Shown here in pieces: positions 1 to 64,000 of a stretch of DNA of 64,000 bases. Origin of the DNA: Tistrella mobilis (GTDB lineage Bacteria; Pseudomonadota; Alphaproteobacteria; Tistrellales; Tistrellaceae); assembly GCF_039634785.1 (NCBI RefSeq), contig NZ_JBBIAB010000005.1, forward strand, positions 124,001 to 188,000. The letters run 5' to 3'. Both the position numbers and the translations under genes were made by a program. Each line of letters starts with the position of its first letter. Position 1 is the first letter of the stretch. The notes beneath the pieces are model-generated. The model was not told the origin of the DNA, did no database searches, and saw only the letters and a program-made list of their open reading frames with translations.

Positions 1-291
1 ATCGAAGGCATCGCCTCTGAGTGTCGTGGTCCGGGGCAGCGGTCACGCGGCCGGTGCCGCGTGCTGCGGCAATCCCGTGTCGTGAAGCTGATTTCCGGGC
101 GAGATGGTTTTCAGCGCGCCGGCTCTCGACTAGAGTTGCCGTCGAACAACAACGGCGGGCGGCCCGGCGGGCGGTCCGGCGCGGTGAACATACTGCAACG
201 ATCGGCGTTTGCAATGCTAGCAATGCAGCCAGGCCACGCTGTACCCGGCCTTTCCGCCTTCAATGGCGTCCGACCCGTGCTCCGGCGCCTT
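1..291. other. Left-edge region without a clear gene
   Basis: No convincing gene is seen here. The frame of the following DUF2066 gene is open back to position 61, but the residues before about 277 look like translated non-coding DNA. On the minus strand an ATG lies at 9-11 behind an AGAGG-like stretch, so a divergent gene may start there and leave the window. A short direct repeat, GCAATGC-TA-GCAATGC, lies at 212-227. Confidence 0.4.
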
Positions 292-1536
292 ATGCCGGCA
301 TTCGCCGCCCTTGTGGTGGCGGTGCTGTGCCTGGCTGCGTCGGGTGCCGCCCTGGCGCAGAGCCGCGCCCAGGTCTATACCCAGGATGGTGTCGCGGTCG
401 ACGAGACCGCCGGCAATGCCAATGCGGCGCGCGAGAAGGCGCTTGCCGTGGGTCAGCGCAAGGCGCTGGACATGCTGCTCAGCGGCATGACCGACCCGCG
501 CGACCATGGCCGCCTGCCGCAGCCGTCGGACGATCAGCTGCTTCGGCTGGTGCGTTCGATCGATGTGGCGAACGAGGCGGTGGCGCCGCAGCGCTATCGC
601 GCCACCCTGACCGTGCGTTTCGATGCCGAGGGTGTGCGCGGCCTGCTGCGCAATGCCGGCATCGCCTTCGCGGCCGCCGATCAGGGGCTGTCGCTGGTGG
701 TGCCGGTGATCCGCACCGATGGCGGCATCTACTGGGATGACGGCTGGTGGCGGGCGGCGTGGGAACAGGCTGTCGGCCGCGGCGGGCTGATCCCGATGCT
801 GGTGCCGCTTGGCGATTTTGCCGACCGTCAGGCCCTGCCGGCCGACGGCGCCTCGCTCGCCGACGACGTGGCCAAGGGCGAGCTGGCGAAGCGCTATGAT
901 GCCGAGGGTGTCTGGGTGGCCGAGGCGCAGGTGACCGGCAGCCAGCTTCAGGGGCGGATGACCGCCGCCGACGGGACCGTCTACACCGCCAACGGCCAGA
1001 TTGCCGGCGACAACGGTGTCGCGACGGCCGCCGAGGCGGTGGTGGCCCAGCTGCTGGATCAGGCGCGCAGCGGCTGGCGTGCGACCAACATCGTCGATTA
1101 CAGCCGGCGTGAGCGCCTGGACGCGGTGGTGCGCTTCGCAAACCTGTCGGTCTGGGCCGAGATCCGCCGGCGGCTGACCGCGCTCGCCATGATCGAAAAG
1201 GTCGAGGAGACGCTGCTCTCCAATGTCGGCGCCGAGATCACCATCCGGTATTACGGCGATCGCGAGGGGCTTCAGGCGGCTCTGACCCGGCAGAATCTGG
1301 CGCTGGTGCCGCTGGGGGTCGACTGGGAGCTGGTCGATCGCATCCGCAACCCCGATGCGGCCGTACAGCCCGTGCCGCCGCAGAACTCCGGCCTCGCCCC
1401 CTATGGCGGGGTGGCGCCGACCACCACCTCCACCTCGCCGGCGGCGGCGCCCGCCACCAACACCGGCACGCCGGCGGCCGGGACGTCCGGGCAGGGCGGC
1501 AGCGTGCCGCCGCGCACGGTGGGAACCGGCGGCTGA
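292..1536 (+). CDS. DUF2066 domain-containing exported protein
   Basis: About 414 residues. The N-terminus is a good signal peptide, with a hydrophobic core and an ALA-Q type cleavage site near residue 22, so the protein is probably exported to the periplasm. The mature part fits the DUF2066 family, whose function is unknown, and ends in a low-complexity Pro/Thr/Ala/Gly tail of about 60 residues. The stop lies 3 bases before the next gene, so the two are co-transcribed. The start is uncertain: a GTG at 277 would add basic residues (LRRL) to the signal peptide, and ATGs at 214 and 223 are also in frame. This gene usually sits with pgsA-like, perM and hda genes in alphaproteobacteria, as here. 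Confidence 0.75.
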   Translation: MPAFAALVVAVLCLAASGAALAQSRAQVYTQDGVAVDETAGNANAAREKALAVGQRKALDMLLSGMTDPRDHGRLPQPSDDQLLRLVRSIDVANEAVAPQRYRATLTVRFDAEGVRGLLRNAGIAFAAADQGLSLVVPVIRTDGGIYWDDGWWRAAWEQAVGRGGLIPMLVPLGDFADRQALPADGASLADDVAKGELAKRYDAEGVWVAEAQVTGSQLQGRMTAADGTVYTANGQIAGDNGVATAAEAVVAQLLDQARSGWRATNIVDYSRRERLDAVVRFANLSVWAEIRRRLTALAMIEKVEETLLSNVGAEITIRYYGDREGLQAALTRQNLALVPLGVDWELVDRIRNPDAAVQPVPPQNSGLAPYGGVAPTTTSTSPAAAPATNTGTPAAGTSGQGGSVPPRTVGTGG

Positions 1537-1539
1537 GCC

Positions 1540-2157
1540 ATGGCCGCCGGCCTGCGCCAGCTGCCCAATCTGATCACCACAGCCCGGATCCTGATGGTGC
1601 CGGTGGTGATCTGGCTGATCCTGAAGGGCATGGTGGCCGAGGCCTTCTGGGTCTTCCTGTTCGCGGGCTTCTCCGACGGGCTGGACGGCTGGATCGCCAA
1701 GCGCTTCGACGCCCGGACAGAAATGGGCGCCTGGCTGGACCCGATCGCCGACAAACTGCTGATCGCCGGCACGTTCATCGCGCTCGGCTGGCAGAATCTG
1801 GTGCCGGCCTGGCTGGTGATGCTGGTCGCCTCGCGCGATGTGCTGATCATGGGGGCGGTGATGCTGGGCCAGACCATGGGCCAGCCCTTCGCCATCGCCC
1901 CTTCGCGGGCCAGCAAGATCAATACCGCCGCCCAGATCGGGCTGGCGCTGATGGTGATGGCCATGGCGGCGATGATGTTGCCCGGCCATGGCCCGACCGA
2001 CGAACGTCACTGGCGGACGGTGACGGAATTGCTGATGCTGGTGGTGGCAGCCACCACCCTGACATCCGGGGCGGGCTATCTGGGGCGCTGGCTGTCCCAT
2101 GCCCGCACGCATGATCACGAGCCTCGCGACGACGCCGACGGCCGACCGCCGTCCTGA
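1540..2157 (+). CDS. CDP-alcohol phosphatidyltransferase family protein
   Basis: A 205-residue integral membrane enzyme. The CDP-alcohol phosphotransferase signature is complete: Asp46, Asp49-Gly50, Ala53, Gly63, Asp67 and Asp71, which bind the metal and the CDP moiety. Family members move a phosphatidyl group from CDP-diacylglycerol to an alcohol such as glycerol-3-phosphate or glycerol. Several hydrophobic segments (about 15-45, 75-95, 100-120, 125-145, 165-185) support a membrane location. The tail after residue 185 is polar and His/Asp-rich. The substrate cannot be read from sequence. PgsA-like is the best guess, but a cardiolipin-synthase-type or other paralogue is possible. It lies between the DUF2066 and PerM genes in one operon. 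Confidence 0.85.
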   Translation: MAAGLRQLPNLITTARILMVPVVIWLILKGMVAEAFWVFLFAGFSDGLDGWIAKRFDARTEMGAWLDPIADKLLIAGTFIALGWQNLVPAWLVMLVASRDVLIMGAVMLGQTMGQPFAIAPSRASKINTAAQIGLALMVMAMAAMMLPGHGPTDERHWRTVTELLMLVVAATTLTSGAGYLGRWLSHARTHDHEPRDDADGRPPS

Positions 2158-2176
2158 CGATCCGAAGGGAGACCGG

Positions 2177-3316
2177 ATGAGCCGTAGTGCACGCACCCTG
2201 TTCTGGGCCGCCTTCATCGTGGTGCTGATTGGCAGCCTGTGGCTGCTGGGGGGCGTGCTGCTGCCCTTTGTGGCAGGGCTTCTGGTCGCCTATTTCCTCG
2301 ACCCCGTGGTCGATCGTATCGAACGTGCCGGTCTGGGCCGCATGGCCTCCACCTGGCTGGTGACGATCATGTTCTTCGGCGTGATCGTGGTCGGGATCGC
2401 CGTGCTCGCGCCCTATATCCAGACCCGGATCAGCGCCTTCATCGACAAGCTGCCGGATTACATCAAGGCGGTCCGCGAGGAGGTCCTGCCGCAGCTGGAC
2501 CTGCTCTGGCGCCGGCTGCCGCCCGAAGTGGCGGATCGCATCCAGGCGATGTTCACCTCGGCCGAGGGGGAGGGCTCGCGCGCGGCGGGTATGATCGCCG
2601 ATGTGCTCAAGGGCGTGATGAACTCGGTGATGTCGATCGCCAACCTGGTCTCGCTGATCCTGATCACCCCTGTGGTCAGCTTCTATCTGCTGCGCGACTG
2701 GGACGCGATGATGGCGCGCATCGACGGCTGGGTGCCGGTCACCGGCCGCGACGTGGTTCGCCGCCTGGCTCGCGACATGGATCGCGGCATTGCAGGTCTG
2801 GTTCGCGGTCAGACGCTGCTCTGCCTGATCCTGGGAACCTGGTATTCGCTCGGGCTGGTGACCATCGGGCTCGATCTGGCGGTCCCGGTCGGCATGGCGG
2901 CGGGCATTCTGTCCTTCGTGCCCTTCGTCGGCTTCATCAGCGGCTTCGCGCTGTCGGTCGGCTTCTCGCTGCTTCAGTTCGGCACCGACTGGCATGTGAT
3001 CGCGGCGGGCGCGATCTTTCTGGCCGGGCAGGGGATCGAGACCCTGCTTCAGCCCCCGCTGGTCGGCAATCGTGTGGGGCTGCACCCGGTCTGGATCATT
3101 TTCGCCCTGATGGTCGGCGGCGCTCTGTTCGGGCTGGTGGGTGTGCTTGTGGCCCTGCCGGCCGCGGTCTGTGTCGCGGTTGTGGTGCGCTATGCGCTGG
3201 AGCGGTATCTTGCCAGTGCGCTCTATGATCCGCGGCCGGCGGTCGATGCCACGGTCATCGATGCCACCGGCTCGCCGGATGCCTGCTCCACAGATGCCCC
3301 GGAGGCTGGTCGTTGA
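2177..3316 (+). CDS. AI-2E/PerM family membrane permease
   Basis: About 379 residues with the architecture of the AI-2E transporter (PerM/YdiK/TqsA) family: two N-terminal hydrophobic helices, a long amphipathic soluble stretch, then a cluster of helices in the C-terminal half with a Gly-rich LVGNRVGLHPV-type segment. The start at 2177 is preceded by GAAGGGAG at a normal distance; the frame is open further upstream, but that part overlaps the preceding gene. Characterised members export quorum signals or act in Na+/H+ exchange, but the substrate here is unknown. The C-terminal tail is polar. Its stop overlaps the TTG start of the Hda-like gene, indicating translational coupling. Confidence 0.85.
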   Translation: MSRSARTLFWAAFIVVLIGSLWLLGGVLLPFVAGLLVAYFLDPVVDRIERAGLGRMASTWLVTIMFFGVIVVGIAVLAPYIQTRISAFIDKLPDYIKAVREEVLPQLDLLWRRLPPEVADRIQAMFTSAEGEGSRAAGMIADVLKGVMNSVMSIANLVSLILITPVVSFYLLRDWDAMMARIDGWVPVTGRDVVRRLARDMDRGIAGLVRGQTLLCLILGTWYSLGLVTIGLDLAVPVGMAAGILSFVPFVGFISGFALSVGFSLLQFGTDWHVIAAGAIFLAGQGIETLLQPPLVGNRVGLHPVWIIFALMVGGALFGLVGVLVALPAAVCVAVVVRYALERYLASALYDPRPAVDATVIDATGSPDACSTDAPEAGR

Positions 3317-4041
3317 CACGACGCCCCGCTCAACTGCCGTTGGACCTTGCGCTTCGCCCGGCACTCGGGCGGGAGGATTTCCTCGTGGCGCCGTCCAATG
3401 CCGAGGCGGTGGCGTGGCTGGACCGGTGGCCCGACTGGCCGGGGCCGGCACTGGCCATCCACGGGCCCGCCGGCTGCGGCAAGACCCATCTGGCCCGCGT
3501 GTGGCAGGCGATGAGCGGCGCCGTAGAGGTGGCGGCTGACCGGCTGACCGCCGACGCCGCACCGGTCGATCTGTCCGGCGGTGCCCGCGCGGTTCTGGTC
3601 GAAGATGTGGGCGAGGCGATTGCCTCAGGAGCGGACGAGACGGCGCTGTTCCATCTCTACAATCATCTGGCCGCCGCCGGTGGCACCCTGCTGCTGACCG
3701 GGGCCGAGCCGCCGGCCCGCTGGGCGCTGGCGCTGCCGGATCTTGCGTCCCGACTGCGGGCGGCCCCTGCGGTCAGGGTGGGGCCGCCGGATGATGCGCT
3801 GCTGAGCGCCGTGCTGGTCAAGCTGTTCACCGATCGCCAGCTCAGGGTCAGCGGCGAGGTGGTGCACTGGCTGACGCTGCACATGGAGCGGTCTTTCGAT
3901 GCGGCCCGCCGGCTGGTCGATCAGCTCGATGCTGCGGCGCTGGCGGAGCGTCGCGGGATCACGGTGGCGCTGGCACGTGGTGTTCTCGGCATCCCGGCGC
4001 CGCGGGTTCGCGGGCGGGGCCGGGTGGCAGGCGACGGATGA
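3313..4041 (+). CDS. hdaA: Hda-like DnaA homologue (regulatory inactivation of DnaA)
   Basis: 242 residues of AAA+ type related to the DnaA central domain but without its C-terminal DNA-binding domain. A sliding-clamp binding motif, QLPLDL, lies at residues 7-12 and a Walker A motif, GPAGCGKT, at 51-58. The arrangement is that of Hda/HdaA, which with the DNA-loaded beta clamp stimulates ATP hydrolysis by DnaA after initiation. The start codon is TTG, chosen because it overlaps the perM stop and places the clamp motif at the N-terminus. The Arg-rich tail overlaps the next gene by ATGA. The gene symbol follows the Caulobacter name; the role is inferred from family and motif. Confidence 0.85.
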   Translation: MTRRPAQLPLDLALRPALGREDFLVAPSNAEAVAWLDRWPDWPGPALAIHGPAGCGKTHLARVWQAMSGAVEVAADRLTADAAPVDLSGGARAVLVEDVGEAIASGADETALFHLYNHLAAAGGTLLLTGAEPPARWALALPDLASRLRAAPAVRVGPPDDALLSAVLVKLFTDRQLRVSGEVVHWLTLHMERSFDAARRLVDQLDAAALAERRGITVALARGVLGIPAPRVRGRGRVAGDG

Positions 4042-4805
4042 TCCTGGGGCTCGACCATCTCATGATCCGCGTGCCGCAAATCGATGCGGCGGCCCGGCTT
4101 TATGCGCATATCCTGGACCAGGCGCCGGTCGTTGCCGATGACCACCTCGTCCGGTTCCGGATCGGCGATCTGGAGGTGCGGCTGGTCCGTGCCGAAACCG
4201 GCGTGGGGCAGGGGGCGGTGGCGGAAGGCCTGGCCCATGCCGCCCTGGCGGTGTCGGATCTGGACCGGACCGCGCGCCTGATGTCGCGGCGCGGGCTTGC
4301 CGTCGATCATGGCACCGATGCCGTGGACGGCCGCCCGGTCGCGGTGCTGCGCAGCGGCACCGATCCGGCACTCTGGCTTCTGGTCGAACAGGATCCGGCG
4401 CGTCCAGCAGCGGCGGGCAGCGTTACCAGGCTCGATCATCTGGTCGTGGCCAGCGATGATCCGGAACGGTCTCTGGCGATGCTCGGCGGTCGGCTGGGCC
4501 TGGATCTCAGGCTGGATCGTGCCAACCCCGCCTGGGGGGCGCGGATGCTGTTCTTCCGCTGCGGCGATGCGGTGGTCGAGGTCATCCACGAAACATCCGC
4601 TGCCGCACCACATCCGCCTGCGTCGGACCGGTTGTGGGGGCTGTGCTGGCGAGTGGCCGATATCGAGGCTACGCATCGGCGTCTGGCTGCGGCGGGCATC
4701 GCGGTGACGGGGATCCGGACCGGTCGGCGGCCGGGGACCAGGGTCTTCACCCTGTCCGAGCCGCCGGCTGCGGTCCCGACCCTGATGCTTCAGGCCGATC
4801 GCTGA
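4038..4805 (+). CDS. VOC (glyoxalase-like) family protein
   Basis: 255 residues composed of two tandem vicinal-oxygen-chelate half-domains. The first begins at LDHLMIRVP (residues 4-12) and the second at RLDHLVVAS near residue 132. The N-terminal part resembles the glyoxalase-like (Glyoxalase_3) type. VOC proteins bind a divalent metal through His and Glu residues and act as glyoxalases, dioxygenases, epimerases or resistance proteins, so no reaction can be named. The start overlaps the hdaA stop by four bases. It is the last plus-strand gene before the converging RNase D gene. Confidence 0.8.
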   Translation: MILGLDHLMIRVPQIDAAARLYAHILDQAPVVADDHLVRFRIGDLEVRLVRAETGVGQGAVAEGLAHAALAVSDLDRTARLMSRRGLAVDHGTDAVDGRPVAVLRSGTDPALWLLVEQDPARPAAAGSVTRLDHLVVASDDPERSLAMLGGRLGLDLRLDRANPAWGARMLFFRCGDAVVEVIHETSAAAPHPPASDRLWGLCWRVADIEATHRRLAAAGIAVTGIRTGRRPGTRVFTLSEPPAAVPTLMLQADR

Positions 4806-4833
4806 TCGACCGACGCCGATCGACCAATGCCGA

Positions 4834-6111
4834 TCAGTCTGCTGCGACGGCGTCCGATGCCGTGGCCGCATCATCGGCGGCACCCGGCTCGCCATCCTTG
4901 CGGGATTTGCGCTTGCGCCGCTTGCGGCGGGTGGCCTGCAGGACGGCTTCGTCACCCGACAGCGACAGCACGGCGATCGACCGGCCGCGGGCGCCGAGGG
5001 CGACCTCGCCGGCCAGAAGACGCAGGGCATCCTCGCCGAAGACCTCGTGCCGCCAGCCCTTCAGGGCGGCGATCTGCGCTGCCGAGCCGTCGAGCGCCAG
5101 GGTCTCCAGATCCTCCTGCGAGGCGATGAGCGTGCGGGCGACGCCGTGCTCTTCGCTCTTCATCTTGAGCAGGACCTTGAGCAGTTCGATGAGCGGCCCA
5201 AGGCCGCGCGGCAGTTCGCGCGGCGGCTCGCGATCGGGCAGGGCGTTGCGGTTCTCGGCCAGCGCCCGCTCGATCGCCGTCAGCACCTCGTCGCCACCGG
5301 CACCCTCGGTCGCCCATTTGGGCAGGCCGCGGACCCGTTTCAGATCTTCCGCGCTACGGGGCTGGCTGGACGCCATCTCCAGCAGGGTCTCGTCTTTCGA
5401 GATGAAGGTCCGCGGCACATTGCGCGACTGGGCCTGACGCTCCCGCCAGGCGGCCAGCTCGCGTACCAGCCCCAGGAAGCGGCGATCCAGGCTGCGGGTG
5501 CGGATCCGCTCCCACGCCGCCTCGGGCCGGCTTTCATAGGTCTCGGGCGCGTTGAGCGTCGCCATCTCTTCGTCCAGCCACTCCTCGCGGCCGCTGTCTT
5601 CCAGCAGCTTCGCAAGCTTCAGATAGACGGTGCGCAGATGGGTGACGTCGGCCAGCGCATAGGCGATCTGCTTGGGCGTCAGCGGCCGGCGCGACCAGTC
5701 GGTGAAGCGCGACGACTTGTCGATCGACGCCTTCGCCAGCTTGTTGACCAGCGTTTCATAGCCGACGCTTTCACCGAAGCCGCAGACCATGGCGGCGACC
5801 TGGGTGTCGAACATCGGCCGCGGCACGTTGCCGAACAACAGCAGGAAGATCTCGACGTCCTGTCGGGCGGCGTGGAACACCTTCAGGACCGACGGATCGG
5901 CGAGCAGCTCCCCCAAGGGCGCGAGATCGATACCGTCGGCCAGCGGATCGACCGCGGCCGCCCGCTGCGCGCCGGCCAGCTGTACCAGGCACAGCTTGGG
6001 CCAGTAGGTCTTCTCGCGCATGAATTCGGTATCGACGGTCACGAAGGGCTCCGCCTTCAACTCGTCGACCAACTGCCGCAGCGACTGGGTATCGGTGATC
6101 ATCTCTGTCAT
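4834..6111 (-). CDS. rnd: Ribonuclease D
   Basis: About 425 residues. The N-terminal DEDDy 3'-5' exonuclease domain shows the first acidic pair at Asp27/Glu29 (VDTEF), the second region around HAARQDVEIF, and the YALADVTHL motif with its catalytic Tyr and Asp. A C-terminal HRDC-like half follows, ending in a very basic KRRKRKSRK-type stretch and an Ala/Asp-rich tail. RNase D trims 3' ends of tRNA precursors and other small stable RNAs. The start was put at the ATG at 6111 because upstream residues do not fit the family; a second ATG lies three codons later. It converges with the VOC gene and diverges from aspS. Confidence 0.92.
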   Translation of the reverse strand: MTEMITDTQSLRQLVDELKAEPFVTVDTEFMREKTYWPKLCLVQLAGAQRAAAVDPLADGIDLAPLGELLADPSVLKVFHAARQDVEIFLLLFGNVPRPMFDTQVAAMVCGFGESVGYETLVNKLAKASIDKSSRFTDWSRRPLTPKQIAYALADVTHLRTVYLKLAKLLEDSGREEWLDEEMATLNAPETYESRPEAAWERIRTRSLDRRFLGLVRELAAWRERQAQSRNVPRTFISKDETLLEMASSQPRSAEDLKRVRGLPKWATEGAGGDEVLTAIERALAENRNALPDREPPRELPRGLGPLIELLKVLLKMKSEEHGVARTLIASQEDLETLALDGSAAQIAALKGWRHEVFGEDALRLLAGEVALGARGRSIAVLSLSGDEAVLQATRRKRRKRKSRKDGEPGAADDAATASDAVAAD

Positions 6112-6218
6112 GATCCGTCTATAGCATGATTGCCCGCCCCGCCGCCACGGGCGACACACGTCACGTCACCTTCCGCGGCCTTCATGGCGCCCGCGCGAGG
6201 GATGCACGGCGGCATGGC

Positions 6219-6248
6219 TTGACAATCCGGCGGCATCCGTGCGTTGTT
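6219..6248 (+). promoter_or_regulatory. Possible promoter of aspS
   Basis: A perfect -35 box, TTGACA, lies at 6219-6224. The candidate -10 about 17-18 bases downstream (around 6242-6248) is poor. The position, about 115 bases before the aspS start in the rnd/aspS divergent spacer, is plausible. Confidence 0.35.
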
Positions 6249-6361
6249 CCGAACCGGTCCCGCGCGGAAAGCCTTTCGTCGCGGGGCCTTCGCGTGCGCT
6301 GCCGCACCCGGTCGCCGCACCCACAGTCTCGACCCGCCCGCTGACGAACAGGCCCGAACCG

Positions 6362-8188
6362 ATGCATGCCTATCGCTCGCATACCTGCAATGAACTGACG
6401 CTCGCCCATGAGGGCCAGACCGTCCGGCTTTCGGGCTGGGTGCATCGCAAGCGCGATCACGGCAATCTGCTGTTCATCGACCTGCGCGACCATTACGGCC
6501 TGACCCAGATCGTGGTCGACGTCGACAGCGCCGCCTTCAAGCTGGCGGAAGAGCTGAAGAACGAGAGCGTGATCACCGCGACCGGCCGGGTCGTGGCCCG
6601 CAGCCCCGAAACGGTGAACGCCGGCATGGCCACCGGCGAGATCGAGGTCCGGGTCGAGGAGCTGTCGCTGCAGTCGGCTGCGGACCCGCTGCCTCTGCAG
6701 GTCAACAGCGACCGCGACTATCCGGAAGACACCCGGCTGCGCTATCGCTATCTGGATCTGCGCCGCGAGCATGTTCACAAGAACATCGTGCTGCGCTCGC
6801 AGGTGATTTCGTCGCTGCGCCGGCGGATGACCGATCAGGGTTTCATGGAGTTCCAGACCCCGATCCTGACCGCGTCGAGCCCTGAAGGTGCCCGTGACTT
6901 CCTGGTGCCGAGCCGTATCCATCCGGGCAAGTTCTACGCCCTGCCGCAGGCGCCGCAGCAGTTCAAGCAGCTGCTGATGGTGGCGGGCTTCGATCGCTAC
7001 TTCCAGATCGCCCCCTGTTTCCGCGACGAGGACGCTCGCGCCGATCGCAGCCCGGGCGAGTTCTATCAGCTCGATATCGAGATGTCCTTCGTGACCCAGG
7101 AAGACGTCTTCCAGGCGATCGAGCCGGTGCTGCGGGGTGTGTTCGAGGAATTCGGCGGCACCCGCCATGTGCCCGCCGGGCCGTTCCCGCGCATTCCCTT
7201 TGCCGAAGCCATGTTGAAATACGGCTCCGACAAGCCCGATCTGCGCATCCCGATCGAGATTGCCGATGTGTCGGAGATCTTCCGCGGGTCCGGCTTCGGT
7301 GTTTTCGCCAAGGCGGTCGAGGCCGGCAAGGTGGTGCGTGCGGTGCCGGTGAAGAACGTCGCCGACCGGCCGCGCAGCTTCTTCGACAAGATGAACGACT
7401 GGGCCCGCGAGCAGGGTGCCCCGGGCATGGGCTGGATCGCCTTCGAGAATGGCGGCGGCAAGGGCCCGATCGCCAAGAATCTGGGCGATGAGCGTCTGGC
7501 GGAGATGAAGGCACAGCTGGGCCTTGGGGATGGCGACGGCGTGTTCTTCGCCACCGACGTGGCAGACAAGGCCGCGAAGCTGGCCGGTGCCGCCCGCCTC
7601 AAGCTGGGCGCCGAGCTCGACCTGATCGAGCCCGACGTCTTCCGGCTCTGCTGGATCGTCGACTTCCCGATGTACGAGTTCGACGAGAAGCTCGACCAGA
7701 TCGTGTTCAGCCACAACCCGTTCTCGATGCCGCAGGGCGGGCTCGAGGCGCTGAACACCAGGGATCCGCTGGAGATCAACGCCTATCAGTACGACATCGT
7801 CTGCAACGGCGTGGAACTCTCTTCGGGCGCGATTCGTAACCACAAGTCCGAGATCATGTACCGGGCCTTCGAGATCGCCGGCTATGGTCCCGAGGTGGTC
7901 GAGGACAAGTTCGGCGGGATGCTGAACGCCTTCCGCTTCGGCGCCCCGCCGCATGGCGGTATCGCGCCGGGTGTCGACCGCATCGTCATGCTGCTGGCCG
8001 ATCAGCCGAACATCCGTGAGGTCGTGGCCTTCCCGATGAACCAGCAGGCCCAGGACCCGATGATGAATGCGCCGCACGAGGCGACGCCTGAGCAGTTGAA
8101 GGAACTGCACCTGCGCGTGGTCCTGCCGCCTAAGGTGGTGAAGGCCGAAAAGCCAGCCGGAGATGCCGCGCCGGCTGCCGAGGCCTGA
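6362..8188 (+). CDS. aspS: Aspartyl-tRNA synthetase
   Basis: About 608 residues, a class II synthetase. The N-terminal anticodon-binding OB fold begins at [13 protein letters not shown]. The catalytic domain carries motif 2 ([11 protein letters not shown] followed by GEFYQLD) and motif 3 (GVDRIVMLL). The bacterial-type GAD insertion domain lies between motifs 2 and 3, and the length fits the bacterial family. The enzyme charges tRNA-Asp; whether it also mischarges tRNA-Asn (non-discriminating form) cannot be decided here. The start at 6362 ([12 protein letters not shown]) was chosen because this is where family similarity begins. A short Lys/Ala-rich tail ends the protein, and a strong hairpin follows. 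Confidence 0.95.
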
Positions 8189-8219
8189 CCAAAACTGCCG
8201 CCACCCCTGCCTGTACGAG

Positions 8220-8262
8220 GCCGGCCCTGCCCGATATCCGACGGGCACGGCCGGCTTCGTCA
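8220..8262 (+). terminator. Hairpin terminator after aspS
   Basis: A long inverted repeat at 8220-8255: GCCGGCC, a C-C mismatch, TGCCCG, then a loop and the complement. It is followed by TTCGTCATTT. It separates aspS from the peptide operon downstream. Confidence 0.65.
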
Positions 8263-8417
8263 TTTCAGGATCGGGGACAGGACATGGTTCAATGCCGGTT
8301 GACATGTCTGCAGGTGCGGATTGCCCGAGCGCCCGCCGCAGGGGATGATCACCCGGTCAGCAGGATCACCCTTCGGGGCCGCCGCTGCCGTGCATCATCC
8401 CTGAAAGGTGAGATCGC

Positions 8418-8690
8418 ATGCTATCCCGTGACGACGCTCTGAACCGCATTCTCGACCGCGCAACTGCCGACCCGGGATTTCGCGAGACAATGCTTCGCGA
8501 TCCGAAGGCTGCGATTTCCACACTGCTCGGGATCGAGCTGCCGACGGCGCTGGAGGTCATGGTGCATGAAGAGACCCCTTCGCGCCTGCACATCGTGCTG
8601 CCGCCGGCCGGCGATGCACTGGACGATGCGTCCCTGGAAGCGGTGTCGGGCGGCACTGTCGACTGGAATAACCTCAACTTCCCGATGTAG
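8418..8690 (+). CDS. NHLP-type leader peptide, probable RiPP precursor 1
   Basis: A 90-residue protein that resembles the nitrile-hydratase-like leader peptide (NHLP) family of RiPP precursors. A helical N-terminus contains RDPKAAIS (27-34), then GIELPTALEV (38-47) and a VHEETP...LHIVLPP segment (49-63). A linker rich in Asp and Leu follows, ending in EAVSGG at 74-79. Cleavage after the double Gly would release an 11-residue core, TVDWNNLNFPM, which has no Cys and a single Trp (83). The start has a GAAAGGTGAG-like ribosome site. It is the first gene of a four-gene operon ending at 11068. The precursor role is inferred; the leader similarity is clear. Confidence 0.8.
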   Translation: MLSRDDALNRILDRATADPGFRETMLRDPKAAISTLLGIELPTALEVMVHEETPSRLHIVLPPAGDALDDASLEAVSGGTVDWNNLNFPM

Positions 8691-8732
8691 TGCCAATCGG
8701 TCGTCAGTGGCGCCCGGAGAGAGAGAATTCTG

Positions 8733-9032
8733 ATGAGCATGGACGAGATTCTGGCCCGGATTGCAGCGGCCGTTCGGGAGAAGCCGGAGCTGGCGGCCCT
8801 TCTGGAGAGCGACCCGAAGTCAGCGGTCACGCAGATCTTCCGGGCGGCGCCCGCCATGGAGGACGGGGCGTTGGGCGACGATGCGCTGGATCGTGTCGCA
8901 GGTGGGACCGGCGGCTTTACCGATGCCGAGATTCAGCAGGCCCTGGCGCAGTTTCTGGCGTTGCGCGGCAATATCGACCTGACGCCGTGGCTGAACGCCC
9001 CGCAGTCTCCGCTGCTCGGCAACATGCGGTGA
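8733..9032 (+). CDS. Second Gly-Gly leader peptide, probable RiPP precursor 2
   Basis: A 99-residue protein with a GGAGAGAGAG ribosome site. Its first half parallels precursor 1: an amphipathic helix, then SDPKSAVTQ (26-34, compare RDPKAAIS), and an LDRVAGG cleavage-type motif at 52-58. It lacks the ELP...VLPP segment, so the leader is a shortened form. The predicted core of about 41 residues starts TGGFTD, contains a helical Ala/Gln/Leu stretch, and ends in IDLTPWLNAPQSPLLGNMR, with one Trp (86) and no Cys. As in precursor 1, the residue after the double Gly is Thr. It might instead be a cognate helper peptide rather than a substrate. It lies 43 bases after precursor 1 and 3 bases before the alpha-barrel gene. 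Confidence 0.7.
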   Translation: MSMDEILARIAAAVREKPELAALLESDPKSAVTQIFRAAPAMEDGALGDDALDRVAGGTGGFTDAEIQQALAQFLALRGNIDLTPWLNAPQSPLLGNMR

Positions 9033-9035
9033 CGG

Positions 9036-9974
9036 ATGGTGGAGATCGATCACGCCCTCGGTCTGGCCCTGGGCTGGCTGAACGATGCTGTTGCAGCCGA
9101 CGGCTGCTGGCCATCGCAGCGTGTGCCGGGCTCGCCCGATGATCCTGTCGGTCCCGCGATCGACGAGCGCACCCCCTTCGTGACGGCGGTGGGGCTTCTG
9201 GCGCTCGAGGGGCTTGCAGATTCGGAGCAGACAGAAATTGCCGCGCTGATCGACCGCTCGCGCGGGTTTCTTGTGCGCACCATGCGCGCACCCGGGGTCT
9301 GGGCCTATCTTGAGGGCTTCGTGCCCGATTGCGACGACACCGCCTGTGCCTCCATGGCACTCTCCGGCGCCCATCCCTGGATCGCATCCGGCCGCAATCG
9401 CGCTCTGGGGTTTGCAGCGCGGGTACCGGATGGCCGCTTCAGAACCTGGATGGCGGGGCCGAGAGCCGATCTGGACATCGACGCCGTGGTCAATGCCAAC
9501 ATGATCGGCTGGTTGGGCGACGCCGTCGAATGCCGGGCCGCGGCCGATTTCGTGATCGCAGCCTGTTCGGGATCTGCGCGGGAGGCGCTGGTCTTTTACG
9601 ACCATCCCATCGATCTGGCCCAGGCGGTCGCCCGTGCCGTTCGTCGGGGCACAGATAGCCTGCGGCCAGCACTGCGGGACGTCTCGAGGATGGCGGCCCA
9701 GGTGCTGGAGGATGATGGTGCGCCGCCCCTTCGTCTGGCGCAGGCCCTGGATGTTGCCGACGCCCTGGACATGCTGCCGCTGGCTGTCAGGGACCGCGCG
9801 ATTGCGCTGCTGGTCCGCGAGGTCGTCACGCATGGATACTGTCGCTCGGACACGATCTATCTGGGTGTCACCCCACCTGCACCGCCCGGCTGCCACTATC
9901 GCTCGGACGCATTGGCAACGGCATTGACGTTGGGGGCGTTGGCACGCGCGCGGAGGCGAGGGGGCGGCATATGA
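9036..9974 (+). CDS. Alpha-barrel (squalene cyclase/prenyltransferase-like) protein with DxDDTA motif
   Basis: 312 residues, mostly helical, resembling one alpha/alpha-barrel domain of the terpene cyclase/prenyltransferase fold. The key feature is PDCDDTACASMAL at 97-109: the DxDDTA pattern (Asp98, Asp100, Asp101, Thr102) is the acid motif of class II terpene cyclases. A second conserved-looking stretch, DIDAVVNANMIGWLG, lies at 147-161, and a C-terminal HYRSDALATALTLGAL at 287-302 resembles barrel repeats. At about 312 residues it is half the length of squalene-hopene cyclase, so a complete two-domain cyclase is absent. It sits directly after two peptide genes and overlaps the next gene by ATGA, which suggests action on, or together with, the peptides. 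The reaction is unknown. Confidence 0.6.
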   Translation: MVEIDHALGLALGWLNDAVAADGCWPSQRVPGSPDDPVGPAIDERTPFVTAVGLLALEGLADSEQTEIAALIDRSRGFLVRTMRAPGVWAYLEGFVPDCDDTACASMALSGAHPWIASGRNRALGFAARVPDGRFRTWMAGPRADLDIDAVVNANMIGWLGDAVECRAAADFVIAACSGSAREALVFYDHPIDLAQAVARAVRRGTDSLRPALRDVSRMAAQVLEDDGAPPLRLAQALDVADALDMLPLAVRDRAIALLVREVVTHGYCRSDTIYLGVTPPAPPGCHYRSDALATALTLGALARARRRGGGI

Positions 9975-11068
9975 CGGTCTTTGGTTCGGATGACAGCCGT
10001 CTTCATCATGGTCAGGGGATGGGGCCGGCCATTCAGGCGCTGCTGGGCGTGATGGGGCGCGATCTGGTTCCCCCGGAAGACCGCCGGCGGATCATGGATG
10101 TCGCTGCGGCGATACCGGCTGCCCTGGCGCGCAATTCTTTCGGTGTCGAACTGCGTGCCGATGCGCCGGATGGCGGACCCGTCGATCTCTGTGTCGCGAT
10201 GACCCACCAGGAGGTGGCGGACCCCGCCTGTGCGGCGGCCGATGGCCCCTGGCGGCGGCTCTGGTCGGATGAAGCCTGGGGGCGGGTGGTTCAGACGATT
10301 GACGCATGGCGGGGAGGGATGTTTCCCCAGCTGCGGGATCTGCTTCTGGAATTCGACACCGGCACACCCGGGGCACGGGATGCGGGCGTGTTCACCGCAC
10401 CGGTCGATCTGGCCGACGAGACCCCTGAGACTGTGCCGACCAACTGCTTTCACGCAGATCCGTCGGTTGGCTTTGCGCCGCTTTGCAGCCTGTCGGGCGA
10501 GATCGGGCCCGGGATACACGCGACCTTCAGGCGTCTGCTCGACCGGTTGCCACCCTGGGCCGAAGTCTTCCAGGCCGGCCGGATGATCGGTCGGGCCGAG
10601 GGGGCCGAAACCCTGCGGGTGGTGATCCGTCGCCTGCGACCCGACGCCATTCCGCCGCTGCTGGCCGGAGAAATGGATCCGGAGGTACGGGATCAGGTGC
10701 TGGGGTCCATCCTGCCGCTTTCCGATCGCCTGCAGCGGGCGGGGGGAGCGCTGGCGCTCTCCGTCGATCTCACGCCGGCCGGGATCTCGCCACGGGTCGG
10801 CATCGAGATCAACGATGATACCCGCTTCTATATGGGGCGCCCCGGAGCCTGGCCGCGATTCTTTGAGCTGATGGGCGAGGCGGGGACCGCCCATCCACAG
10901 CTGGCCGAGAGCGTCCTGCGGGCCGTCGGGCGCCACCGTCTCTTCGCCCGTATTCCCGCGGCGGCGATCCTGGTCGGGATCAGCCATGCCAAGCTGCTGC
11001 CGGCCACCGGCGGTCCGGCGGCAAAGATCTATCTGGGAGCCCGGCTCTGGCACGGCGCCCCGGAGTGA
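9971..11068 (+). CDS. Unrecognised protein of RiPP-like operon
   Basis: 365 residues; I do not recognise a named family. It has no signal peptide or membrane segment and reads as a soluble mixed alpha/beta protein. Candidate conserved patches are LLLEFD (124-129), a middle segment with RVVIRRL (216-222), SPRVGIEI (273-280), and a C-terminal GISHAKL (336-342) followed by AKIYLG (351-356). Several Trp pairs lie around 94-113. The start overlaps the alpha-barrel gene by four bases, so the two are translationally coupled and probably form a functional pair. In the context of two leader peptides a role in peptide tailoring is possible, but nothing in the sequence shows a catalytic site. It is the last gene before a strong terminator. 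Confidence 0.6.
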   Translation: MTVFGSDDSRLHHGQGMGPAIQALLGVMGRDLVPPEDRRRIMDVAAAIPAALARNSFGVELRADAPDGGPVDLCVAMTHQEVADPACAAADGPWRRLWSDEAWGRVVQTIDAWRGGMFPQLRDLLLEFDTGTPGARDAGVFTAPVDLADETPETVPTNCFHADPSVGFAPLCSLSGEIGPGIHATFRRLLDRLPPWAEVFQAGRMIGRAEGAETLRVVIRRLRPDAIPPLLAGEMDPEVRDQVLGSILPLSDRLQRAGGALALSVDLTPAGISPRVGIEINDDTRFYMGRPGAWPRFFELMGEAGTAHPQLAESVLRAVGRHRLFARIPAAAILVGISHAKLLPATGGPAAKIYLGARLWHGAPE

Positions 11069-11134
11069 CGATCTCAAAGAAAGCATTTTATTTAAATTTA
11101 GGAAAATTTATCTGAGGGTACGTAGTGTCTGAAC

Positions 11135-11180
11135 ACGAACGGGGCGCCGCAGATCTTGCGGCGCCCCGTTCGTTTAAATC
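11135..11180. terminator. Bidirectional terminator between RiPP-like operon and mucR
   Basis: A perfect inverted repeat with 17-bp arms (11135-11151 and 11157-11173) and a GATCT loop. Arms are GC-rich in the middle and followed by TTTAAAT. It serves the plus-strand operon and probably also the converging mucR gene. It is preceded by a very AT-rich stretch at 11083-11113. Confidence 0.85.
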
Positions 11181-11227
11181 GTCCGACGATCGTTCAACGC
11201 GGTCCCGCGTGAACGCGATGCCGGTTT

Positions 11228-11701
11228 TCAGGCCTGCGCAGCCCGCCGGCCGCCCCGGGCCCGCGGCGCATTGGTCGCACGACCCAGGCCGATCTTCTTG
11301 GCGAAGTCCGACCGCTGGCGCGCATAATTGGGCGCGACCATCGGATAATCCGGCGCCAGGCCCCATTTGGCACGGTATTCCTCGGGCGTCATGCCATAAT
11401 TGGCACGCAGATGCCGCTTCAGCATCTTCAGCTTCTTGCCGTCTTCCAGGCAGACGATGTAGTCCGGCGTGATCGACTTCCGCACCGGAACCGCAGGCTT
11501 CTGCGCTTCTTCGCGCACGACTTCCTGTGCGGTCGCCGTGCCGTTCTGCTGGTCGTTCAGCGCCCCGTAAACCGTCTGAATGATCTCGGGCAGTTGCTGG
11601 GCCGGCAGGCTGTTGTGGCTGACATAGGCCGCGACGATCTGCGCGGCCATGCTCAGCAGCTTGTCATGGGCGATGGTGGGGTTTTCGGAACTATCCGACA
11701 T
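11228..11701 (-). CDS. MucR/Ros family transcriptional regulator
   Basis: 157 residues matching the MucR/Ros family of small DNA-binding proteins: an N-terminal oligomerisation helix (about 10-50), a linker, and a C-terminal Ros-type finger domain with KMLKRHLRANYGMTPEEYR (92-110) and the signature YPMVAPNYARQRSDFAKKIGLG region (119-140). MucR proteins bind AT-rich sites and control surface polysaccharide, motility and cell-cycle genes. Compared with a Cys2His2 finger, Cys84 and His97 remain, but the second Cys is Asp87 and the second His is Tyr102, so classical zinc binding looks lost. The tail is Arg/Ala-rich. The start at 11701 (MSDSSEN) fits the family. It faces the RiPP-like operon and shares its terminator. 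Confidence 0.9.
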   Translation of the reverse strand: MSDSSENPTIAHDKLLSMAAQIVAAYVSHNSLPAQQLPEIIQTVYGALNDQQNGTATAQEVVREEAQKPAVPVRKSITPDYIVCLEDGKKLKMLKRHLRANYGMTPEEYRAKWGLAPDYPMVAPNYARQRSDFAKKIGLGRATNAPRARGGRRAAQA

Positions 11702-12196
11702 GGAGCGCTCGCTTTCCGATGGCTGGCAGCCGTTGTAGTCGCCGCACAATGTGTTGCCGCAGGACAGTCCGCACGTCTTCCAGATCATATCGAACCGGCG
11801 TCGCTCCGGATAGAACCACGTCCGGAACTTGGTCCGGTTGGGGTGCACGGGCGCCCTGCAAATATCACTCGCCGCATGATGACTTGCACCCACAGATACC
11901 ACAACAGAAATATGGCGGGAGGTGGTGACTTTATCAGTATTGGTCCACAATCGACGGCGGTGGATTTGGAAAATGGGGGATGCATCCGGTACGGCGGACG
12001 ACAGGGGTCCGTGACCATGCATGCGCCGACGATGGGCCATGTGTGTACCGCAGTTGGCGCGGCAGGCGGGTTGTGTTAAGGGAGAGGGGCGCCGCGACCG
12101 GGCTTCCGGAACCGGGCTCCGACGCCGGATATCCGGCACCGGAACCCCGGTCATCGGGCCGGTCGCCTGGGTCTCGATGCGATGGAAGGGGTCGGA
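11702..12196. other. Divergent spacer between mucR and rpiB
   Basis: About 495 bases with no gene I can support. It must hold the promoters of mucR (leftward) and rpiB (rightward). Part of it (about 11850-11950) is richer in A/T than its surroundings, which would suit MucR autoregulation, but no clear -35/-10 pair was found. Confidence 0.5.
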
Positions 12197-12640
12197 ATGT
12201 CCGAGGACAGCACCCGTATCGTGGCGATCGCCTGTGATCACGGCGGCGTCGACCTCAAAACGGTCCTGAAGGAAGATCTCGCCGCCCGAGGTCTGGAGGT
12301 CCTGGACCTCGGGACCGATGGATCCGCTTCGGTGGACTATCCCGATTTCGCCAATGCACTGGCGGCCGCCCTGGCCGAGGGACGTGCGGCACGGGGCGTG
12401 CTGATCTGCGGATCCGGCATCGGCATCTCGATCGCTGCCAACCGTCATCCCCATATCCGGGCCGCCCTGGTCCACGACGCGCTCACCGCCAGGCTTTGCC
12501 GCGAGCACAATGATGCCAATGTCGTGGCCTTCGGGGCCCGCGTGACCGGCGTCGAGACCGCACGGGACGCGCTCCGGGTCTTCCTGGATACGCCCTTCGA
12601 AGGCGGTCGCCATCAGCGGCGGGTCGACAAGCTCGGCTGA
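12197..12640 (+). CDS. rpiB: Ribose-5-phosphate isomerase B
   Basis: 147 residues of the RpiB/LacAB family. Visible landmarks are ACDHGG (12-17), the phosphate-binding and catalytic loop [13 protein letters not shown] (71-83) with Cys71, and the [10 protein letters not shown] segment (101-110) with His104. It interconverts ribose-5-phosphate and ribulose-5-phosphate in the pentose phosphate pathway. The start at 12197 has GGAAGGGG about eight bases upstream; an in-frame ATG at 12182 is possible but would overlap that site. It precedes glyA, a common pairing in alphaproteobacteria. Confidence 0.92.
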
Positions 12641-12794
12641 CCGCACAGATCCGTTCGTGACGGCGGCGGTGCTCCGGTGTGTGCGGGGTGCCGCCGCCGC
12701 CGTTCCAGTATCCGACCGCATGAGGTCGTTTCGACCGTCCCGGTCTCAGCGTCTTGTCCCGCACGAGCGCGACCCCGTCAGAAAGTGCCGACCG

Positions 12795-14093
12795 ATGACC
12801 GATCAGACCCCCAGCTACAGTGCCGCGGCCTTCTTCCGCGCGGCTCTCGCCGATGACGCCGAGCTGATGCGCTCGATCAACGACGAACTTGCCCGGCAGC
12901 GTGACCAGATCGAGCTGATCGCTTCCGAGAACATTGCAAGCCCGGCGGTGATCGCAGCCCAGGGCACGGTGCTGACCAACAAATATGCCGAGGGCTATCC
13001 GGGCAAGCGCTATTACGGCGGCTGCGAATATGTCGACGTCGCCGAAAAGCTGGCGATCGAGCGGGCCTGTGCCCTGTTTGGTTGTGGCTTTGCGAATGTT
13101 CAGCCCCATTCGGGTGCCCAGGCCAACCAGGCGGTGTTCCAGGCCCTGCTGCAGCCGGGCGACACCATTCTGGGCCTGTCGCTGGCGGCCGGCGGCCATC
13201 TGACCCATGGTGCGGCGCCGAACCAGTCGGGCAAATGGTTCCATGCGGTTCAGTATGGTGTCCGCCCTGAGGACGGCCGCATCGACATGGACGAGGTCGA
13301 GCGGCTGGCGAAGGAAAGCAAGCCGAAGCTGATCATCGCCGGCGGGTCGGCCTATAGCCGCGTCTTCGACTTCGCGCGCTTCCGTGCGATCGCGGACGAG
13401 GTCGGTGCCTATCTGATGGTCGATATGGCCCATTTCGCGGGTCTGGTGGCCGCCGGCGCCCATCCGTCGCCGCTGCCGCATGCCCATGTCGTCACCACCA
13501 CCACCCACAAGACCCTGCGTGGTCCGCGCGGTGGCATGGTGCTGACCGATGACGAGGCGCTGGCCAAGAAGATCAACTCGGCCGTCTTCCCCGGTCTGCA
13601 GGGTGGCCCGCTGATGCATGTCATCGCCGGCAAGGCGGTTGCCTTCGGCGAGGCGCTGCGTCCGGAATTCAAAGCCTATGCCCGCCAGGTCGTGGCGAAT
13701 GCCCAGGTGCTGGCCGAGACGCTGGTGGCCGGCGGTCTCGACATCGTCACCGGCGGCACCGACAATCACCTGATGCTGGTCGATCTTCGTCCGAAGGGTC
13801 TTAAGGGCAATGCCACCGAGCATGCGCTTGAGCGCACGGGCATGACCTGCAACAAGAACGCCATCCCCTTCGACCCCGAGAAGCCGATGGTGACCTCGGG
13901 CATCCGCCTCGGCACTCCGGCTGCCACGACCCGCGGCTTCGGCGAGGCCGAATTCCGCCAGGTGGGCGAGATGATCGTCCGCGTGCTCGATGCGCTGGCG
14001 GCGAAGCCCGAAGGCGATGCCGAGGTGGAGGCGGCCATGCGGGCCGAGGTCAAGGCGCTCTGCGACCGCTTCCCGATCTACCCGGCCCTGTGA
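12795..14093 (+). CDS. glyA: Serine hydroxymethyltransferase
   Basis: 432 residues, full length for GlyA. The PLP-binding lysine is Lys239 in [14 protein letters not shown]. Other family landmarks are [14 protein letters not shown] near the N-terminus and [15 protein letters not shown]. It converts serine and tetrahydrofolate to glycine and methylene-tetrahydrofolate, the main source of one-carbon units. The start at 12795 was chosen because upstream in-frame residues do not match the family; the 150-base gap after rpiB probably contains regulatory sequence, although no promoter was evident. A perfect hairpin follows the stop. Confidence 0.96.
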
Positions 14094-14097
14094 TCGA

Positions 14098-14133
14098 CGT
14101 GCCCGCCTCCCGCAACGAGGGGAGGCGGGCACG
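14098..14133 (+). terminator. Hairpin after glyA
   Basis: A perfect 14-bp inverted repeat (CGTGCCCGCCTCCC at 14098-14111 with its complement at 14120-14133). There is no T-tract, so it may attenuate or stabilise the glyA mRNA rather than fully terminate. Confidence 0.6.
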
Positions 14134-14173
14134 CGGCTCTCCAGGTTCATGACGTCCGGTTTGCGGAGGTGAA

Positions 14174-14650
14174 ATGCGCTGCCCGTTCTGCGGCAACGAA
14201 GAGACCCAGGTGAAGGACAGCCGGCCGGCGGAGGAAGGTTCCGCCATCCGGCGGCGTCGGCATTGTGCCGCCTGTGGCGCCCGCTTCACCACCTTCGAGC
14301 GCGTTCAGCTCCGCGAACTGGTGGTGGTGAAGAAGGACGGCACGCGCGAGCCCTTCGACCGGGAGAAGCTGGCCCGGTCGATCCGCATCGCCGTCCGCAA
14401 GCGCCCGGTTGAGGCCGAGCAGGTGGAGCGGATGGTGAGCGCCATCCACCGCAGGCTGGAAGGGCTGGGTGAGACCGAGATCGAAACCGGCCGGATCGGC
14501 GAGGCGGTGATGGAGGCGCTGATGGGCGTCGACAAGATCGCCTATGTCCGCTTCGCCTCGGTCTACAAGGATTTCCGCGAGGTCGACGATTTCCAGGCGC
14601 TGATCGGCAGCCTTGGCGGCGGCGATCAGGGGCAGGGCAACGATGGCTGA
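14174..14650 (+). CDS. nrdR: Transcriptional repressor NrdR
   Basis: 158 residues. The N-terminal zinc ribbon has Cys3, Cys6, Cys31 and Cys34, and is followed by the ATP-cone domain, with [17 protein letters not shown] near 47-63. NrdR senses ATP/dATP through the cone and represses ribonucleotide reductase genes through NrdR boxes. The ribosome site is GCGGAGGTG. The C-terminus overlaps the ribD start by eight bases. The glyA-nrdR-ribD order is typical of alphaproteobacteria. Confidence 0.95.
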
Positions 14651-15794
14651 GCCGATAATCTGGAGCGAGGCCGACCGTCGCCATATGGCCCACGCCCTGA
14701 CCCTGGCCCGGCGCGGCCTGGGGCGTGTCTGGCCGAACCCCGCCGTCGGCTGTGTTCTGGTGTCGGCCGATGGTCGGATCGTTGGTCGTGGCTGGACCCA
14801 GCCCGGCGGCCGCCCCCATGGCGAGGCCATGGCCCTGGCCGCGGCGGGCGAGGCGGCGCGCGGCGCAACGGCCTATGTCAGCCTTGAACCCTGCGCCCAT
14901 TGGGGCAAGACGCCGCCCTGTGCTGACGCGCTGGTGGCGGCGGGTGTAGCCCGGGCCGTGGTGGCGACCGGCGACCCCGACCCGCGGGTCAGCGGCCGCG
15001 GGCTCGATCGGATGACGGCCGCCGGTGTGACCGTCGATCTCGGCCTGATGGCGGCGGAAGCCGGCGCGCTCAATGCCGGCTTTTTTTCCCGCATCCTGAA
15101 GGGCCGGCCGCTGGTCGCCTGGAAGGTCGCGACCACCCTGGATGGGCGCATCGCGACCGTAGCCGGCGAGAGCCAGTGGATCACCGGACCCGAGGCCCGT
15201 GCCATGGGCCATATGCTGCGCGCGAGCCATGATGCGATCATGGTCGGGGTCGGCACGGCCCTTGCCGACAATCCGCGCCTGAATGTGCGTGTGCCCGGGC
15301 TTGAGGAACGTTCGCCGGTAAGGGTTGTGATCGACAGCCGCCTGCGCCTGCCCTTGACGCACACACTGGTACGCGAAGCCTGCGAAGGCGGCCATCCGCC
15401 GGTCTGGATCGTCACCCGCACCGACTGCGACCGCAACCGCCATGACGCACTGGCCGCCGCCGGCATCACCTTGATCGAGGTGCCGCACGGGGCCGACGGC
15501 CGCCCCGATCCGTTGCGGCTGACCGAGGCGCTGGGCGATCGGGGCATCACCCGGGTGCTGGTCGAGGGCGGTGGAGAACTGGCCGCTTCCCTGCTGCGTG
15601 ACCGGCTGGTCGATCGCATCCACTGGTTCCGGGCTCCCGCCGTGATGGGGGGCGACGGTGTGCCTGCGGCACGATCCTACGGTGTGCAGGAGCTGGTGGA
15701 CATGGCAGCCTTCGTCCGGCTCGATACCCGACAGCTCGGCCCCGACCTTTACGAACTTTACGCGGGCACCGCCGTGGTCACGCCCGGCGGCTGA
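14643..15794 (+). CDS. ribD: Bifunctional riboflavin deaminase/reductase RibD
   Basis: 383 residues. The N-terminal deaminase domain has the zinc site His59-x-Glu61 with Cys84 and Cys93 ([12 protein letters not shown]). The C-terminal reductase domain begins near [13 protein letters not shown] and contains the [13 protein letters not shown] motif. The enzyme carries out the second and third steps of riboflavin synthesis: deamination of the pyrimidine and NADPH reduction of the ribosyl group. The start at 14643 is the ATG inside the nrdR end; a longer frame from 14613 exists but would add an unrelated stretch. Confidence 0.95.
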
Positions 15795-15873
15795 ACCCTG
15801 CATCTTTCGACGTTGTCTTTTGAACATCCCGCGCGTGTTCCGCCCGCGCTCCCCCGGCAGAAGGTCGTGTTCC

Positions 15874-16506
15874 ATGTTCACCGGCATCATCACCGACATC
15901 GGCGAAATCGTCTCCGTCCAGGCGCCCGAAGCCGGGGCGGCGGAAGACCGCCGGCTGACGATCCGGACGTCCTATGACCCCGACGGTATCGATATCGGCG
16001 CCTCCATCGCCTGCTCCGGCTGCTGCCTGACGGTGATCGAACGTGGCCGCGACGGGGCAGGGCAGGGCTGGTTCCTGGTCGAGGCGTCGGGCGAGACCCT
16101 GTCCAAGACCACGCTCGGCGGCTGGGGTGCCGGCCGGCGGATCAATCTGGAGCGGGCGGCGAAAGTCGGCGACGAGCTGGGCGGCCATGTCGTGCTGGGC
16201 CATGTCGACGGGTTGGGCCGTCTGGTCTCGATGACGCTCGAAGGCGGCTCTCACCGACTGGTGTTCGAGGCGCCGGCAGAGCTTGCCGGCTTCATCGCGC
16301 CCAAGGGCTCGGTGACGATCGACGGCATTTCGCTGACGGTGAACGAAGTCGACGGCACCCGCTTCGGCGTGAACATCATTCCCCACACCTGGACCCACAC
16401 CACACTGTGCGATCGCAGGCCCGGCGATGCGATTAACCTTGAGATCGACGTGCTTGCGCGCTATGTGGCGCGGTTGAACGAGTGGCAGGCGGGCATCCGC
16501 GGCTGA
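15874..16506 (+). CDS. ribE: Riboflavin synthase alpha subunit
   Basis: 210 residues with the two lumazine-binding beta-barrel repeats of the family. The first starts MFTGIITDIGEI and contains the SIACSGCCLTV segment; the second starts near GGHVVLGHVDG and contains SVTIDGISLTVNEV. It dismutates two molecules of 6,7-dimethyl-8-ribityllumazine to riboflavin. The 79-base gap after ribD has no recognisable FMN riboswitch. The start was fixed by the invariant MFTGI N-terminus, whose Phe is part of the active site in the family. Confidence 0.95.
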   Translation: MFTGIITDIGEIVSVQAPEAGAAEDRRLTIRTSYDPDGIDIGASIACSGCCLTVIERGRDGAGQGWFLVEASGETLSKTTLGGWGAGRRINLERAAKVGDELGGHVVLGHVDGLGRLVSMTLEGGSHRLVFEAPAELAGFIAPKGSVTIDGISLTVNEVDGTRFGVNIIPHTWTHTTLCDRRPGDAINLEIDVLARYVARLNEWQAGIRG

Positions 16507-16555
16507 TCAGCGGGAGGCCGCCCGGTCCGAAGGCGGCCCAGAGGAGAGGAAGACC

Positions 16556-17707
16556 ATGACGGTGATCAAGGACGAGGGCGGCGCCGACGATGTCCGCGGC
16601 TATATCTCGAGCATCGAAGAGGTGATCGAGGACGCCCGCAACGGCCGCATGGTGGTGCTGGTCGATGACGAGGATCGCGAGAACGAGGGCGATCTGGTCA
16701 TTCCGGCCGAGATGGTGACGCCCGAAGTGATCAACTTCATGGCCAAATACGGCCGCGGGCTGATCTGCCTGACCCTGACCGGAGAGCGGGTCGAGGAACT
16801 GAACCTGCCGCTGATGACCCAGCGCAACGCCTCCCGGCACCACACCAATTTCACCCTGTCGATCGAGGCGCGCGACGGCGTGACCACCGGCATCTCGGCC
16901 GCCGACCGCGCCCATACCGTGCAGGTTGCGATCGATCCGGCCAAGGGCGCCCGCGACGTCGTCACCCCCGGCCACATCTTCCCCCTCCGCGCCCGCGATG
17001 GCGGCGTGCTTGTCCGGGCAGGGCATACCGAAGCTGCGGTCGATATCGCACGGCTGGCCGGCATGAACCCGTCCGGCGTGATCTGCGAGATCATGAACGA
17101 CGACGGCACCATGGCGCGGATGCCGGATCTGGTGCCTTTCGCCCAGCTGCACGGGCTGAAGATCGGCACGATCGCCGATCTGATCGCCTATCGCCGCCGC
17201 ACCGAGAAGCTGGTCGAGCGCCTGACCGACGGCCTGTTCCGCAGCCATTTCGGTGGCGAGTGGCGGATGATCGTCTATGCCAGCAAGATCGACGGCTCTG
17301 AACATATGGCGCTGGTGAAGGGCGATCTGGCGGCTGCGGGCGATCAGTCGGTGCTGGTGCGCATGCATGTCGTCAACGCCTTCGACGATCTTCTGGGCGA
17401 TCGCAGCAGCGGCCGTGCCGGTGCGGTGCGTGCCGCCATGGAGCAGATCGATCGTGCCGGCCGTGGCGTGCTGGTCCTGCTGCGCGAGCCGCGGCCGACG
17501 GGTCTGTCGGACCTGGCGCGCGCCCGGCTGGAAAGCCCGCAGGCGGCCTCGACGCTGCGCGACTATGGCACCGGCGCCCAGATCCTGCTGGACCTGGGCG
17601 TGCGCAACATGATCCTGCTGAGCAATTCGCGGCAGACGGTGGTGGGGCTGGACGGCTACGGCCTCCACATCACCGGGCATGCCCCGCTGATCATCGAGAA
17701 GGTCTGA
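16556..17707 (+). CDS. ribB: 3,4-dihydroxy-2-butanone 4-phosphate synthase with degenerate GTP cyclohydrolase II domain
   Basis: 383 residues with the RibBA layout. The N-terminal DHBP synthase domain (about 15-215) is intact: [12 protein letters not shown] at 36-47, NASRHHTNF at 91-99, [11 protein letters not shown] at 111-121. The C-terminal domain has the length and position of GTP cyclohydrolase II, but the zinc-binding cysteines are missing: where RibA has HSEC and RCDCG, this protein has HVVNAF (271-276) and SSGRAG (284-289). The second half is therefore probably not a GTP cyclohydrolase, as described for RibBX-type proteins of other alphaproteobacteria. A separate RibA should be encoded elsewhere. 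The GGAGAGGAAG ribosome site is strong. Confidence 0.92.
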
Positions 17708-17714
17708 GACACCC

Positions 17715-18164
17715 ATGGCCACCGTCACCACTTCCGATCTGCGCATCCTGATCGTCGAGGCGCGCTTCTACGAAGACATCGCCGATGCGCTGGTCGACGG
17801 CGCCATGGGCGTGCTGGAAGCCGCCGGTGCCCAGGTCGAGCGCCTGGCCGTGCCGGGCGCCTTCGAGATTCCGGCGGCGATCCGTTTCGCGCTCGACAGC
17901 GGCCGCTATGACGGTTTCGTCGCGCTGGGCTGCGTGATCCGCGGCGATACCACCCATTATGATTACGTCTGCGGCGAAAGCGCCCGCGGGCTCAACCAGC
18001 TTGCGATCGATCGCAAGGCCTGCATCGGCTATGGCATCCTGACCGTCGAGAACCGCGAGCAGGCCTGGGCCCGCGCACGCGCCGACCGGGCCAACAAGGG
18101 CGCCGACGTGGCCAATGCCTGCCTGCGCATGATCGAAATCAAGCGCCAGTTCCAGCAGGGCTGA
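17715..18164 (+). CDS. ribH: 6,7-dimethyl-8-ribityllumazine synthase
   Basis: 149 residues. Family landmarks are the AFEIPAAI segment (VPGAFEIP), the ALGCVIRGDTTHYDYVCGES stretch with the catalytic His, and the GILTVENREQA motif. It condenses the RibB product with the pyrimidine intermediate to form lumazine, the substrate of RibE. It begins seven bases after the ribB stop, within the rib operon, and is followed by nusB, a very common bacterial order. Confidence 0.95.
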   Translation: MATVTTSDLRILIVEARFYEDIADALVDGAMGVLEAAGAQVERLAVPGAFEIPAAIRFALDSGRYDGFVALGCVIRGDTTHYDYVCGESARGLNQLAIDRKACIGYGILTVENREQAWARARADRANKGADVANACLRMIEIKRQFQQG

Positions 18165-18180
18165 AGGACCAGGAATTGCC

Positions 18181-18774
18181 ATGACCGACAAGCCGCGTGA
18201 CGCCGCCCCGGCGAAACCGGGAGCCAAGACGGATGCGAAACCCGCTGCACGGGCGGGCAAGCGCAGCGGCGCCCCGCGCCCCGGCCGCGAGGCCGGCATG
18301 GCCCGCCGGACGGCGGCGCGTCTGGCCGCCGTTCAGGCGCTCTATCAGATCGATTTCAATGCGGCCCGGGCCGAGGCGGTCATCGCCGAGTTCCTGAACC
18401 ATCGCATCGGCAAGGTGATCGATGACGGGCTGGAGCTGGACGCCGATCGCGACCATTTCCGCGACATCGTGACCGGTGTCGCCGCGGCCCAGGCCGAGAT
18501 CGATCCGATGCTCGAATCCTCGCTGGCCGAAGGCTGGCGGCTGGAGCGGGTTGAGCAGACGCTGCGCGCGATCCTGCGTGCCGGCGCCTACGAGCTGACG
18601 GCACGCACCGATGTGCCGACGGCCGTGATCATCAACGAATACGTCAATGTGGCCCATGCCTTTTTCTCGGGCTCGGAACCGGGCTTCGTGAACGGGATTC
18701 TGGATCGACTGGCGGGGCATTTGCGTGCCGACCATCGCGGCGGCAAGCCTGCCGGCGGGGCCCCCCGCAAGTGA
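18181..18774 (+). CDS. nusB: Transcription antitermination factor NusB
   Basis: 197 residues, longer than typical NusB because of a basic, Ala/Pro/Lys-rich N-terminal extension of about 40 residues before the helical domain that starts at RRTAARLAAVQALYQID. The C-terminal NusB core includes LRAILRAGAYEL and TAVIINEYVNVAHAFF. With NusE it binds boxA RNA for antitermination of rRNA operons. The stop overlaps the GTG start of thiL. The basic extension could help RNA binding; it might also be partly removed if a later start (Met40) is used. Confidence 0.93.
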   Translation: MTDKPRDAAPAKPGAKTDAKPAARAGKRSGAPRPGREAGMARRTAARLAAVQALYQIDFNAARAEAVIAEFLNHRIGKVIDDGLELDADRDHFRDIVTGVAAAQAEIDPMLESSLAEGWRLERVEQTLRAILRAGAYELTARTDVPTAVIINEYVNVAHAFFSGSEPGFVNGILDRLAGHLRADHRGGKPAGGAPRK

Positions 18775-19811
18775 CAGGCAAGGCGCCGGACGAGACCGCC
18801 CCGGAGGCGCCGCTCGGCGAGTTCGGCGCCATTGAACGCTGGCTGCGGCCGCTTGCCCGGTCTTTGCCGGGCGCACTCGACCTGACCGATGATGCCGGCT
18901 GGCTCGCCCTGCCAGCCGGGCGGATCCTGGTCGCCGCCAAGGATGCGATGGTCGAGGGACGGCACTGGTTCCCAGGGGAACCGCCGGAACTGGTGGCGCG
19001 CAAGCTGCTTCGTGTGAATCTGTCGGATCTGGCGGCGATGGGCGCAACGCCTGTCGCCTATCTGCTGGCACTTGCGGTTCCGGGCCCCGATGCCGGAGAC
19101 TGGATCCGGCGCTTCACAGAGGGGCTCGCTGCCGATCAGGGCCGCTATGGCGTGGCGGTACTGGGTGGTGACACGGTGGGCACCGACGGCCCGGCCATGG
19201 CCAGTCTTACGCTGCTTGGCCATGCCCCGGCGCCATCGGCCCTGCTCACCCGCGGCGGGGCCCGGCCGGGCGACGATGTCTGGGTCTCGGGCACGATCGG
19301 CGACGCAGCGCTGTCGGTCGAAGCGGGGTATGGCCGCTTCGACCCCGCCGCCCTCGGCCTCTCTGCCGAGGAAATCGCAGGGCTGGAGGCGCGGCGGCAA
19401 CTGCCGGAGCCGCGACTGGCGCTGGGGCGTATGCTGGTGGGGCTGGCCACGGCCTGCGCGGATGTCTCGGACGGCCTGCCGGCGGATCTGGGGCACATTG
19501 CCGAGACGTCCGAGGTCGATGCCGAATTGCGCGTCGATCTCGTTCCCCGCTCGGCTGCGGCCGGGCGGGTGGTGGCTGCCCGCCCCGATCTTGGGCCGAT
19601 CGTCTGGACGGGTGGCGACGATTATGAACTCGTCTTCACGGCGCCGCCCGCCGCCGCCCACGCCATCACGGCGCTGTCAGCACGCGAAGGCATTCATGTC
19701 AGTCGCGTCGGACGCATCGTTCCCAAGGCGGCGGACAGGGGGCGGACGGTGCTGATCAACGCAGACGGGCGTATCATTGCGGCCGATCGGGCCGGACATG
19801 TGCATTTCTGA
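18771..19811 (+). CDS. thiL: Thiamine-monophosphate kinase
   Basis: 346 residues of the AIR-synthase-like ATP-binding fold. Landmarks are LTDDAGWLALPAGRILVAAKDAMVEG-type N-terminal metal/ATP residues, the VNLSDLAAMGATPVAYL helix, the GGDTVGTDGP loop, CADVSDGLPADLGHIA and the C-terminal GGDDYELVFT. It phosphorylates thiamine phosphate to thiamine pyrophosphate. Start GTG at 18771 overlaps the nusB stop (GTGA). Linkage of thiL with nusB and rib genes is frequent. Confidence 0.95.
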   Translation: MTGKAPDETAPEAPLGEFGAIERWLRPLARSLPGALDLTDDAGWLALPAGRILVAAKDAMVEGRHWFPGEPPELVARKLLRVNLSDLAAMGATPVAYLLALAVPGPDAGDWIRRFTEGLAADQGRYGVAVLGGDTVGTDGPAMASLTLLGHAPAPSALLTRGGARPGDDVWVSGTIGDAALSVEAGYGRFDPAALGLSAEEIAGLEARRQLPEPRLALGRMLVGLATACADVSDGLPADLGHIAETSEVDAELRVDLVPRSAAAGRVVAARPDLGPIVWTGGDDYELVFTAPPAAAHAITALSAREGIHVSRVGRIVPKAADRGRTVLINADGRIIAADRAGHVHF

Positions 19812-19993
19812 CGCAGCTTGCATGGGCGTCATGCGTGAATGACCGTTCTCGCGACGGCAACGATGGCGTAACGTCCGCGGATACACCCTCGGGCCACGCG
19901 GGGCCGCGTGCCGCCGGGGATATCCGGCCCGCCGATTGCGTGCATCAGCGCCGCGGCGGGGGCCCATCGATCGCGGGGGGACGAACGCAGACG

Positions 19994-20563
19994 ATGCTGG
20001 CGCTGCAATACACAGTCCGTCTGAAGGCCGACGTGGACGCGGACATGATCCGCCGTCGCGTGGCCGAACGCGGATCGCTCTACGACAATCATCCGGGACT
20101 GGTGATGAAGTCCTTCCTCCTGAACGAGGAGGATCAGGTCTATGCACCGTTCTACATCTGGCGCTCGGAAGAGGACTGGAAGCAGTTCGTCTTCGGGGAT
20201 CTGTTCGCCAATCTGGCTGCGGCTTTCGGCCGGCCGCGCGTGCGAACCTGGTTCGTGCTCGGCTTCGGCCATGGCGCCTGCACCGATCAGCCGCGCTTCG
20301 CCGTGCGTGAAGTGGATGTGATCGCACCCGAGACGCCGCTCGAAGCGGTGCGTGAGCGCGAGGCGGCGCTTCAGGCACAGATGCTGACGAAGCCGGGCCT
20401 CTATGCCCATTCGATCGCACTCGACGCCGATCGGTGGGAACTGGTCCGCTACAGCCTTTGGTGTGACGAGGCTGCCTCGCGGAATGCGGCAGTGGGCGCG
20501 CAATCCGATTGCGTGAATACCTACGAAGTGCTGCACTTCTCGGAACCGGGAGGCCGTGGCTGA
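19994..20563 (+). CDS. DUF4865 family protein
   Basis: 189 residues that look like the DUF4865 family: the N-terminus LALQYTVRLKADVDADMIRRRV, the motif YAPFYIWRSEEDWKQFVFG, and the AREVDVIAPE-like segment in the middle. Two ferredoxin-like halves, as in dimeric alpha/beta-barrel proteins, are plausible. Function unknown. The frame is open upstream to 19835, but similarity begins at the ATG at 19994, preceded by GGGGGGACG. The 180-base gap after thiL shows no clear promoter. Confidence 0.7.
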   Translation: MLALQYTVRLKADVDADMIRRRVAERGSLYDNHPGLVMKSFLLNEEDQVYAPFYIWRSEEDWKQFVFGDLFANLAAAFGRPRVRTWFVLGFGHGACTDQPRFAVREVDVIAPETPLEAVREREAALQAQMLTKPGLYAHSIALDADRWELVRYSLWCDEAASRNAAVGAQSDCVNTYEVLHFSEPGGRG

Positions 20564-20607
20564 CCGGAAGCCCGGCGCCTCGCGCCCCATCCTGACGGTC
20601 CGCCAGA

Positions 20608-21066
20608 ATGAGAGTCCTGCTGATCTTCATCGTCTCCGTGCTGCTCGTGGTTGCGGGCGGTGGCGGATGGCTGATCTACCGGGATGACCCGTTCGGCGTC
20701 TTCGGACACCATTTGCGTGCCCCCACCGCCTTGCCTGCGCCGGTGTTTGTGGGGATGACCGGCGTTGGCGTCCCCATGATCCGCCACGGTGTGGTCTATC
20801 GCTATCTCATGCTGGATCTGGTGCTTGAACTCGTCCCCGGAGCGGATGACGACGAGGTATCGAATGGTATCGAGCGCCTGCGTCCGGTGCTGACCGGCGC
20901 TGCACAGCATGTCTCGACCACCGCCGACCGCCTGGGGCGTGAGCCGACGCTCGACGAGATCAAGGTCGGTCTTACCGACGCGGCCAATGACTGGTTCGGA
21001 CGCGAGATCATTGCGGATGTCCTGATCCAGCGGACCAGCGATGTGGCGGCACAGAAGATCAATTGA
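20608..21066 (+). CDS. Small single-pass membrane or exported protein of unknown function
   Basis: 152 residues. The N-terminus (2-24) is one strongly hydrophobic helix preceded by Met-Arg, either an uncleaved anchor or a signal peptide. The rest is a soluble domain of about 125 residues, with a GVVYRYLMLDLVLEL strand region and an acidic helix after it. I do not recognise the family; the anchor-plus-small-domain layout recalls FliL-like proteins but no specific motif supports that. It follows the DUF4865 gene by 44 bases and may be co-transcribed. A terminator follows. Confidence 0.6.
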   Translation: MRVLLIFIVSVLLVVAGGGGWLIYRDDPFGVFGHHLRAPTALPAPVFVGMTGVGVPMIRHGVVYRYLMLDLVLELVPGADDDEVSNGIERLRPVLTGAAQHVSTTADRLGREPTLDEIKVGLTDAANDWFGREIIADVLIQRTSDVAAQKIN

Positions 21067-21098
21067 CGGCTTGCCGGAAGGGCCGGCCGCACATGAAG

Positions 21099-21125
21099 AA
21101 GGGGTCGAGTGATCGACCCCTTTTC
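21099..21125. terminator. Bidirectional terminator between small membrane protein gene and bamE
   Basis: Arms AAGGGGTCGA (21099-21108) and TCGACCCCTT (21113-21122) around a GTGA loop, flanked by A on the left and TT on the right. It sits between two converging genes. Confidence 0.8.
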
Positions 21126-21153
21126 TGTCGTTTGCAGTACGGCCTGCCGGTCG

Positions 21154-21678
21154 TCAGCGCGGCCTGCCCATACCCGACGGGTTGCCCGGGTTGGTGGCCG
21201 AGGGGTCGGAGTTGAACCGGCCGATATTGCCGATGAACTGCTCCAGCACGGTCAGTTCGTTGCCGGAGGTCGGCGTGATCCGGTCGACATAGCTCACCTG
21301 GCGGGCGTCATCCAGGCCGAAGCGCAGTATATCGGCCAGCCTGCCGTCTGTGCCGAAACGCAGCCCAAGAACGTCCTGCTCCGTGACGTCGGCCGAATAG
21401 AAGGCGACCGTGCTGGTCCGTCTCTGAATGTAATACCAGGTGTCGGTTTCGAAGGTGCCCGTCGTGGCCGGGGCGCCCAGGATGGCGCGGACATCCTCGC
21501 GGGTCTGGACGCCGGGCTGCAACTGGGCGATCTCGTCCTTCGACGGCATGAAGCCGTGGGTACGGATCACCGGCTGGCAGGCGCCGAGGGCGAGGCCGGC
21601 AAGAACCACCGCGACCATCGGCGCGGTGCGGGTGACGGACGGGAAAATGGGGCGGCGCCGGGGCGCTGACCGGATCAT
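21154..21678 (-). CDS. bamE: Outer membrane assembly lipoprotein BamE-like
   Basis: 174 residues. The signal peptide ends in the lipobox LGAC, giving lipidated Cys34. The SmpA/OmlA domain follows, with PSKDEIAQLQPGVQTREDV, LGAPATTGTF and WYYIQRRTS segments typical of BamE. BamE is a lipoprotein of the BAM complex, which folds outer-membrane beta-barrels together with BamA (54988-57279 in this window). The start is uncertain: ATGs at 21678, 21720 and 21765 are in frame, and 21678 gives the most ordinary signal peptide. It is divergent from the CBP3-like gene, as in many alphaproteobacteria. Confidence 0.88.
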   Translation of the reverse strand: MIRSAPRRRPIFPSVTRTAPMVAVVLAGLALGACQPVIRTHGFMPSKDEIAQLQPGVQTREDVRAILGAPATTGTFETDTWYYIQRRTSTVAFYSADVTEQDVLGLRFGTDGRLADILRFGLDDARQVSYVDRITPTSGNELTVLEQFIGNIGRFNSDPSATNPGNPSGMGRPR

Positions 21679-21936
21679 CTTGGCGATGTCACCGTTGACG
21701 CTGTGGGGCGTCGCCTCCATAACCACCTGGACGAACCGGCATCTGCACGGAACGACGCCGACCATCGGGCGTCAGACAGAGCAGCGCGTCGGAAAGCCCA
21801 GGACGGCGGGGATGCGACGGCCCGTCTGCTGGCGGGCGGCCCAAGATTGCATTCCGTGATGCGGGGTGTCAATCGGACCGGCGGCCGTTCTGGTATCACC
21901 GGCCTGCAGATGGTCGAAAGAGGAGGTCCAGGCCCG

Positions 21937-22542
21937 ATGTTTCTCGACAGGCTGTTCGGTCGCACGGGGCCCCGTGCTGCCGCTGAAGCGCTCTATGATA
22001 CGGCGGTCGCCCAGGCGCGGTCGGTGACCTTTTATCGCGACTTCGGCGTACCGGACACGGTGGACGGCCGCTTCGACATGCTGGTGCTGCACGTCTTTAT
22101 GGTCCTGCACCGTCTGAAGCGGGAAGGGGAAGCCGGGCGCCGTACCGGGCAGGCACTGTTCGACCGGATGTTCGCCGACATGGACCGCTCGCTGCGGGAG
22201 ATGGGCGTCGGTGACCTCAGCGTCGGCAAGCATGTCAAACGGATGGGAGAGGCCTTCTACGGCCGGATCAAAAGCTATGATGCCGCCATCGAGGCCTCGG
22301 CAGCCGATGGCGGTGCCGAACTCGGCGACGCCATCGCCCGCAACGTGTTCGGTGTGGAAGGCGAGGGGGCCGTACGGCCCTCGGGCGTCGTGCTTGAGGC
22401 GCTTGCATCCTATGTACTTGCCAGCATCCGTGCGCTGGATGGGCAGCCGGCGGCAGACCTTCTGGACGGCCGGGCCGCCTATGCCGCACTGCCGGTGCCG
22501 TCGGCGGTGCGCGAGGATGCGTCCGACGCCGGTGGGGATTGA
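21937..22542 (+). CDS. Ubiquinol-cytochrome c chaperone (CBP3) family protein
   Basis: 201 residues, mostly helical. It fits the bacterial homologues of mitochondrial CBP3/UQCC1: ALYDTAVAQARSVTFYRDFGVPDTVDGRFDML-type N-terminus with the FYRDFGVPDT and FDMLVLHVF elements, then FADMDRSLREMGVGDLSVGKHVKRM. The mitochondrial protein assists cytochrome b assembly in the bc1 complex, so a respiratory-chain assembly role is inferred. The ATG at 21937 is preceded by a very strong AGAGGAGG site. An open frame back to 21703 is not needed. Confidence 0.88.
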   Translation: MFLDRLFGRTGPRAAAEALYDTAVAQARSVTFYRDFGVPDTVDGRFDMLVLHVFMVLHRLKREGEAGRRTGQALFDRMFADMDRSLREMGVGDLSVGKHVKRMGEAFYGRIKSYDAAIEASAADGGAELGDAIARNVFGVEGEGAVRPSGVVLEALASYVLASIRALDGQPAADLLDGRAAYAALPVPSAVREDASDAGGD

Positions 22543-22661
22543 TCCCTGCACATGACCCAACACATTGCCGGGGCTGGCGAAACCCGGGCTGATGGAGTAG
22601 GGTGCGCCGCCACGGGCCCGGCTGGGCCCGGCATTTCGCGTTCCAAGGACGACCGACGCTC

Positions 22662-23279
22662 ATGACCGGCACCGATACCACCAGCGCTCAGACCCCCGAA
22701 TTCTCGCGCGTCATCGAGATCGAGGCGATCGAGCCGGGGGAGCCGCGCACTTTCTCGTATGTGGCCACGCCGGCCGAGTGTGCGGCGCTTGGCCGGCGCC
22801 TGCAGCAGGAGCAGATCCTGTCGCTCGAGGTGGGCGTCACGGTGACGCGGGTTCGAGGTGGTGCCCATCTGGTGTTTGATCTCTCGGGAAGGTTGATTCA
22901 AACCTGCGTTGTTACCAATCTAAGGTTTGAGGCTTCGGTTTCGGAGATCGTCGAGGTGGATGCACTTGCCGAGCCGGAATACAGCCGGCGGCTGGCAGCC
23001 CTTGATGCGGCCGAGCCGGAAGACGACCAGGAACCGCCCGAGCAGCTGGTCGACGGCAGGGTGGATGCCGGCGAACTTGCGACCGAGTATTTTTCTCTCG
23101 CGATCGATCCTTATCCCCGGAGCCCTGAGGCCCCGGGGGAACCGGTCGAGCGTGAAGTCTTCACGCTCAGGGGCGGCACCGCCCCTGAGGGAAAGGGGCG
23201 CGAACATCCCTTCGCGAAGCTTGCGGCCCTGAAGCAGCGCATGGATACGGACACGCCCGAAGGGGGTGACGCATCCTGA
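22662..23279 (+). CDS. yceD: YceD (DUF177) family protein
   Basis: 205 residues of the YceD/DUF177 family, which is linked to 23S rRNA accumulation in bacteria and plastids. The N-terminal beta-rich domain includes GRLIQTCVVTNLRFEASVSE with the family Cys, and the C-terminal part has YFSLAIDPYPRSPEA and a FAKLAALKQ end. Its place immediately before rpmF (ribosomal protein L32) is the usual bacterial arrangement. Start at 22662. Confidence 0.85.
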   Translation: MTGTDTTSAQTPEFSRVIEIEAIEPGEPRTFSYVATPAECAALGRRLQQEQILSLEVGVTVTRVRGGAHLVFDLSGRLIQTCVVTNLRFEASVSEIVEVDALAEPEYSRRLAALDAAEPEDDQEPPEQLVDGRVDAGELATEYFSLAIDPYPRSPEAPGEPVEREVFTLRGGTAPEGKGREHPFAKLAALKQRMDTDTPEGGDAS

Positions 23280-23315
23280 CCGGCATGACACCGGATACGA
23301 GATCCGGGAGAAGCC

Positions 23316-23344
23316 TTGCCATCGAGCCGGTTTTTCGCTAACTA
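23316..23344 (+). promoter_or_regulatory. Promoter of rpmF
   Basis: TTGCCA at 23316-23321 and TAACTA at 23339-23344, separated by 17 bases. It lies about 50 bases before the rpmF start and probably drives rpmF-plsX-fabH. Confidence 0.65.
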
Positions 23345-23392
23345 AGCGCGCTATTCGGCTCGTGACCGTTACCATCCCGAAAGGCGAAGACT

Positions 23393-23578
23393 ATGGCCGT
23401 CCCCAAGAAAAAGGTCTCCAAGTCGCGGCGCGACATGCGTCGTGCCCACCACGCTCTGACCGCGACCAACGCGCAGGAGTGCCCGAACTGCGGCGAGCTG
23501 AAGCTCTCGCATCATGTCTGCGGCTCGTGCGGCTTCTATGACGGCCGTGACGTCGCGACCGAGGCGGCGGCCGGTTGA
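23393..23578 (+). CDS. rpmF: Ribosomal protein bL32
   Basis: 61 residues. The basic N-terminus [19 protein letters not shown] is diagnostic, followed by a zinc ribbon with all four Cys present (Cys30, Cys33, Cys43, Cys46), so this is the zinc-containing form. Component of the large ribosomal subunit. It begins a short operon with fatty acid synthesis genes, an arrangement conserved across bacteria. Confidence 0.97.
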
Positions 23579-23652
23579 TCCGGCTTGCCGGCTCCAGGTG
23601 ATCGGAGGAAGACGTCGGGCCGGCCTGGCCCGACGAAGGGCGCGGAGGTGAG

Positions 23653-24717
23653 GTGGCCTTGTCCGGTGAAGTTACCATCGCACTCGATGCGATGGGCGGC
23701 GATCAGGCTCCCAAGATGGTGGTCAAGGGCGCTGCCATCGCACTCAAGCGACATCCGGGCCTCCGGTTCCTGATGGTCGGCGACGAGCCGCGGCTGCGCA
23801 CGCTGATGAAGCGGCGCAAAAAGCTGCTCGCCGCGACCGAATTCCTGCACACCGACGAAGTGGTTCCGGGCACCATGCGCCCCTCGGTCGCGCTCAGGCA
23901 GGGGCGCAAGTCGAGCATGGGCCTGGCCCTTCGGGCGGTGCGGGAAAACCGTGCCAGCGCCGCCGTCTCGGCCGGAAATACCGGCGCCTTGATGGCGATG
24001 GCGCGGATGATGCTCGGCATGCTGCCGGGCATTGATCGCCCGGCGATCGCGGCAACCATGCCGACGCTGCGTGGCGAAAGTGTGGTGCTCGATCTGGGCG
24101 CCAACACCGAATGCGACGTCCGGAACCTCATCCAGTTCGCCGTGATGGGGGAACTGTTCGCACGCATCGTGCTCGGCTATCAGACCCCCTCGGTCGGCCT
24201 GCTGAATGTCGGCGAGGAAGAGGTCAAGGGGCTCGAAACGGTGCGGGAAGCGGCCGCGAGACTGAAAGCCGCCGAGAGCATCCGCTTCCATGGCTTCGTC
24301 GAAGGTGACGATATCGCCAAGGGCACGGTCGACGTCGTCGTCACCGACGGATTTACCGGCAACATCGCGCTGAAGACGGCCGAGGGCACGGCGAAGCTCT
24401 ACAGCCACTATCTCCGCTCTGCGTTCGGCCGCTCGCTGCTGGCCCGGATCGGATATCTCTTTGCGCGGTCGAGCCTGAAGGCGATCCAGAAGCAGACGGA
24501 TCCGCGTCACCACAACGGCGCCATGTTCCTTGGGCTCGGCGGCATTGCCGTCAAGAGCCATGGCGGTACCGACGCCCTCGGTTTTGCCAATGCCATCGGC
24601 GTTGCCTACGACCTGGTGGCGCACGGCTTCAACGAACGCATCATCGGCGAGTTCAAACGGATCGCGGCGGACCGGATCGACGGGACGTCCGACCAGCAGA
24701 AGGCGGCAACGGCATGA
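23653..24717 (+). CDS. plsX: Phosphate acyltransferase PlsX
   Basis: 354 residues. Landmarks are [18 protein letters not shown] at the N-terminus, [15 protein letters not shown] in the middle, [13 protein letters not shown] and [19 protein letters not shown]. PlsX makes acyl-phosphate from acyl-ACP for phosphatidic acid synthesis at the membrane. The start is GTG at 23653 with GGAGGTGAG just upstream. The stop overlaps fabH by ATGA. Confidence 0.96.
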
Positions 24718-25691
24718 CGGTATTGCGCGCGCGCGTGCTCGGCGTCGGCGGCTACCTGCCCGCCCGGGTGTTGACCAACGACGATCTGTCGAAAATGGTC
24801 GACACCTCCGACGAATGGATCCAGGAACGGACGGGCATCCGCGAGCGTCGCATCGCGGCGCCAGAGGAACTGACCTCGACCCTGGGCCTGCATGCGGCGC
24901 GCGCAGCACTCGCCAATGCCGGCATCGGCGCCGACGAGGTCGATCTGATCGTGGTCGCGACCTCGACGCCCGACGAGACCTTCCCGGCGACCGCGACCAA
25001 GATCCAGGCCGGGCTCGGCATCACCCGGGGGGCCGCCTTCGATGTCCAGGCCGTCTGCGCGGGCTTCATCTTCGCGCTGTCGACCGCCGACAATTTCCTG
25101 AAGGCCGGCCAGTTTCGCACCGCGCTGGTGATCGGTGCCGAGACCTTCTCGCGCATCCTGGACTGGAACGACCGCGGGACCTGCGTGCTGTTCGGCGACG
25201 GTGCAGGTGCAGTGGTGCTCAGGGCCGCGGAAGGCGAGGGCACGAGCGACGACCGCGGCGTGCTCTCCACGCATCTCTTCTCCGACGGCCGGCATCATGA
25301 CGCGCTCTATGTCGATGGCGGCGTGTCGTCGACCCAGAGCGCCGGTCATCTGCGGATGGAAGGCAAGGAAGTCTTCCGCCACGCCGTCGTGAAACTGGCC
25401 GACAGTGTCAACGAGGCGCTGGAGGCCAACGGCATGACGGCGGATGCGATCGACTGGCTGGTGCCGCATCAGGCGAACGCCCGGATCATCACCGGCACGG
25501 CCCGCAAGATGGGCCTGCCGATGGAGAAGGTGGTCATGACGGTGGACCGCCACGGCAACACCTCTGCCGCCTCCATCCCGCTGGCGCTGAGCGAGGCCGT
25601 GGCCGACGGCCGCATCCAGCCGGGGCAGGTGGTGCTGGTCGAAGCCATCGGCGGCGGTCTGGCCTGGGGTTCGGCGCTGATCCGCTGGTGA
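24714..25691 (+). CDS. fabH: Beta-ketoacyl-ACP synthase III
   Basis: 325 residues, thiolase fold. The catalytic triad is visible: Cys115 in AVCAGF, His in VPHQANARI and Asn in HGNTSAAS. It condenses acetyl-CoA with malonyl-ACP to start fatty acid elongation. The N-terminal [17 protein letters not shown] is characteristic. Start overlaps plsX. Confidence 0.96.
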
Positions 25692-25780
25692 TGCTCCGGC
25701 CTTACCGTCGGTGGTGAACCTTTCACGCTTTTTCCGAAACGACGCAACTGCGTGTCGCAAAGCCTTGAAGCGCATGGCGT

Positions 25781-25810
25781 TTGACATTCTCGTCCGCCAT
25801 GGCGCATAAA
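25781..25810 (+). promoter_or_regulatory. Promoter of ihfA
   Basis: A perfect -35 TTGACA at 25781-25786 and CATAAA at 25805-25810 with an 18-base spacer, about 40 bases before the ihfA start. Confidence 0.6.
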
Positions 25811-25850
25811 CAGGGTGAAGCTGCGCGCGCAAGTATTTGAGGACAAGACT

Positions 25851-26195
25851 ATGGCACGCACCGTCACTCGCGCGGATCTGGCCGAGGCGGTCTATCAGGA
25901 AGTCGGTCTGTCGCGGCATGAGTCGGCCCAGCTGGTGGAGGCGGTGCTGTCCGTCGTCTCCGACAGCCTGGTCGAAGGCGACACCGTCAAGATCTCGTCT
26001 TTCGGCACTTTTGCGGTGCGCCAGAAGGGCGAGCGCGTGGGCCGCAATCCGAAGACCGGCGAGGAAGTCCCGATCCTTCCGCGGAAGGTGCTGGTGTTCC
26101 GTGCCTCGAACGTGCTCAAGGACCGGATCGGCAAGAGCCTGGCGGACATCGCGGATCTGGACCTCGAGACAGAGGATGACGAGGCCGAAGCCTGA
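25851..26195 (+). CDS. ihfA: Integration host factor alpha subunit
   Basis: 114 residues of the HU/IHF family. The IHF-alpha type N-terminus [27 protein letters not shown] and the DNA-intercalating arm [17 protein letters not shown] with its Pro are present. A short acidic tail rich in Asp/Glu ends the protein. It forms the DNA-bending heterodimer with IhfB. The start at 25851 follows GAGGACAAG; an upstream GTG in frame at 25815 is less likely. Confidence 0.95.
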
Positions 26196-26235
26196 GCAAG
26201 GGCGATGCGGCCGGTGAGATGGAGGCGTTGACGAG

Positions 26236-27108
26236 ATGACCGACACCACCGCCCATGATGGCGACCGGCGGCGCGGCGGCGGCAAGGCGCCCGGCGCGTA
26301 CCGCACCATCAGCGAGGTGGCGGAAGAGATCGACGTCCCCGCCCACGTCCTCCGTTTCTGGGAAGGCAAGTTCCCGCAGGTGAAGCCGCTGAAGCGGGCG
26401 GGCGGGCGCCGGTACTACCGCCCCGACGACGTTGTCCTGCTTCGCCGGATCCGCGATCTGCTCTATGCAGAAGGCTACACCATCAAGGGCGTACAGAAGC
26501 TGCTCCGCGAAGGCGGTGCCAAGGCGGTCGCCGAACGGGTGGAAGCCGGCGCAGCCGGTGCGGCGGCACAGGACCCTGATCTGCTCGACGCGCTGGCACG
26601 CCAGAGCGAAGACGAGGTCTTCGACGAGGATCAGGATGCCGATGACATCGTCGTCGAGGACGACGAGACCGATATCGAGGGCGGGGACGAAGACGACCCG
26701 ACTGACGAGATCGTCACCTCGTCGATGACCGCCGAGGCTGTCGCAGCGGCTGAACGCGCGGAAAGCCGTGTCAGGGATCTTCTTGCCGCCGATGAACGGC
26801 GTCGTCTGGTCTTGCGTGAGGCGTTCGACCTGTTGAATCAGGCGCGGGCAATCCTCGACGGGACCGATGAAGACGCAGGCGCGGACGACACCGCCGGCGG
26901 TGGCGAGCTGACGCCCGACGAGAGCTTCGCCCAGGATGTCTTCGTCGTCGAGCTTGCCGACGGCGAAACCGGTGCCGATCAGCCGGCGGCGGATGGGGAT
27001 GCGACGGACGAGGTTGAGGCGGCAGGTGAAGAACGGGCCGAAACCGCCGAAATCGAGGAGATTTCCGCCGACGAGGTGGAGAAGGTGAGACAGCAGGGGC
27101 AGGGCTGA
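26236..27108 (+). CDS. MerR family regulator with long acidic tail
   Basis: 290 residues. The MerR winged-helix domain spans about 20-95: [46 protein letters not shown] and [15 protein letters not shown]. After it comes a low-complexity region: residues 123-160 are almost continuous Asp/Glu, followed by a short coiled-coil-like helix (165-205) and a second acidic Ala/Asp/Glu stretch. No effector-binding or metal-binding domain is visible. The ihfA-merR-tRNA-Pro order is conserved in alphaproteobacteria. The target genes are unknown. Confidence 0.85.
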
Positions 27109-27140
27109 CAAGTCCGAATACAAATCCTGCTTCAGAAGGG

Positions 27141-27169
27141 TTGCGCGGGCCGATCCGGTTGGCTATAGT
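27141..27169 (+). promoter_or_regulatory. Promoter of tRNA-Pro
   Basis: TTGCGC at 27141-27146 and TATAGT at 27164-27169 with a 17-base spacer, about 60 bases upstream of the tRNA. Confidence 0.7.
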
Positions 27170-27229
27170 CCGCGCACTTCGCAAGGGGGAGGATGACGGA
27201 AACGGCATCGCAACCCCATGAAGAACGGT

Positions 27230-27307
27230 CGGAGCGTGGCGCAGCCTGGTTAGCGCACTAGTCTGGGGGACTAGGGGTCGGAGGTTCGAATCCTCTCGCT
27301 CCGACCA
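27230..27307 (+). tRNA. tRNA-Pro (anticodon GGG)
   Basis: A complete cloverleaf can be drawn: acceptor CGGAGCG/CGCTCCG, D stem GCGC/GCGC with AGCCTGGTTA loop, anticodon stem CTAGT/ACTAG with loop CTGGGGG (anticodon GGG), T arm GGAGG-TTCGAAT-CCTCT with one G-T pair, discriminator A and encoded CCA at 27305-27307. Confidence 0.97.
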
Positions 27308-27367
27308 ATTCTTCTCTTCGCGGCATCATCCCCGGATGTCGCAGCAGCAGCGAAGTCTGCAGCTTTC

Positions 27368-27407
27368 ACGGCCGCACCATCCGATGGATGGCGCGGCCGT
27401 TGTCGTT
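27368..27407 (+). terminator. Terminator after tRNA-Pro
   Basis: Inverted repeat 27368-27400: ACGGCCGC, one A-C mismatch, CCATCC, GAT loop, GGATGG and GCGGCCGT, followed by TGTCGTTTC. Confidence 0.65.
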
Positions 27408-27557
27408 TCAGCAGCCGATGGATCCGCCCCGACCAGACTGCATCGCCGCGTATTTTGATCCGGACCGCAACCCGGCATTGTCGACGGGCCGCCGGCTCTG
27501 CTTGAATGCCGTGTCGCGGACCGGTCCGCGAGGACCGCGGAGAAAAAGGAGCGAGGC

Positions 27558-28682
27558 GTGGCACAACCGGATCTGGATGCCGTGGTCGTGGGCGCAGGTG
27601 TCGTGGGGCTGGCCGTTGCCGAACGGTTGGCACGGGCCGGGCGTAGCGTGACGGTCCTGGAAGGCGGGCCACGTTTCGGCGAAGGCGCCAGCAGCCGCAA
27701 TTCCGAAGTCGTTCATGCCGGCCTGTATTATCCCGCGGGCAGTCTGAAGGCCGAGTGCTGCCTTGAAGGCCGTGAACGGCTGGCGTCATTCGCTGCCGAA
27801 ACCGGGATCGGCTATCGACGATTGGGGAAGCTGGTGGTCGCCGCCACTGCCGAAGAGGCACCGCGGCTTGATGCCATTCTGGCCCGCGCCCATGCCAATG
27901 GCGCCACCGAGGTGGAGCCGCTGCCGGCGCCCCGGGCGCGGGAGATGGAGCCGGCGCTGGCTGTCCATGCAGCGCTGTGGTCGCCTGCCTCTGCCATCAT
28001 CGACAGCCATGAACTGATGGCGGTGCTGCTTGCCCGGCTGGAAGCGCAGGGCGGCATGCTGGTCACACATACGCCGGTGCTGGCCGGCCGGGCGGACGCG
28101 CAGGGCATCACCCTGGCGACCGGCGGTGCCGAGCCGGCGGAGTTCACCTGTGACATCCTGGTCAATGCGGCCGGCCTCGGTGCGCCGGCATTGGCCCATG
28201 CGATCGATGGGCCCGGTGTTCCCGCAGACCTGGCGGTGCCGGTGCGCTTCGCGAAGGGGAATTACTTCCGGCTGGACGGAGCCCGTGCCCCCTTCAGCCA
28301 CCTGATCTACCCGGTGCCCGAGGCGGGAGGGCTTGGCGTGCACCTGACCCTCGATCTGGCCGGGCAGGCACGCTTCGGCCCCGATGTGGAGTGGGTCGAC
28401 GATCCTTCGGCGCTGGCGGTGGATCCGACGCGCGCGGACGGTTTTGCAGGCGCGATCCGCCATTGGTGGCCCGGCATGCCCGATGTCGCCCTGGTGCCCG
28501 ATTACGCCGGCATTCGCCCAAAGATTGTCGGCCCGGGTGAAGCCGATGCCGATTTTCGCATAGATGGGCCTGACCGCCATGGGATCGGCGGGCTGGTCCA
28601 TCTGCTGGGCATCGAAAGCCCGGGGTTGACCGCAGCTTTGGCGCTGGCCGAACGGGTCGTGGCCCGGCTGGGCCTCGGATAA
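27558..28682 (+). CDS. FAD-dependent oxidoreductase, L-2-hydroxyglutarate oxidase-like
   Basis: 374 residues of the DAO family. The Rossmann dinucleotide motif GAGVVGLAVAERLA lies at 12-25. The segment SSRNSEVVHAGLYYPAGSLKA (45-65) with its HAGxYY core is typical of the L-2-hydroxyglutarate oxidase/LhgO branch. C-terminal landmarks are GIRPKIVGPG and LLGIESPGLTAALALA. The likely reaction is oxidation of L-2-hydroxyglutarate to 2-oxoglutarate with electron transfer to quinone or oxygen, a metabolite-repair step; a glycerol-3-phosphate dehydrogenase paralogue is less likely. It has GGAGCGAGG upstream and stands alone. Confidence 0.82.
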   Translation: MAQPDLDAVVVGAGVVGLAVAERLARAGRSVTVLEGGPRFGEGASSRNSEVVHAGLYYPAGSLKAECCLEGRERLASFAAETGIGYRRLGKLVVAATAEEAPRLDAILARAHANGATEVEPLPAPRAREMEPALAVHAALWSPASAIIDSHELMAVLLARLEAQGGMLVTHTPVLAGRADAQGITLATGGAEPAEFTCDILVNAAGLGAPALAHAIDGPGVPADLAVPVRFAKGNYFRLDGARAPFSHLIYPVPEAGGLGVHLTLDLAGQARFGPDVEWVDDPSALAVDPTRADGFAGAIRHWWPGMPDVALVPDYAGIRPKIVGPGEADADFRIDGPDRHGIGGLVHLLGIESPGLTAALALAERVVARLGLG

Positions 28683-28768
28683 GGCGGCAACGTCGCGTTT
28701 TTCTCAGGCCGTCATGCCTTTATCTTAATCTTTCAGGCAATGATGGTCGCAGACGGTGGAGACGGTGA

Positions 28769-29212
28769 ATGGGGGAGCTTCGGCACGTACTGCTCGTCGA
28801 GGACGAGCCCGACCTGCGCGAACTCGTTCGGCTGGCCCTCTCCGCGGTCGGCCGGATCGACGTCACGGTCTGCGCCGACGGCCAGACGGCGCTGGAGACG
28901 TTCGACGCCGCCCGCCATGACCTGGTTCTTCTGGATGTCATGATGCCGGGCATGGATGGCCCGGAAACCCTTCGGCGGCTTCGCGGTTTACCGGGAGGAG
29001 CTGCGGTGCCTGCCGTCTTTCTGACGGCGCGTACCCGCACGGACCTGGACGGTGTCGACGGGGTCGCCGCTGCCGCCGTCATCGCAAAACCGTTCGATCC
29101 CTTGACTCTGGCGGCAGAACTGCACGCAATTTATCAGGCTCTGCCGCCGCGTGACCGCGCGGATGACGCCCCGTCCGAACCGATCCTCACCGAACGGAGA
29201 AGCTGGTCGTGA
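28769..29212 (+). CDS. Response regulator receiver protein
   Basis: 147 residues consisting of one receiver domain and a short tail. Phosphorylation site Asp56 in LLDVMMPGMDG, acidic pocket Glu11/Asp12, Thr86 and Lys107 (AKPFDP) are all present. There is no DNA-binding output domain, so it probably passes phosphate or acts by protein contact. The GTGA overlap with the following HPt-CutA gene suggests that the HPt domain is its partner in a phosphorelay. No histidine kinase gene is next to it. Confidence 0.9.
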   Translation: MGELRHVLLVEDEPDLRELVRLALSAVGRIDVTVCADGQTALETFDAARHDLVLLDVMMPGMDGPETLRRLRGLPGGAAVPAVFLTARTRTDLDGVDGVAAAAVIAKPFDPLTLAAELHAIYQALPPRDRADDAPSEPILTERRSWS

Positions 29213-29937
29213 CCGATCGTCCTGAAACCGATGGTCCCGAGACCGACCGGGACGGCAGGGTCGGTGGCGCCACCGACGTCATCGCGGCCCTGACCGAGGA
29301 GTTCCGGCAGGGCATGCCCGCACGCGTTGCCCGGATCCGGGAAGGCGTCGTCGCCTGGCGCGACCGGGGCGAGGCCGGGGGGCTGGATGACGCGGAGCGG
29401 GCAGCGCATTCCCTTGCCGGCGCCGCCGGCAGCTTCGGTTTTCCGAAGGTCGGTGAAGCTGCACGACAGCTGGAGCGGCTTCTGGAAAGCGCACAGGCCG
29501 GCGCGCTGGCCGGGGGTGAAGACGTTGCACATGCCCTGTCGGCACTTGCCCTGGCGGTCGACGGCGTGGCACCGCTCGACGCGGCCGAGCGGTGCCTTGT
29601 CGAAGCGGCCGGCATGGTCGCGCGCCCCATGGTGGCCTATGTCACCTGCAGCAGCCGCGACGAGGCGCTGACGATCGGCCGCGCGCTTGTCGAGGAACGC
29701 CTGGCCGCCTGCTGCAATCTGATCGGCGGCATGACGGCGATCTACCGCTGGGAAGGCAGGGTGGAGACGGGCGAGGAGGTGGTGTTGATCGCCAAGACGA
29801 CCGCCGATCGTCTGGAGCTTCTGACAGAGCGGGTGATCGCCCTGCACAGCTATGACCTCCCGGGCATATCCGCCTGGCCGATCGAGGGTGGATCTGCCGG
29901 TTTCCTGGCCTGGATCGCGCAGGAATGCCATAGTTGA
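29209..29937 (+). CDS. HPt domain - CutA fusion protein
   Basis: 242 residues with two unrelated domains in one frame. Residues about 20-130 are an HPt helical bundle with the phosphorylatable His67 in ERAAHSLAGAAGSFGF. Residues about 139-240 are a CutA1 domain: MVAYVTCSSRDEALTIGRAL, ERLAACCNLI, YRWEGRVETGEEVVLIAKT and LHSYDLPGISAWPI are hallmark CutA segments. CutA is a small trimeric ferredoxin-like protein linked to divalent-metal tolerance. No stop codon separates the halves, but internal ATGs at 29614 (Met136) and 29629 (Met141) could also give a free CutA. The GTG start overlaps the response regulator stop. A frameshift or sequencing error joining two genes cannot be ruled out. Confidence 0.82.
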   Translation: MTDRPETDGPETDRDGRVGGATDVIAALTEEFRQGMPARVARIREGVVAWRDRGEAGGLDDAERAAHSLAGAAGSFGFPKVGEAARQLERLLESAQAGALAGGEDVAHALSALALAVDGVAPLDAAERCLVEAAGMVARPMVAYVTCSSRDEALTIGRALVEERLAACCNLIGGMTAIYRWEGRVETGEEVVLIAKTTADRLELLTERVIALHSYDLPGISAWPIEGGSAGFLAWIAQECHS

Positions 29938-30067
29938 GCAGGAATGCGGTGGCTGACCGGCAGCTCCGATGCAGGGCACTGGACCCGCCGGCGCTGCGGA
30001 TGCTAGATCAGGTGGCCGGCTGCGTGGGGCTCCCCGACCTGCGGCGCGGCACGCGAGCGGAGAAGGT

Positions 30068-31336
30068 ATGACCGGACGGCAGATCACCATCTGGGACTTC
30101 GGAGTCGAGACGGCGGAGCCGCCCCATGCGCCCGCCCTGGCCGAAGCTTTCGAGGATCTGGCCGACTGGGCACCGGTGTCGTGGCCTGAAGAGGCGAGGG
30201 CGGCGGGCGATCTGTTTCCCGAGGCGCCGCGTTTCCGTTTCCGTCTGGACGACGGTGCCATCGCCCAGGCTTTTCCGCAGACCCTGCACCGCGAGCTGAT
30301 CGCCAGCGCCGGATTTCAGCGGCTGCGCGACATCTCGTTCCTGGGGGTCATCGACCGGCTGTTCCACCCGAACGGCAAGCCGTCTTTCGTCCGGCATAAC
30401 CGCTATCATCATTCGCTGGGCGTGGCGCTGCTGGCGGTCAGCTACTGCCGGCTGGCGGGCGTTCAGCCGCGTGACCGCGATCTGCTGATTGCCGCCGCCC
30501 TGCTCCACGATGTGGGTCACGGGCCGCTGTCGCATACGCTGGAGCCGGTCTTCGCCGACCGGTTCGGTATCGATCATCACGCGGCGACGGCGGCGGTGAT
30601 CCGGGGCGAGGTGCCGATCGGTCGCGATGTTCGCGCCGTGCTCGACCGGCATGGCGTCGACCCCGACGAGGTGGTCGCCCTGATTGCCCGCCGGTCGAAC
30701 CGCCCGCATGCGCATCTGTTCTCCGGCCCGATCAACATCGATACGATCGACGGCATCTGCCGTGCGAACACCTATCTCCACCGGGCGCCGGTCGATGCCC
30801 ATCCGCTGATCTCGGTTCTGGCGCTGGCCCGGGTCGACCGTGCCGGGGTGCGCCGCCTGGATGGTTTCTGGCGGCTGAAGGAGCGGATCTACGACAGTTT
30901 CATCTATGGTGACGTCTGCCGCTCGGCCGATGCGCTGGTGCAGCGTCATGTCGACCAGACGATCGACCGCTACCGGGCCGAGGATTTCTTCCTGACCGAG
31001 CGCGCTCTGCTCGGCCGCGTGCGTGATCTCCAGGCGCTGATCGCCATCCTGGTGGGCCATATCCATGCCGATTTCCGTGCGGCCCGTGCTGCCGCTGCCG
31101 GCCGCAAGCGGGCAGCCGCCGAGCCGGCGGTGCCTGTCGAGATGGTCATGGGGCGCGAGCGCCGCTTCACCATCGAGCCCGACGTGGTGCTGGACTCTCC
31201 CGAAGCCTATGCCCGGCGCTACCGCGAGGTGAAGACCCGCCGCAAGCGGCCGCTTTACGGCCTCTCCGCGCTGGCTGCCATCGCGGCCGAGGGGGCAGGC
31301 GGGCGTCAGCCCGACCTGTTCGGCGTGGCGGCATGA
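30068..31336 (+). CDS. HD domain phosphohydrolase (dNTPase/SAMHD1-like)
   Basis: 422 residues. The N-terminal 60 residues are acidic and not recognised. The HD core follows: FQRLRDISFLGVIDRLF, RYHHSLGVALLAVSYC (His114/His115), and the metal motif LLHDVGHGPLSHTLEP (His147-Asp148, His151). The order resembles the dGTPase/SAMHD1/YdhJ-type HD family, which hydrolyses nucleotides or phosphoesters. The C-terminal part carries a basic, Ala-rich helix (about 335-355) and KTRRKRPLYGLS. The start at 30068 has GAGAAGG. The stop overlaps a nucleotidyltransferase gene by ATGA, so the two act together. The substrate is unknown. Confidence 0.82.
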   Translation: MTGRQITIWDFGVETAEPPHAPALAEAFEDLADWAPVSWPEEARAAGDLFPEAPRFRFRLDDGAIAQAFPQTLHRELIASAGFQRLRDISFLGVIDRLFHPNGKPSFVRHNRYHHSLGVALLAVSYCRLAGVQPRDRDLLIAAALLHDVGHGPLSHTLEPVFADRFGIDHHAATAAVIRGEVPIGRDVRAVLDRHGVDPDEVVALIARRSNRPHAHLFSGPINIDTIDGICRANTYLHRAPVDAHPLISVLALARVDRAGVRRLDGFWRLKERIYDSFIYGDVCRSADALVQRHVDQTIDRYRAEDFFLTERALLGRVRDLQALIAILVGHIHADFRAARAAAAGRKRAAAEPAVPVEMVMGRERRFTIEPDVVLDSPEAYARRYREVKTRRKRPLYGLSALAAIAAEGAGGRQPDLFGVAA

Positions 31337-32376
31337 CCGCCGATCATGCCCCCGTCGGCGCGGGCTTCACGGCCCTCGAGGCCGACGCCCCGCATCTGGT
31401 GCAGCTGCGCCGACGCACGGAGGCGCAACTCGGGCGGCTTTCCGATGCCCTGCCGATGGTACCGGTGCTGGACGATGACGACCTCTTCCGCGGGGCCGAG
31501 CCTGCGGGTGTGATTGAATCCGGCCTGTCGGTGGTGGTCTGCGGATCCTATGGCCGCGGCGAGGCCGGCCCGCAGGCGGATCTGGACAGCTATGTGCTTT
31601 ACGAGCCGGAGCGGGCCGCCGAGGCCAGGGCCCGGGTGCTGGCCCGGCGGGTTCACGGGGCGGCGAAAGCGGCGGGTATCCGCCAGCCGGCGGATGGCGG
31701 CGCCTTCGAGAGTGCCCAGTCCACCGATGCCCTGATCAACACCATCGGTGGCGTTGCGGATGTCAACCAGATCACCACCCGCCGCCTGCTGATGCTGCTG
31801 GAGGGGCGGGCACTCGCCGGCGAGGCCGTCTTCCGCCGGACCCTCGACGGGCTGATCGCCACCTATGTGCAGGATCATCATGGTCGCGACGATCCGGCGA
31901 CCTTTCTGCTCAACGACGTGATCCGCTATTACCGCAGCATCTGCGTCGATTTCGAGATGAAGACCCGGGGGGCCGAGGCCAAGGGCTGGGGCCTGCGTAA
32001 TGTGAAGCTCGTCTTCTCACGCAAGCTGCTCTACGTCTCGGGCGTGGTGGCTGCGGCCGAAACGGCGGGGCTCGCCGTGGACGAGAAGCGCCGCCTGCTC
32101 GGCGGCCTTCTGGGCCGCCCGCCGATCGACCGCATGCTCGATGTCTGCGGCCCGGTGGCACTGGCGCCGGCGCTCAGCCACTACGATCGGTTTCTGGCGG
32201 CACTCGATGATCCGGCGAATCGCGCCGCTCTCGATGTGCCGCCGGCCGAAGCCAGGGCATTGCCGCTCTATCGCGAGCTTAAGGACGAGGCGGCCGGCTT
32301 CAGCCGTGAACTCATGATCCTGATCGAGACCCGCTATCCCGCGGATCATCCGCTTCGCCTTCGGCTGGTGCTCTGA
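31333..32376 (+). CDS. Nucleotidyltransferase-like protein paired with HD hydrolase
   Basis: 347 residues. A polymerase-beta-type nucleotidyltransferase signature lies at 70-90: CGSYGRGEAGPQADLDSYVLY, with Gly71-Ser72 and the metal-binding Asp83 and Asp85. A third acidic residue is plausible in the FESAQSTDALINTIGG region. The C-terminal half is helical (LLNDVIRYYRSICVDFEMK, GLRNVKLVFSRKLLYVSG) and may bind the substrate, somewhat as in GlnD/DUF294-like proteins. It could transfer AMP or UMP to a protein or RNA, with the overlapping HD protein as the reversing or partner hydrolase. This pairing is inferred from the overlap only. No HEPN or Cas-like gene is nearby. Confidence 0.72.
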   Translation: MTADHAPVGAGFTALEADAPHLVQLRRRTEAQLGRLSDALPMVPVLDDDDLFRGAEPAGVIESGLSVVVCGSYGRGEAGPQADLDSYVLYEPERAAEARARVLARRVHGAAKAAGIRQPADGGAFESAQSTDALINTIGGVADVNQITTRRLLMLLEGRALAGEAVFRRTLDGLIATYVQDHHGRDDPATFLLNDVIRYYRSICVDFEMKTRGAEAKGWGLRNVKLVFSRKLLYVSGVVAAAETAGLAVDEKRRLLGGLLGRPPIDRMLDVCGPVALAPALSHYDRFLAALDDPANRAALDVPPAEARALPLYRELKDEAAGFSRELMILIETRYPADHPLRLRLVL

Positions 32377-32419
32377 GACCTCAGGGTGCAGCGGCGACCC
32401 GCCTCGGTGACACGGCCGG

Positions 32420-33379
32420 CTACGGACATCTGCGGTCTCCTCGTGAATAGCCCGCCTCGCCATCGAACTCGTCCGCCAGCCGGTCGATCAGGCGGCGCAC
32501 GGCCGGAACCAGACCGCGGCGGGATGGGAAGGCGGCATGCACTGCGCCTGATGGCGGGTGCCAGTCGGGCAGCAGGGCAACCAGCCGTCCGGCCTCCAGA
32601 TGCGGGGCCACCAGATAATCCGGCAGGATGGTGACGCCGATGCCGGCCAGGGCCATGTGATGCAGGGTGGGCAGATCATCGACGGCCAGCCGCGGATGAT
32701 GGGCCACCCGCACGATCTCGCCGCCGGGCCCGGTGAGCACCCAATGATGGGGCGGGCTGGCGTCATTGCCCGCATGGCTGCGCATCCCCGGAAGGGTCTG
32801 GGCGATGGTCGGCAGTGTCGCGATCTCTTCAGGCCGGGTGACGGGGGGGCGGCCATGCAGCAGCTGCGGTGACGCCACGACCACGCTCGCGCTTTGTCCC
32901 AGGATCCGCACCACCAGATCGGTGTCCTCAAGCGGCAGAGGCCGGACCCTCAGCGCCAGATCGAAGCCTTCCTCGATCACATCCACCCGCCGCTGGGTCG
33001 CCTCCACCTCCACCCGGACTTCAGGATAGTCGGCCATGAAGCGGGAAAGGATGGGTGCTATCGCCGTGAACAGCAGCGGCAGCGGGCAACTCATCCGGAT
33101 CAGGCCGCGCGGCTCCGCCCGGCTGTGATCGATCACCTCCTGTGCGGCCTCTGCGGCGGCGATCACGGCCTGACAATGGCGGTGATAGGCGCGGCCGACC
33201 TCGGTCACCGTCCAGGCGCGGGTATTGCGCTGGATCAGCCGCACGCCGAGACGGTCTTCGAGTGCGGCGAGCCGCCGGCTGACCGTGGATTTGGGCAGGC
33301 TCAACGCGCGGGCGGCAGCGGCGACACCGCCATGCTCGACGATGCGGGCAAAGATCATCAGATCGTTCAGGTCCTGCAT
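32420..33379 (-). CDS. LysR family regulator divergent from azoreductase
   Basis: 319 residues. The N-terminal LysR winged helix-turn-helix (DLMIFARIVEHGGVAAAARALSLPKSTVSRRLAALEDRLG) spans about 5-45 and the rest is the periplasmic-binding-protein-like co-inducer domain. It is of the CrgA/AaeR-like branch that often controls a divergently oriented reductase gene. The 133-base spacer to the azoreductase carries an inverted repeat at 33398-33413, the likely operator. Ligand unknown; quinones or azo compounds are plausible from context. Confidence 0.88.
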   Translation of the reverse strand: MQDLNDLMIFARIVEHGGVAAAARALSLPKSTVSRRLAALEDRLGVRLIQRNTRAWTVTEVGRAYHRHCQAVIAAAEAAQEVIDHSRAEPRGLIRMSCPLPLLFTAIAPILSRFMADYPEVRVEVEATQRRVDVIEEGFDLALRVRPLPLEDTDLVVRILGQSASVVVASPQLLHGRPPVTRPEEIATLPTIAQTLPGMRSHAGNDASPPHHWVLTGPGGEIVRVAHHPRLAVDDLPTLHHMALAGIGVTILPDYLVAPHLEAGRLVALLPDWHPPSGAVHAAFPSRRGLVPAVRRLIDRLADEFDGEAGYSRGDRRCP

Positions 33380-33397
33380 CGGCCACCTCGCCCTGGC

Positions 33398-33468
33398 GTT
33401 CCACCAATGGAACGTATTATCCAGGATTTGCCATCTGGTGTCAGGCCCGTTCCATCGGCAGGTATAGG
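33398..33468. promoter_or_regulatory. Divergent operator/promoter region of lysR and azoR
   Basis: A perfect inverted repeat GTTCCA-CCAA-TGGAAC at 33398-33413 fits the T-N11-A type LysR site, and a second half-site GTTCCA lies at 33449-33454. A -10-like TATAGG at 33463-33468 faces azoR and has no good -35, as expected for an activator-dependent promoter. Confidence 0.5.
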
Positions 33469-33512
33469 GCGAAGGTTTTTCACCGTCTCAACATCACTCA
33501 AGGATGTCCGCC

Positions 33513-34142
33513 ATGAAGCTGCTCCAGATCCACTCCAGCGCCGCGGAAGGCGAATCGGTCAGCCGCCAGCTGGTCGAGACCATCACCACCGCCATTGCCG
33601 AGGCCGTGCCGGGCCTCGAAATCGTCACCCGTGATCTGGCGGCCCACGAGCTGCCGCATCTGTCGGCGGAGCGCATGCCGGTGGTCCGTGCCGGCAAGAC
33701 CGAGGATCTGACGCCGGTCCAGCAGGATGAGCTGGCGCTGGCCGAGGCCGTGCTCGACGAGTTCCTGTCGGCGGATGTCGTGGTGGTCGGCGCGCCGATG
33801 TACAATTTCTCGGTGCCGAGCCAGCTCAAGGCCTGGATCGATCGTCTGGCCCGCGCCGGCCGCACCTTCCGCTACGGTCCGAATGGTGCCGAAGGCCTGG
33901 CCGGTGGTCGCAAGGTGATCGTGGTGTCGAGCCGTGGTGGTGTCTATTCGTCCAACCCGGCCATGGCCGCCTTCGACCATCAGGAAAGCTGGCTGAAGGC
34001 CGTGTTTGCCTTCATCGGCATCAGCGATGTCGAGATCGTCCGTGCCGAGGGCATCGGTATGGGCCCCGAGGCGCGCGCGAAGGCGATTGCCGCGGCCGAG
34101 GCCGAGATCGCCCGTCTGGTGCCGCAGGCGGTTGCCGCCTGA
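33513..34142 (+). CDS. azoR: FMN-dependent NADH-azoreductase
   Basis: 209 residues of the AcpD/AzoR flavodoxin-like family. N-terminal KLLQIHSSAAEGESVSRQLVE is the FMN phosphate-binding loop; the central VVGAPMYNFSVPSQLKAWIDR and the VVSSRGGVYS loop are hallmark sequences. The enzyme reduces azo compounds and quinones with NADH, a detoxification role. The ATG at 33513 has an AAGGA site eight bases upstream; an ATG at 33504 is less well placed. Expression is probably controlled by the divergent LysR gene. Confidence 0.93.
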   Translation: MKLLQIHSSAAEGESVSRQLVETITTAIAEAVPGLEIVTRDLAAHELPHLSAERMPVVRAGKTEDLTPVQQDELALAEAVLDEFLSADVVVVGAPMYNFSVPSQLKAWIDRLARAGRTFRYGPNGAEGLAGGRKVIVVSSRGGVYSSNPAMAAFDHQESWLKAVFAFIGISDVEIVRAEGIGMGPEARAKAIAAAEAEIARLVPQAVAA

Positions 34143-34159
34143 CGGCTGCTGCGCAGCCG
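34143..34159. terminator. Short hairpin between azoR and histidine phosphatase gene
   Basis: Arms CGGCTGC and GCAGCCG around TGC, in the 22-base gap between two converging genes. No T-tract. Confidence 0.4.
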
Positions 34160-34164
34160 CGCCG

Positions 34165-34770
34165 TCAGCTCCCCGGGATCCAGCAGCGCCACGACCCGTC
34201 GCGGGCGCGCTGGAACACCAGCGGCACGGCGTTCTGCGCCTTCTCGACCGGCATCGGCGCGCCGAGCAGCTTCGAGAGGGCGAGCGATGTGCCCGAGTGC
34301 GCGACGATCAGCGGGCGGCGCGGGCTGCCCATCATGCGCAGCGCCCCTGCAAGAGCATGTGCCGTCCGATCCAGGAACGCCGCCCAGGGCTCACCCCCGG
34401 GCGGCGTTTCTTCGTAGGGCGGCCGGTCGCCGAGCGGCGCACCTTCATACATGCCCCAGTTCCGTTCGCGCAGGCCCGGGACCAGCTGCACCACATCGGT
34501 CATGCCCAGCCCTTCGGCGATGATCGCCGCGGTGCTCCGTGCCCGCAGCATCGGGCTTGCGGCGATGGCATCGGGGCCGAGGGCGCGAACCGGTTCGATG
34601 GCCGCCCAGGCTTCCGCGCGGCCGGTTTCGTCCAGCGGGATGTCGCTCTGGCCGGCGACGCGGCCCTCGGCATTGAAGGCCGTGCGGCCATGGCGCAGAA
34701 AGATCAGCCGGTCGACCGATGCAAGGGCGGGCAGGGCAGGATCTGCCCCGGGGAAATGCGACGGAGCCAT
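34165..34770 (-). CDS. Histidine phosphatase family protein
   Basis: 201 residues of the phosphoglycerate-mutase-like fold. The phosphate-accepting motif LRHGRT lies at 25-30 (His27), a second Arg lies in ASPMLRARSTA, the acid/base Glu in LRERNWGMYEG, and the second His in IVAHSGTSLALS. Members include cobalamin and phosphoglycerate phosphatases and many uncharacterised enzymes; the substrate is unknown. It is transcribed towards azoR and follows the metY gene by 39 bases on the same strand. Confidence 0.85.
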   Translation of the reverse strand: MAPSHFPGADPALPALASVDRLIFLRHGRTAFNAEGRVAGQSDIPLDETGRAEAWAAIEPVRALGPDAIAASPMLRARSTAAIIAEGLGMTDVVQLVPGLRERNWGMYEGAPLGDRPPYEETPPGGEPWAAFLDRTAHALAGALRMMGSPRRPLIVAHSGTSLALSKLLGAPMPVEKAQNAVPLVFQRARDGSWRCWIPGS

Positions 34771-34808
34771 GAACGGAATGGAAGCCTCGGGTCGGGGGAC
34801 TTATATGG

Positions 34809-36125
34809 TCAGAGCTGCGCGAAGGCCTGGTCGAGATCTGCGATCAGGTCGTCGACCGTCTCGATGCCGATCGAAATCCGGATGACATCGTCACCGGCGC
34901 CGCTCTTCGTCCGGTCTTCGGGCGACAGCTGGCGATGGGTGGTCGAGGCGGGGTGCAGGATCAGGGACCGGGTGTCGCCGACATTGGCGAGATGGCTGAA
35001 CAGTTCCACGCTTTCCACCAGCCGGATACCGGCTTCATAGCCGCCCTTCAGACCGAAGGTGAAGACCGGGGCGACGCCGCGCGGCATCTGCCGGCATCCC
35101 AGATCGTATTGCGGGCTGGATGGCAGACCGGCATACGAGACCCAGGCGACCTTCGGATGGGCTTCCAGCCACGCCGCGACCGCCTTGGCATTCGCAACAT
35201 GGCGGTCCATGCGCAGCGGCAGGGTCTCGATCCCGGTCATGATCATGAAGGCGTTGAAGGGCGAGAGCGTCGGGCCGAAATCCCGCAGCGCCACGGCATG
35301 GGCATGGACGGTAAAGGCAAAGTCGCCGAAGGTCTCTTCGAACCGCAGGCCGTGATAGCCGGGATTGGGTTCGGACAGCGACGGGAACTTGCCGGACGCC
35401 TTCCAGTCGAACCGGCCGCTTTCCACGATCGCCCCGCCCAGCGAATTGCCGTGGCCGCCCAGAAACTTGGTCAGCGAATGGGTGACGAGATCGGCGCCCA
35501 GATCGAAGGGCCGACAGAGATAGGGGCTGGGAATGGTGTTGTCGACGATCAGCGGCAGGCCATGGGCATGGGCGACATCGGCGAGGGCGGCAATGTCGGT
35601 GAGCACGCCCGAAGGGTTGGACTGGCTTTCGACGAACACCGCCTTGGTGCGCGGCCCGATCGCCCTGGCGACCTCGTCGGGGTCGCGGGCGTCGACGAAG
35701 CTGCAGCCCCAGCCGAAGCGCTTGAAGCTCTGGCTGAACTGCGTGTACGAGCCGCCATAGAGGAAGCGCGAGGCGACCAGATCGTCGCCGGCCTCCATCA
35801 GGCTGGCCAGCGCCAGGAACTGCGCGGCATGGCCGCTGGCGCAGGCGGTGGCGCCGCGGCCGCCTTCGAGTGCCGCCACCCGTTCCTCGAGCGCCGAAAC
35901 GCTGGGATTGCCCAGGCGCGAATAGATGTTGCCGAAGGTCTGCAGGTTGAACAGAGATGCGGCGTGATCGACGCTGTCGAACACGAAGGACGAGGTTTGA
36001 TAGATGGGCGTCACCCGCGCGCCGGTATGGGGCTCCGGCCGGTTGCCGGCATGGACGGCGAGGGTGGAGAAGCCGAAGCCGCTGGCGCCGCCTGCAGCAT
36101 CCGGCTTCTTCGTCTGATCGGTCAT
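34809..36125 (-). CDS. metY: O-acetylhomoserine aminocarboxypropyltransferase (sulfhydrylase)
   Basis: 438 residues, Cys/Met metabolism PLP-dependent family. N-terminal [31 protein letters not shown] is typical of MetY; the PLP lysine is in [13 protein letters not shown]. It makes homocysteine from O-acetylhomoserine and sulfide. The length and [11 protein letters not shown] motif favour MetY over MetZ/MetB. The start at 36125 overlaps the preceding CoA-binding gene by ATGA. The operon order on this strand is enoyl-CoA hydratase, CoA-binding protein, metY, possibly then the histidine phosphatase. Confidence 0.92.
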
Positions 36126-36625
36126 CGGGGCGGCCCCATGCGCTTGGCGCTGATCACGCCGGTGTTCACACCGCTCCAGCCCAGCTCCCCGGACAGGCGG
36201 CCGTATTCGATCTTCGGGCAGCGGTTCATCACCACGTTCAGCCCGGCCGCTTCGGCGCGGGCGGCTGCCGCGTCGTTGCGCACGCCCAGCTGCATCCACA
36301 CCGTCTTTGCGCCGATGCGGATGGCATCGTCGGTGATCGGCCCAGCGGCGTCGGAATTGCGGAAGATGTCCACCATGTCGGGAACCACGGGCAGCTCGTC
36401 CAGCGTCGCGTAGACGGGTTCACCCAGAATGGTCTGGCTGGCGGCGACGGGGTTGACCGGGATCACCCGATAGCCCTTTTCCTGCAGATATTTCATGGCG
36501 AAATAGCTTGGCCGGTTCCAGTTCGGGCTGGCGCCGACCATGGCGATGACACGGGTGTTGCGCAGGATGTCGCGGATATAGGCATCAGGATAGCGGTCAT
36601 GGACGACCGCACGGGTCCCGGTCAT
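36122..36625 (-). CDS. CoA-binding domain protein (YccU-like)
   Basis: 167 residues. A Rossmann-type CoA-binding domain with VIAMVGASPNWNRPSYFAMKYL, GYRVIPVNP and the C-terminal VVMNRCPKIEYGRL is characteristic of the YccU/CoA_binding_2 family. No catalytic function is assigned. The gene lies between enoyl-CoA hydratase and metY and overlaps metY; conserved linkage of this family with metY is known in alphaproteobacteria and suggests a link to sulfur amino acid metabolism. The start at 36625 follows the ech stop by four bases. Confidence 0.85.
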   Translation of the reverse strand: MTGTRAVVHDRYPDAYIRDILRNTRVIAMVGASPNWNRPSYFAMKYLQEKGYRVIPVNPVAASQTILGEPVYATLDELPVVPDMVDIFRNSDAAGPITDDAIRIGAKTVWMQLGVRNDAAAARAEAAGLNVVMNRCPKIEYGRLSGELGWSGVNTGVISAKRMGPPR

Positions 36626-36629
36626 CGGA

Positions 36630-37439
36630 TCAGCACCCCTGCCAGACGGGCTGGCGCTTGTTGATGAAGGCGTCGATGCCCTCTTCGGCATCGCGGGCCA
36701 TCATGTTTTCGGTCATCACCCGCGAGGCATAGGCATAGGCGTCGTCGAGCGGCATCTCGACCTGCGCGTAGAAGGCCTCCTTGCCGATCTTGAGCGTCAG
36801 CGGCGACTTGGACGCGATGATCCGCGCCATGCCCATCACCGTGTCCGACAGCTCTTCGGGGGCGACGACGCGGTTGACCAGGCCGAAACGGTACGCCGTC
36901 TCTGCATCGGCCATCTGGCCCAGCAGCAGCATCTCCATCGCGTGTTTGCGGCCGACCGCGCGCGAGAGCGCCACCATCGGCGTCGAGCAGAACAGGCCGA
37001 GATTGACCCCGGGGGTCGCGAAGCGCGCGGTGGTCGCGGCGACCGCCAGGTCGCAGCTCGCCACCAGCTGGCAGCCTGCCGCCGTCGCGATGCCCGACAC
37101 TTCGGCGATCACCGGCTTGGGCAGGCGCACGATCCGGGTCATCATCCGGCTGCACTGGGCGAAGAGCGCTTCATAAGAGGCGCGATCCGGTGACGCCCGC
37201 ATTTCCTTCAGATCGTGGCCGGCGCAGAAGGCCGGACCTTCCGCGCGCAGCACCACCACCCGTGCCGCCGGGTCGGCGGCGATCTGCTCCAGAGCGGTTT
37301 CGATCGCGGTCATCATGCCGAGAGACAGCGCGTTCCGCTGTGCCGAGCGGGTGAGGGTCAGCACGGCAACGCCATCGGCCTCCACCTCAAGCCGGATGGG
37401 AGCTGCCTCGGCGGTCCTGGTCGGCGACTGATCGGTCAT
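36630..37439 (-). CDS. Enoyl-CoA hydratase/isomerase family protein
   Basis: 269 residues of the crotonase fold. The CoA-binding and oxyanion-hole segments are RNALSLGMM, AFCAGHDLKEM (Ala-Gly-His-Asp) and SGIATAAGCQLVASCDLAVA. The two catalytic Glu of classical enoyl-CoA hydratase are not obvious: the second site reads PGVNLGLFCSTP, so the reaction may differ (ECHDC3-like). The ribosome site GGAGGGAGAA precedes the ATG at 37439. It is the first gene of a three-gene operon with a good promoter at 37538-37566. Confidence 0.87.
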   Translation of the reverse strand: MTDQSPTRTAEAAPIRLEVEADGVAVLTLTRSAQRNALSLGMMTAIETALEQIAADPAARVVVLRAEGPAFCAGHDLKEMRASPDRASYEALFAQCSRMMTRIVRLPKPVIAEVSGIATAAGCQLVASCDLAVAATTARFATPGVNLGLFCSTPMVALSRAVGRKHAMEMLLLGQMADAETAYRFGLVNRVVAPEELSDTVMGMARIIASKSPLTLKIGKEAFYAQVEMPLDDAYAYASRVMTENMMARDAEEGIDAFINKRQPVWQGC

Positions 37440-37537
37440 GGCGCGTTCTCCCTCCCTCTTCGGGATATCGATCCGGAATGTCTGCGGGGCTCGTCAACTG
37501 CGTGCCCTGCGGCAACGGCCCTGCAGTTTTGCGCGCA

Positions 37538-37566
37538 TCATAACGCTCTCCGATGCCCCCGTCCAA
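37538..37566 (-). promoter_or_regulatory. Promoter of the enoyl-CoA hydratase/metY operon
   Basis: On the minus strand TTGGAC (37566-37561) and TTATGA (37543-37538) with a 17-base spacer, about 100 bases upstream of the first start codon. Confidence 0.6.
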
Positions 37567-37633
37567 GTCTCTGCCGGTGCCCGAACGGGTACGAAAAGGC
37601 TGCAAAGCGGCGGTTCTCCTGGGACAGGATGTG

Positions 37634-37649
37634 TGGTATTATGATACCA
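37634..37649. promoter_or_regulatory. Palindrome TGGTAT-TATG-ATACCA
   Basis: A perfect 6-bp inverted repeat with a 4-base spacer in the AT-rich divergent spacer between the metY operon and rplM. TGGTAT...ATACCA halves are typical of GntR-family operators. It lies upstream of both promoters. The remainder of this 315-base spacer holds the two promoters and no gene. Confidence 0.35.
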
Positions 37650-37686
37650 AATTTATAAGTCTTTGAAAATAAACAAACATTACCCA

Positions 37687-37714
37687 TTGACGGCCGTGGG
37701 TTCCGTGGCATACT
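37687..37714 (+). promoter_or_regulatory. Promoter of rplM-rpsI
   Basis: TTGACG at 37687-37692 and CATACT at 37709-37714, 16-base spacer, about 40 bases before the rplM start. Confidence 0.6.
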
Positions 37715-37754
37715 CCGCCTCCAGTTTCAAGAACCCATCTCGGTGCCAAGGCTC

Positions 37755-38213
37755 ATGAAGACCTATACCGCCAAGCTGGCAGACCTTGAGCACAAGTGGA
37801 CGGTGATCGACGCTGACGGGCTCGTGCTCGGCCGTCTCGCCGCCCTTGTTGCCAACCGTCTGCGCGGCAAGCACAAGCCGATGTTCACCCCCCACATGGA
37901 TTGCGGCGATCACATCGTGATCGTCAATGCCGAAAAGGTGGTGCTCACCGGCCGCAAGCGCGTCCAGAAGACCTACTACTGGCACACCGGCCATCCGGGC
38001 GGCATCAAGGAGCGGACCGCGGACAAGATCCTCGACGGTCGCTACCCTGAGCGCGTGATCGAGGCCGCCGTGCGCCGCATGGTCCCCCGTGGCCCCCTCG
38101 GCCGCGATGTGATGCGCAAGCTGCACGTCTATGCCGGCCCCGAGCATCCGCATGCGGCCCAGACCCCGGAGCCGCTGGACGTCGCCGCCCTGAACCGCAA
38201 GAACGTGGGGTAA
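37755..38213 (+). CDS. rplM: Ribosomal protein uL13
   Basis: 152 residues. N-terminus [20 protein letters not shown], the middle [18 protein letters not shown] and C-terminal [21 protein letters not shown] are diagnostic of L13. Large-subunit protein. The ATG at 37755 follows CCAAGGCTC. Forms the universal rplM-rpsI operon with the next gene. Confidence 0.97.
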
Positions 38214-38220
38214 TCGAGCT

Positions 38221-38715
38221 ATGACCGAAACCAACGTTCAGGCCCAGGGCCTCGGCGCGCTGAAGGACATGGCCCAGGCCGCCGGTCTGATCGCCGACGA
38301 GCAGCTCCCCGAGCCGGTCCGCGATGCGCAGGGCCGTTCCTATGCCACCGGCAAGCGCAAGAACGCGATCGCTCGCGTCTGGGTGAAGCCGGGTTCGGGC
38401 AAGATCACCGTCAACGGCCAGGACGCCGACGCCTATTTCAAGCGTCCGGTTCTGATGATGGTCATCCGTCAGCCCTTCACCGTGGCCAACGTCGTCGACA
38501 ATTTCGACATCGTTGCGACCGTGGTCGGCGGCGGCCTGTCGGGTCAGGCGGGTGCCGTGCGTCACGGCATCAGCAAGGCGCTCACCCTCTACGAGCCGAC
38601 CCTGCGCAAGCCGCTGAAGAAGGAAGGCTTCCTGACCCGCGACAGCCGCGTCGTCGAGCGCAAGAAGTACGGTAAGGCCAAGGCCCGCCGCAGCTTCCAG
38701 TTCTCGAAGCGCTGA
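38221..38715 (+). CDS. rpsI: Ribosomal protein uS9
   Basis: 164 residues. The S9 core begins at [20 protein letters not shown] and ends with the basic tail [25 protein letters not shown], which reaches the decoding site. The N-terminal extension of about 35 residues is common in alphaproteobacteria. Start seven bases after rplM. A strong terminator follows. Confidence 0.97.
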
Positions 38716-38777
38716 TCCGCGCCGGGGCTGCGATCCTTCCGGGATCTGCGGCCCCGTGCACCGGGTATGCCTTTGCG

Positions 38778-38816
38778 AAAAGCCGGCAGTCCCCTTTGGG
38801 GCTGCCGGCTTTTCGT
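38778..38816 (+). terminator. Terminator after rpsI
   Basis: AAAAGCCGGCAG (38778-38789), a one-base bulge, CCCC, TTT loop, GGGG and CTGCCGGCTTTT (38802-38813). The stem is A-rich on the left and T-rich on the right. Confidence 0.85.
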
Positions 38817-38915
38817 TATGGGGCAGGGGGATGGCGTCGTTGCCGGATGCATCAGGCCGTGTCAACATCGGTGGACGGTCTGCATGTCGTCTCGCCTGAA
38901 GGGGACGCCTTTTCC

Positions 38916-39851
38916 ATGACCACAGGCATCCGCAGCTTCTCGGCCTGGCTCGAAGACGTCGACGGCTTTCTCGCTGAAGCCTCGCCGGCGGATGCGCTTG
39001 ATCTGGCGATCGGACGGCTGGCGGGCGTACTGGGTTTCGATTCCGCCTGGTACGGCTTTTCCGCCTGGGATGGCGGGCGGGTGGAGATCGCGGCCTCGCG
39101 CACCTTCAACATCACCGGCCCGTTCTTCGACGACTGGCGGGCGATGCGTCATGACGATCTGATGCTGGGCCAGATCCGCCGCGCCCCTGACCGGGTTGCC
39201 ACCTATCGCAGGCGGCAGGTCGAACAGACGCCCGGGCTGATACGGATGTCGGGGCGCTACGACCTCGACGCCGCGGCGGGCGCGATGTCGTTCCGGCCTG
39301 GACAGCCCGCCTCGCTCTTCCTCGCCTGTTATCGCGGTGGTGGGGATGGGAGATCCTGGCATGAGGACGAGCAGGATTTCCTCTACGGTGCGGTCACAAC
39401 CCTGGACCGCATGGTTCGTGGCCGTGCAGAAGCGCCGACCGATGCCGATAGCGTGCAGCTGCATGTCACCCCGGCGGGTCTGTGCATTTTCGGCTGGCGG
39501 CATCTGGCACGGCTGGGTCTCGCAGCGGAACCATGGCTGCCGACACCGCTCCGCGAGATCCTCGGACACCCGGGGCGACAGGAGGTTCCGGCACTCGGAT
39601 TGATGGCCGAGGTCGACGGGGCAGGGGCCGGACTGGTGCGGCTGGTGCTGCGCCGCGTGGCGCCTGTGGACCGGCTCTCCCCGCGCGAGGCCGAGATTGC
39701 CGCCCTGCTGGCCCGCGGCCAGGGCCACAAGGAAGTTGCCCGGCAACTTGGGCTGTCGCCCGTCACCATCCGCAATCAGACCCGCCGGATCTATGACAAG
39801 CTGGGGATCAATTCCCGTGCCGCTCTGGTGACGGCGCTCGGGTCGATGTGA
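38916..39851 (+). CDS. LuxR family transcriptional regulator
   Basis: About 311 residues. The last 65 residues form a GerE/LuxR helix-turn-helix: LSPREAEIAALLARGQGHKEVARQLGLSPVTIRNQTRRIYDKLGINSRAAL. The N-terminal 230 residues resemble a GAF/PAS-like sensory region (LGFDSAWYGFSAWDGG) rather than an acyl-homoserine-lactone domain, and no LuxI gene is near. The start is uncertain: ATGs at 38916 and 38847 are in frame; AAGGGGA lies 12 bases before 38916. It may control the downstream amidase, but this is only positional. Confidence 0.82.
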   Translation: MTTGIRSFSAWLEDVDGFLAEASPADALDLAIGRLAGVLGFDSAWYGFSAWDGGRVEIAASRTFNITGPFFDDWRAMRHDDLMLGQIRRAPDRVATYRRRQVEQTPGLIRMSGRYDLDAAAGAMSFRPGQPASLFLACYRGGGDGRSWHEDEQDFLYGAVTTLDRMVRGRAEAPTDADSVQLHVTPAGLCIFGWRHLARLGLAAEPWLPTPLREILGHPGRQEVPALGLMAEVDGAGAGLVRLVLRRVAPVDRLSPREAEIAALLARGQGHKEVARQLGLSPVTIRNQTRRIYDKLGINSRAALVTALGSM

Positions 39852-39929
39852 TCCATCTGCATCCTGGAGACCGGCCACGGATGGGCCGAAAATCCTCGGG
39901 TCCCGCTATACAAAACAGGGAGACGAGGG

Positions 39930-41357
39930 ATGGAACTAAAGGATTACGTTGCCGAGGATGCGACCGGCCTTGCCGGTCTGGTCGCGGCAGGCGAAGTGAG
40001 CGCCGCCGAGTTGACCGAATGCGCCAATCAGGCGATCGAGGCAGTGAACGGCCGGATCAATGCGGTGGTTCGCCGCTTCGACGAGCCGGTGCCGGGCGAC
40101 CCGTCCGGTCCTTTTGCCGGTGTGCCGTTCCTGGTGAAGGATCTCGTCCTGGCGGTCGGCGGCCATCCGGAAATGATGGGTTCGCGGATGCTGGGCCAGG
40201 GGCAGTTCGTGCCCCCGGTCGATTCGGAACTCTTTGCCCGTTTCAGGCGGGCGGGTTTGAACACGCTGGGTATCACCGCGACGCCCGAATTCGGCTTCAA
40301 CGCTACGACGGAGGGGCTGCTCTACGGACCGACGCGCAATCCGTGGAATCTGGAGCGATCGCCGGGCGGTTCCTCCGGCGGCTCGGCGGCGGCAGTGGCC
40401 GCGGGCATCGTGCCATTCGCCCATGCCAATGACGGGGGCGGATCGATCCGGATCCCGGCCGCGGCCTGCGGGCTGGTGGGTCTCAAGCCCTCGCGCGGGC
40501 GCATACCGTTCGGGCCCTATTACGGCCTGCCGCTGCTGGGCATGGCCAACGAGTTTGCCGTGACGCGAAGCATGCGCGATGCAGCCACCCTGCTCGACGC
40601 GGTCGCAGGGGCCGATCCCGGGGCAATGACCGATATCCCGCCGCCGGCCGTGCCCTATGCCGAGGCCATCCGCAAGCCGACGCCAAAGCTGCGCATCGCC
40701 CTGGCCCGGCAGTGGCCGGGGTCGCCGGCAGCCGCGCCTCATATCGATGCGGCGCTGGTCCGGACTGCGAAACTGCTGGAAGCGGAAGGGCATGTCGTCG
40801 AAGAGGCAGCGCCGGATTATGACGTGGCCGCTTTCCACCGGGCGAATTTCACCGCCTGGATGTCGTTCCTGGCCGCGGGGGTCTACGGTATGGCCGAGAT
40901 GCTGAACCTGCAGCCCGGGCCGGATACCGTCGAGGCAGTGACCATGGCCTGTGCACAGGCAGGGGCGAAGCTCACGGCACTGGATGTCGAGCAGGCCTTC
41001 ATGGTCATGAACACGGTATCGCGGAGTTTCGGCGCCTTCTTCGGCACTTATGATGCTATTCTGATGCCGGTTCTGAAGGATGTCCCGGTCCCGCTCGGCT
41101 ATCTTGATCAGAATGATCCCGATCTCGATGCGCAGGGCTGGTATGACCGGTTGTTCGATACCGTCCCCTTCACCGCGCCGTTCAACATGACCGGGCTGCC
41201 GGCGATGGCACTTCCTGCGGGCATGCATGACGGCATGCCGTTGCCGATCCAGCTCGCGGCCGGCATGGGTCGCGAGGACATTCTGTTGCAGCTGGGGCGG
41301 GATCTGGAAGAGCTCCAGCCCTGGCGTCAGGCCCGGCCGGGGGTGTTTGCCGTCTGA
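39930..41357 (+). CDS. Amidase (amidase signature family)
   Basis: 475 residues. The Ser-cisSer-Lys triad region is present: Lys70 in PFLVKDL, the [16 protein letters not shown] loop at 144-159, and the nucleophile Ser172 in [10 protein letters not shown]. The substrate is not predictable; members hydrolyse carboxamides, 6-aminohexanoate cyclic dimers and similar amides. The gene begins 79 bases after the LuxR gene with GGGAGACGAGGG as ribosome site and is followed by a hairpin and a LysR gene on the same strand. Confidence 0.92.
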
Positions 41358-41376
41358 CCTGTGCCGGGCTATAGCT

Positions 41377-41402
41377 GGAGGGCGGTGCCGGCACCACCCT
41401 CC
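41377..41402 (+). terminator. Strong hairpin between amidase and LysR genes
   Basis: GGAGGG, C, GGTGCC paired with GGCACC, A, CCCTCC; 12 pairs with one C-A mismatch and no unpaired loop bases in the drawn form. No T-tract, so it could also be a regulatory palindrome before the LysR gene at 41429. Confidence 0.45.
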
Positions 41403-41428
41403 GGCAGCTTCAGGCACGGGTTCAGATT

Positions 41429-42331
41429 ATGTCGCAAGTCTCTGGCCTCAACTGGGATGATCTGCGCCTGGTACTGGTCGTCGCCGAGCAGGGCACCGTG
41501 ACCGCGGCGGCGGCGACCCTCAGGATCAGTCATCCGACCCTCTCCCGGCGCCTGCGGCAGATCGAAGCCGGATTGGGGGTGCGGCTGTTTGACCGCACGC
41601 CGCCCCGCTGGCGTCTGACCGCGGCCGGGGAGGAAATGCGCGATCTGGCCATGCGTCTGCGGGACGACATCCAGGCTCTGGAGAGCCGCATCCGCGGCAG
41701 GGATGATGCCCTGGGTGGCGTCGTCCGGCTGACGGCTCCGGATGCCGTGGCCGAGTACCTGCTGCCGGGCGTGCTGGCCAGCCTCTGCCGGGAACTGCCG
41801 GACGTCACCGTCGAACTGCTGGTATCGAACGAGGTCATTTCCCTGGCAGGACGTGCCGCCGATATCGCGCTGCGCGTCACCGAAGCCCCGGATCCGGTGC
41901 TCAAGGGGCGGCGAGTGGGTACGGTGGCAATGGCGGTCCATGCCGATGCCGAACTGGCACGGAAGTGGATGGACGGCAAACCTGCCGACCGGCCCTGGAT
42001 CGGCTATGACGCGGGACTTGCCTGCACCGGCCCCGGCCGCTGGGTCGCAGCCAATATCCCCGAATCCCGGATCCGCTTCCGCGCCAATACCCTGCCGGGT
42101 GCGGCACAGGCTGTCCGCTCCGGCATCGGATTTGGAGTGCTGCCCTGCTTCATCGGTTCTGCCATCCCGGGGCTGGTCCGGGTATCGGAGCCTCTGACGG
42201 GGCTCTCGCTCGGCCTCTGGCTTCTGGTTCATCCCGAGATGTCCCGGGTGCCGCGCATTCGCAGGACGGCCGATGCGCTGGCGCGCGCCCTTCGGACCCT
42301 CGCCCCCGTGCTCGATGGCGGTTCTGCCTGA
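41429..42331 (+). CDS. LysR family transcriptional regulator
   Basis: 300 residues. N-terminal helix-turn-helix (NWDDLRLVLVVAEQGTVTAAAATLRISHPTLSRRLRQIE) and the LysR substrate domain, with a VVRLTAPDAVAEYLLPGVL segment at its start. It is of the type that often regulates small metabolic genes. The target is not evident; the amidase upstream or the YciI gene downstream are candidates. Confidence 0.88.
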   Translation: MSQVSGLNWDDLRLVLVVAEQGTVTAAAATLRISHPTLSRRLRQIEAGLGVRLFDRTPPRWRLTAAGEEMRDLAMRLRDDIQALESRIRGRDDALGGVVRLTAPDAVAEYLLPGVLASLCRELPDVTVELLVSNEVISLAGRAADIALRVTEAPDPVLKGRRVGTVAMAVHADAELARKWMDGKPADRPWIGYDAGLACTGPGRWVAANIPESRIRFRANTLPGAAQAVRSGIGFGVLPCFIGSAIPGLVRVSEPLTGLSLGLWLLVHPEMSRVPRIRRTADALARALRTLAPVLDGGSA

Positions 42332-42428
42332 AAGCTTCTTTCGTCGGGCTGTTCAGCATCTTCGATGGGTTTGCCGTCAGTACGTCTGCACACTGGCCAG
42401 GCACGGCAATCCAGGGAGATGACCGACT

Positions 42429-42710
42429 ATGTTCGTAGTGCTGCTGAAGTTCATTGATCGCGGAAAGGCCGCCGGGGCTTTGGCCGGCCACAAGGCCTGG
42501 CTTGATGAGGGATTCGCCGAGGGGCGGTTTCTGCTCGCCGGCAGCCTTGCTTCCGGGCAAGGCGGCATAGTGTTTATCCATGGCCTCTCCGAGGAGGACG
42601 TCGAAAGGCGGGTGGCTGCTGATCCATTCGTGGCGCAGGGCGTGGTCACGGCCGAGATCGTGAGGATCACGGCGAACCGTGCCGATGCGCGGCTCGATTT
42701 TCTGACCTGA
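42429..42710 (+). CDS. YciI family protein
   Basis: 93 residues with the YciI ferredoxin-like fold: FVVLLKFIDRGKA at the N-terminus, HKAWLDEGFAEGRFLLAGSL with the conserved His, and VAADPFVAQGVVTAEIVRI. Members are small dimeric proteins of uncertain function, some with dehydrochlorinase-like or lactone-related roles. A GGGAGATGA site precedes the ATG. Confidence 0.87.
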   Translation: MFVVLLKFIDRGKAAGALAGHKAWLDEGFAEGRFLLAGSLASGQGGIVFIHGLSEEDVERRVAADPFVAQGVVTAEIVRITANRADARLDFLT

Positions 42711-42741
42711 TGAACTCAAACTGAATCAAATGCGGGATTTA

Positions 42742-42770
42742 TTGCCTTGTATATGAACTAAGAGTAGAAT
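42742..42770 (+). promoter_or_regulatory. Promoter upstream of GRDP-like gene
   Basis: TTGCCT at 42742-42747 and TAGAAT at 42765-42770 with a 17-base spacer, within an AT-rich stretch (about 42711-42775). The next start codon is 160 bases downstream, so the mRNA would have a long leader. Confidence 0.6.
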
Positions 42771-42932
42771 TTTGTGAGCTGCAGCGAGATGCGGACCACA
42801 CGGGCTCGGATCAGGCTGCAGGCTTTCTATGAGACGTTCCGACACCGCCTTCTTCCTTTCCGGATGGCTCTGCCGCGCGGCCAGTCATAAGGTCCGCGGC
42901 CGGGCCTGCGACGTTTTCGCGGGAGACTTCCA

Positions 42933-43427
42933 ATGACCCTTCCTTTGAACCTGCATCGTGATCCGCTGAATGACCGACTGATCGGGGTTCTCGGCCGCCT
43001 GGAGGCCTACGACTTTTCGCGTGTCAACGGCATGTGCGCGGCGAAATTCGGCTGGTCGGCCGAGAAATGCCGCTGGGCAGAAATGAAGCTCAAGCAGTTC
43101 CTGGCGCTCAGCTTTCTCGATCCTGACAGCTATCATGCACCGGGTGTGGAGGCTGATGAATACTGGCATCGCGCGATCCTCGACACCTACTGGTATACCG
43201 AGATGTGCAAGGACGTTTTCGGCGCCTACATCCATCATGCCCCGCTCGCGGCGCTCGGGCCCGAGCAGGAAGATTATCGTGCCCGGACGCTGCAGGCGCT
43301 CATGCACTGGTTTGCCGACGATGACTATCGTGGCGATTATCGCCTGATCGAGACCTGTCAGCAGTGCAACAATCCGACCACGCTCACCCGTGACCTGGTC
43401 TCGCATGTCTCCACACGGCTGAACTGA
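42933..43427 (+). CDS. Small soluble protein resembling GRDP/DUF1399 domain
   Basis: 164 residues without signal peptide. The central DEYWHRAILDTYWYTEMCKD segment followed by VFGAYIHHAP resembles the repeated element of glycine-rich domain proteins (GRDP/DUF1399), which has a conserved Trp-His pair and a later His-His. Cys residues occur at 35, 47 and 90 and in a C-terminal CQQC pair. Function unknown; similar short bacterial proteins exist as stand-alone genes. It lies between an AT-rich promoter region and dnaE. The call rests on motif resemblance only. Confidence 0.6.
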   Translation: MTLPLNLHRDPLNDRLIGVLGRLEAYDFSRVNGMCAAKFGWSAEKCRWAEMKLKQFLALSFLDPDSYHAPGVEADEYWHRAILDTYWYTEMCKDVFGAYIHHAPLAALGPEQEDYRARTLQALMHWFADDDYRGDYRLIETCQQCNNPTTLTRDLVSHVSTRLN

Positions 43428-43516
43428 CAGGGACCGCGCCCGAGGTTGCTCCGGGCGGGGATTTGGTCCAGATTTCCCGGATCGTCCCCGCCCCGAGCGA
43501 TGGAGCGCCCTGACCT

Positions 43517-46500
43517 GTGTCGCATGCCGATTTCGTCCATCTTCGCGTCCATACTGCCTATTCGCTGTCCGAAGGGGCGGTGAAGACCAAGGATCTGGTC
43601 AAGCTGGCCAAGGCGCAGAAGATGCCGGCGGTGGCGGTGACCGACACCGGCAATCTGTTCGGCGCGATGGAGATTTCCTCCACCCTGCCCAAGGAAGGCA
43701 TCCAGCCGATCCTGGGCATGATCATCCGGCTGACCCGTGCTGCCGGCGAGGACCGTTTCGGCCGCCGCCCGGAACCCGAGCCGCTGGTGCTGCTGGCCCA
43801 GACCGGGGCCGGCTATGACAATCTCGGCCGGATCGTCAGCCGGGCGTTCATGGAGACGCCGACCGGCGAAACTCCCCAGGTTTCCGAACAGGTTCTGGCA
43901 GAGTTCTCGTCCGACATCATCTGTCTGTCGGGCGGCCCCAACGGCCCGGTGGGCGCCCGCATCCTTGAGGGGCGGGACGACGAGGCGCGGGCGCAGGCCG
44001 AGCGTCTGGCAGCAATCTTTCCCGGCCGGTTCTATATTGAACTGATGCGCCATTGCGCCCCGGGGGAGACGCCGCCCGATGCCGAGGCGGACAGCGAGCC
44101 GGGGCTGGTCGAGATCGCCTATGATCTCGATCTGCCGCTGGTGGCGACGAATGACGTCTTCTTTACCACCGAGGCGATGTACGAGGCCCATGACGCGCTG
44201 CTGTGCATCGCGGAAGGTCGGCATATCGAGGATACCAACCGCCGCCGCCTCACACCCCATCACTATTTCAAATCAGCGGCCGAGATGCGGGCGCTGTTCG
44301 CCGATCTGCCCGAAGCGATCGACAACACGCTGGTGATCGCGAAGCGTTGCGCGGCCAAGGCACCGTTCCGCAAACCGATTCTGCCCAAATCCACCCGCGA
44401 TCCCAATGCGCGGGAGGAGGATGAACTCCGCCGCCTTTCGAAAGAAGGGCTGGAGCGCCGCCTTGAGACGGCGGTTTACACGCCCGCCATGGACGAGGCG
44501 GCGCGCGAGGCCGTTGCGATACCCTATCGGGAGCGGCTGGACTACGAACTCGACGTGATCGTGAAGATGGGCTTTCCCGGCTATTTCCTGATCGTGGCGG
44601 AGTTCATCCAGTGGGCAAAGGCGCACGGCATCCCGGTCGGGCCCGGCCGCGGTTCCGGCGCGGGCTCGGTCGTGGCCTGGTCGCTGACCATCACCGATCT
44701 CGACCCGTTGCGGTTCGGCCTGCTGTTCGAGCGCTTCCTGAACCCGGAACGCGTGTCGATGCCGGATTTCGACGTCGACTTCTGTCAGGACCGCCGCGAC
44801 GAGGTGATCCAGCACGTCCGCGAACTCTATGGCTTCGACCGCGTCGCCCAGATCATCACCTTCGGTAAGCTCCAGGCCCGCGCGGTGCTGCGCGATGTCG
44901 GCCGCGTGCTGGGCATGCCTTTCGGTCAGACCGACAAGATCTGCAAGCTGGTCCCGAACAACCCGGCGAACCCGGTCACCCTGCAGGAGGCGATCGACGG
45001 CGAACCGGCGCTGCAGCGGGCGCGTGACGAGGATGAACAGGTCGCGCGGCTGATCAGCATCGCGCTCAAGCTCGAAGGCCTCTATCGACACGCCTCGACC
45101 CATGCGGCCGGCGTGGTGATCGGCGACCGGCCGCTCGACGAACTGGTGCCGCTCTATCGCGATCCGCGCTCCGACATGCCGGTCACCCAGTTTTCGATGA
45201 AGTATGTCGAGCAGACCGGGCTGATCAAGTTCGACTTCCTGGGGCTGAAAACCCTGACCGTGATCACCACCGCCGAGCGGCTGATCCGGCAGGTCGAGCC
45301 CGATTTCGACATCAACCGGGTGCCGCTGGACGACCGGAAGAGCTTCGAGATGCTGGCCCGCGGCGAAGGCGTCGGCGTGTTCCAGCTGGAAAGCTCGGGC
45401 ATGCGCGACGTGCTGCGCAAGATGCGCCCCGATAAGTTCGAAGACATCATCGCGGTGGTGGCGCTCTACCGCCCGGGCCCCATGGACAACATTCCGCGCT
45501 ACATCGCGGTCAAGCACGGCTCGGAAGAGGCCGAATACCTCCATCCCATGCTCAAGCCGATCCTGGAGGAAACCTACGGGATCATGATCTATCAGGAGCA
45601 GGTGATGCAGGCGGCCCAGGTGCTGGCGGGCTACAGCCTGGGCCAGGCCGATCTTCTGCGCCGCGCGATGGGCAAGAAGATCAAGGAGGAGATGGACGCC
45701 CAGCGTGAGAGCTTCACCAAGGGTGCCGTCGCCAATGGGGTCGACAAGGAGACCGCCGGCCTGATCTTCGACCAGATCGCCAAGTTCGCAGGTTACGGCT
45801 TCAACAAATCGCATGCCGCGGCCTACGCGCTGGTCGCCTATCAGACCGCCTACCTCAAGGCCAACTGGCCGGTCGAGTTCATGGCCGCCTCGATGACGCT
45901 CGATATGCACAACACCGACAAGCTGGCCGGTTTCCGCCAGGAGCTGAACCGGCTCAAAATCGGCGTGGTGCCGCCGGACGTGAACCAGTCGGACGCGGTG
46001 TTCTCGGTGCGCCGGACGAAGAGCGCGCCCAAGGGCGAGATCCTCTATGCGCTGGGCGCCCTGAAACAGGTCGGCCCGCAGGCCATGGAGGAACTCGTGG
46101 CCGAGCGGCGGAAGGGCGGGCCCTATGCCGATCTCTTCGACCTCTCGGCCCGGCTCGGCACCAAGGTCATCAACAAGCGCATGATGGAAAGCCTGACCAA
46201 GGCCGGTGCTTTCGATCGTCTGAACGCCAATCGGGCGCAGGTGATGAACGCCATCGACATGGTGCTGCGCTACGGCCAGGCCGCCCAGGAGGAACGGGAG
46301 AGCAACCAGGTCAGTCTGTTCGGCGGGCCGGGCGGCGAGGCCGTGCCCAAGCCCCCAATGCCCTCGGTCGATCCGTGGATGCCGATGGAGCAGCTGAAGC
46401 GGGAGCTGGAGGCCGTGGGTTTCTATCTCTCGGCCCATCCGCTCGACGCCTATGACAAGGTCATGGACCGGCTGGGGGTGGTCAGGGCCGGCGATCTGGC

Positions 46501-47017
46501 GGCCAAGCTGGAGCGGGAAGGGGCGGCCGGCCTTAAGCTCGCGGGCACGCTGATCGCCAAGCAGGAACGCCGGTCGGCCAAGGGCAGCCGGTTCGCCTTC
46601 GCGCAGCTCTCGGATCCGACCGGGGTGTTCGAGGTGACCCTGTTCTCGGAAACCCTGTCCCAGGCCCGCGATCTGCTGGAACCCGGTGTGCCGCTGCTGA
46701 TCGAGGCGAGCGGCGAATGGCGTGAGGACACCGTCCGGCTGACGGCGCAGAACGTTCGCTCGCTCGACGATGTCGCAGCCTCCTCCTCCGCCCGTCTGAC
46801 CATTCAGGTGGCGGAAGAGCGGGCGCTGGCCCTGATCCGCCGGCTGATCGAACGGGAACCCGAGGGCCGCGGCCGCATTACCCTGGAGCTGGATATCGAC
46901 CTCGAGGGGGAGCGTCAGGTCGTGCGCCTGGATCTGCCCAAGCCGGTCTCGATTACCCCGGCGCTCAAGGCCGCGCTCAAGATCACGCCGGGGGTGATCG
47001 ACGCGATCGAGGCCTGA
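43517..47017 (+). CDS. dnaE: DNA polymerase III alpha subunit
   Basis: 1166 residues, full-length DnaE. The PHP domain begins FVHLRVHTAYSLSEGAVK; the polymerase core has GPGRGSGAGSVVAWSL and the catalytic Asp motif PDFDVDFCQDRRDEVI; the FNKSHAAAYALVAYQTAYLK segment precedes the helix-hairpin-helix, and an OB fold plus tau-binding region form the C-terminus. It is the replicative polymerase. The start is GTG at 43517. An internal beta-clamp motif of QVSLFGG type is seen near residue 930. Confidence 0.96.
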   Translation: MSHADFVHLRVHTAYSLSEGAVKTKDLVKLAKAQKMPAVAVTDTGNLFGAMEISSTLPKEGIQPILGMIIRLTRAAGEDRFGRRPEPEPLVLLAQTGAGYDNLGRIVSRAFMETPTGETPQVSEQVLAEFSSDIICLSGGPNGPVGARILEGRDDEARAQAERLAAIFPGRFYIELMRHCAPGETPPDAEADSEPGLVEIAYDLDLPLVATNDVFFTTEAMYEAHDALLCIAEGRHIEDTNRRRLTPHHYFKSAAEMRALFADLPEAIDNTLVIAKRCAAKAPFRKPILPKSTRDPNAREEDELRRLSKEGLERRLETAVYTPAMDEAAREAVAIPYRERLDYELDVIVKMGFPGYFLIVAEFIQWAKAHGIPVGPGRGSGAGSVVAWSLTITDLDPLRFGLLFERFLNPERVSMPDFDVDFCQDRRDEVIQHVRELYGFDRVAQIITFGKLQARAVLRDVGRVLGMPFGQTDKICKLVPNNPANPVTLQEAIDGEPALQRARDEDEQVARLISIALKLEGLYRHASTHAAGVVIGDRPLDELVPLYRDPRSDMPVTQFSMKYVEQTGLIKFDFLGLKTLTVITTAERLIRQVEPDFDINRVPLDDRKSFEMLARGEGVGVFQLESSGMRDVLRKMRPDKFEDIIAVVALYRPGPMDNIPRYIAVKHGSEEAEYLHPMLKPILEETYGIMIYQEQVMQAAQVLAGYSLGQADLLRRAMGKKIKEEMDAQRESFTKGAVANGVDKETAGLIFDQIAKFAGYGFNKSHAAAYALVAYQTAYLKANWPVEFMAASMTLDMHNTDKLAGFRQELNRLKIGVVPPDVNQSDAVFSVRRTKSAPKGEILYALGALKQVGPQAMEELVAERRKGGPYADLFDLSARLGTKVINKRMMESLTKAGAFDRLNANRAQVMNAIDMVLRYGQAAQEERESNQVSLFGGPGGEAVPKPPMPSVDPWMPMEQLKRELEAVGFYLSAHPLDAYDKVMDRLGVVRAGDLAAKLEREGAAGLKLAGTLIAKQERRSAKGSRFAFAQLSDPTGVFEVTLFSETLSQARDLLEPGVPLLIEASGEWREDTVRLTAQNVRSLDDVAASSSARLTIQVAEERALALIRRLIEREPEGRGRITLELDIDLEGERQVVRLDLPKPVSITPALKAALKITPGVIDAIEA

Positions 47018-47064
47018 ACCGTCGCAAAAACGGCGGAAAGCGGCGGTGATCGCCTGCTAAACCC

Positions 47065-47093
47065 TTGCCAAACCCCGCCGCGCGGGCTATAGA
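47065..47093 (+). promoter_or_regulatory. Promoter of rpsB-tsf
   Basis: TTGCCA at 47065-47070 and TATAGA at 47088-47093 with an exact 17-base spacer. The predicted transcript has a leader of about 210 bases before rpsB. Confidence 0.75.
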
Positions 47094-47308
47094 GCGGCCG
47101 TCCCGACGAGGGTTCGTTGGGGCGTTCACACGCACGCGAGGTCCGCGGCCAACCGCCAGCATGCCCCTTGAAAACACGGGGGAAGGGCGGTCGGCGTCGC
47201 TCCGGTGTCGGTACCGGTGGCCGTCGCATCCCGGGGGAAAGCCCCAGGATACGATGCCGGTGCCGATCTCAACCTCGCGGAGGCCGAACCGGAAAAGGAC
47301 GATTTTCC

Positions 47309-48115
47309 ATGGCGCTTCCCACCTTCACCATGCGTCAGCTTCTCGAAGCCGGCGTTCACTTCGGGCATCAGTCCCGCCGCTGGAACCCGCGCATGGCGCC
47401 GTATCTCTACGGCACCCGCAACGGCATCCACATCATCGACCTGCGCGAGACCCAGCCGCAGCTCTATCGTGCGATGGAAGCGGTGCGCGACATCGTCGCC
47501 AACCGTGGCCGCGTGCTGTTCGTCGGCACCAAGCGCCAGGCGCAGGAGCTGGTCGCCGAGGGCGCGAAGCGTTGCGGTCAGTACTATGTCAACCGTCGCT
47601 GGCTCGGCGGCATGCTGACCAACTGGCAGACCATCTCCAACTCGATCCGCCGTCTGCGTGAGATCGAGCAGCTCCTCGAGCAGCAGGCCGATCTGGGCCT
47701 GACCAAGAAGGAGCTGCTGAAGCTGACCCGTCAGCGCGACAACCTCGAGGCGTCGCTGGGCGGCATCAAGGACATGGGCGGCCTGCCGGACGCGCTGTTC
47801 GTGATCGACACCAACAAGGAAGAGCTGGCGGTCCGCGAGGCGGCGAAGCTGGGCATTCCGGTGATTGCGATCCTGGACAGCAACTCGAACCCCGACGGCG
47901 TGACCTTCCCGGTTGCCGGCAATGACGACTCGACTAAGGCGATCCAGCTTTATCTGGAACTCGTCTCGGGCGCGGTCCTCGACGGCATCCAGCAGGAGAT
48001 GATCCGTTCGGGTGCCGACCTCGGTGCGCTGGCCGATCCGGTCTCGGTCGATCTCGACGACGAGGGCGTCGAGGAAGAGGCGACCGAAGAGACCGCGGGC
48101 GAGGCCCAGGCCTGA
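47309..48115 (+). CDS. rpsB: Ribosomal protein uS2
   Basis: 268 residues. [22 protein letters not shown] at the N-terminus, [19 protein letters not shown] and [15 protein letters not shown]-type segments are diagnostic of S2. The acidic tail (last 25 residues, Glu/Asp-rich) is common in alphaproteobacteria. The ATG at 47309 follows AAAAGGACG. Partner of tsf downstream. Confidence 0.97.
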
Positions 48116-48352
48116 CGCATCCGGACCACGGACGAACGGCCGCCCTCACCCCGGGGGCGGCTGGCGATGCGGCGGCGCCCCGGGGTGCCGCCGTTCGCGT
48201 TTCCGGACCGGATCGACGACAGAACCCAAGACGGGCAGGGCGCATGCGGCCCCTTAGCCGCAGGATATGCGAACCCGGACCCGCAGGATTTCCGTGACGC
48301 GATGCGCCGTCAGGCGACTGCGTTCGCAACAGAACTCACACGAGGTGGAATC

Positions 48353-49276
48353 ATGGCTCAGATCACTGCTGCCCTGGTCAAGGAGCTCCGCGAGAAGACC
48401 GGCGCGGGCATGATGGACTGCAAGAAGGCGCTGACCGAGAACGACGGCGACCTGGATGCGGCCATCGACTGGCTGCGCACCAAGGGCCTGTCGCAGGCGG
48501 CCAAGAAGGCGAGCCGCGTGGCCTCCGAGGGCCTGGTCGGTGTGAAGGTCGACGGCCTGCGCGCCGCGGTGGTCGAGGTGAACTCCGAGACCGACTTCGT
48601 GGCCCGCAACGAGAAGTTCCAGGACTATGTCGCCAAGGTCGCGGGTGTGACCCTCGAGGCCGGCGCCGACATCGAGGCGCTGAAGGCGGCGGCCTATCCC
48701 GACGGCGGCACCGTCGAGGCGAAGCTGACCGATCTGATCGCCACCATCGGCGAGAACATGGCCCTGCGTCGCGCGGCCGTGCTCGAGGTGACCGATGGCG
48801 TGATCGCCGCCTATGTTCACAACCAGGTCGCCGAAGGCCTTGGCAAGATCGGCGTGCTGGTTGCGCTCGAGTCGACCGGTGACAAGGTGAAGCTGGCCGA
48901 ACTCGGCCGTCAGATCGCCATGCATGCCGCGGCGGCCCGTCCCGAGGCGCTCGACGTCGCCGACGTGTCGGCCGAGTCGCTCGACCGCGAGCGCGCGGTG
49001 CTCATCGAGCAGGCGCGCGAGAGCGGCAAGCCCGAGAGCATCATCGAAAAGATGGTCGAAGGCCGGATCCGCAAGTACTACGAGCAGGTCTGCCTGCTTG
49101 AGCAGATCTTCGTGATCGATGGCGAGACCAAGATCCGCAAGGTCGTGGAGAACGCCAAGGGGACGGTCGGTGCGCCGGTGACCCTGAAGGCCTTCGCCCG
49201 CTTCGAGCTCGGCGAGGGCGTCGAGAAGAAGCAGGAAGACTTCGCGGCCGAGGTGGAGAAGGCGCTGGGCGCCTGA
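48353..49276 (+). CDS. tsf: Elongation factor Ts
   Basis: 307 residues. The N-terminal UBA-like domain [21 protein letters not shown] and the core [14 protein letters not shown] motif that contacts EF-Tu are present. It exchanges GDP for GTP on EF-Tu. The GAGGTGG site precedes the ATG at 48353. The 237-base gap after rpsB could hold an internal regulatory element, but no promoter was clear. Confidence 0.97.
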
Positions 49277-49303
49277 TCCCCTGCTGATCTGCGGATACGA
49301 AAG

Positions 49304-49333
49304 AGGGGCGCTCCGCGGGGCGCCCCTTTTTTG
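49304..49333 (+). terminator. Terminator after tsf
   Basis: AGGGGCGC (49304-49311) pairs with GCGCCCCT (49320-49327), followed by six T. Confidence 0.9.
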
Positions 49334-49369
49334 TTTCCATCGCCGTCACCGCCCGGCCCTTTGCGGCGG

Positions 49370-49398
49370 TTGCCTTGGCCCGCGCGCGCGGCTATACG
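49370..49398 (+). promoter_or_regulatory. Promoter of pyrH operon
   Basis: TTGCCT at 49370-49375 and TATACG at 49393-49398 with a 17-base GC-rich spacer, about 140 bases before pyrH. Confidence 0.65.
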
Positions 49399-49536
49399 TT
49401 ACACGGCCCGTGCCCGGCGTCGCTGCCGCGGCTGTCATACCGTGTCCGCATCCGTCCGGCCTGCGCCGACGTAACCACGCCGGATCCGGTCGCCTCCCTT
49501 CCGGGCCGAACAGCGTCGTCGAACAGGAGACAATCC

Positions 49537-50265
49537 ATGTCGTTCTCCACCCCGCGGTTCCGCCGGGTCCTGCTGAAGGTCTCGGGCGAAGCGTTGATGG
49601 GCAATCGCCAGTACGGTCTGGACGTCGATATGGTGGAGCGCGTCGCCGGCGAGATCCGGTCCGTGCAGTCCATGGGCGTGCAGGTCTGCCTGGTGATCGG
49701 CGGCGGTAACATCTTCCGTGGCATTTCCGGTGCCGCGACCGGCATGGAGCGGGCCACCGCAGATTACATGGGCATGCTGGCGACGGTCATGAACGCGCTG
49801 GCGATGCAGAGCGCGCTGGAGCGGATCGGCGTTGCGACCCGGGTGCAGTCGGCCATCCCGATGTCGAGCATCTGCGAGCCCTATATCCGGCGCCGCGCCG
49901 TGCGGCATATGGAGAAGGGCCGGGTGGTGATCTTCGCTGCCGGTACCGGCAACCCCTTCTTCACCACCGACACCGCAGCTGCCCTGCGCGCCGTGGAGAT
50001 GGGGTGCGATGCGCTGCTGAAGGGCACCCAGGTCGACGGTGTCTATACTGCCGACCCCAAGAAGGACCCGCGCGCCGAACGCTATGACAGCCTCGGCTAT
50101 CTGGAGGTTCTTTCGCGCGACCTGAAGGTGATGGATGCTTCCGCCATCACGCTGGCCCGCGACAACAACATCCCGATCGTGGTTTTCAACCTGCATCACG
50201 CCGGCGGCTTTGCCGAGGTGATGCTCGGTCGGGGACTTTTCACCATCATTACCAACGAGGCCTGA
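49537..50265 (+). CDS. pyrH: UMP kinase
   Basis: 242 residues of the amino acid kinase fold. [23 protein letters not shown], and [15 protein letters not shown] with [13 protein letters not shown] are family hallmarks. It phosphorylates UMP to UDP. The ATG at 49537 follows AGGAGACAA. First gene of a long run that continues to lpxB with only short gaps. Confidence 0.96.
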
Positions 50266-50268
50266 ACC

Positions 50269-50829
50269 GTGTCCAAGGATGACATCATCAAGGACGTCCG
50301 CCGCCGCATGGACGGCGCGGTCGACGCCCTGAAGCATGAGCTGGCGGGTCTGCGCACCGGCCGCGCCTCGGCCAATCTGCTCGAGCCGGTGCGTGTCGAC
50401 GCCTATGGCTCCGAGATGACGGTCTCCCAGGTCGCGACCATCAGCGTTCCCGAGCCGCGCATGCTGTCGGTCCAGGTCTGGGATCAGAGCCTTGCCAAGG
50501 CGGTCGAGCGGGCGATTCGCGACAGCGGCCTGGGTCTCAACCCGATCGGCGAGGGCGCCGTGATCCGGGTGCCGATTCCGGAGCTGACCGAAGAGCGCCG
50601 CCGCGAGATGGGCAAGGTCGCCTCGCGTTACGGCGAGCAGGCCCGCATCTCGGTGCGCAATGTTCGCCGTGATGGCCTCGACAAGCTCAAGAAGCTTGAG
50701 AAGGACAGCGAGATCAGCCAGGACGAGTTGCGTGGCGCCTCGGATCGCGTTCAGACCGTGACGGATGAGCGCATCAAGCAGATCGACGATCTGGTGGCGG
50801 CGAAGGAAAAGGAGATCATGCAGGTCTGA
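50269..50829 (+). CDS. frr: Ribosome recycling factor
   Basis: 186 residues. [21 protein letters not shown] and [34 protein letters not shown] are signature segments. It splits post-termination ribosomes with EF-G. The start is GTG at 50269, three bases after the pyrH stop. Confidence 0.96.
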
Positions 50830-50866
50830 GTCCGGAGCGCGTCCCCTCAGGATGGAGCCGAGCCCC

Positions 50867-51580
50867 ATGGCGCTGGTCTCAGATCCCCCCTTGCGCCACG
50901 TCGCGATCATCATGGACGGCAATGGCCGCTGGGCGAAAGCCCGCGGCCTGCCGCGCACCGTCGGTCATTATCGTGGGGTCGAATCGGTCCGCAAGGTGAT
51001 CGATCGCGCCGTGGAGCACGGGATCGGTTATCTCACCCTGTTCGCCTTCTCGTCCGAAAACTGGAAGCGCCCGCTTGACGAGGTTCGTGACCTCATGGGG
51101 TTGCTGCGGTTCTATCTGGACCGGGAAGCCAAACTGCTGAGCGACCGGAATGTCCGCCTGAATTTTATCGGCGACCGTTCTCGACTGTCTTCGGACATGC
51201 GCAATCTCCTCGATCGGTCTGTGGAACGGACCCGGCATTGTACCGGAATGGTCCTGACCATCGCGATCAGCTATGGCGGGCGGGCTGAGATCCTGGCGGC
51301 GGCGCGGGAGCTTGCGGCCGATGCTCTTGCCGGCCGGGTGGATCTGGACGGGTTGGACGAAGAGTCTTTCGGAGCCCGTCTTCAGACCCACGATCTGCCG
51401 GACCCGGATCTGATCATCCGGACCAGCGGCGAGCAGAGGATCAGCAATTTTCTGCTCTGGCAGCTGGCCTATGCGGAGATGATCTTCGTTCCGACATTGT
51501 GGCCGGATTTTGATGCGGCGGCGCTCGACGCGGCGCTCGCCGAATACAAACGCCGCGAACGTCGCTATGGCGCCGTCTAG
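50867..51580 (+). CDS. uppS: Isoprenyl transferase (undecaprenyl diphosphate synthase)
   Basis: 237 residues. The catalytic HVAIIMDGNGRWAKARGLPR (11-30; Asp17, Asn19) and LTLFAFSSENWKRP, plus RTSGEQRISNFLLWQLAYAE near the C-terminus, identify a cis-prenyltransferase. It makes the lipid carrier for peptidoglycan and O-antigen. The ATG at 50867 has GGAG nine bases upstream; an ATG at 50852 is in frame. Its end overlaps the cdsA start region by 14 bases. Confidence 0.94.
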   Translation: MALVSDPPLRHVAIIMDGNGRWAKARGLPRTVGHYRGVESVRKVIDRAVEHGIGYLTLFAFSSENWKRPLDEVRDLMGLLRFYLDREAKLLSDRNVRLNFIGDRSRLSSDMRNLLDRSVERTRHCTGMVLTIAISYGGRAEILAAARELAADALAGRVDLDGLDEESFGARLQTHDLPDPDLIIRTSGEQRISNFLLWQLAYAEMIFVPTLWPDFDAAALDAALAEYKRRERRYGAV

Positions 51581-52451
51581 CGGGCTCCGACCCTCGTCAG
51601 GAGGTGGGGAGGCGGCGTCCCCGGACGCTCGTGCTGAGCGGCGGCGGACGCTGGAGTTGCGTCTGCTGACGACGCTGGTGCTTGGCCCGCCGGTGCTGGC
51701 CCTGATCTATCTGGGCGGCGATGTCTTTCATCTCTTTGCCGGCCTTCTGTCGGTGCTTCTGCTGAATGAATGGCGCCGGCTGGTCGATCTGACCGGCATC
51801 ACCTGGATGGCAGTGGGGCTGGGCCTTGGCGCCGTCCTCGGTGGCGCTGCCTGGATCGCCGGGACCGGGCGCTACGAGGCCGCCCTGCTGATGGTTGCGG
51901 TTGCGGCGCTCGCCGCAGCCTTCCTGAAGATCGAAGGTGCGCGGCGGCGCTGGCTGGCGGCGGGTGTGGTCTATGTCGGCCTGCCGGTTCTGGCGCTGAT
52001 CTGGCTGAGATCCCAGCCGCTCGGGCTGGAATGGACCTTCTGGCTGATGCTCGTGGTCTGGGCCACGGATATCGGCGCGTTCGTCTTCGGCCGGGCCATC
52101 GGCGGGTTCAGGCTCGCCCCGCGCATCAGCCCGAACAAGACCTGGGCCGGTCTGTTCGGCGGCATGTTTTCCGCGTTTGTCATTTCCGTGCTGGTTGCCG
52201 TCATCGCCGGTGTGCGCCTGCCCCAGGACCTCGTGGCCATTGGTGCTGCCGGGGCGGCGCTTGCGGTCGTCGAACAGATCGGCGACCTTGTCGAAAGCGG
52301 CGTGAAGCGCCATTTCGGCGTGAAGGACAGCGGCCGGCTGCTGCCGGGCCATGGTGGCCTGCTCGACCGGCTCGACGGCCTGTTGTTCGCCGCCCCGGCG
52401 CTGGCACTCATGCTGATGGTGACCGGCGGCCTGTTTGCCGAGGGATTATGA
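51567..52451 (+). CDS. cdsA: Phosphatidate cytidylyltransferase
   Basis: About 294 residues, membrane protein with several hydrophobic helices. The CdsA signature is clear: [25 protein letters not shown] near the C-terminus, and [12 protein letters not shown] before it. It converts phosphatidic acid and CTP to CDP-diacylglycerol, the substrate of the phosphatidyltransferase type found at 1540-2157. The start is probably the ATG at 51567 inside uppS. The stop overlaps dxr by ATGA. Confidence 0.93.
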
Positions 52452-53659
52452 CCCAACCCTTACAGTCACCTGCACAGCCTTCCTCCGTATCTGCTGCATC
52501 CGGAATGCAGCGACGGGTTTCGATCCTCGGGGCGACCGGGTCCGTCGGTCGTCAGACCATCGATCTGATCGCCCGTGATCCCGAGCGCTATCCGGTCGAG
52601 GCGTTGACCGCCAACGGCAATGTGGAGCAGCTGGCGCGCGATGCCGTTCAGCTGAGGGCGCGGCTGGCAGTGACCGCCGATCCGGCGCGCTATGCCGATC
52701 TGAAGGCGTGCCTTGCCGGCACCGGAATTGAGGCAGCGGCCGGTCCCGACGCTTTGATCGAGGCGGCACAAAGGCCGGCGGACTGGGTGATGGCGGCGAT
52801 CGTGGGCTCGGCCGGGCTGGCGCCGACGCTGGCGGCCGTGCGTCGCGGTGCACTCGTCGCACTTGCCAACAAGGAATGCCTGGTCTGCGCCGGTGATCTG
52901 TTTACCGCTGAGGTGGAACGCCATGGCGCCCGCCTGCTGCCGGCCGACAGCGAGCACAACGCCATCGCCCAGATCCTGGAGCCCGAGCGCCTGCATGTGG
53001 TCGAGAAGGTCATTCTGACCGCCTCGGGTGGTCCGTTCCGGAGCTTCACCCTCGATCAGATGCGCCAGGTGACGCCGGAGCAGGCGGTCGCCCATCCCAA
53101 CTGGTCGATGGGGGCGAAGATCTCGGTCGACAGCGCGTCGATGATGAACAAAGGGCTGGAACTGATCGAGGCGCATCATCTGTTTCCGGTGGGCCTCGAC
53201 CGTCTCGACGTGCTGGTCCATCCGCAATCGATCATTCACGGACTGGTCCAGTATGCCGACGGATCGGTCCTGGCCCATCTGGGGGCGCCGGACATGCGCA
53301 CCCCCATCGCCTGGACGCTGGCCTGGCCCGACCGGCGGCCGGCGCCGAGCGACAGGCTTGATCTGGCGCGGATCGCAACGCTCTCGTTCGAAGCGCCGGA
53401 TGTGACGCGTTTCCCCTGTCTGGCGCTCGCCCGCGACGCCTTGAAATGCGGGGACGGCGCCGCCACAATCCTCAATGCCGCGAACGAGGTGGCTGTGGCG
53501 GCCTTCCTTGCCCGACGGATCGGCTTCCTCGACATCGCCGGTGTAGTGGCCGATACGCTGGACGCGGAGCCTCGCGGGGCGCCCGGGTCGATTGATGAGG
53601 TGATCGCACTCGACGCCGCGGCCCGGCGTCGGGCCACGGCACTTGTGGACGCCCGTTGA
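52448..53659 (+). CDS. dxr: 1-deoxy-D-xylulose 5-phosphate reductoisomerase
   Basis: 403 residues. The NADPH-binding [17 protein letters not shown] (after a 20-residue variable N-terminus), [27 protein letters not shown] with the metal-binding Asp/Glu, and ASGGPFR and [23 protein letters not shown] are diagnostic. It is the second enzyme of the MEP isoprenoid pathway, feeding UppS. The ATG at 52448 overlaps the cdsA stop; an ATG at 52505 would give a shorter N-terminus. Confidence 0.96.
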
Positions 53660-53738
53660 ACGGCCACGCCCACCTATCGGACGACCCTTTGCGTCGGCGG
53701 ATGCGCCGTTGCACTTCAAGCGGGATCTCACGCTGCAG

Positions 53739-54866
53739 ATGGACCAGCTTATCCAATCGCTGAGCTACCCGATCGGCTTCGCCGTCGTGCTCGGCATCGT
53801 CGTCTTCGTGCACGAATACGGCCACTACTGGGTGGCGCGGCGCTGTGGGGTAACCGTCGAGACCTTCTCGATCGGGTTTGGCCCCGAGATCTTCGGCTGG
53901 ACGGCGAAATCCGGAACCCGCTGGAAGGTCTCGCTTCTGCCGCTCGGCGGTTATGTGAAGATGTATGGCGACGCCGATGCCACCAGCGCGGGGGGCAGTG
54001 CCGCAGATGATCCTGCGACCGGCAAGGTGTCCTTCCACGGACGCCCGGTGAAGGCGCGGGCCGCCATCGTCGCGGCCGGACCGGTGTTCAACTTCATTTA
54101 TGCGATCGTGGCTCTGGCTGCGCTCTACATGATCTGGGGGCAGCAGACGACACCGGCGGTCATCGGGAATGTTCTGGAGAACAGCCCGGCGGCTGCGGCC
54201 GGGCTGGAGCCCGGCGACCGGGTGACCGGCGTCGATGGCCGGCCGGTCGCCCGGTTCGAGGATCTGCAGACCGCAGTGGTCGCCGGCAATGGCAAGCCGG
54301 TGACGCTGGAGGTCGATCGCGACGGCCGTGTCATTTCCATGTCACTGACGCCTGAGATGGTGTCGGTCGACGACCGTTTCGGCAACACGCACCAGATGCC
54401 GCGGATCGGCATTTCGGCATCGGGCACCGAATGGGTCCGGCAGGGCCCGGTGGAGGCAGTCACCGGTGCAGTGCGCGAGACGGTATCGATCGTCGCGATG
54501 ACCTTCGGGGCCGTCGGGGAAATGATCGCGGGAACCAGAGGCACGGAAGAACTGGCTGGCGTTATCGGCATCGCTCAGATGTCGGGTGAGGTGGTGCGCA
54601 TGAGTGTGGCCACCGTCATCTGGTTTACGGCGATGCTGTCGATCAATCTCGGCCTGATCAATCTTTTGCCGGTCCCCTTGCTCGACGGCGGACATCTGGC
54701 ATTCTATGCAGCCGAGGCGGCGCGAGGTCGTCCGCTGAGCCAGCGGGCGCAAGAATATGGTTTCCGCTTCGGGCTGGTCTTGGTATTGACGTTGATGATC
54801 GTAGCGACCTGGAATGATCTCGTCAGGCTCCGGGTTGTCGACTATCTTGCAGGCCTCTTCACCTGA
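53739..54866 (+). CDS. rseP: Site-2 protease RseP (zinc metalloprotease)
   Basis: 375 residues. The zinc site HEYGH (25-29) lies in the first membrane segment, the LPLGGYVKMYG region follows, and the second metal motif NLLPVPLLDGGH is near the C-terminus. One PDZ domain (about 145-215, ENSPAAAAGLEPGDRV) lies between. RseP cleaves membrane anti-sigma factors and signal peptide remnants inside the membrane. The start at 53739 fits the family; an earlier frame from 53643 overlaps dxr. It lies upstream of bamA, which links envelope stress control to outer membrane assembly. Confidence 0.95.
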   Translation: MDQLIQSLSYPIGFAVVLGIVVFVHEYGHYWVARRCGVTVETFSIGFGPEIFGWTAKSGTRWKVSLLPLGGYVKMYGDADATSAGGSAADDPATGKVSFHGRPVKARAAIVAAGPVFNFIYAIVALAALYMIWGQQTTPAVIGNVLENSPAAAAGLEPGDRVTGVDGRPVARFEDLQTAVVAGNGKPVTLEVDRDGRVISMSLTPEMVSVDDRFGNTHQMPRIGISASGTEWVRQGPVEAVTGAVRETVSIVAMTFGAVGEMIAGTRGTEELAGVIGIAQMSGEVVRMSVATVIWFTAMLSINLGLINLLPVPLLDGGHLAFYAAEAARGRPLSQRAQEYGFRFGLVLVLTLMIVATWNDLVRLRVVDYLAGLFT

Positions 54867-54935
54867 CGCATCGCGATGCAGCAGGGGAGGGGACCCGGTG
54901 GGAAAGGTCCGACGGGTCGCATGAATTTTTGAGGT

Positions 54936-54959
54936 CGGCCGGGCGTGATCGCCCGGCCG
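54936..54959 (+). terminator. Hairpin between rseP and bamA
   Basis: Perfect 10-bp stem CGGCCGGGCG/CGCCCGGCCG with a TGAT loop, 28 bases before the bamA start. No T-tract follows, so it may be a processing or partial termination site in the operon. Confidence 0.5.
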
Positions 54960-54987
54960 TCGTCTGGCTTGAGGTGGGAGGCCCCGC

Positions 54988-57279
54988 GTGCCGCGTTCTT
55001 GGCTGGCCATGACCATGACGGCGACGATGCTCGCCAGCACGGCAATCGCGCATGCTCAGGCGCCCGTGGCGCCACCGGCCGCCCAGGCGGCCCGGATCGA
55101 CCGTATCCAGGTGAACGGCAATCAGCGCATCGAGGCGGAGACCATCCGGTCCTACCTGTCCTTGCGCCAGGGGGATCCGGCCGATCCGTCCCTGATTGAC
55201 GAGAGCCTCAAGACCCTCTACGGCACAGGTCTGTTTGCCGACGTCGCGCTGCGTGTCGAAGGCAATACGCTGGTGGTGGACGTGGTCGAGAACCCGGTCA
55301 TCAACCGGATCGACTTCGAGGGCAATCGGCGCCTGGAAGACAGCGACCTCGAGAAGGAGGTGCTGCTGCGTCCGCGTACCGTCTATACCCGCACCCGGGT
55401 CGCCCAGGATGTGGAGCGTCTGCAGGAGGTCTATCGGCGCAACGGCCGCTATGCCGCCCGGATCGATCCCAAGATCATTCAGCTCGATCAGAACCGTGTC
55501 GACCTGATCTTCGAGATCGAAGAAGGTCCGCGGACCGAGGTGCGCAAGATCAGCTTCACCGGCAATGACCGGTTCAGCGACAGCGCACTTCGCGATGTGG
55601 TGCTGACCACTGAGGCGCGCTGGTATAACTTCTTCACCTCGAACGACACCTACGACCCGGACCGTCTGAATTACGATCGCGAGCTGCTGCGCCGGTTCTA
55701 TCTGAAGAACGGTTACGCCGATTTCGTCGTGCAGTCGGCCGTGGCGGAACTGGCGCCCGAGGGCGAAGAGTTCTACGTCACCTTCGTGGTGGAAGAGGGC
55801 GAGCGTTACAAGCTGGGCAAGGTCGACGTGCAGACCACCCTGCCGGGGCTGGACACCGCCACGCTCGAGGATGTGGTCGAGACCGAAAGCGACGACTGGT
55901 ACGACGCGACGAAGGTCGATCGTACCGTTGAGGCGCTGACGACCGAGGTTACCAATCGCGGCTACCCGTTCGTGCGGGTCCAGCCCTCGGTGACCAAGGA
56001 TCGGGAAACGCACGTCATCAACATCACCTATAATATCGATGAGGGGCCGCGCAACTTCATCGAGCGCATTGAGGTGAACGGCAACGCGCGCACGCTCGAC
56101 GAGGTTATTCGCCGTGAATTCCGCGTGGCGGAAGGCGACCCCTTCAATGCCGAGCGTATCCGCACCTCGCGGGACCGCGTCCGCAATCTCGATTATTTCG
56201 ACAAGGTCGAGGTGACCACCGAGCCCGGCAGTGACCCCGATAAGACGGTGGTCAAGGTCGATGTCGAAGAGAAGTCGACCGGTGAAATCTCGTTCGGCGT
56301 GGGTTACTCGACGGGCTCCGGCCCCTTGGGCGACGTGGGCATCCGCGAACGCAACCTGCTGGGCCGGGGCCAGGATCTGCGGCTGGGCTTCACGATTTCG
56401 GGCGACGAGCAGCTGATCGATCTCAGCTTCACCGAACCCTATTTCCTGAATCGCGACGTTGCCGCCGGCTTCGACGTCTTCCGCCGCGAGATCGACCGCG
56501 AAGACGAGTCCGGCTATGTGCAGAAGACTACCGGTGGTGCGCTGCGTGCTGATTACTGGCTGACGCCGAGCCTGCGGCATGGACTTAAGTATACGTTGCG
56601 AAATGATGAAGTAACGGATGTTGACGACGATGCCTCGCGTTATATTCGTGAGCAGGAGGGCGATCGTCTCAGCTCGATTGTCAGCCAGACCTTCACTTAC
56701 GACAAGCGGGACAGCAAAGTCGATCCACGGGACGGCTATCTGTTGCGCCTGACTCAGGATCTGGCTGGCCTTGGGGGCGATGCCAAGTATGCGCGTCACC
56801 GTGCGGATGCCGCGTGGTACTATCCGATTACCGACGACGTGGTCGGCCTGATCAGCGGTCAGGTAGGCTATATCGTGGGCCTCGGTGAAGACGTGCCGAT
56901 CAATGACCGCTTCTTCCTTGGCGGGGACAGCCTGCGTGGCTTCGCGACCGCCGGTGTCGGCCCGCGTGACGTGAAGGCCGGTGATGCCCTCGGCGGCAAC
57001 TTCCTCTATTCGGGCACGGTCGAAGTCGGCTTCCCTCTGGGGTTGCCGGATGACTACGACGTGCGTGGCCGCGTGTTCAGCGATTTCGGCAGTGTCACCG
57101 AACTCGATGACAGCGGTCCCGAAATCCGGGATGTCAACTCCATCCGCGCCTCGGTCGGCGTGGGTCTGACCTGGATTTCGCCCTTCGGTCCCATCCGTCT
57201 GGACGCTGCCCAGGCGGTTCTCAAGGAGGATTTCGATGATACCGAAGTCTTCCGTTTCAGCTTCGGAACGAGGTTCTGA
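54988..57279 (+). CDS. bamA: Outer membrane protein assembly factor BamA
   Basis: 763 residues. A signal peptide (about 1-24, ending AIAHAQ) is followed by five POTRA domains (about 35-345; the first begins RIDRIQVNGNQRIEAETI) and a C-terminal 16-strand beta-barrel ending in Phe (SFGTRF). The barrel carries the GGDSLRGFATAGVGPRD segment typical of the Omp85 VRGF/Y loop. It is the core of the BAM machine together with the BamE-like protein at 21154-21678. The start is GTG at 54988 with GGTGGGAGG upstream. Confidence 0.96.
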   Translation: MPRSWLAMTMTATMLASTAIAHAQAPVAPPAAQAARIDRIQVNGNQRIEAETIRSYLSLRQGDPADPSLIDESLKTLYGTGLFADVALRVEGNTLVVDVVENPVINRIDFEGNRRLEDSDLEKEVLLRPRTVYTRTRVAQDVERLQEVYRRNGRYAARIDPKIIQLDQNRVDLIFEIEEGPRTEVRKISFTGNDRFSDSALRDVVLTTEARWYNFFTSNDTYDPDRLNYDRELLRRFYLKNGYADFVVQSAVAELAPEGEEFYVTFVVEEGERYKLGKVDVQTTLPGLDTATLEDVVETESDDWYDATKVDRTVEALTTEVTNRGYPFVRVQPSVTKDRETHVINITYNIDEGPRNFIERIEVNGNARTLDEVIRREFRVAEGDPFNAERIRTSRDRVRNLDYFDKVEVTTEPGSDPDKTVVKVDVEEKSTGEISFGVGYSTGSGPLGDVGIRERNLLGRGQDLRLGFTISGDEQLIDLSFTEPYFLNRDVAAGFDVFRREIDREDESGYVQKTTGGALRADYWLTPSLRHGLKYTLRNDEVTDVDDDASRYIREQEGDRLSSIVSQTFTYDKRDSKVDPRDGYLLRLTQDLAGLGGDAKYARHRADAAWYYPITDDVVGLISGQVGYIVGLGEDVPINDRFFLGGDSLRGFATAGVGPRDVKAGDALGGNFLYSGTVEVGFPLGLPDDYDVRGRVFSDFGSVTELDDSGPEIRDVNSIRASVGVGLTWISPFGPIRLDAAQAVLKEDFDDTEVFRFSFGTRF

Positions 57280-57283
57280 ACCC

Positions 57284-57871
57284 ATGACTTCCAAGATCGG
57301 CCAGCGCCTGCGTGGTGTCGCGCTTGCCGCCGGGCTCGCCCTCACCTCCGCCTCCCTTTTGGCTGCCGGCCCGGCCGCCGCTCAGCAGAAGCCGTTGAGC
57401 GTTGCCGTCGTCGATGTGCAGAAGGTGATGGAGGAGACCAGCGCCGCCAAGAGCCTGCAGGAGCAGCTCGGCAAGGTGCGCGCCGGCTTCCGCGACGGCA
57501 TCGCCAAGGACGAGGAGGCTCTGCGCAAGGAGCAGGAGGACCTCCAGAAGCAGCGCAGCCTGCTGTCGCCCGAGGCCTTCCAGAAGCGTCGCGAGGAGTT
57601 CGAACGCAAATACGGTGAGATGCAGAAGGCGGTTGCCGAGCGCCGCCGGTCGTTCGATGAGACCAGCGCGCGTGCGCAGATGGCCATCGATCAGGCCTTC
57701 CTGCAGGTGCTTGCCAATCTGGCCGAGGAGCGGGGCTATACCCTGGTCCTGCCGCGCCAGACCACCATCCTGGTGGACAATGGCCTGGATGTGACCGAAG
57801 AGGTCATCCAGCGCATGAACAAGAGCGTGCCGAAACTGGATCTGCCCAAGGCCCAGGCACCCAAGAAGTGA
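57284..57871 (+). CDS. skp: Periplasmic chaperone OmpH/Skp family
   Basis: 195 residues. A signal peptide (about 1-33, GPAAAQQ cleavage region) precedes a long highly charged coiled coil (about 60-145) flanked by a small trimerisation beta region (VAVVDVQKVME and TLVLPRQTTILVDNGLDVTEEVI). This is the jellyfish-like Skp fold that holds unfolded outer membrane proteins. It begins five bases after bamA, the usual order. Confidence 0.93.
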   Translation: MTSKIGQRLRGVALAAGLALTSASLLAAGPAAAQQKPLSVAVVDVQKVMEETSAAKSLQEQLGKVRAGFRDGIAKDEEALRKEQEDLQKQRSLLSPEAFQKRREEFERKYGEMQKAVAERRRSFDETSARAQMAIDQAFLQVLANLAEERGYTLVLPRQTTILVDNGLDVTEEVIQRMNKSVPKLDLPKAQAPKK

Positions 57872-57982
57872 TCCGTCTCTGCCGGTTCCGTCTGGAACCG
57901 GCGGACATGATCAGACGATCGGAAGCGGCACCGTGGCGGGAGCGTCACGGTGCCGTCTCCAACAGGAGGGATGGGAAAAGCC

Positions 57983-59014
57983 ATGGCCGATCCACGGTTC
58001 TTCGACGTTGCCGGGCCGTTTACGGCGCAGGAGCTGGCCGAGGCGGCGAACGCAGCTCTGGCCGGTCCGGCGCCTGCGGGCCTGCTCAGCGCCGTCGCGC
58101 CGATCGATACTGCTGGCCCCGCCGACGTCACCTTCCTGAACAACCGGTCCTATCTGCCCAGGCTGGCCGAATGTCGGGCGGGGCTGTGCATCCTGTCGCC
58201 GGCCGATGCCGAGCGTGCGCCCGCCCATCTGCCCTTGCTGGTGTCGCCGGCGCCTTATATGGCCTATGCACGGATTTCCCGGCGGTTTCATCCACCGCGC
58301 CCCACCAGCCCGGGAGTTCATCCTCGCGCGGTGGTTGAAGATGGCGTAGAACTGGGAAGCGGCGTCGAGGTCGGCCCCGGTGCGGTGGTGATGGCCGGTG
58401 CCCGGATCGGCGACGGCAGCATCATCCAGGCCAATGCCGTCATCGATCGGAACACGGTGATCGGTCGCAATTGTGTGATCGGCGCCGGCGCCTATGTCGG
58501 CTTCGCCATCCTGGGGGATCGGGTCTACGTCTATACCGGTGTGCGGATCGGCCAGGACGGTTTCGGCTTTGCCAGCGATCCGGCCATCGGTCATGTCCGT
58601 ATTCCCCAGGTCGGCCGGGTGGTGATCGGTAACGACGTGGAGATCGGTGCGAATTCGACCATCGACCGTGGCGCCGGACCCGACACGATCATCGGCGACG
58701 GCTGCATGATCGACAATCTGGTGACGCTGGGCCACAACGTCCGCCTTGGTCGTGGTTGCGTGATCGTGGCGCAGGTGGGCATTTCCGGGTCCACCGTGCT
58801 GGGCGATTTCGTGGTGGCCGGTGGCCAGGTCGGCATCGCCGGCCATCTCAACATCGGCGCCGGCGCCCAGCTGGCGGCGAAGTCAGGGGTCATCACCGAC
58901 GTGCCGGCCAGGGCGGTGTGGGGCGGCTATCCGGCGGTCCCGGTGCGCGACTGGCATCGTCAGAGTGTGACGCTGGCGATGCTGATCCGGCGGCGCGACC
59001 GGGAGCCGAAATGA
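57983..59014 (+). CDS. lpxD: UDP-3-O-(3-hydroxyacyl)glucosamine N-acyltransferase
   Basis: 343 residues. After an N-terminal uridine-binding domain ([13 protein letters not shown]) comes a left-handed beta-helix of hexapeptide repeats (about 105-300). The active-site His lies in the [10 protein letters not shown] segment. It adds the N-linked acyl chain in lipid A synthesis. The start is uncertain: ATG at 57983 is preferred (AGGAGGG lies 13-19 bases upstream), with ATGs at 57971 and 57950 also in frame. Confidence 0.93.
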
Positions 59015-59078
59015 CATCGGGCAGCCCGACAGCGGGAAACAATCCGCGAGGGCGACTTTTCAGGGGATATCCATCGAG

Positions 59079-59555
59079 ATGAGCGAAACCACCGTGCCTT
59101 CTGCAGAACAGTCCGAGGTGATTGAGATCGAGCGGGTCATGGAGATGATTCCGCACCGCTATCCGTTCCTGCTGATCGACAAGGTGGTCGACGTAAAGCC
59201 GAACGTGGGCGCGGTCGGCATCAAATGTGTCTCGATGAACGAATACCAGTTCCAGGGTCACTTCCCCGGCGCGCCGATCATGCCGGGCGTGATGATCATC
59301 GAAAGCATGGCGCAGACGGCGGCCGTGCTCGTGGTCCGTACCCTCGGCCCCGACAGCGAAGGCAAGCTGGTCTACTTCATGTCGATCGACGAAGCGCGCT
59401 TCCGCCGGCCGGTCAAGCCTGGCGACGTCATGCGTGTTAATGTCGAGAAGAAGCAGAGCCGCGGTGCGGTGTGGAAATTTGAGTCGAAGGTGACCGTCGA
59501 CGACAAGGTGGTGGCCCAGGCCACCTTCGCCGCCATGATCGTCGACCGCGCGTGA
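59079..59555 (+). CDS. fabZ: 3-hydroxyacyl-ACP dehydratase FabZ
   Basis: 158 residues, hot-dog fold. Catalytic His61 and Glu75 lie in FQGHFPGAPIMPGVMIIESMAQ, with IPHRYPFLLIDKV before. It dehydrates 3-hydroxyacyl-ACP and so competes with LpxA/LpxD for the same acyl donors; placement between lpxD and lpxA is standard. Confidence 0.96.
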   Translation: MSETTVPSAEQSEVIEIERVMEMIPHRYPFLLIDKVVDVKPNVGAVGIKCVSMNEYQFQGHFPGAPIMPGVMIIESMAQTAAVLVVRTLGPDSEGKLVYFMSIDEARFRRPVKPGDVMRVNVEKKQSRGAVWKFESKVTVDDKVVAQATFAAMIVDRA

Positions 59556-59566
59556 CGGATGAAACC

Positions 59567-60391
59567 ATGACCGAGGCCATCCAGATCCATCCGAGTGCGG
59601 TTGTCGAGGAGGGCGCCCGCATCGGCGCCGGCAGCCGCATCGGTCCGTTCTGCGTCATCGGCCCGCGGGTGGAGATCGGCCCCCAATCCGTCCTCCACAG
59701 CCACGTCGTCGTCACGGGCAATACGCGCATCGGGGCCCGCTTTCAGGCCTTTCCTTTCGCGGTCATCGGCCACCAGCCCCAGGACCTGAAATATCGGGGG
59801 GAAGACAGCCGGATCGAAATCGGCGACGACGTCGTCGCCCGTGAGCATGTGACCGTCAATCCCGGTACCGAGGGTGGTGGCATGCTGACCTCCATCGGCA
59901 ACAACGTGCTGCTGATGGTGGGGGCCCATGTCGCCCATGATTGCCATGTCGGCAATCACTGCCTGCTGGTCAACAATGCGACGCTCGGCGGTCATGTCCG
60001 GGTCGAGGATCACGCGATCATCGGCGGTCTGTCGGCGGTGCATCAGTGGGTGCGGATCGGTGCGCACGCAATGATCGGCGGCATGTCGGGTGTGGAAGCC
60101 GATGTCATCCCCTATGGCACGGTGACCGGTGAGCGTGCCCATCTGGCCGGCCTCAACATCGTCGGCATGAAGCGGCGCGGCTTCAGCCGCGAGGACATGC
60201 ATGCGGTGCGCGCAGCCTATCGCCGGTTGTTCCTGGCCGATGGCGGCACCCAGGCTGAACGTCTGGCTGCCGTCGAGGCGGAATTCGGTGAAGTGGAGGC
60301 CGTGCGCCCGCTGATCGACTTCGTGAAGGCCGAGGCTGACCGGGCCCTGACCCGCCCGCGGGTAAAGGGCGGAGCGGGCGACGCATCGTGA
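59567..60391 (+). CDS. lpxA: UDP-N-acetylglucosamine acyltransferase
   Basis: About 274 residues. Hexapeptide beta-helix beginning IHPSAVVEEGARIGAG, with the catalytic His in the MVGAHVAHDCHVGNH segment and a C-terminal helical domain. First committed acylation of lipid A. A GTG at 59552 overlapping the fabZ stop is an equally possible start; the ATG at 59567 fits family length better. The stop overlaps lpxI by GTGA. Confidence 0.94.
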   Translation: MTEAIQIHPSAVVEEGARIGAGSRIGPFCVIGPRVEIGPQSVLHSHVVVTGNTRIGARFQAFPFAVIGHQPQDLKYRGEDSRIEIGDDVVAREHVTVNPGTEGGGMLTSIGNNVLLMVGAHVAHDCHVGNHCLLVNNATLGGHVRVEDHAIIGGLSAVHQWVRIGAHAMIGGMSGVEADVIPYGTVTGERAHLAGLNIVGMKRRGFSREDMHAVRAAYRRLFLADGGTQAERLAAVEAEFGEVEAVRPLIDFVKAEADRALTRPRVKGGAGDAS

Positions 60392-61212
60392 CCAGCGAGG
60401 CCACGCTCGGCGTTATCGCCGGCGCCGGGCGCCTGCCCGAACTGGTGGTGCAGGCCGCCCGCGATGCCGGCCGCGACGTCTTTGTGGTTGTGCTGGAAGG
60501 CGCCGGAGATCCGGCACGCTTTGCAGATGTGCCGCACGCCCAGATCCGGATCGGTGCCGCCGGACGGATCATTGCGGCGCTCAAGGCCGCAGGCGTGCGC
60601 GACCTCGTGATGGCCGGCGGCGTGAAGCGGCCATCCTTCGCGACCGTGATGCCCGATGCCAGAGGCGCCAGGCTGCTGGCACGGGTGGCGACGCGGATCG
60701 GGCAGGGGGATGACGCCCTGCTGAAGGCCGTGGTGGCCGACCTGGAATCCGAAGGCTTCCGGGTGGTCGGCGCCGACCAGATTGCAGGCGGCCTCGATGC
60801 GCCGCCTGGCCTCTGGGGGCGGCATGTGCCGGATGATCAGGCGCGGCTGGACATCCGCCGGGGCCTTGAGGTGGTACAGGCACTTGGCCGTCTCGACATC
60901 GGTCAGGCGGTCGTGGTTCAGCAGGGGGTCGTGCTGGGCGTCGAAGCCATCGAGGGAACAGAGGCCCTCATCGCCCGATGTGGTGCGCTGGCGCGACCGG
61001 GGCCGCGACCGGTTCTGGTGAAGACGGCCAAACCCGGGCAGGAACGCCGGGTCGACTGGCCGACCATCGGAACCGACACCATCGATCAGCTTCGGGCGGC
61101 CGGATTTGCCGGTCTGGCGCTTGGGGCGGGGCGGGTTCTGGTGCTCGACCGTCCGGCGATCATTGCAGCTGCGGATGGCGCGGGCCTGTTCGTCACGGGG
61201 GAAATGTCGTGA
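60388..61212 (+). CDS. lpxI: UDP-2,3-diacylglucosamine pyrophosphatase LpxI
   Basis: 274 residues of the LpxI (DUF1009) family: LGVIAGAGRLPELVVQAARDAGR at the N-terminus, MAGGVKRPSF in the middle and the C-terminal RVDWPTIGTDTIDQLRAAGFAGLALGAGR. LpxI replaces LpxH in many alphaproteobacteria and forms lipid X by attack at a different phosphorus. Its position between lpxA and lpxB supports the call. Start GTG at 60388. Confidence 0.94.
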   Translation: MTSEATLGVIAGAGRLPELVVQAARDAGRDVFVVVLEGAGDPARFADVPHAQIRIGAAGRIIAALKAAGVRDLVMAGGVKRPSFATVMPDARGARLLARVATRIGQGDDALLKAVVADLESEGFRVVGADQIAGGLDAPPGLWGRHVPDDQARLDIRRGLEVVQALGRLDIGQAVVVQQGVVLGVEAIEGTEALIARCGALARPGPRPVLVKTAKPGQERRVDWPTIGTDTIDQLRAAGFAGLALGAGRVLVLDRPAIIAAADGAGLFVTGEMS

Positions 61213-62399
61213 CTGCGACCGAAGGGCCGCTCATCGCTCTTGTTGCCGGCGAAGCCTCGGGCGATCTGATCGGCGCCCGGCTGATCCGGGCGCTGCGCGA
61301 GATGACCGGTGGCCGGGTCCGGCTGATGGGTGTCGGCGGCGAAGCCATGGCGGCGGAAGGTTTTCAAAGTCTCTTCCCGATGGAAGAACTCAGCCTGTTC
61401 GGGCTGCTGGAGGTTCTGCCGCATGTTCGATCGTTGCGGCGGCGTCTGAACCAGACGGCAGAAGCCATTGCAACAGCACGACCCGATGTCGTGGTGACGA
61501 TCGACAGCCCCGGCTTTAACCGCCGGCTGGCGACGCGTCTGAAGCCGCTGGGGCTGACGCTGGTCCATTATGTGGCGCCCACCGTCTGGGCCTGGCGGCC
61601 GAAGCGGGCGGAAAAGTTTGCGGCCATCTTCGATCACCTGCTGGCCCTGCTGCCTTTCGAGCCGCCCTGGTTCACCCGGGTCGGTCTGCCCTGCACCTTT
61701 GTCGGCCATCCTGCGGTCGAGGATGCCGTCGATGTCGGCGACGGGGCCGGGTTCCGGGCTGCGCACGGCATGACGCCCGACGATCTGGTGGTGCTGGCCC
61801 TCCCAGGCAGCCGCAAGGGCGAAATCGCCCGGCTGGCGCCGCCGATGGGGGAAGCTCTGGCCAGGCTGGCGCAGCGGCATCCGAAGCTGCGTGTGGTGGT
61901 GCCGGCAATCCGGGCGGAGGCGGATCGGGTTCGCGCCATTGTCGCGGGCTGGGCCTTGTCGCAGCCGGCCGTGGTGGTGGCGACCGCGGCCGAGCGCCGC
62001 GACGCCTTTGCGGCCGGTGATGTGGCCCTTGCCGCATCGGGCACGGTTACCCTGGAGCTGGCGCGACAGTCGGTGCCCATGGTGGTGGTCTACCGGATCA
62101 ACCCGCTGACCTACAGCATTGCCCGGCGGCTGGTGACGGTGCGCCATGTCAGCCTGGTCAATCTGGTCATGGAGCGCGAGATCGTCCCCGAACTTATCCA
62201 GGACAAGGCGACACCCGACGACATGGTCCGGACCCTGACCCCGCTGATCGAGCGTGCAGACCTGCGCGATGCCCAGCGTGCGGATCTTGCGGAAGCGCTC
62301 AGCCGGTTGCGGGGACCTGCCGACGATCCGGCCCGACCCAGCGCTCGGGCAGCGCGGGTCGTGCTCGACCTTGCCGCACGACGGCTCGAAGGCGCATGA
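61209..62399 (+). CDS. lpxB: Lipid-A-disaccharide synthase
   Basis: 396 residues. N-terminal IALVAGEASGDLIGARLI, GVGGEAMAAEGF, LVHYVAPTVWAWRPKRA and the C-terminal SGTVTLELARQSVPMVVVYR are diagnostic of this GT-B glycosyltransferase. It condenses lipid X with UDP-diacylglucosamine. The start is GTG at 61209, overlapping the lpxI stop. It ends the long operon. Confidence 0.95.
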   Translation: MTATEGPLIALVAGEASGDLIGARLIRALREMTGGRVRLMGVGGEAMAAEGFQSLFPMEELSLFGLLEVLPHVRSLRRRLNQTAEAIATARPDVVVTIDSPGFNRRLATRLKPLGLTLVHYVAPTVWAWRPKRAEKFAAIFDHLLALLPFEPPWFTRVGLPCTFVGHPAVEDAVDVGDGAGFRAAHGMTPDDLVVLALPGSRKGEIARLAPPMGEALARLAQRHPKLRVVVPAIRAEADRVRAIVAGWALSQPAVVVATAAERRDAFAAGDVALAASGTVTLELARQSVPMVVVYRINPLTYSIARRLVTVRHVSLVNLVMEREIVPELIQDKATPDDMVRTLTPLIERADLRDAQRADLAEALSRLRGPADDPARPSARAARVVLDLAARRLEGA

Positions 62400-62412
62400 A
62401 TATATTCAGCTA

Positions 62413-62440
62413 AGCCTCTCGTTTGAAAGAGGCTGTTTAA
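62413..62440. terminator. Terminator between lpxB and converging peptidase gene
   Basis: AGCCTCT (62413-62419) and AGAGGCT (62428-62434) with a short loop, followed by GTTTAAAA. It touches the stop codon of the minus-strand gene. Confidence 0.6.
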
Positions 62441-63825
62441 AATCCCCAGGACTGGGATTGGACCGGCGCCGGGTCGTCGAGCTGATCGAGGCGATCGAGA
62501 ACCTCCCGGAAAGTGTCGAGCTGCTCCAGCATCAGTTCCGCGTCCAGTTGCGGCAGAACATCGCCGGTACGGCAGAGATAGTCGGGGGCGGGGATCAGGG
62601 CGAGGGCCGGGATGCCGACCTGAAACAGGGGCTGCCCCTCGCCGAAATGCTGCCGGTTGTGCGGCCGCAGAATGATGGATCTGGTTCTCGTGCGGCGGGA
62701 AACGCAATCCTGGTAGAGCCGGGCCAACTGAGTATTGCCGGCATAGACCAGCTCGGGCGCAATCTCGCCGGTCGGCGTAAAGCCCTGCGGACTGTCCTGC
62801 CAGTCCATACAGCCCAGATGTTCCAGCGTGATACCGGCAACGGCCTTCCGGTGGCCCTCGGCGCCGTCCCACCAGTCGCGGTGGTCCTGAAGCCAGCGTG
62901 AGGTGGCCTGCCGGTGGCCGATGCCGAATTGGGGGATCTGGAAGTGGCCGGTCGTGAAGACGAAGACCATGCTCCGTCGCGGGGGGTGCGGGCGGCTGCG
63001 GAAATACCGCGCGAGGGCAATCAGGCCGATCGGGCCGTTCTCCTCGCAGGCATTCGGGCCGTCGGTATGGGTGTTGATCACGACCGTCTGACCCGCCTCG
63101 CGCCCCTCAAGCACGGTCCAGAGCGTTCGTGAGGTCGCGGGGCGGCGCTCGGCCCTGAGGGTGAGCGTGACCATGCCGCCGGCGTCGGCATGGGCGATCA
63201 GGCGGTCGCGGGCCTCGACATCGGCCCAGACCGCAGGGCAGCCCTGATACGGGGTGGTGAAGGGCAGGTACTGGTCGCGGGCATTCTCTGCCGACATGCC
63301 CTTCCAGACGCAGACCACACCCAGCACGCCCTGTGCTGCAGCCCGGCGCAGGTCCGGCGCCTTCAGGACGGAGGCGATGACCGCATTGCGGATCCGGCCG
63401 GGGAGGCGGAGATCAGCCGGAACCGACATGCGCCGGCGGAACAGCAGCCGGGCCGGGACGGCCGGCATGTCGACCTCGACCAGCGCAATGGCGCCCCGGG
63501 CTCTGGCGAGATCCCGCCGGCTGCGGCAACGGACCAGGCGTGCCGTCACCCCGCCATCGGGCGTTTCCCCCGAATAGGGAAAGACGCTACAGGGAATAGT
63601 GCCGCCATCCGGCAGATCGAGGCGCCAGCTCTCGGGCTGCCAGAGATCAAAGGCATGGACATCGCTTTCGACACTGAAACCAAAGCCTTGCAAGCGATCT
63701 GCGATCTGGTCGCTGAAGGCTTCATGCGCGGTACTTCCCGGCAGGCGGGGGCCAAGCGCATCCAGTTCCGTCTGCCAGCGCCAGAGTTCCGCCGCACTGG
63801 TCCAGATGGCATCCGCAGCCTGCAT
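62437..63825 (-). CDS. M28-like metallopeptidase family protein
   Basis: About 462 residues, cytoplasmic (no signal peptide). An aminopeptidase-like fold is suggested by INTHTDGPNACEENGPIGLIALARYF, which matches the first metal-binding His/Asp region of M28 proteins, and by ITLEHLGCMDW further on. The central part (about 90-210) looks like an inserted PA-type domain (AIALVEVDMP...GVLGVVCVW). The other metal ligands (Glu-Glu pair and final His) could not be assigned with certainty, so activity is not assured. The start at 63825 has an AGAAGGA site upstream; the frame runs back to 63912 without family support. Confidence 0.7.
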   Translation of the reverse strand: MQAADAIWTSAAELWRWQTELDALGPRLPGSTAHEAFSDQIADRLQGFGFSVESDVHAFDLWQPESWRLDLPDGGTIPCSVFPYSGETPDGGVTARLVRCRSRRDLARARGAIALVEVDMPAVPARLLFRRRMSVPADLRLPGRIRNAVIASVLKAPDLRRAAAQGVLGVVCVWKGMSAENARDQYLPFTTPYQGCPAVWADVEARDRLIAHADAGGMVTLTLRAERRPATSRTLWTVLEGREAGQTVVINTHTDGPNACEENGPIGLIALARYFRSRPHPPRRSMVFVFTTGHFQIPQFGIGHRQATSRWLQDHRDWWDGAEGHRKAVAGITLEHLGCMDWQDSPQGFTPTGEIAPELVYAGNTQLARLYQDCVSRRTRTRSIILRPHNRQHFGEGQPLFQVGIPALALIPAPDYLCRTGDVLPQLDAELMLEQLDTFREVLDRLDQLDDPAPVQSQSWGF

Positions 63826-63921
63826 CTTCGTCGCATCCTTCTCGTGCCGCCTGGATGTGTCGAGCCTGTCACGGAGCTGGTGCCAGGGCAAGCCGCGGCA
63901 TCGGATGGTCATGTCGATAAG

Positions 63922-63948
63922 AAAACGGCCATCCCGAGGGGATGGCCG
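63922..63948 (-). terminator. Terminator of the gene at the right edge
   Basis: Perfect 10-bp stem CGGCCATCCC (63926-63935) and GGGATGGCCG (63939-63948) with GAG loop. On the minus strand it is followed by TTTTC, so it terminates leftward transcription. Confidence 0.8.
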
Positions 63949-63973
63949 GTCTGCATTAACCGCCGATATGCGG

Positions 63974-64000
63974 TCAGAGTGCGGCGTCGATCCGCTTCAT
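63974..64000 (-). CDS. C-terminal end of an unidentified minus-strand gene
   Basis: Read on the minus strand, the last 27 bases encode MKRIDAAL and a TGA stop at 63974-63976, 26 bases before a good leftward terminator. This fits the tail of a gene that continues outside the window. Eight residues do not allow identification. Confidence 0.45.
   Translation of the reverse strand: MKRIDAAL

What the first reader, a model, noticed from the sequence alone, without database searches (positions are those of the whole stretch)
8418..11068. Compact four-gene RiPP-like operon with an unusual enzyme pair
Seen directly: two short genes with Gly-Gly-ending leaders, then two larger genes in tight order (gaps of 43 and 3 bases and a 4-base overlap) closed by a perfect 17-bp terminator. 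Known: NHLP-type leaders precede modified core peptides, usually with radical SAM, LanM, cyclodehydratase or similar enzymes and a peptidase-ABC exporter. None of these is here. Instead there is an alpha-barrel protein with a DxDDTA motif and a protein of no recognised family. Inference: a RiPP class with unfamiliar tailoring chemistry, possibly isoprenoid related.
Basis: partly seen in the sequence, partly recalled or inferred. Interest (0 to 1): 0.8.

Follow-up and report, generated by a model that had tools for sequence, protein, structure and literature searches.

The report
Terpene-decorating operon for small peptides
A four-gene operon in the bacterium Tistrella most likely attaches an oily terpene chain to a tryptophan of a small gene-encoded peptide and folds that chain into rings, using as two separate enzymes what described cases do with one fused enzyme.

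Summary
The operon is real. Gene 1 (8418-8690) is an NHLP RiPP precursor over the NCBIfam cut-off; gene 2 has a shortened leader of that kind; dN/dS between Tistrella species is low for all four genes. Both "unfamiliar" enzymes can be placed. Gene 3 is a single-domain member of the squalene-hopene/class II terpene cyclase superfamily (family profile against solved cyclases, E about 1e-11; the likely catalytic Asp100 is invariant in 21 of 21 homologues). Gene 4 is probably an ABBA-barrel prenyltransferase: its low-confidence model aligns best with ABBA enzymes (first eight rows), and its family forms the first half of fused proteins whose second half is cyclase-like. In ten close loci outside Tistrella genes 3 and 4 occur together in ten, with NHLP precursors in nine and NHLP-type exporters in nine; 11 of the 12 precursors there end in Trp. 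Fused prenyltransferase-cyclase RiPP enzymes are published (NctPC, ChrPC), so this is a new variant of a known kind: a split pair, minimal in Tistrella and, in five of the ten other loci, near a YcaO azole enzyme. The chemistry is inferred, not shown.

The parts
8418..8690 (+). Gene 1: NHLP-type RiPP precursor; proposed core after SGG: TVDWNNLNFPM
   Evidence: TIGR03793 67.9 bits, cut-off 50.9; core TVDWNNLNFPM or NVDWNNLHFPM in three Tistrella genomes; dN/dS 0.08
8733..9032 (+). Gene 2: second precursor with a shortened NHLP-like leader; core after AGG of about 40 residues with one Trp
   Evidence: Own NHLP profile matches both ends of the leader; present in L006 and L007
9036..9974 (+). Gene 3: single-domain class II terpene cyclase-like protein (DCDDTA, Asp100 as likely proton donor; TW, VNAN and FY stretches)
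   Evidence: Profile A5 against PDB: drimenol synthase E 2.5e-11, squalene-hopene cyclase 2.4e-10; Asp100, W138, N153, N155, Y188 in 21 of 21 homologues
9971..11068 (+). Gene 4: probable ABBA-barrel peptide prenyltransferase (H339, K341, K352 invariant in 16 sequences; Y354 nearly so)
   Evidence: Helix-hairpin order of the model; first eight VIA-align rows are ABBA prenyltransferases; a profile made without Tistrella finds it at E 4.9e-11 and also finds the N-half of fused proteins L083-L085; A7
11135..11173 (.). 17-bp inverted repeat, possible two-way terminator between the operon and the convergent MucR-type gene
   Evidence: no T-run
8404..8413 (+). Likely ribosome-binding stretch (AAAGGTGAGA) before gene 1
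   Evidence: Read directly from the sequence; inference

Best explanation
The operon makes a terpenylated RiPP. Genes 1 and 2 encode precursors with NHLP-type leaders. Gene 4, an ABBA-barrel prenyltransferase guided by the leader, moves a prenyl group (probably C10-C20) from a prenyl diphosphate to the conserved Trp of the core. Gene 3, a monodomain class II cyclase, protonates the far end of the attached chain with Asp100 and closes it into one or more rings. The leader is then cut after Gly-Gly and the product exported by an NHLP-type C39-peptidase ABC transporter encoded elsewhere in the genome. Shown here: gene 1 leader, coding nature, homology of gene 3 to class II cyclases, co-occurrence of gene 3 and gene 4 families with NHLP precursors, homology of gene 4 to the first half of fused proteins with a cyclase-like second half, an exporter in trans. 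Inferred: ABBA fold and activity of gene 4, Trp as acceptor, chain length, order of steps, use of that exporter.
For: NHLP leader over cut-off. Cyclase superfamily at E 1e-10 to 1e-11 for the family profile, Asp100 in 21 of 21. Gene-4 model: first eight VIA rows and 26 of 50 are ABBA prenyltransferases; the gene-3 model run the same way gave a mixed list and no Z of 5. Gene-4 domain plus cyclase-like half in one polypeptide in L083 and L085, probably L084. In two searches of 385 genomes of the class 14 have gene 3, 15 have gene 4, 11 have both, three of these Tistrella. In 10 close loci (8 genomes, 5 genera) outside Tistrella both genes 10 of 10, NHLP 9 of 10, ABC1/ABC2 pair 9 of 10. Independent profiles: without Tistrella, window gene 4 E 4.9e-11; from the ten loci only, window gene 3 E 1.4e-44. 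Gene-4 relatives sit with LanM and Nif11 (L092), radical SAM and Nif11 (L095), NHLP (L093, L094). Distant gene-3 relatives lie with a UbiA prenyltransferase in 3 loci. 16 of 28 precursors beside gene-4 relatives outside Tistrella end in Trp. NHLM exporter in trans, 1042.6 bits, cut-off 853.3.
Against: Sequence profiles of gene 4 find no ABBA protein in PDB and no family. The gene-4 model is poor (pLDDT 39.5); Z values of 4-6 are in the range the tool calls common, an unrelated designed protein is ninth with Z 4.8, and Foldseek alone gave nothing significant. The gene-3 model showed no cyclase fold, and the window gene 3 alone is under the Pfam and NCBIfam cut-offs. 12 of 28 precursors do not end in Trp (Y, F, C, M, S, S, D, K, G, Q, L, H). 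Four gene-4 loci (L087-L090) have no gene 3 in the stretch held (two of them at contig ends). In Tistrella the Trp is internal. In T. mobilis KA081020-065 gene 4 reads in two frames.
Confidence: 0.72

Rival explanations
1. Prenylation without ring closure: gene 4 prenylates the peptide and gene 3 is not a cyclase but a binding or protein-prenyltransferase-beta-like partner (same alpha-alpha barrel superfamily, recalled) that positions chain or peptide.
For: Gene-4 relatives occur without a gene 3 found (L087-L090, L092-L095), so gene 4 may work alone. In the ten other RiPP loci the motif is DxDS or, once, ExDS... (L059 EVDS), not DxDD. The hit of the window protein alone to squalene-hopene cyclase is local and weak.
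Against: The middle Asp, the proton donor in class II cyclases (recalled), is invariant in 21 of 21, and a fused relative has a C-half over the SQHop_cyclase_C cut-off (L083). The fused enzyme NctPC is reported to cyclise after prenylation (PMC13290415).
Confidence: 0.13
2. The residue modified is Cys (or another side chain), not Trp; the C-terminal aromatic residue serves recognition.
For: Many cores are CCCW, and some that keep CCC lose the Trp (CCCF in L087, RCCC in L088).
Against: Several cores carry no Cys (L052, L058, L059, Tistrella), and YcaO, an azole enzyme, is a natural user of the Cys residues where present.
Confidence: 0.08
3. Not a working RiPP pathway in Tistrella now: a decaying or repurposed remnant.
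For: No exporter or other queried maturase beside it; gene 4 is in two frames in one strain; dN/dS of gene 3 is 0.42 against the nearer genome.
Against: dN/dS 0.08-0.22 against the more distant genome, near-identical core in three genomes, exporter in trans.
Confidence: 0.05

Closest known systems
NctPC / ChrPC fused prenyltransferase-terpene cyclase RiPP enzymes (Hubrich et al. 2024, seen as a citation in PMC13290415)
   Same: Peptide prenylation followed by ring closure of the chain; [quoted passage not shown]
   Different: Here P and C are separate genes, C first. Fused relatives found here: L083, L085, probably L084
PalX/PalQ (PMC10853753)
   Same: NHLP precursor with conserved Trp and an adjacent Trp prenyltransferase in a three-gene cluster (first of four parts and passages)
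   Different: PalQ belongs to the isoprenoid synthase superfamily; the gene-4 model does not look like that; the three genes named there include no cyclase
MppC lanthipeptide prenyltransferase (PMC12715784)
   Same: ABBA-type enzyme that geranylates a Trp in a leader-dependent way, Nif11 leader (passages)
   Different: Works with a LanM; no cyclase in the passages seen. Sequence not compared. A gene-4 relative sits in a LanM/Nif11 cluster (L092)
Monodomain class II terpene cyclase MstE and squalene-hopene cyclase
   Same: Single-domain size and DxDD-type motif; profile similarity to solved class II cyclases
   Different: Proposed substrate is a peptide-bound chain; extra TW/VNAN/FY stretches; MstE is known to me only from the review and recall
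Cyanobactin (F-family) prenyltransferases such as LimF and PatF
   Same: Among the rows of the VIA list
   Different: No sequence similarity detected; cyanobactin enzymes act without the leader (PMC12715784)

Membership tests
NHLP RiPP precursor (TIGR03793) | Leader domain over curated cut-off | tested here: met
   Gene 1: 67.9 bits, cut-off 50.9. Gene 2: no match to that model, partial match to own profile
NHLP RiPP precursor (TIGR03793) | Modified core released by a Gly-Gly peptidase | not testable with these tools
   GG present; TIGR03796 exporter in the genome at C21
Class II terpene cyclase / squalene-hopene superfamily | Sequence profile similarity | tested here: met
   A5 against PDB E 2.5e-11 and 2.4e-10. 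Window protein alone is under the Pfam cut-off (14.3, cut-off 26.1)
Class II terpene cyclase / squalene-hopene superfamily | DxDD motif with catalytic middle Asp | tested here: met
   DCDD in the window; middle Asp 21 of 21; last position Ser in the ten non-Tistrella RiPP loci
Class II terpene cyclase / squalene-hopene superfamily | Cyclase fold | tested here: inconclusive
   Model all-helical but of low confidence (35.1); no cyclase among the fold matches
Class II terpene cyclase / squalene-hopene superfamily | Protonation-started cyclisation activity | not testable with these tools
   -
ABBA aromatic/peptide prenyltransferase | Ten-strand antiparallel barrel of five alpha-beta-beta-alpha repeats | tested here: inconclusive
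   Low-confidence model with helices and hairpins in that kind of order; first eight VIA rows are ABBA, Z 6.0-4.9
ABBA aromatic/peptide prenyltransferase | Sequence similarity to a known ABBA family | tested here: not met
   No hit in Pfam, NCBIfam or PDB sequences. So it is described as probably working like an ABBA enzyme, not filed under a named ABBA family
Prenyltransferase-cyclase (PC) RiPP enzymes | P-like and C-like genes in one RiPP locus | tested here: met
   13 loci with both (10 plus 3 Tistrella). Activities untested
Prenyltransferase-cyclase (PC) RiPP enzymes | P and C fused in one protein | tested here: not met
   Separate, overlapping genes 9036-9974 and 9971-11068; fused form in L083, L085, probably L084. 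The review describes the class by fused examples
PalQ/ComQ isoprenoid-synthase-type Trp prenyltransferases | Isoprenoid synthase fold | tested here: inconclusive
   Gene-4 model is alpha/beta, which speaks against it, but is of low confidence; no family match for gene 4

The most novel reading that the evidence does not exclude
A recurrent alphaproteobacterial RiPP class in which a split ABBA prenyltransferase and a stand-alone class II cyclase build a cyclic terpene on the C-terminal Trp of NHLP precursors. In the Cys-Cys-Cys-Trp clusters this would be combined with YcaO azole formation, and the cyclase carries its own NHLP-like N-terminal domain that docks it to the pathway, giving azole-terpenoid hybrid peptides. 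Tistrella would hold the smallest version, with two precursors.
Probability: 0.3. Interest if true: 0.82.

Novelty: new variant of a known kind. Interest (0 to 1): 0.62.

Why it matters
Cyclised terpene groups on ribosomal peptides are a recent discovery, described with fused enzymes. The CCCW loci with a YcaO suggest hybrids of azole and terpene chemistry.

Tried and rejected
Considered and rejected: gene 3 as a complement/TED-type barrel (E 0.08, far below the cyclases); gene 4 and the 329-aa partner of L011/L047/L048 as one family (BLASTP and hhalign found nothing); a link between gene-3 presence and Trp-terminal cores (9 of 10 loci with versus 0 of 3 without, Fisher p 0.014), which I do not claim, because L092 and L094 have Trp-terminal precursors with no gene 3 found and the loci are related.

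L061 (G005) matched the gene-3 profile but shows HEAT repeats and was left out of the conservation count; one of the 17 gene-3 matches (G722:C61, E 1.3e-7) was not fetched. Caution on counts: the gene-4 profile was built partly from the sequences it then matched; L052 and L056 were not in it, and repeats the test with Tistrella left out. The NHLP profile was likewise seeded with window, L028 and other leaders; of the precursors outside Tistrella only those of L052 (one of four) and L055 were checked against TIGR03793 (both over the cut-off).

Literature: searches. None of the 15 papers listed (of 39) mentions Tistrella. Hubrich et al. 2024 and Moosmann et al. 2020 are not held; I saw only their citations and the review's sentences. 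That class II cyclases use the middle Asp as acid is recalled.
Full report
What is there. Four same-strand genes at 8418-11068 lie between aspS and a convergent MucR-type gene (these two names are read from the translations, not searched). Spacing is 42, 3 and -4 bases. Gene 1 is an NHLP precursor (TIGR03793, 67.9 bits, cut-off 50.9). Gene 2 has a leader that matches positions 3-37 and 64-78 of an NHLP profile built here, the middle absent. The genome belongs to Tistrella (Alphaproteobacteria): the barrel is 91% identical in T. mobilis KA081020-065 and 75% in a second genome of the genus. The four genes are in the same order in both, with dN/dS of 0.08, 0.13, 0.22 and 0.16 against the more distant one and 0.02, 0.19, 0.42 for genes 1-3 against the nearer one. 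In KA081020-065 gene 4 is read in two frames, either decay or a sequencing error. The 17-bp inverted repeat folds strongly (-37.7 kcal/mol, z -6.5) and its core is kept in both relatives, once with a paired change, but no T-run follows.

Gene 3. The window protein alone gives only sub-threshold hits to squalene-hopene cyclase models. A profile of six homologues (A5) finds solved class II cyclases: drimenol synthase 2.5e-11, squalene-hopene cyclase 2.4e-10, and two proteins of about 360 residues named as squalene-hopene type at 1e-4 and 8e-4. In 21 homologues (three of them Tistrella) the middle Asp of the DxDD motif (D100) is invariant, with G23, F48, G133, T137, W138, N153, N155 and Y188; the first Asp is kept in 20; the last position is Asp in Tistrella and the eight distant ones but Ser in all ten other RiPP loci. 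The AlphaFold model was poor (pLDDT 35.1, all helical) and gave no useful fold match.

Gene 4. No Pfam or NCBIfam family. The AlphaFold model is of low confidence (pLDDT 39.5) but shows helices alternating with beta hairpins. VIA-align of that model puts ABBA aromatic prenyltransferases in the first eight rows (NotF, AtaPT three times, AnaPT, LimF, FgaPT2, AuraA; Z 6.0 to 4.9; 99 to 204 residues aligned at 3.5-5.6 A) and in 26 of 50 rows; row nine is an unrelated designed protein at 4.8. The same procedure on the gene-3 model gave a mixed list with no Z of 5, so one family filling the list is not a habit of poor models in general, though this is a single control. The tool warns that Z under 8 can mean only a common arrangement, and sequence profiles find no ABBA protein in PDB, so the fold remains an inference. 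The family alignment A7 (16 sequences) keeps H339, K341, K352, D129 and W294 in all and E60, R208, R216 and Y354 in at least 90%.

The two belong together. In two searches of 385 genomes of the class, 14 hold gene 3 (E up to 1e-6) and 15 gene 4 (E up to 1e-5); 11 hold both, three of them Tistrella. I fetched 13 of the 17 gene-3 matches (three others are Tistrella, one was not fetched). The ten close ones (L050-L059) come from eight genomes of five genera. Gene 4 is present in 10 of 10 (L056 in two pieces at a contig end), an NHLP precursor in 9 of 10 (the exception is L056; another contig of that genome, L091, has part of a gene 4 with an NHLP precursor), the ABC1/ABC2 pair in 9, MMPL in 6, YcaO in 5, a flavin enzyme of the Trp-halogenase family in 3 (families named on L055). 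Because the profiles were partly made from these loci, I repeated the test: a gene-4 profile without Tistrella finds window gene 4 at 4.9e-11, L083 at 7.5e-21, L084 at 4.5e-16, L085 at 1.9e-15 and L092 at 2.5e-24; a gene-3 profile of the ten loci finds window gene 3 at 1.4e-44, and a Tistrella-only gene-3 profile finds all ten loci at 2.5e-23 or better. The reverse gene-4 test is weak: a profile of two Tistrella sequences finds only L059, L091, L092 and L088 (1.9e-6 to 2e-3).

Fused relatives. L083 and L085 encode proteins of about 700 residues with a gene-4 domain followed by a cyclase-like half: the full gene-3 profile matches it at 1.6e-5 and 3e-4, SQHop_cyclase_C at 31.6 bits (cut-off 26.1) in L083 and 24.5, just under, in L085. 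L084 has the gene-4 domain and a DADSTA stretch but no significant cyclase match. L085 is from the second Tistrella genome, so the genus holds both forms. No NHLP precursor was found beside these three.

Gene 4 without gene 3. L087-L090 have gene 4 and the ABC1/ABC2 pair (only part of ABC2 in L088, at a contig end); three of the four have an NHLP precursor; no gene 3 lies in the stretches held, two of which end at or near the gene. Farther relatives on plasmids sit with LanM and Nif11 (Pseudanabaena L092, where gene 4 is fused to a 2OG-Fe(II) oxygenase), radical SAM and Nif11 (Acaryochloris L095, gene 4 in two ORFs), and NHLP precursors (Nostoc UHCC 0926 L093, Azospirillum B510 L094). So gene 4 looks like the broader RiPP enzyme and gene 3 an add-on.

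Gene 3 without gene 4. Five loci (L011, L047, L048, L060, L062) pair it with another unannotated protein; three (Nostoc C052 L005, in one protein; L010; Novosphingobium L049) with a UbiA-type prenyltransferase. No NHLP precursor was found in these eight. L061 is probably spurious.

Likely acceptor. Outside Tistrella, 16 of 28 precursors beside gene-4 relatives end in Trp: LCCCW in L050, L051, L053, L054, L055, L057 and L091; four ...NW in L052...SW in L058...KW in L092; three of four in L094. The other twelve end in Y (L059), F (L087), C (L088), M (L090), Q (L094), S, S, D, K, G (L093), L (a second Nif11 of L092, in two ORFs) and H, after Trp (L095). In Tistrella the Trp is internal (VDWNN) and kept in three genomes.

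Export. No transporter of the queried kinds is near, but the genome has a TIGR03796 peptidase-exporter at C21 (1042.6 bits, cut-off 853.3) about 5 kb from NHLP precursors.

Mechanism proposed. Leader-guided prenylation of the core Trp by gene 4, Asp100-started ring closure of the chain by gene 3, cleavage after Gly-Gly and export in trans. The first two steps are what the review PMC13290415 reports for NctPC (geranylgeranyl transfer to Trp by an alpha-beta-beta-alpha domain, then cyclisation by a domain like MstE) and, with another P domain, ChrPC (passages). PalX/PalQ (PMC10853753; first of four parts and passages) is a precedent for an NHLP precursor whose Trp is prenylated, and MppC (PMC12715784; passages) for a leader-dependent enzyme of the ABBA kind.

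Verdict. I did not find this split arrangement in the papers that I could search, but the key paper is not held.

Noticed in passing
L028 (G000:C42:3000-19597), 9384-13110: Seven NHLP precursors in a row, six with a Trp 2 to 5 residues after the end of the leader, beside an ABC transporter of the exporter type, a FecCD permease and a TonB receptor. None of the four neighbours scanned is a modification enzyme, so the window enzymes might act on them in trans.
   Followed up: partly
L050, L051, L053, L055, L056, L057 (gene-3 relatives); a remnant in L054, cut by the contig end: The cyclase-like protein carries an N-terminal NHLP-like domain, a leader-type domain fused to an enzyme (L055: TIGR03793 45.3 bits, just under the cut-off; profile hits).
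   Followed up: partly
L011, L047 (Calothrix plasmid), L048 (Azospirillum lipoferum plasmid), L060, L062: Gene-3 relatives paired with a second unannotated protein family (279-329 residues in L011, L047, L048) whose sequences read like repeated beta hairpins, in some loci near large unannotated proteins and, in L048, a protein annotated as HBL/NHE family.
   Followed up: partly
L005 (Nostoc C052 plasmid), L010, L049 (Novosphingobium): Gene-3 relatives with a UbiA prenyltransferase, in L005 within one protein with a PhyH domain and TPR repeats, near glycosyltransferase, sulfotransferase and ABC transporter genes: perhaps a surface meroterpenoid pathway.
   Followed up: partly
L006:8681-10031: Gene 4 of T. 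mobilis KA081020-065 is read in two frames; a same-species genome (G539, possibly the same strain) shows the same split.
   Followed up: partly
L085 (G001:C4:1575000-1592500), 6804-10541: In the second Tistrella genome the fused prenyltransferase-cyclase gene lies near a small PqqD-like ORF and an HPr-kinase-like ORF, a possible separate RiPP cluster (names from the look of the translation, not searched).
   Followed up: no
L031 (G000:C2:355000-370000), 6429-9326: Five further, divergent NHLP-like precursors in a row; their neighbours were not searched.
   Followed up: no
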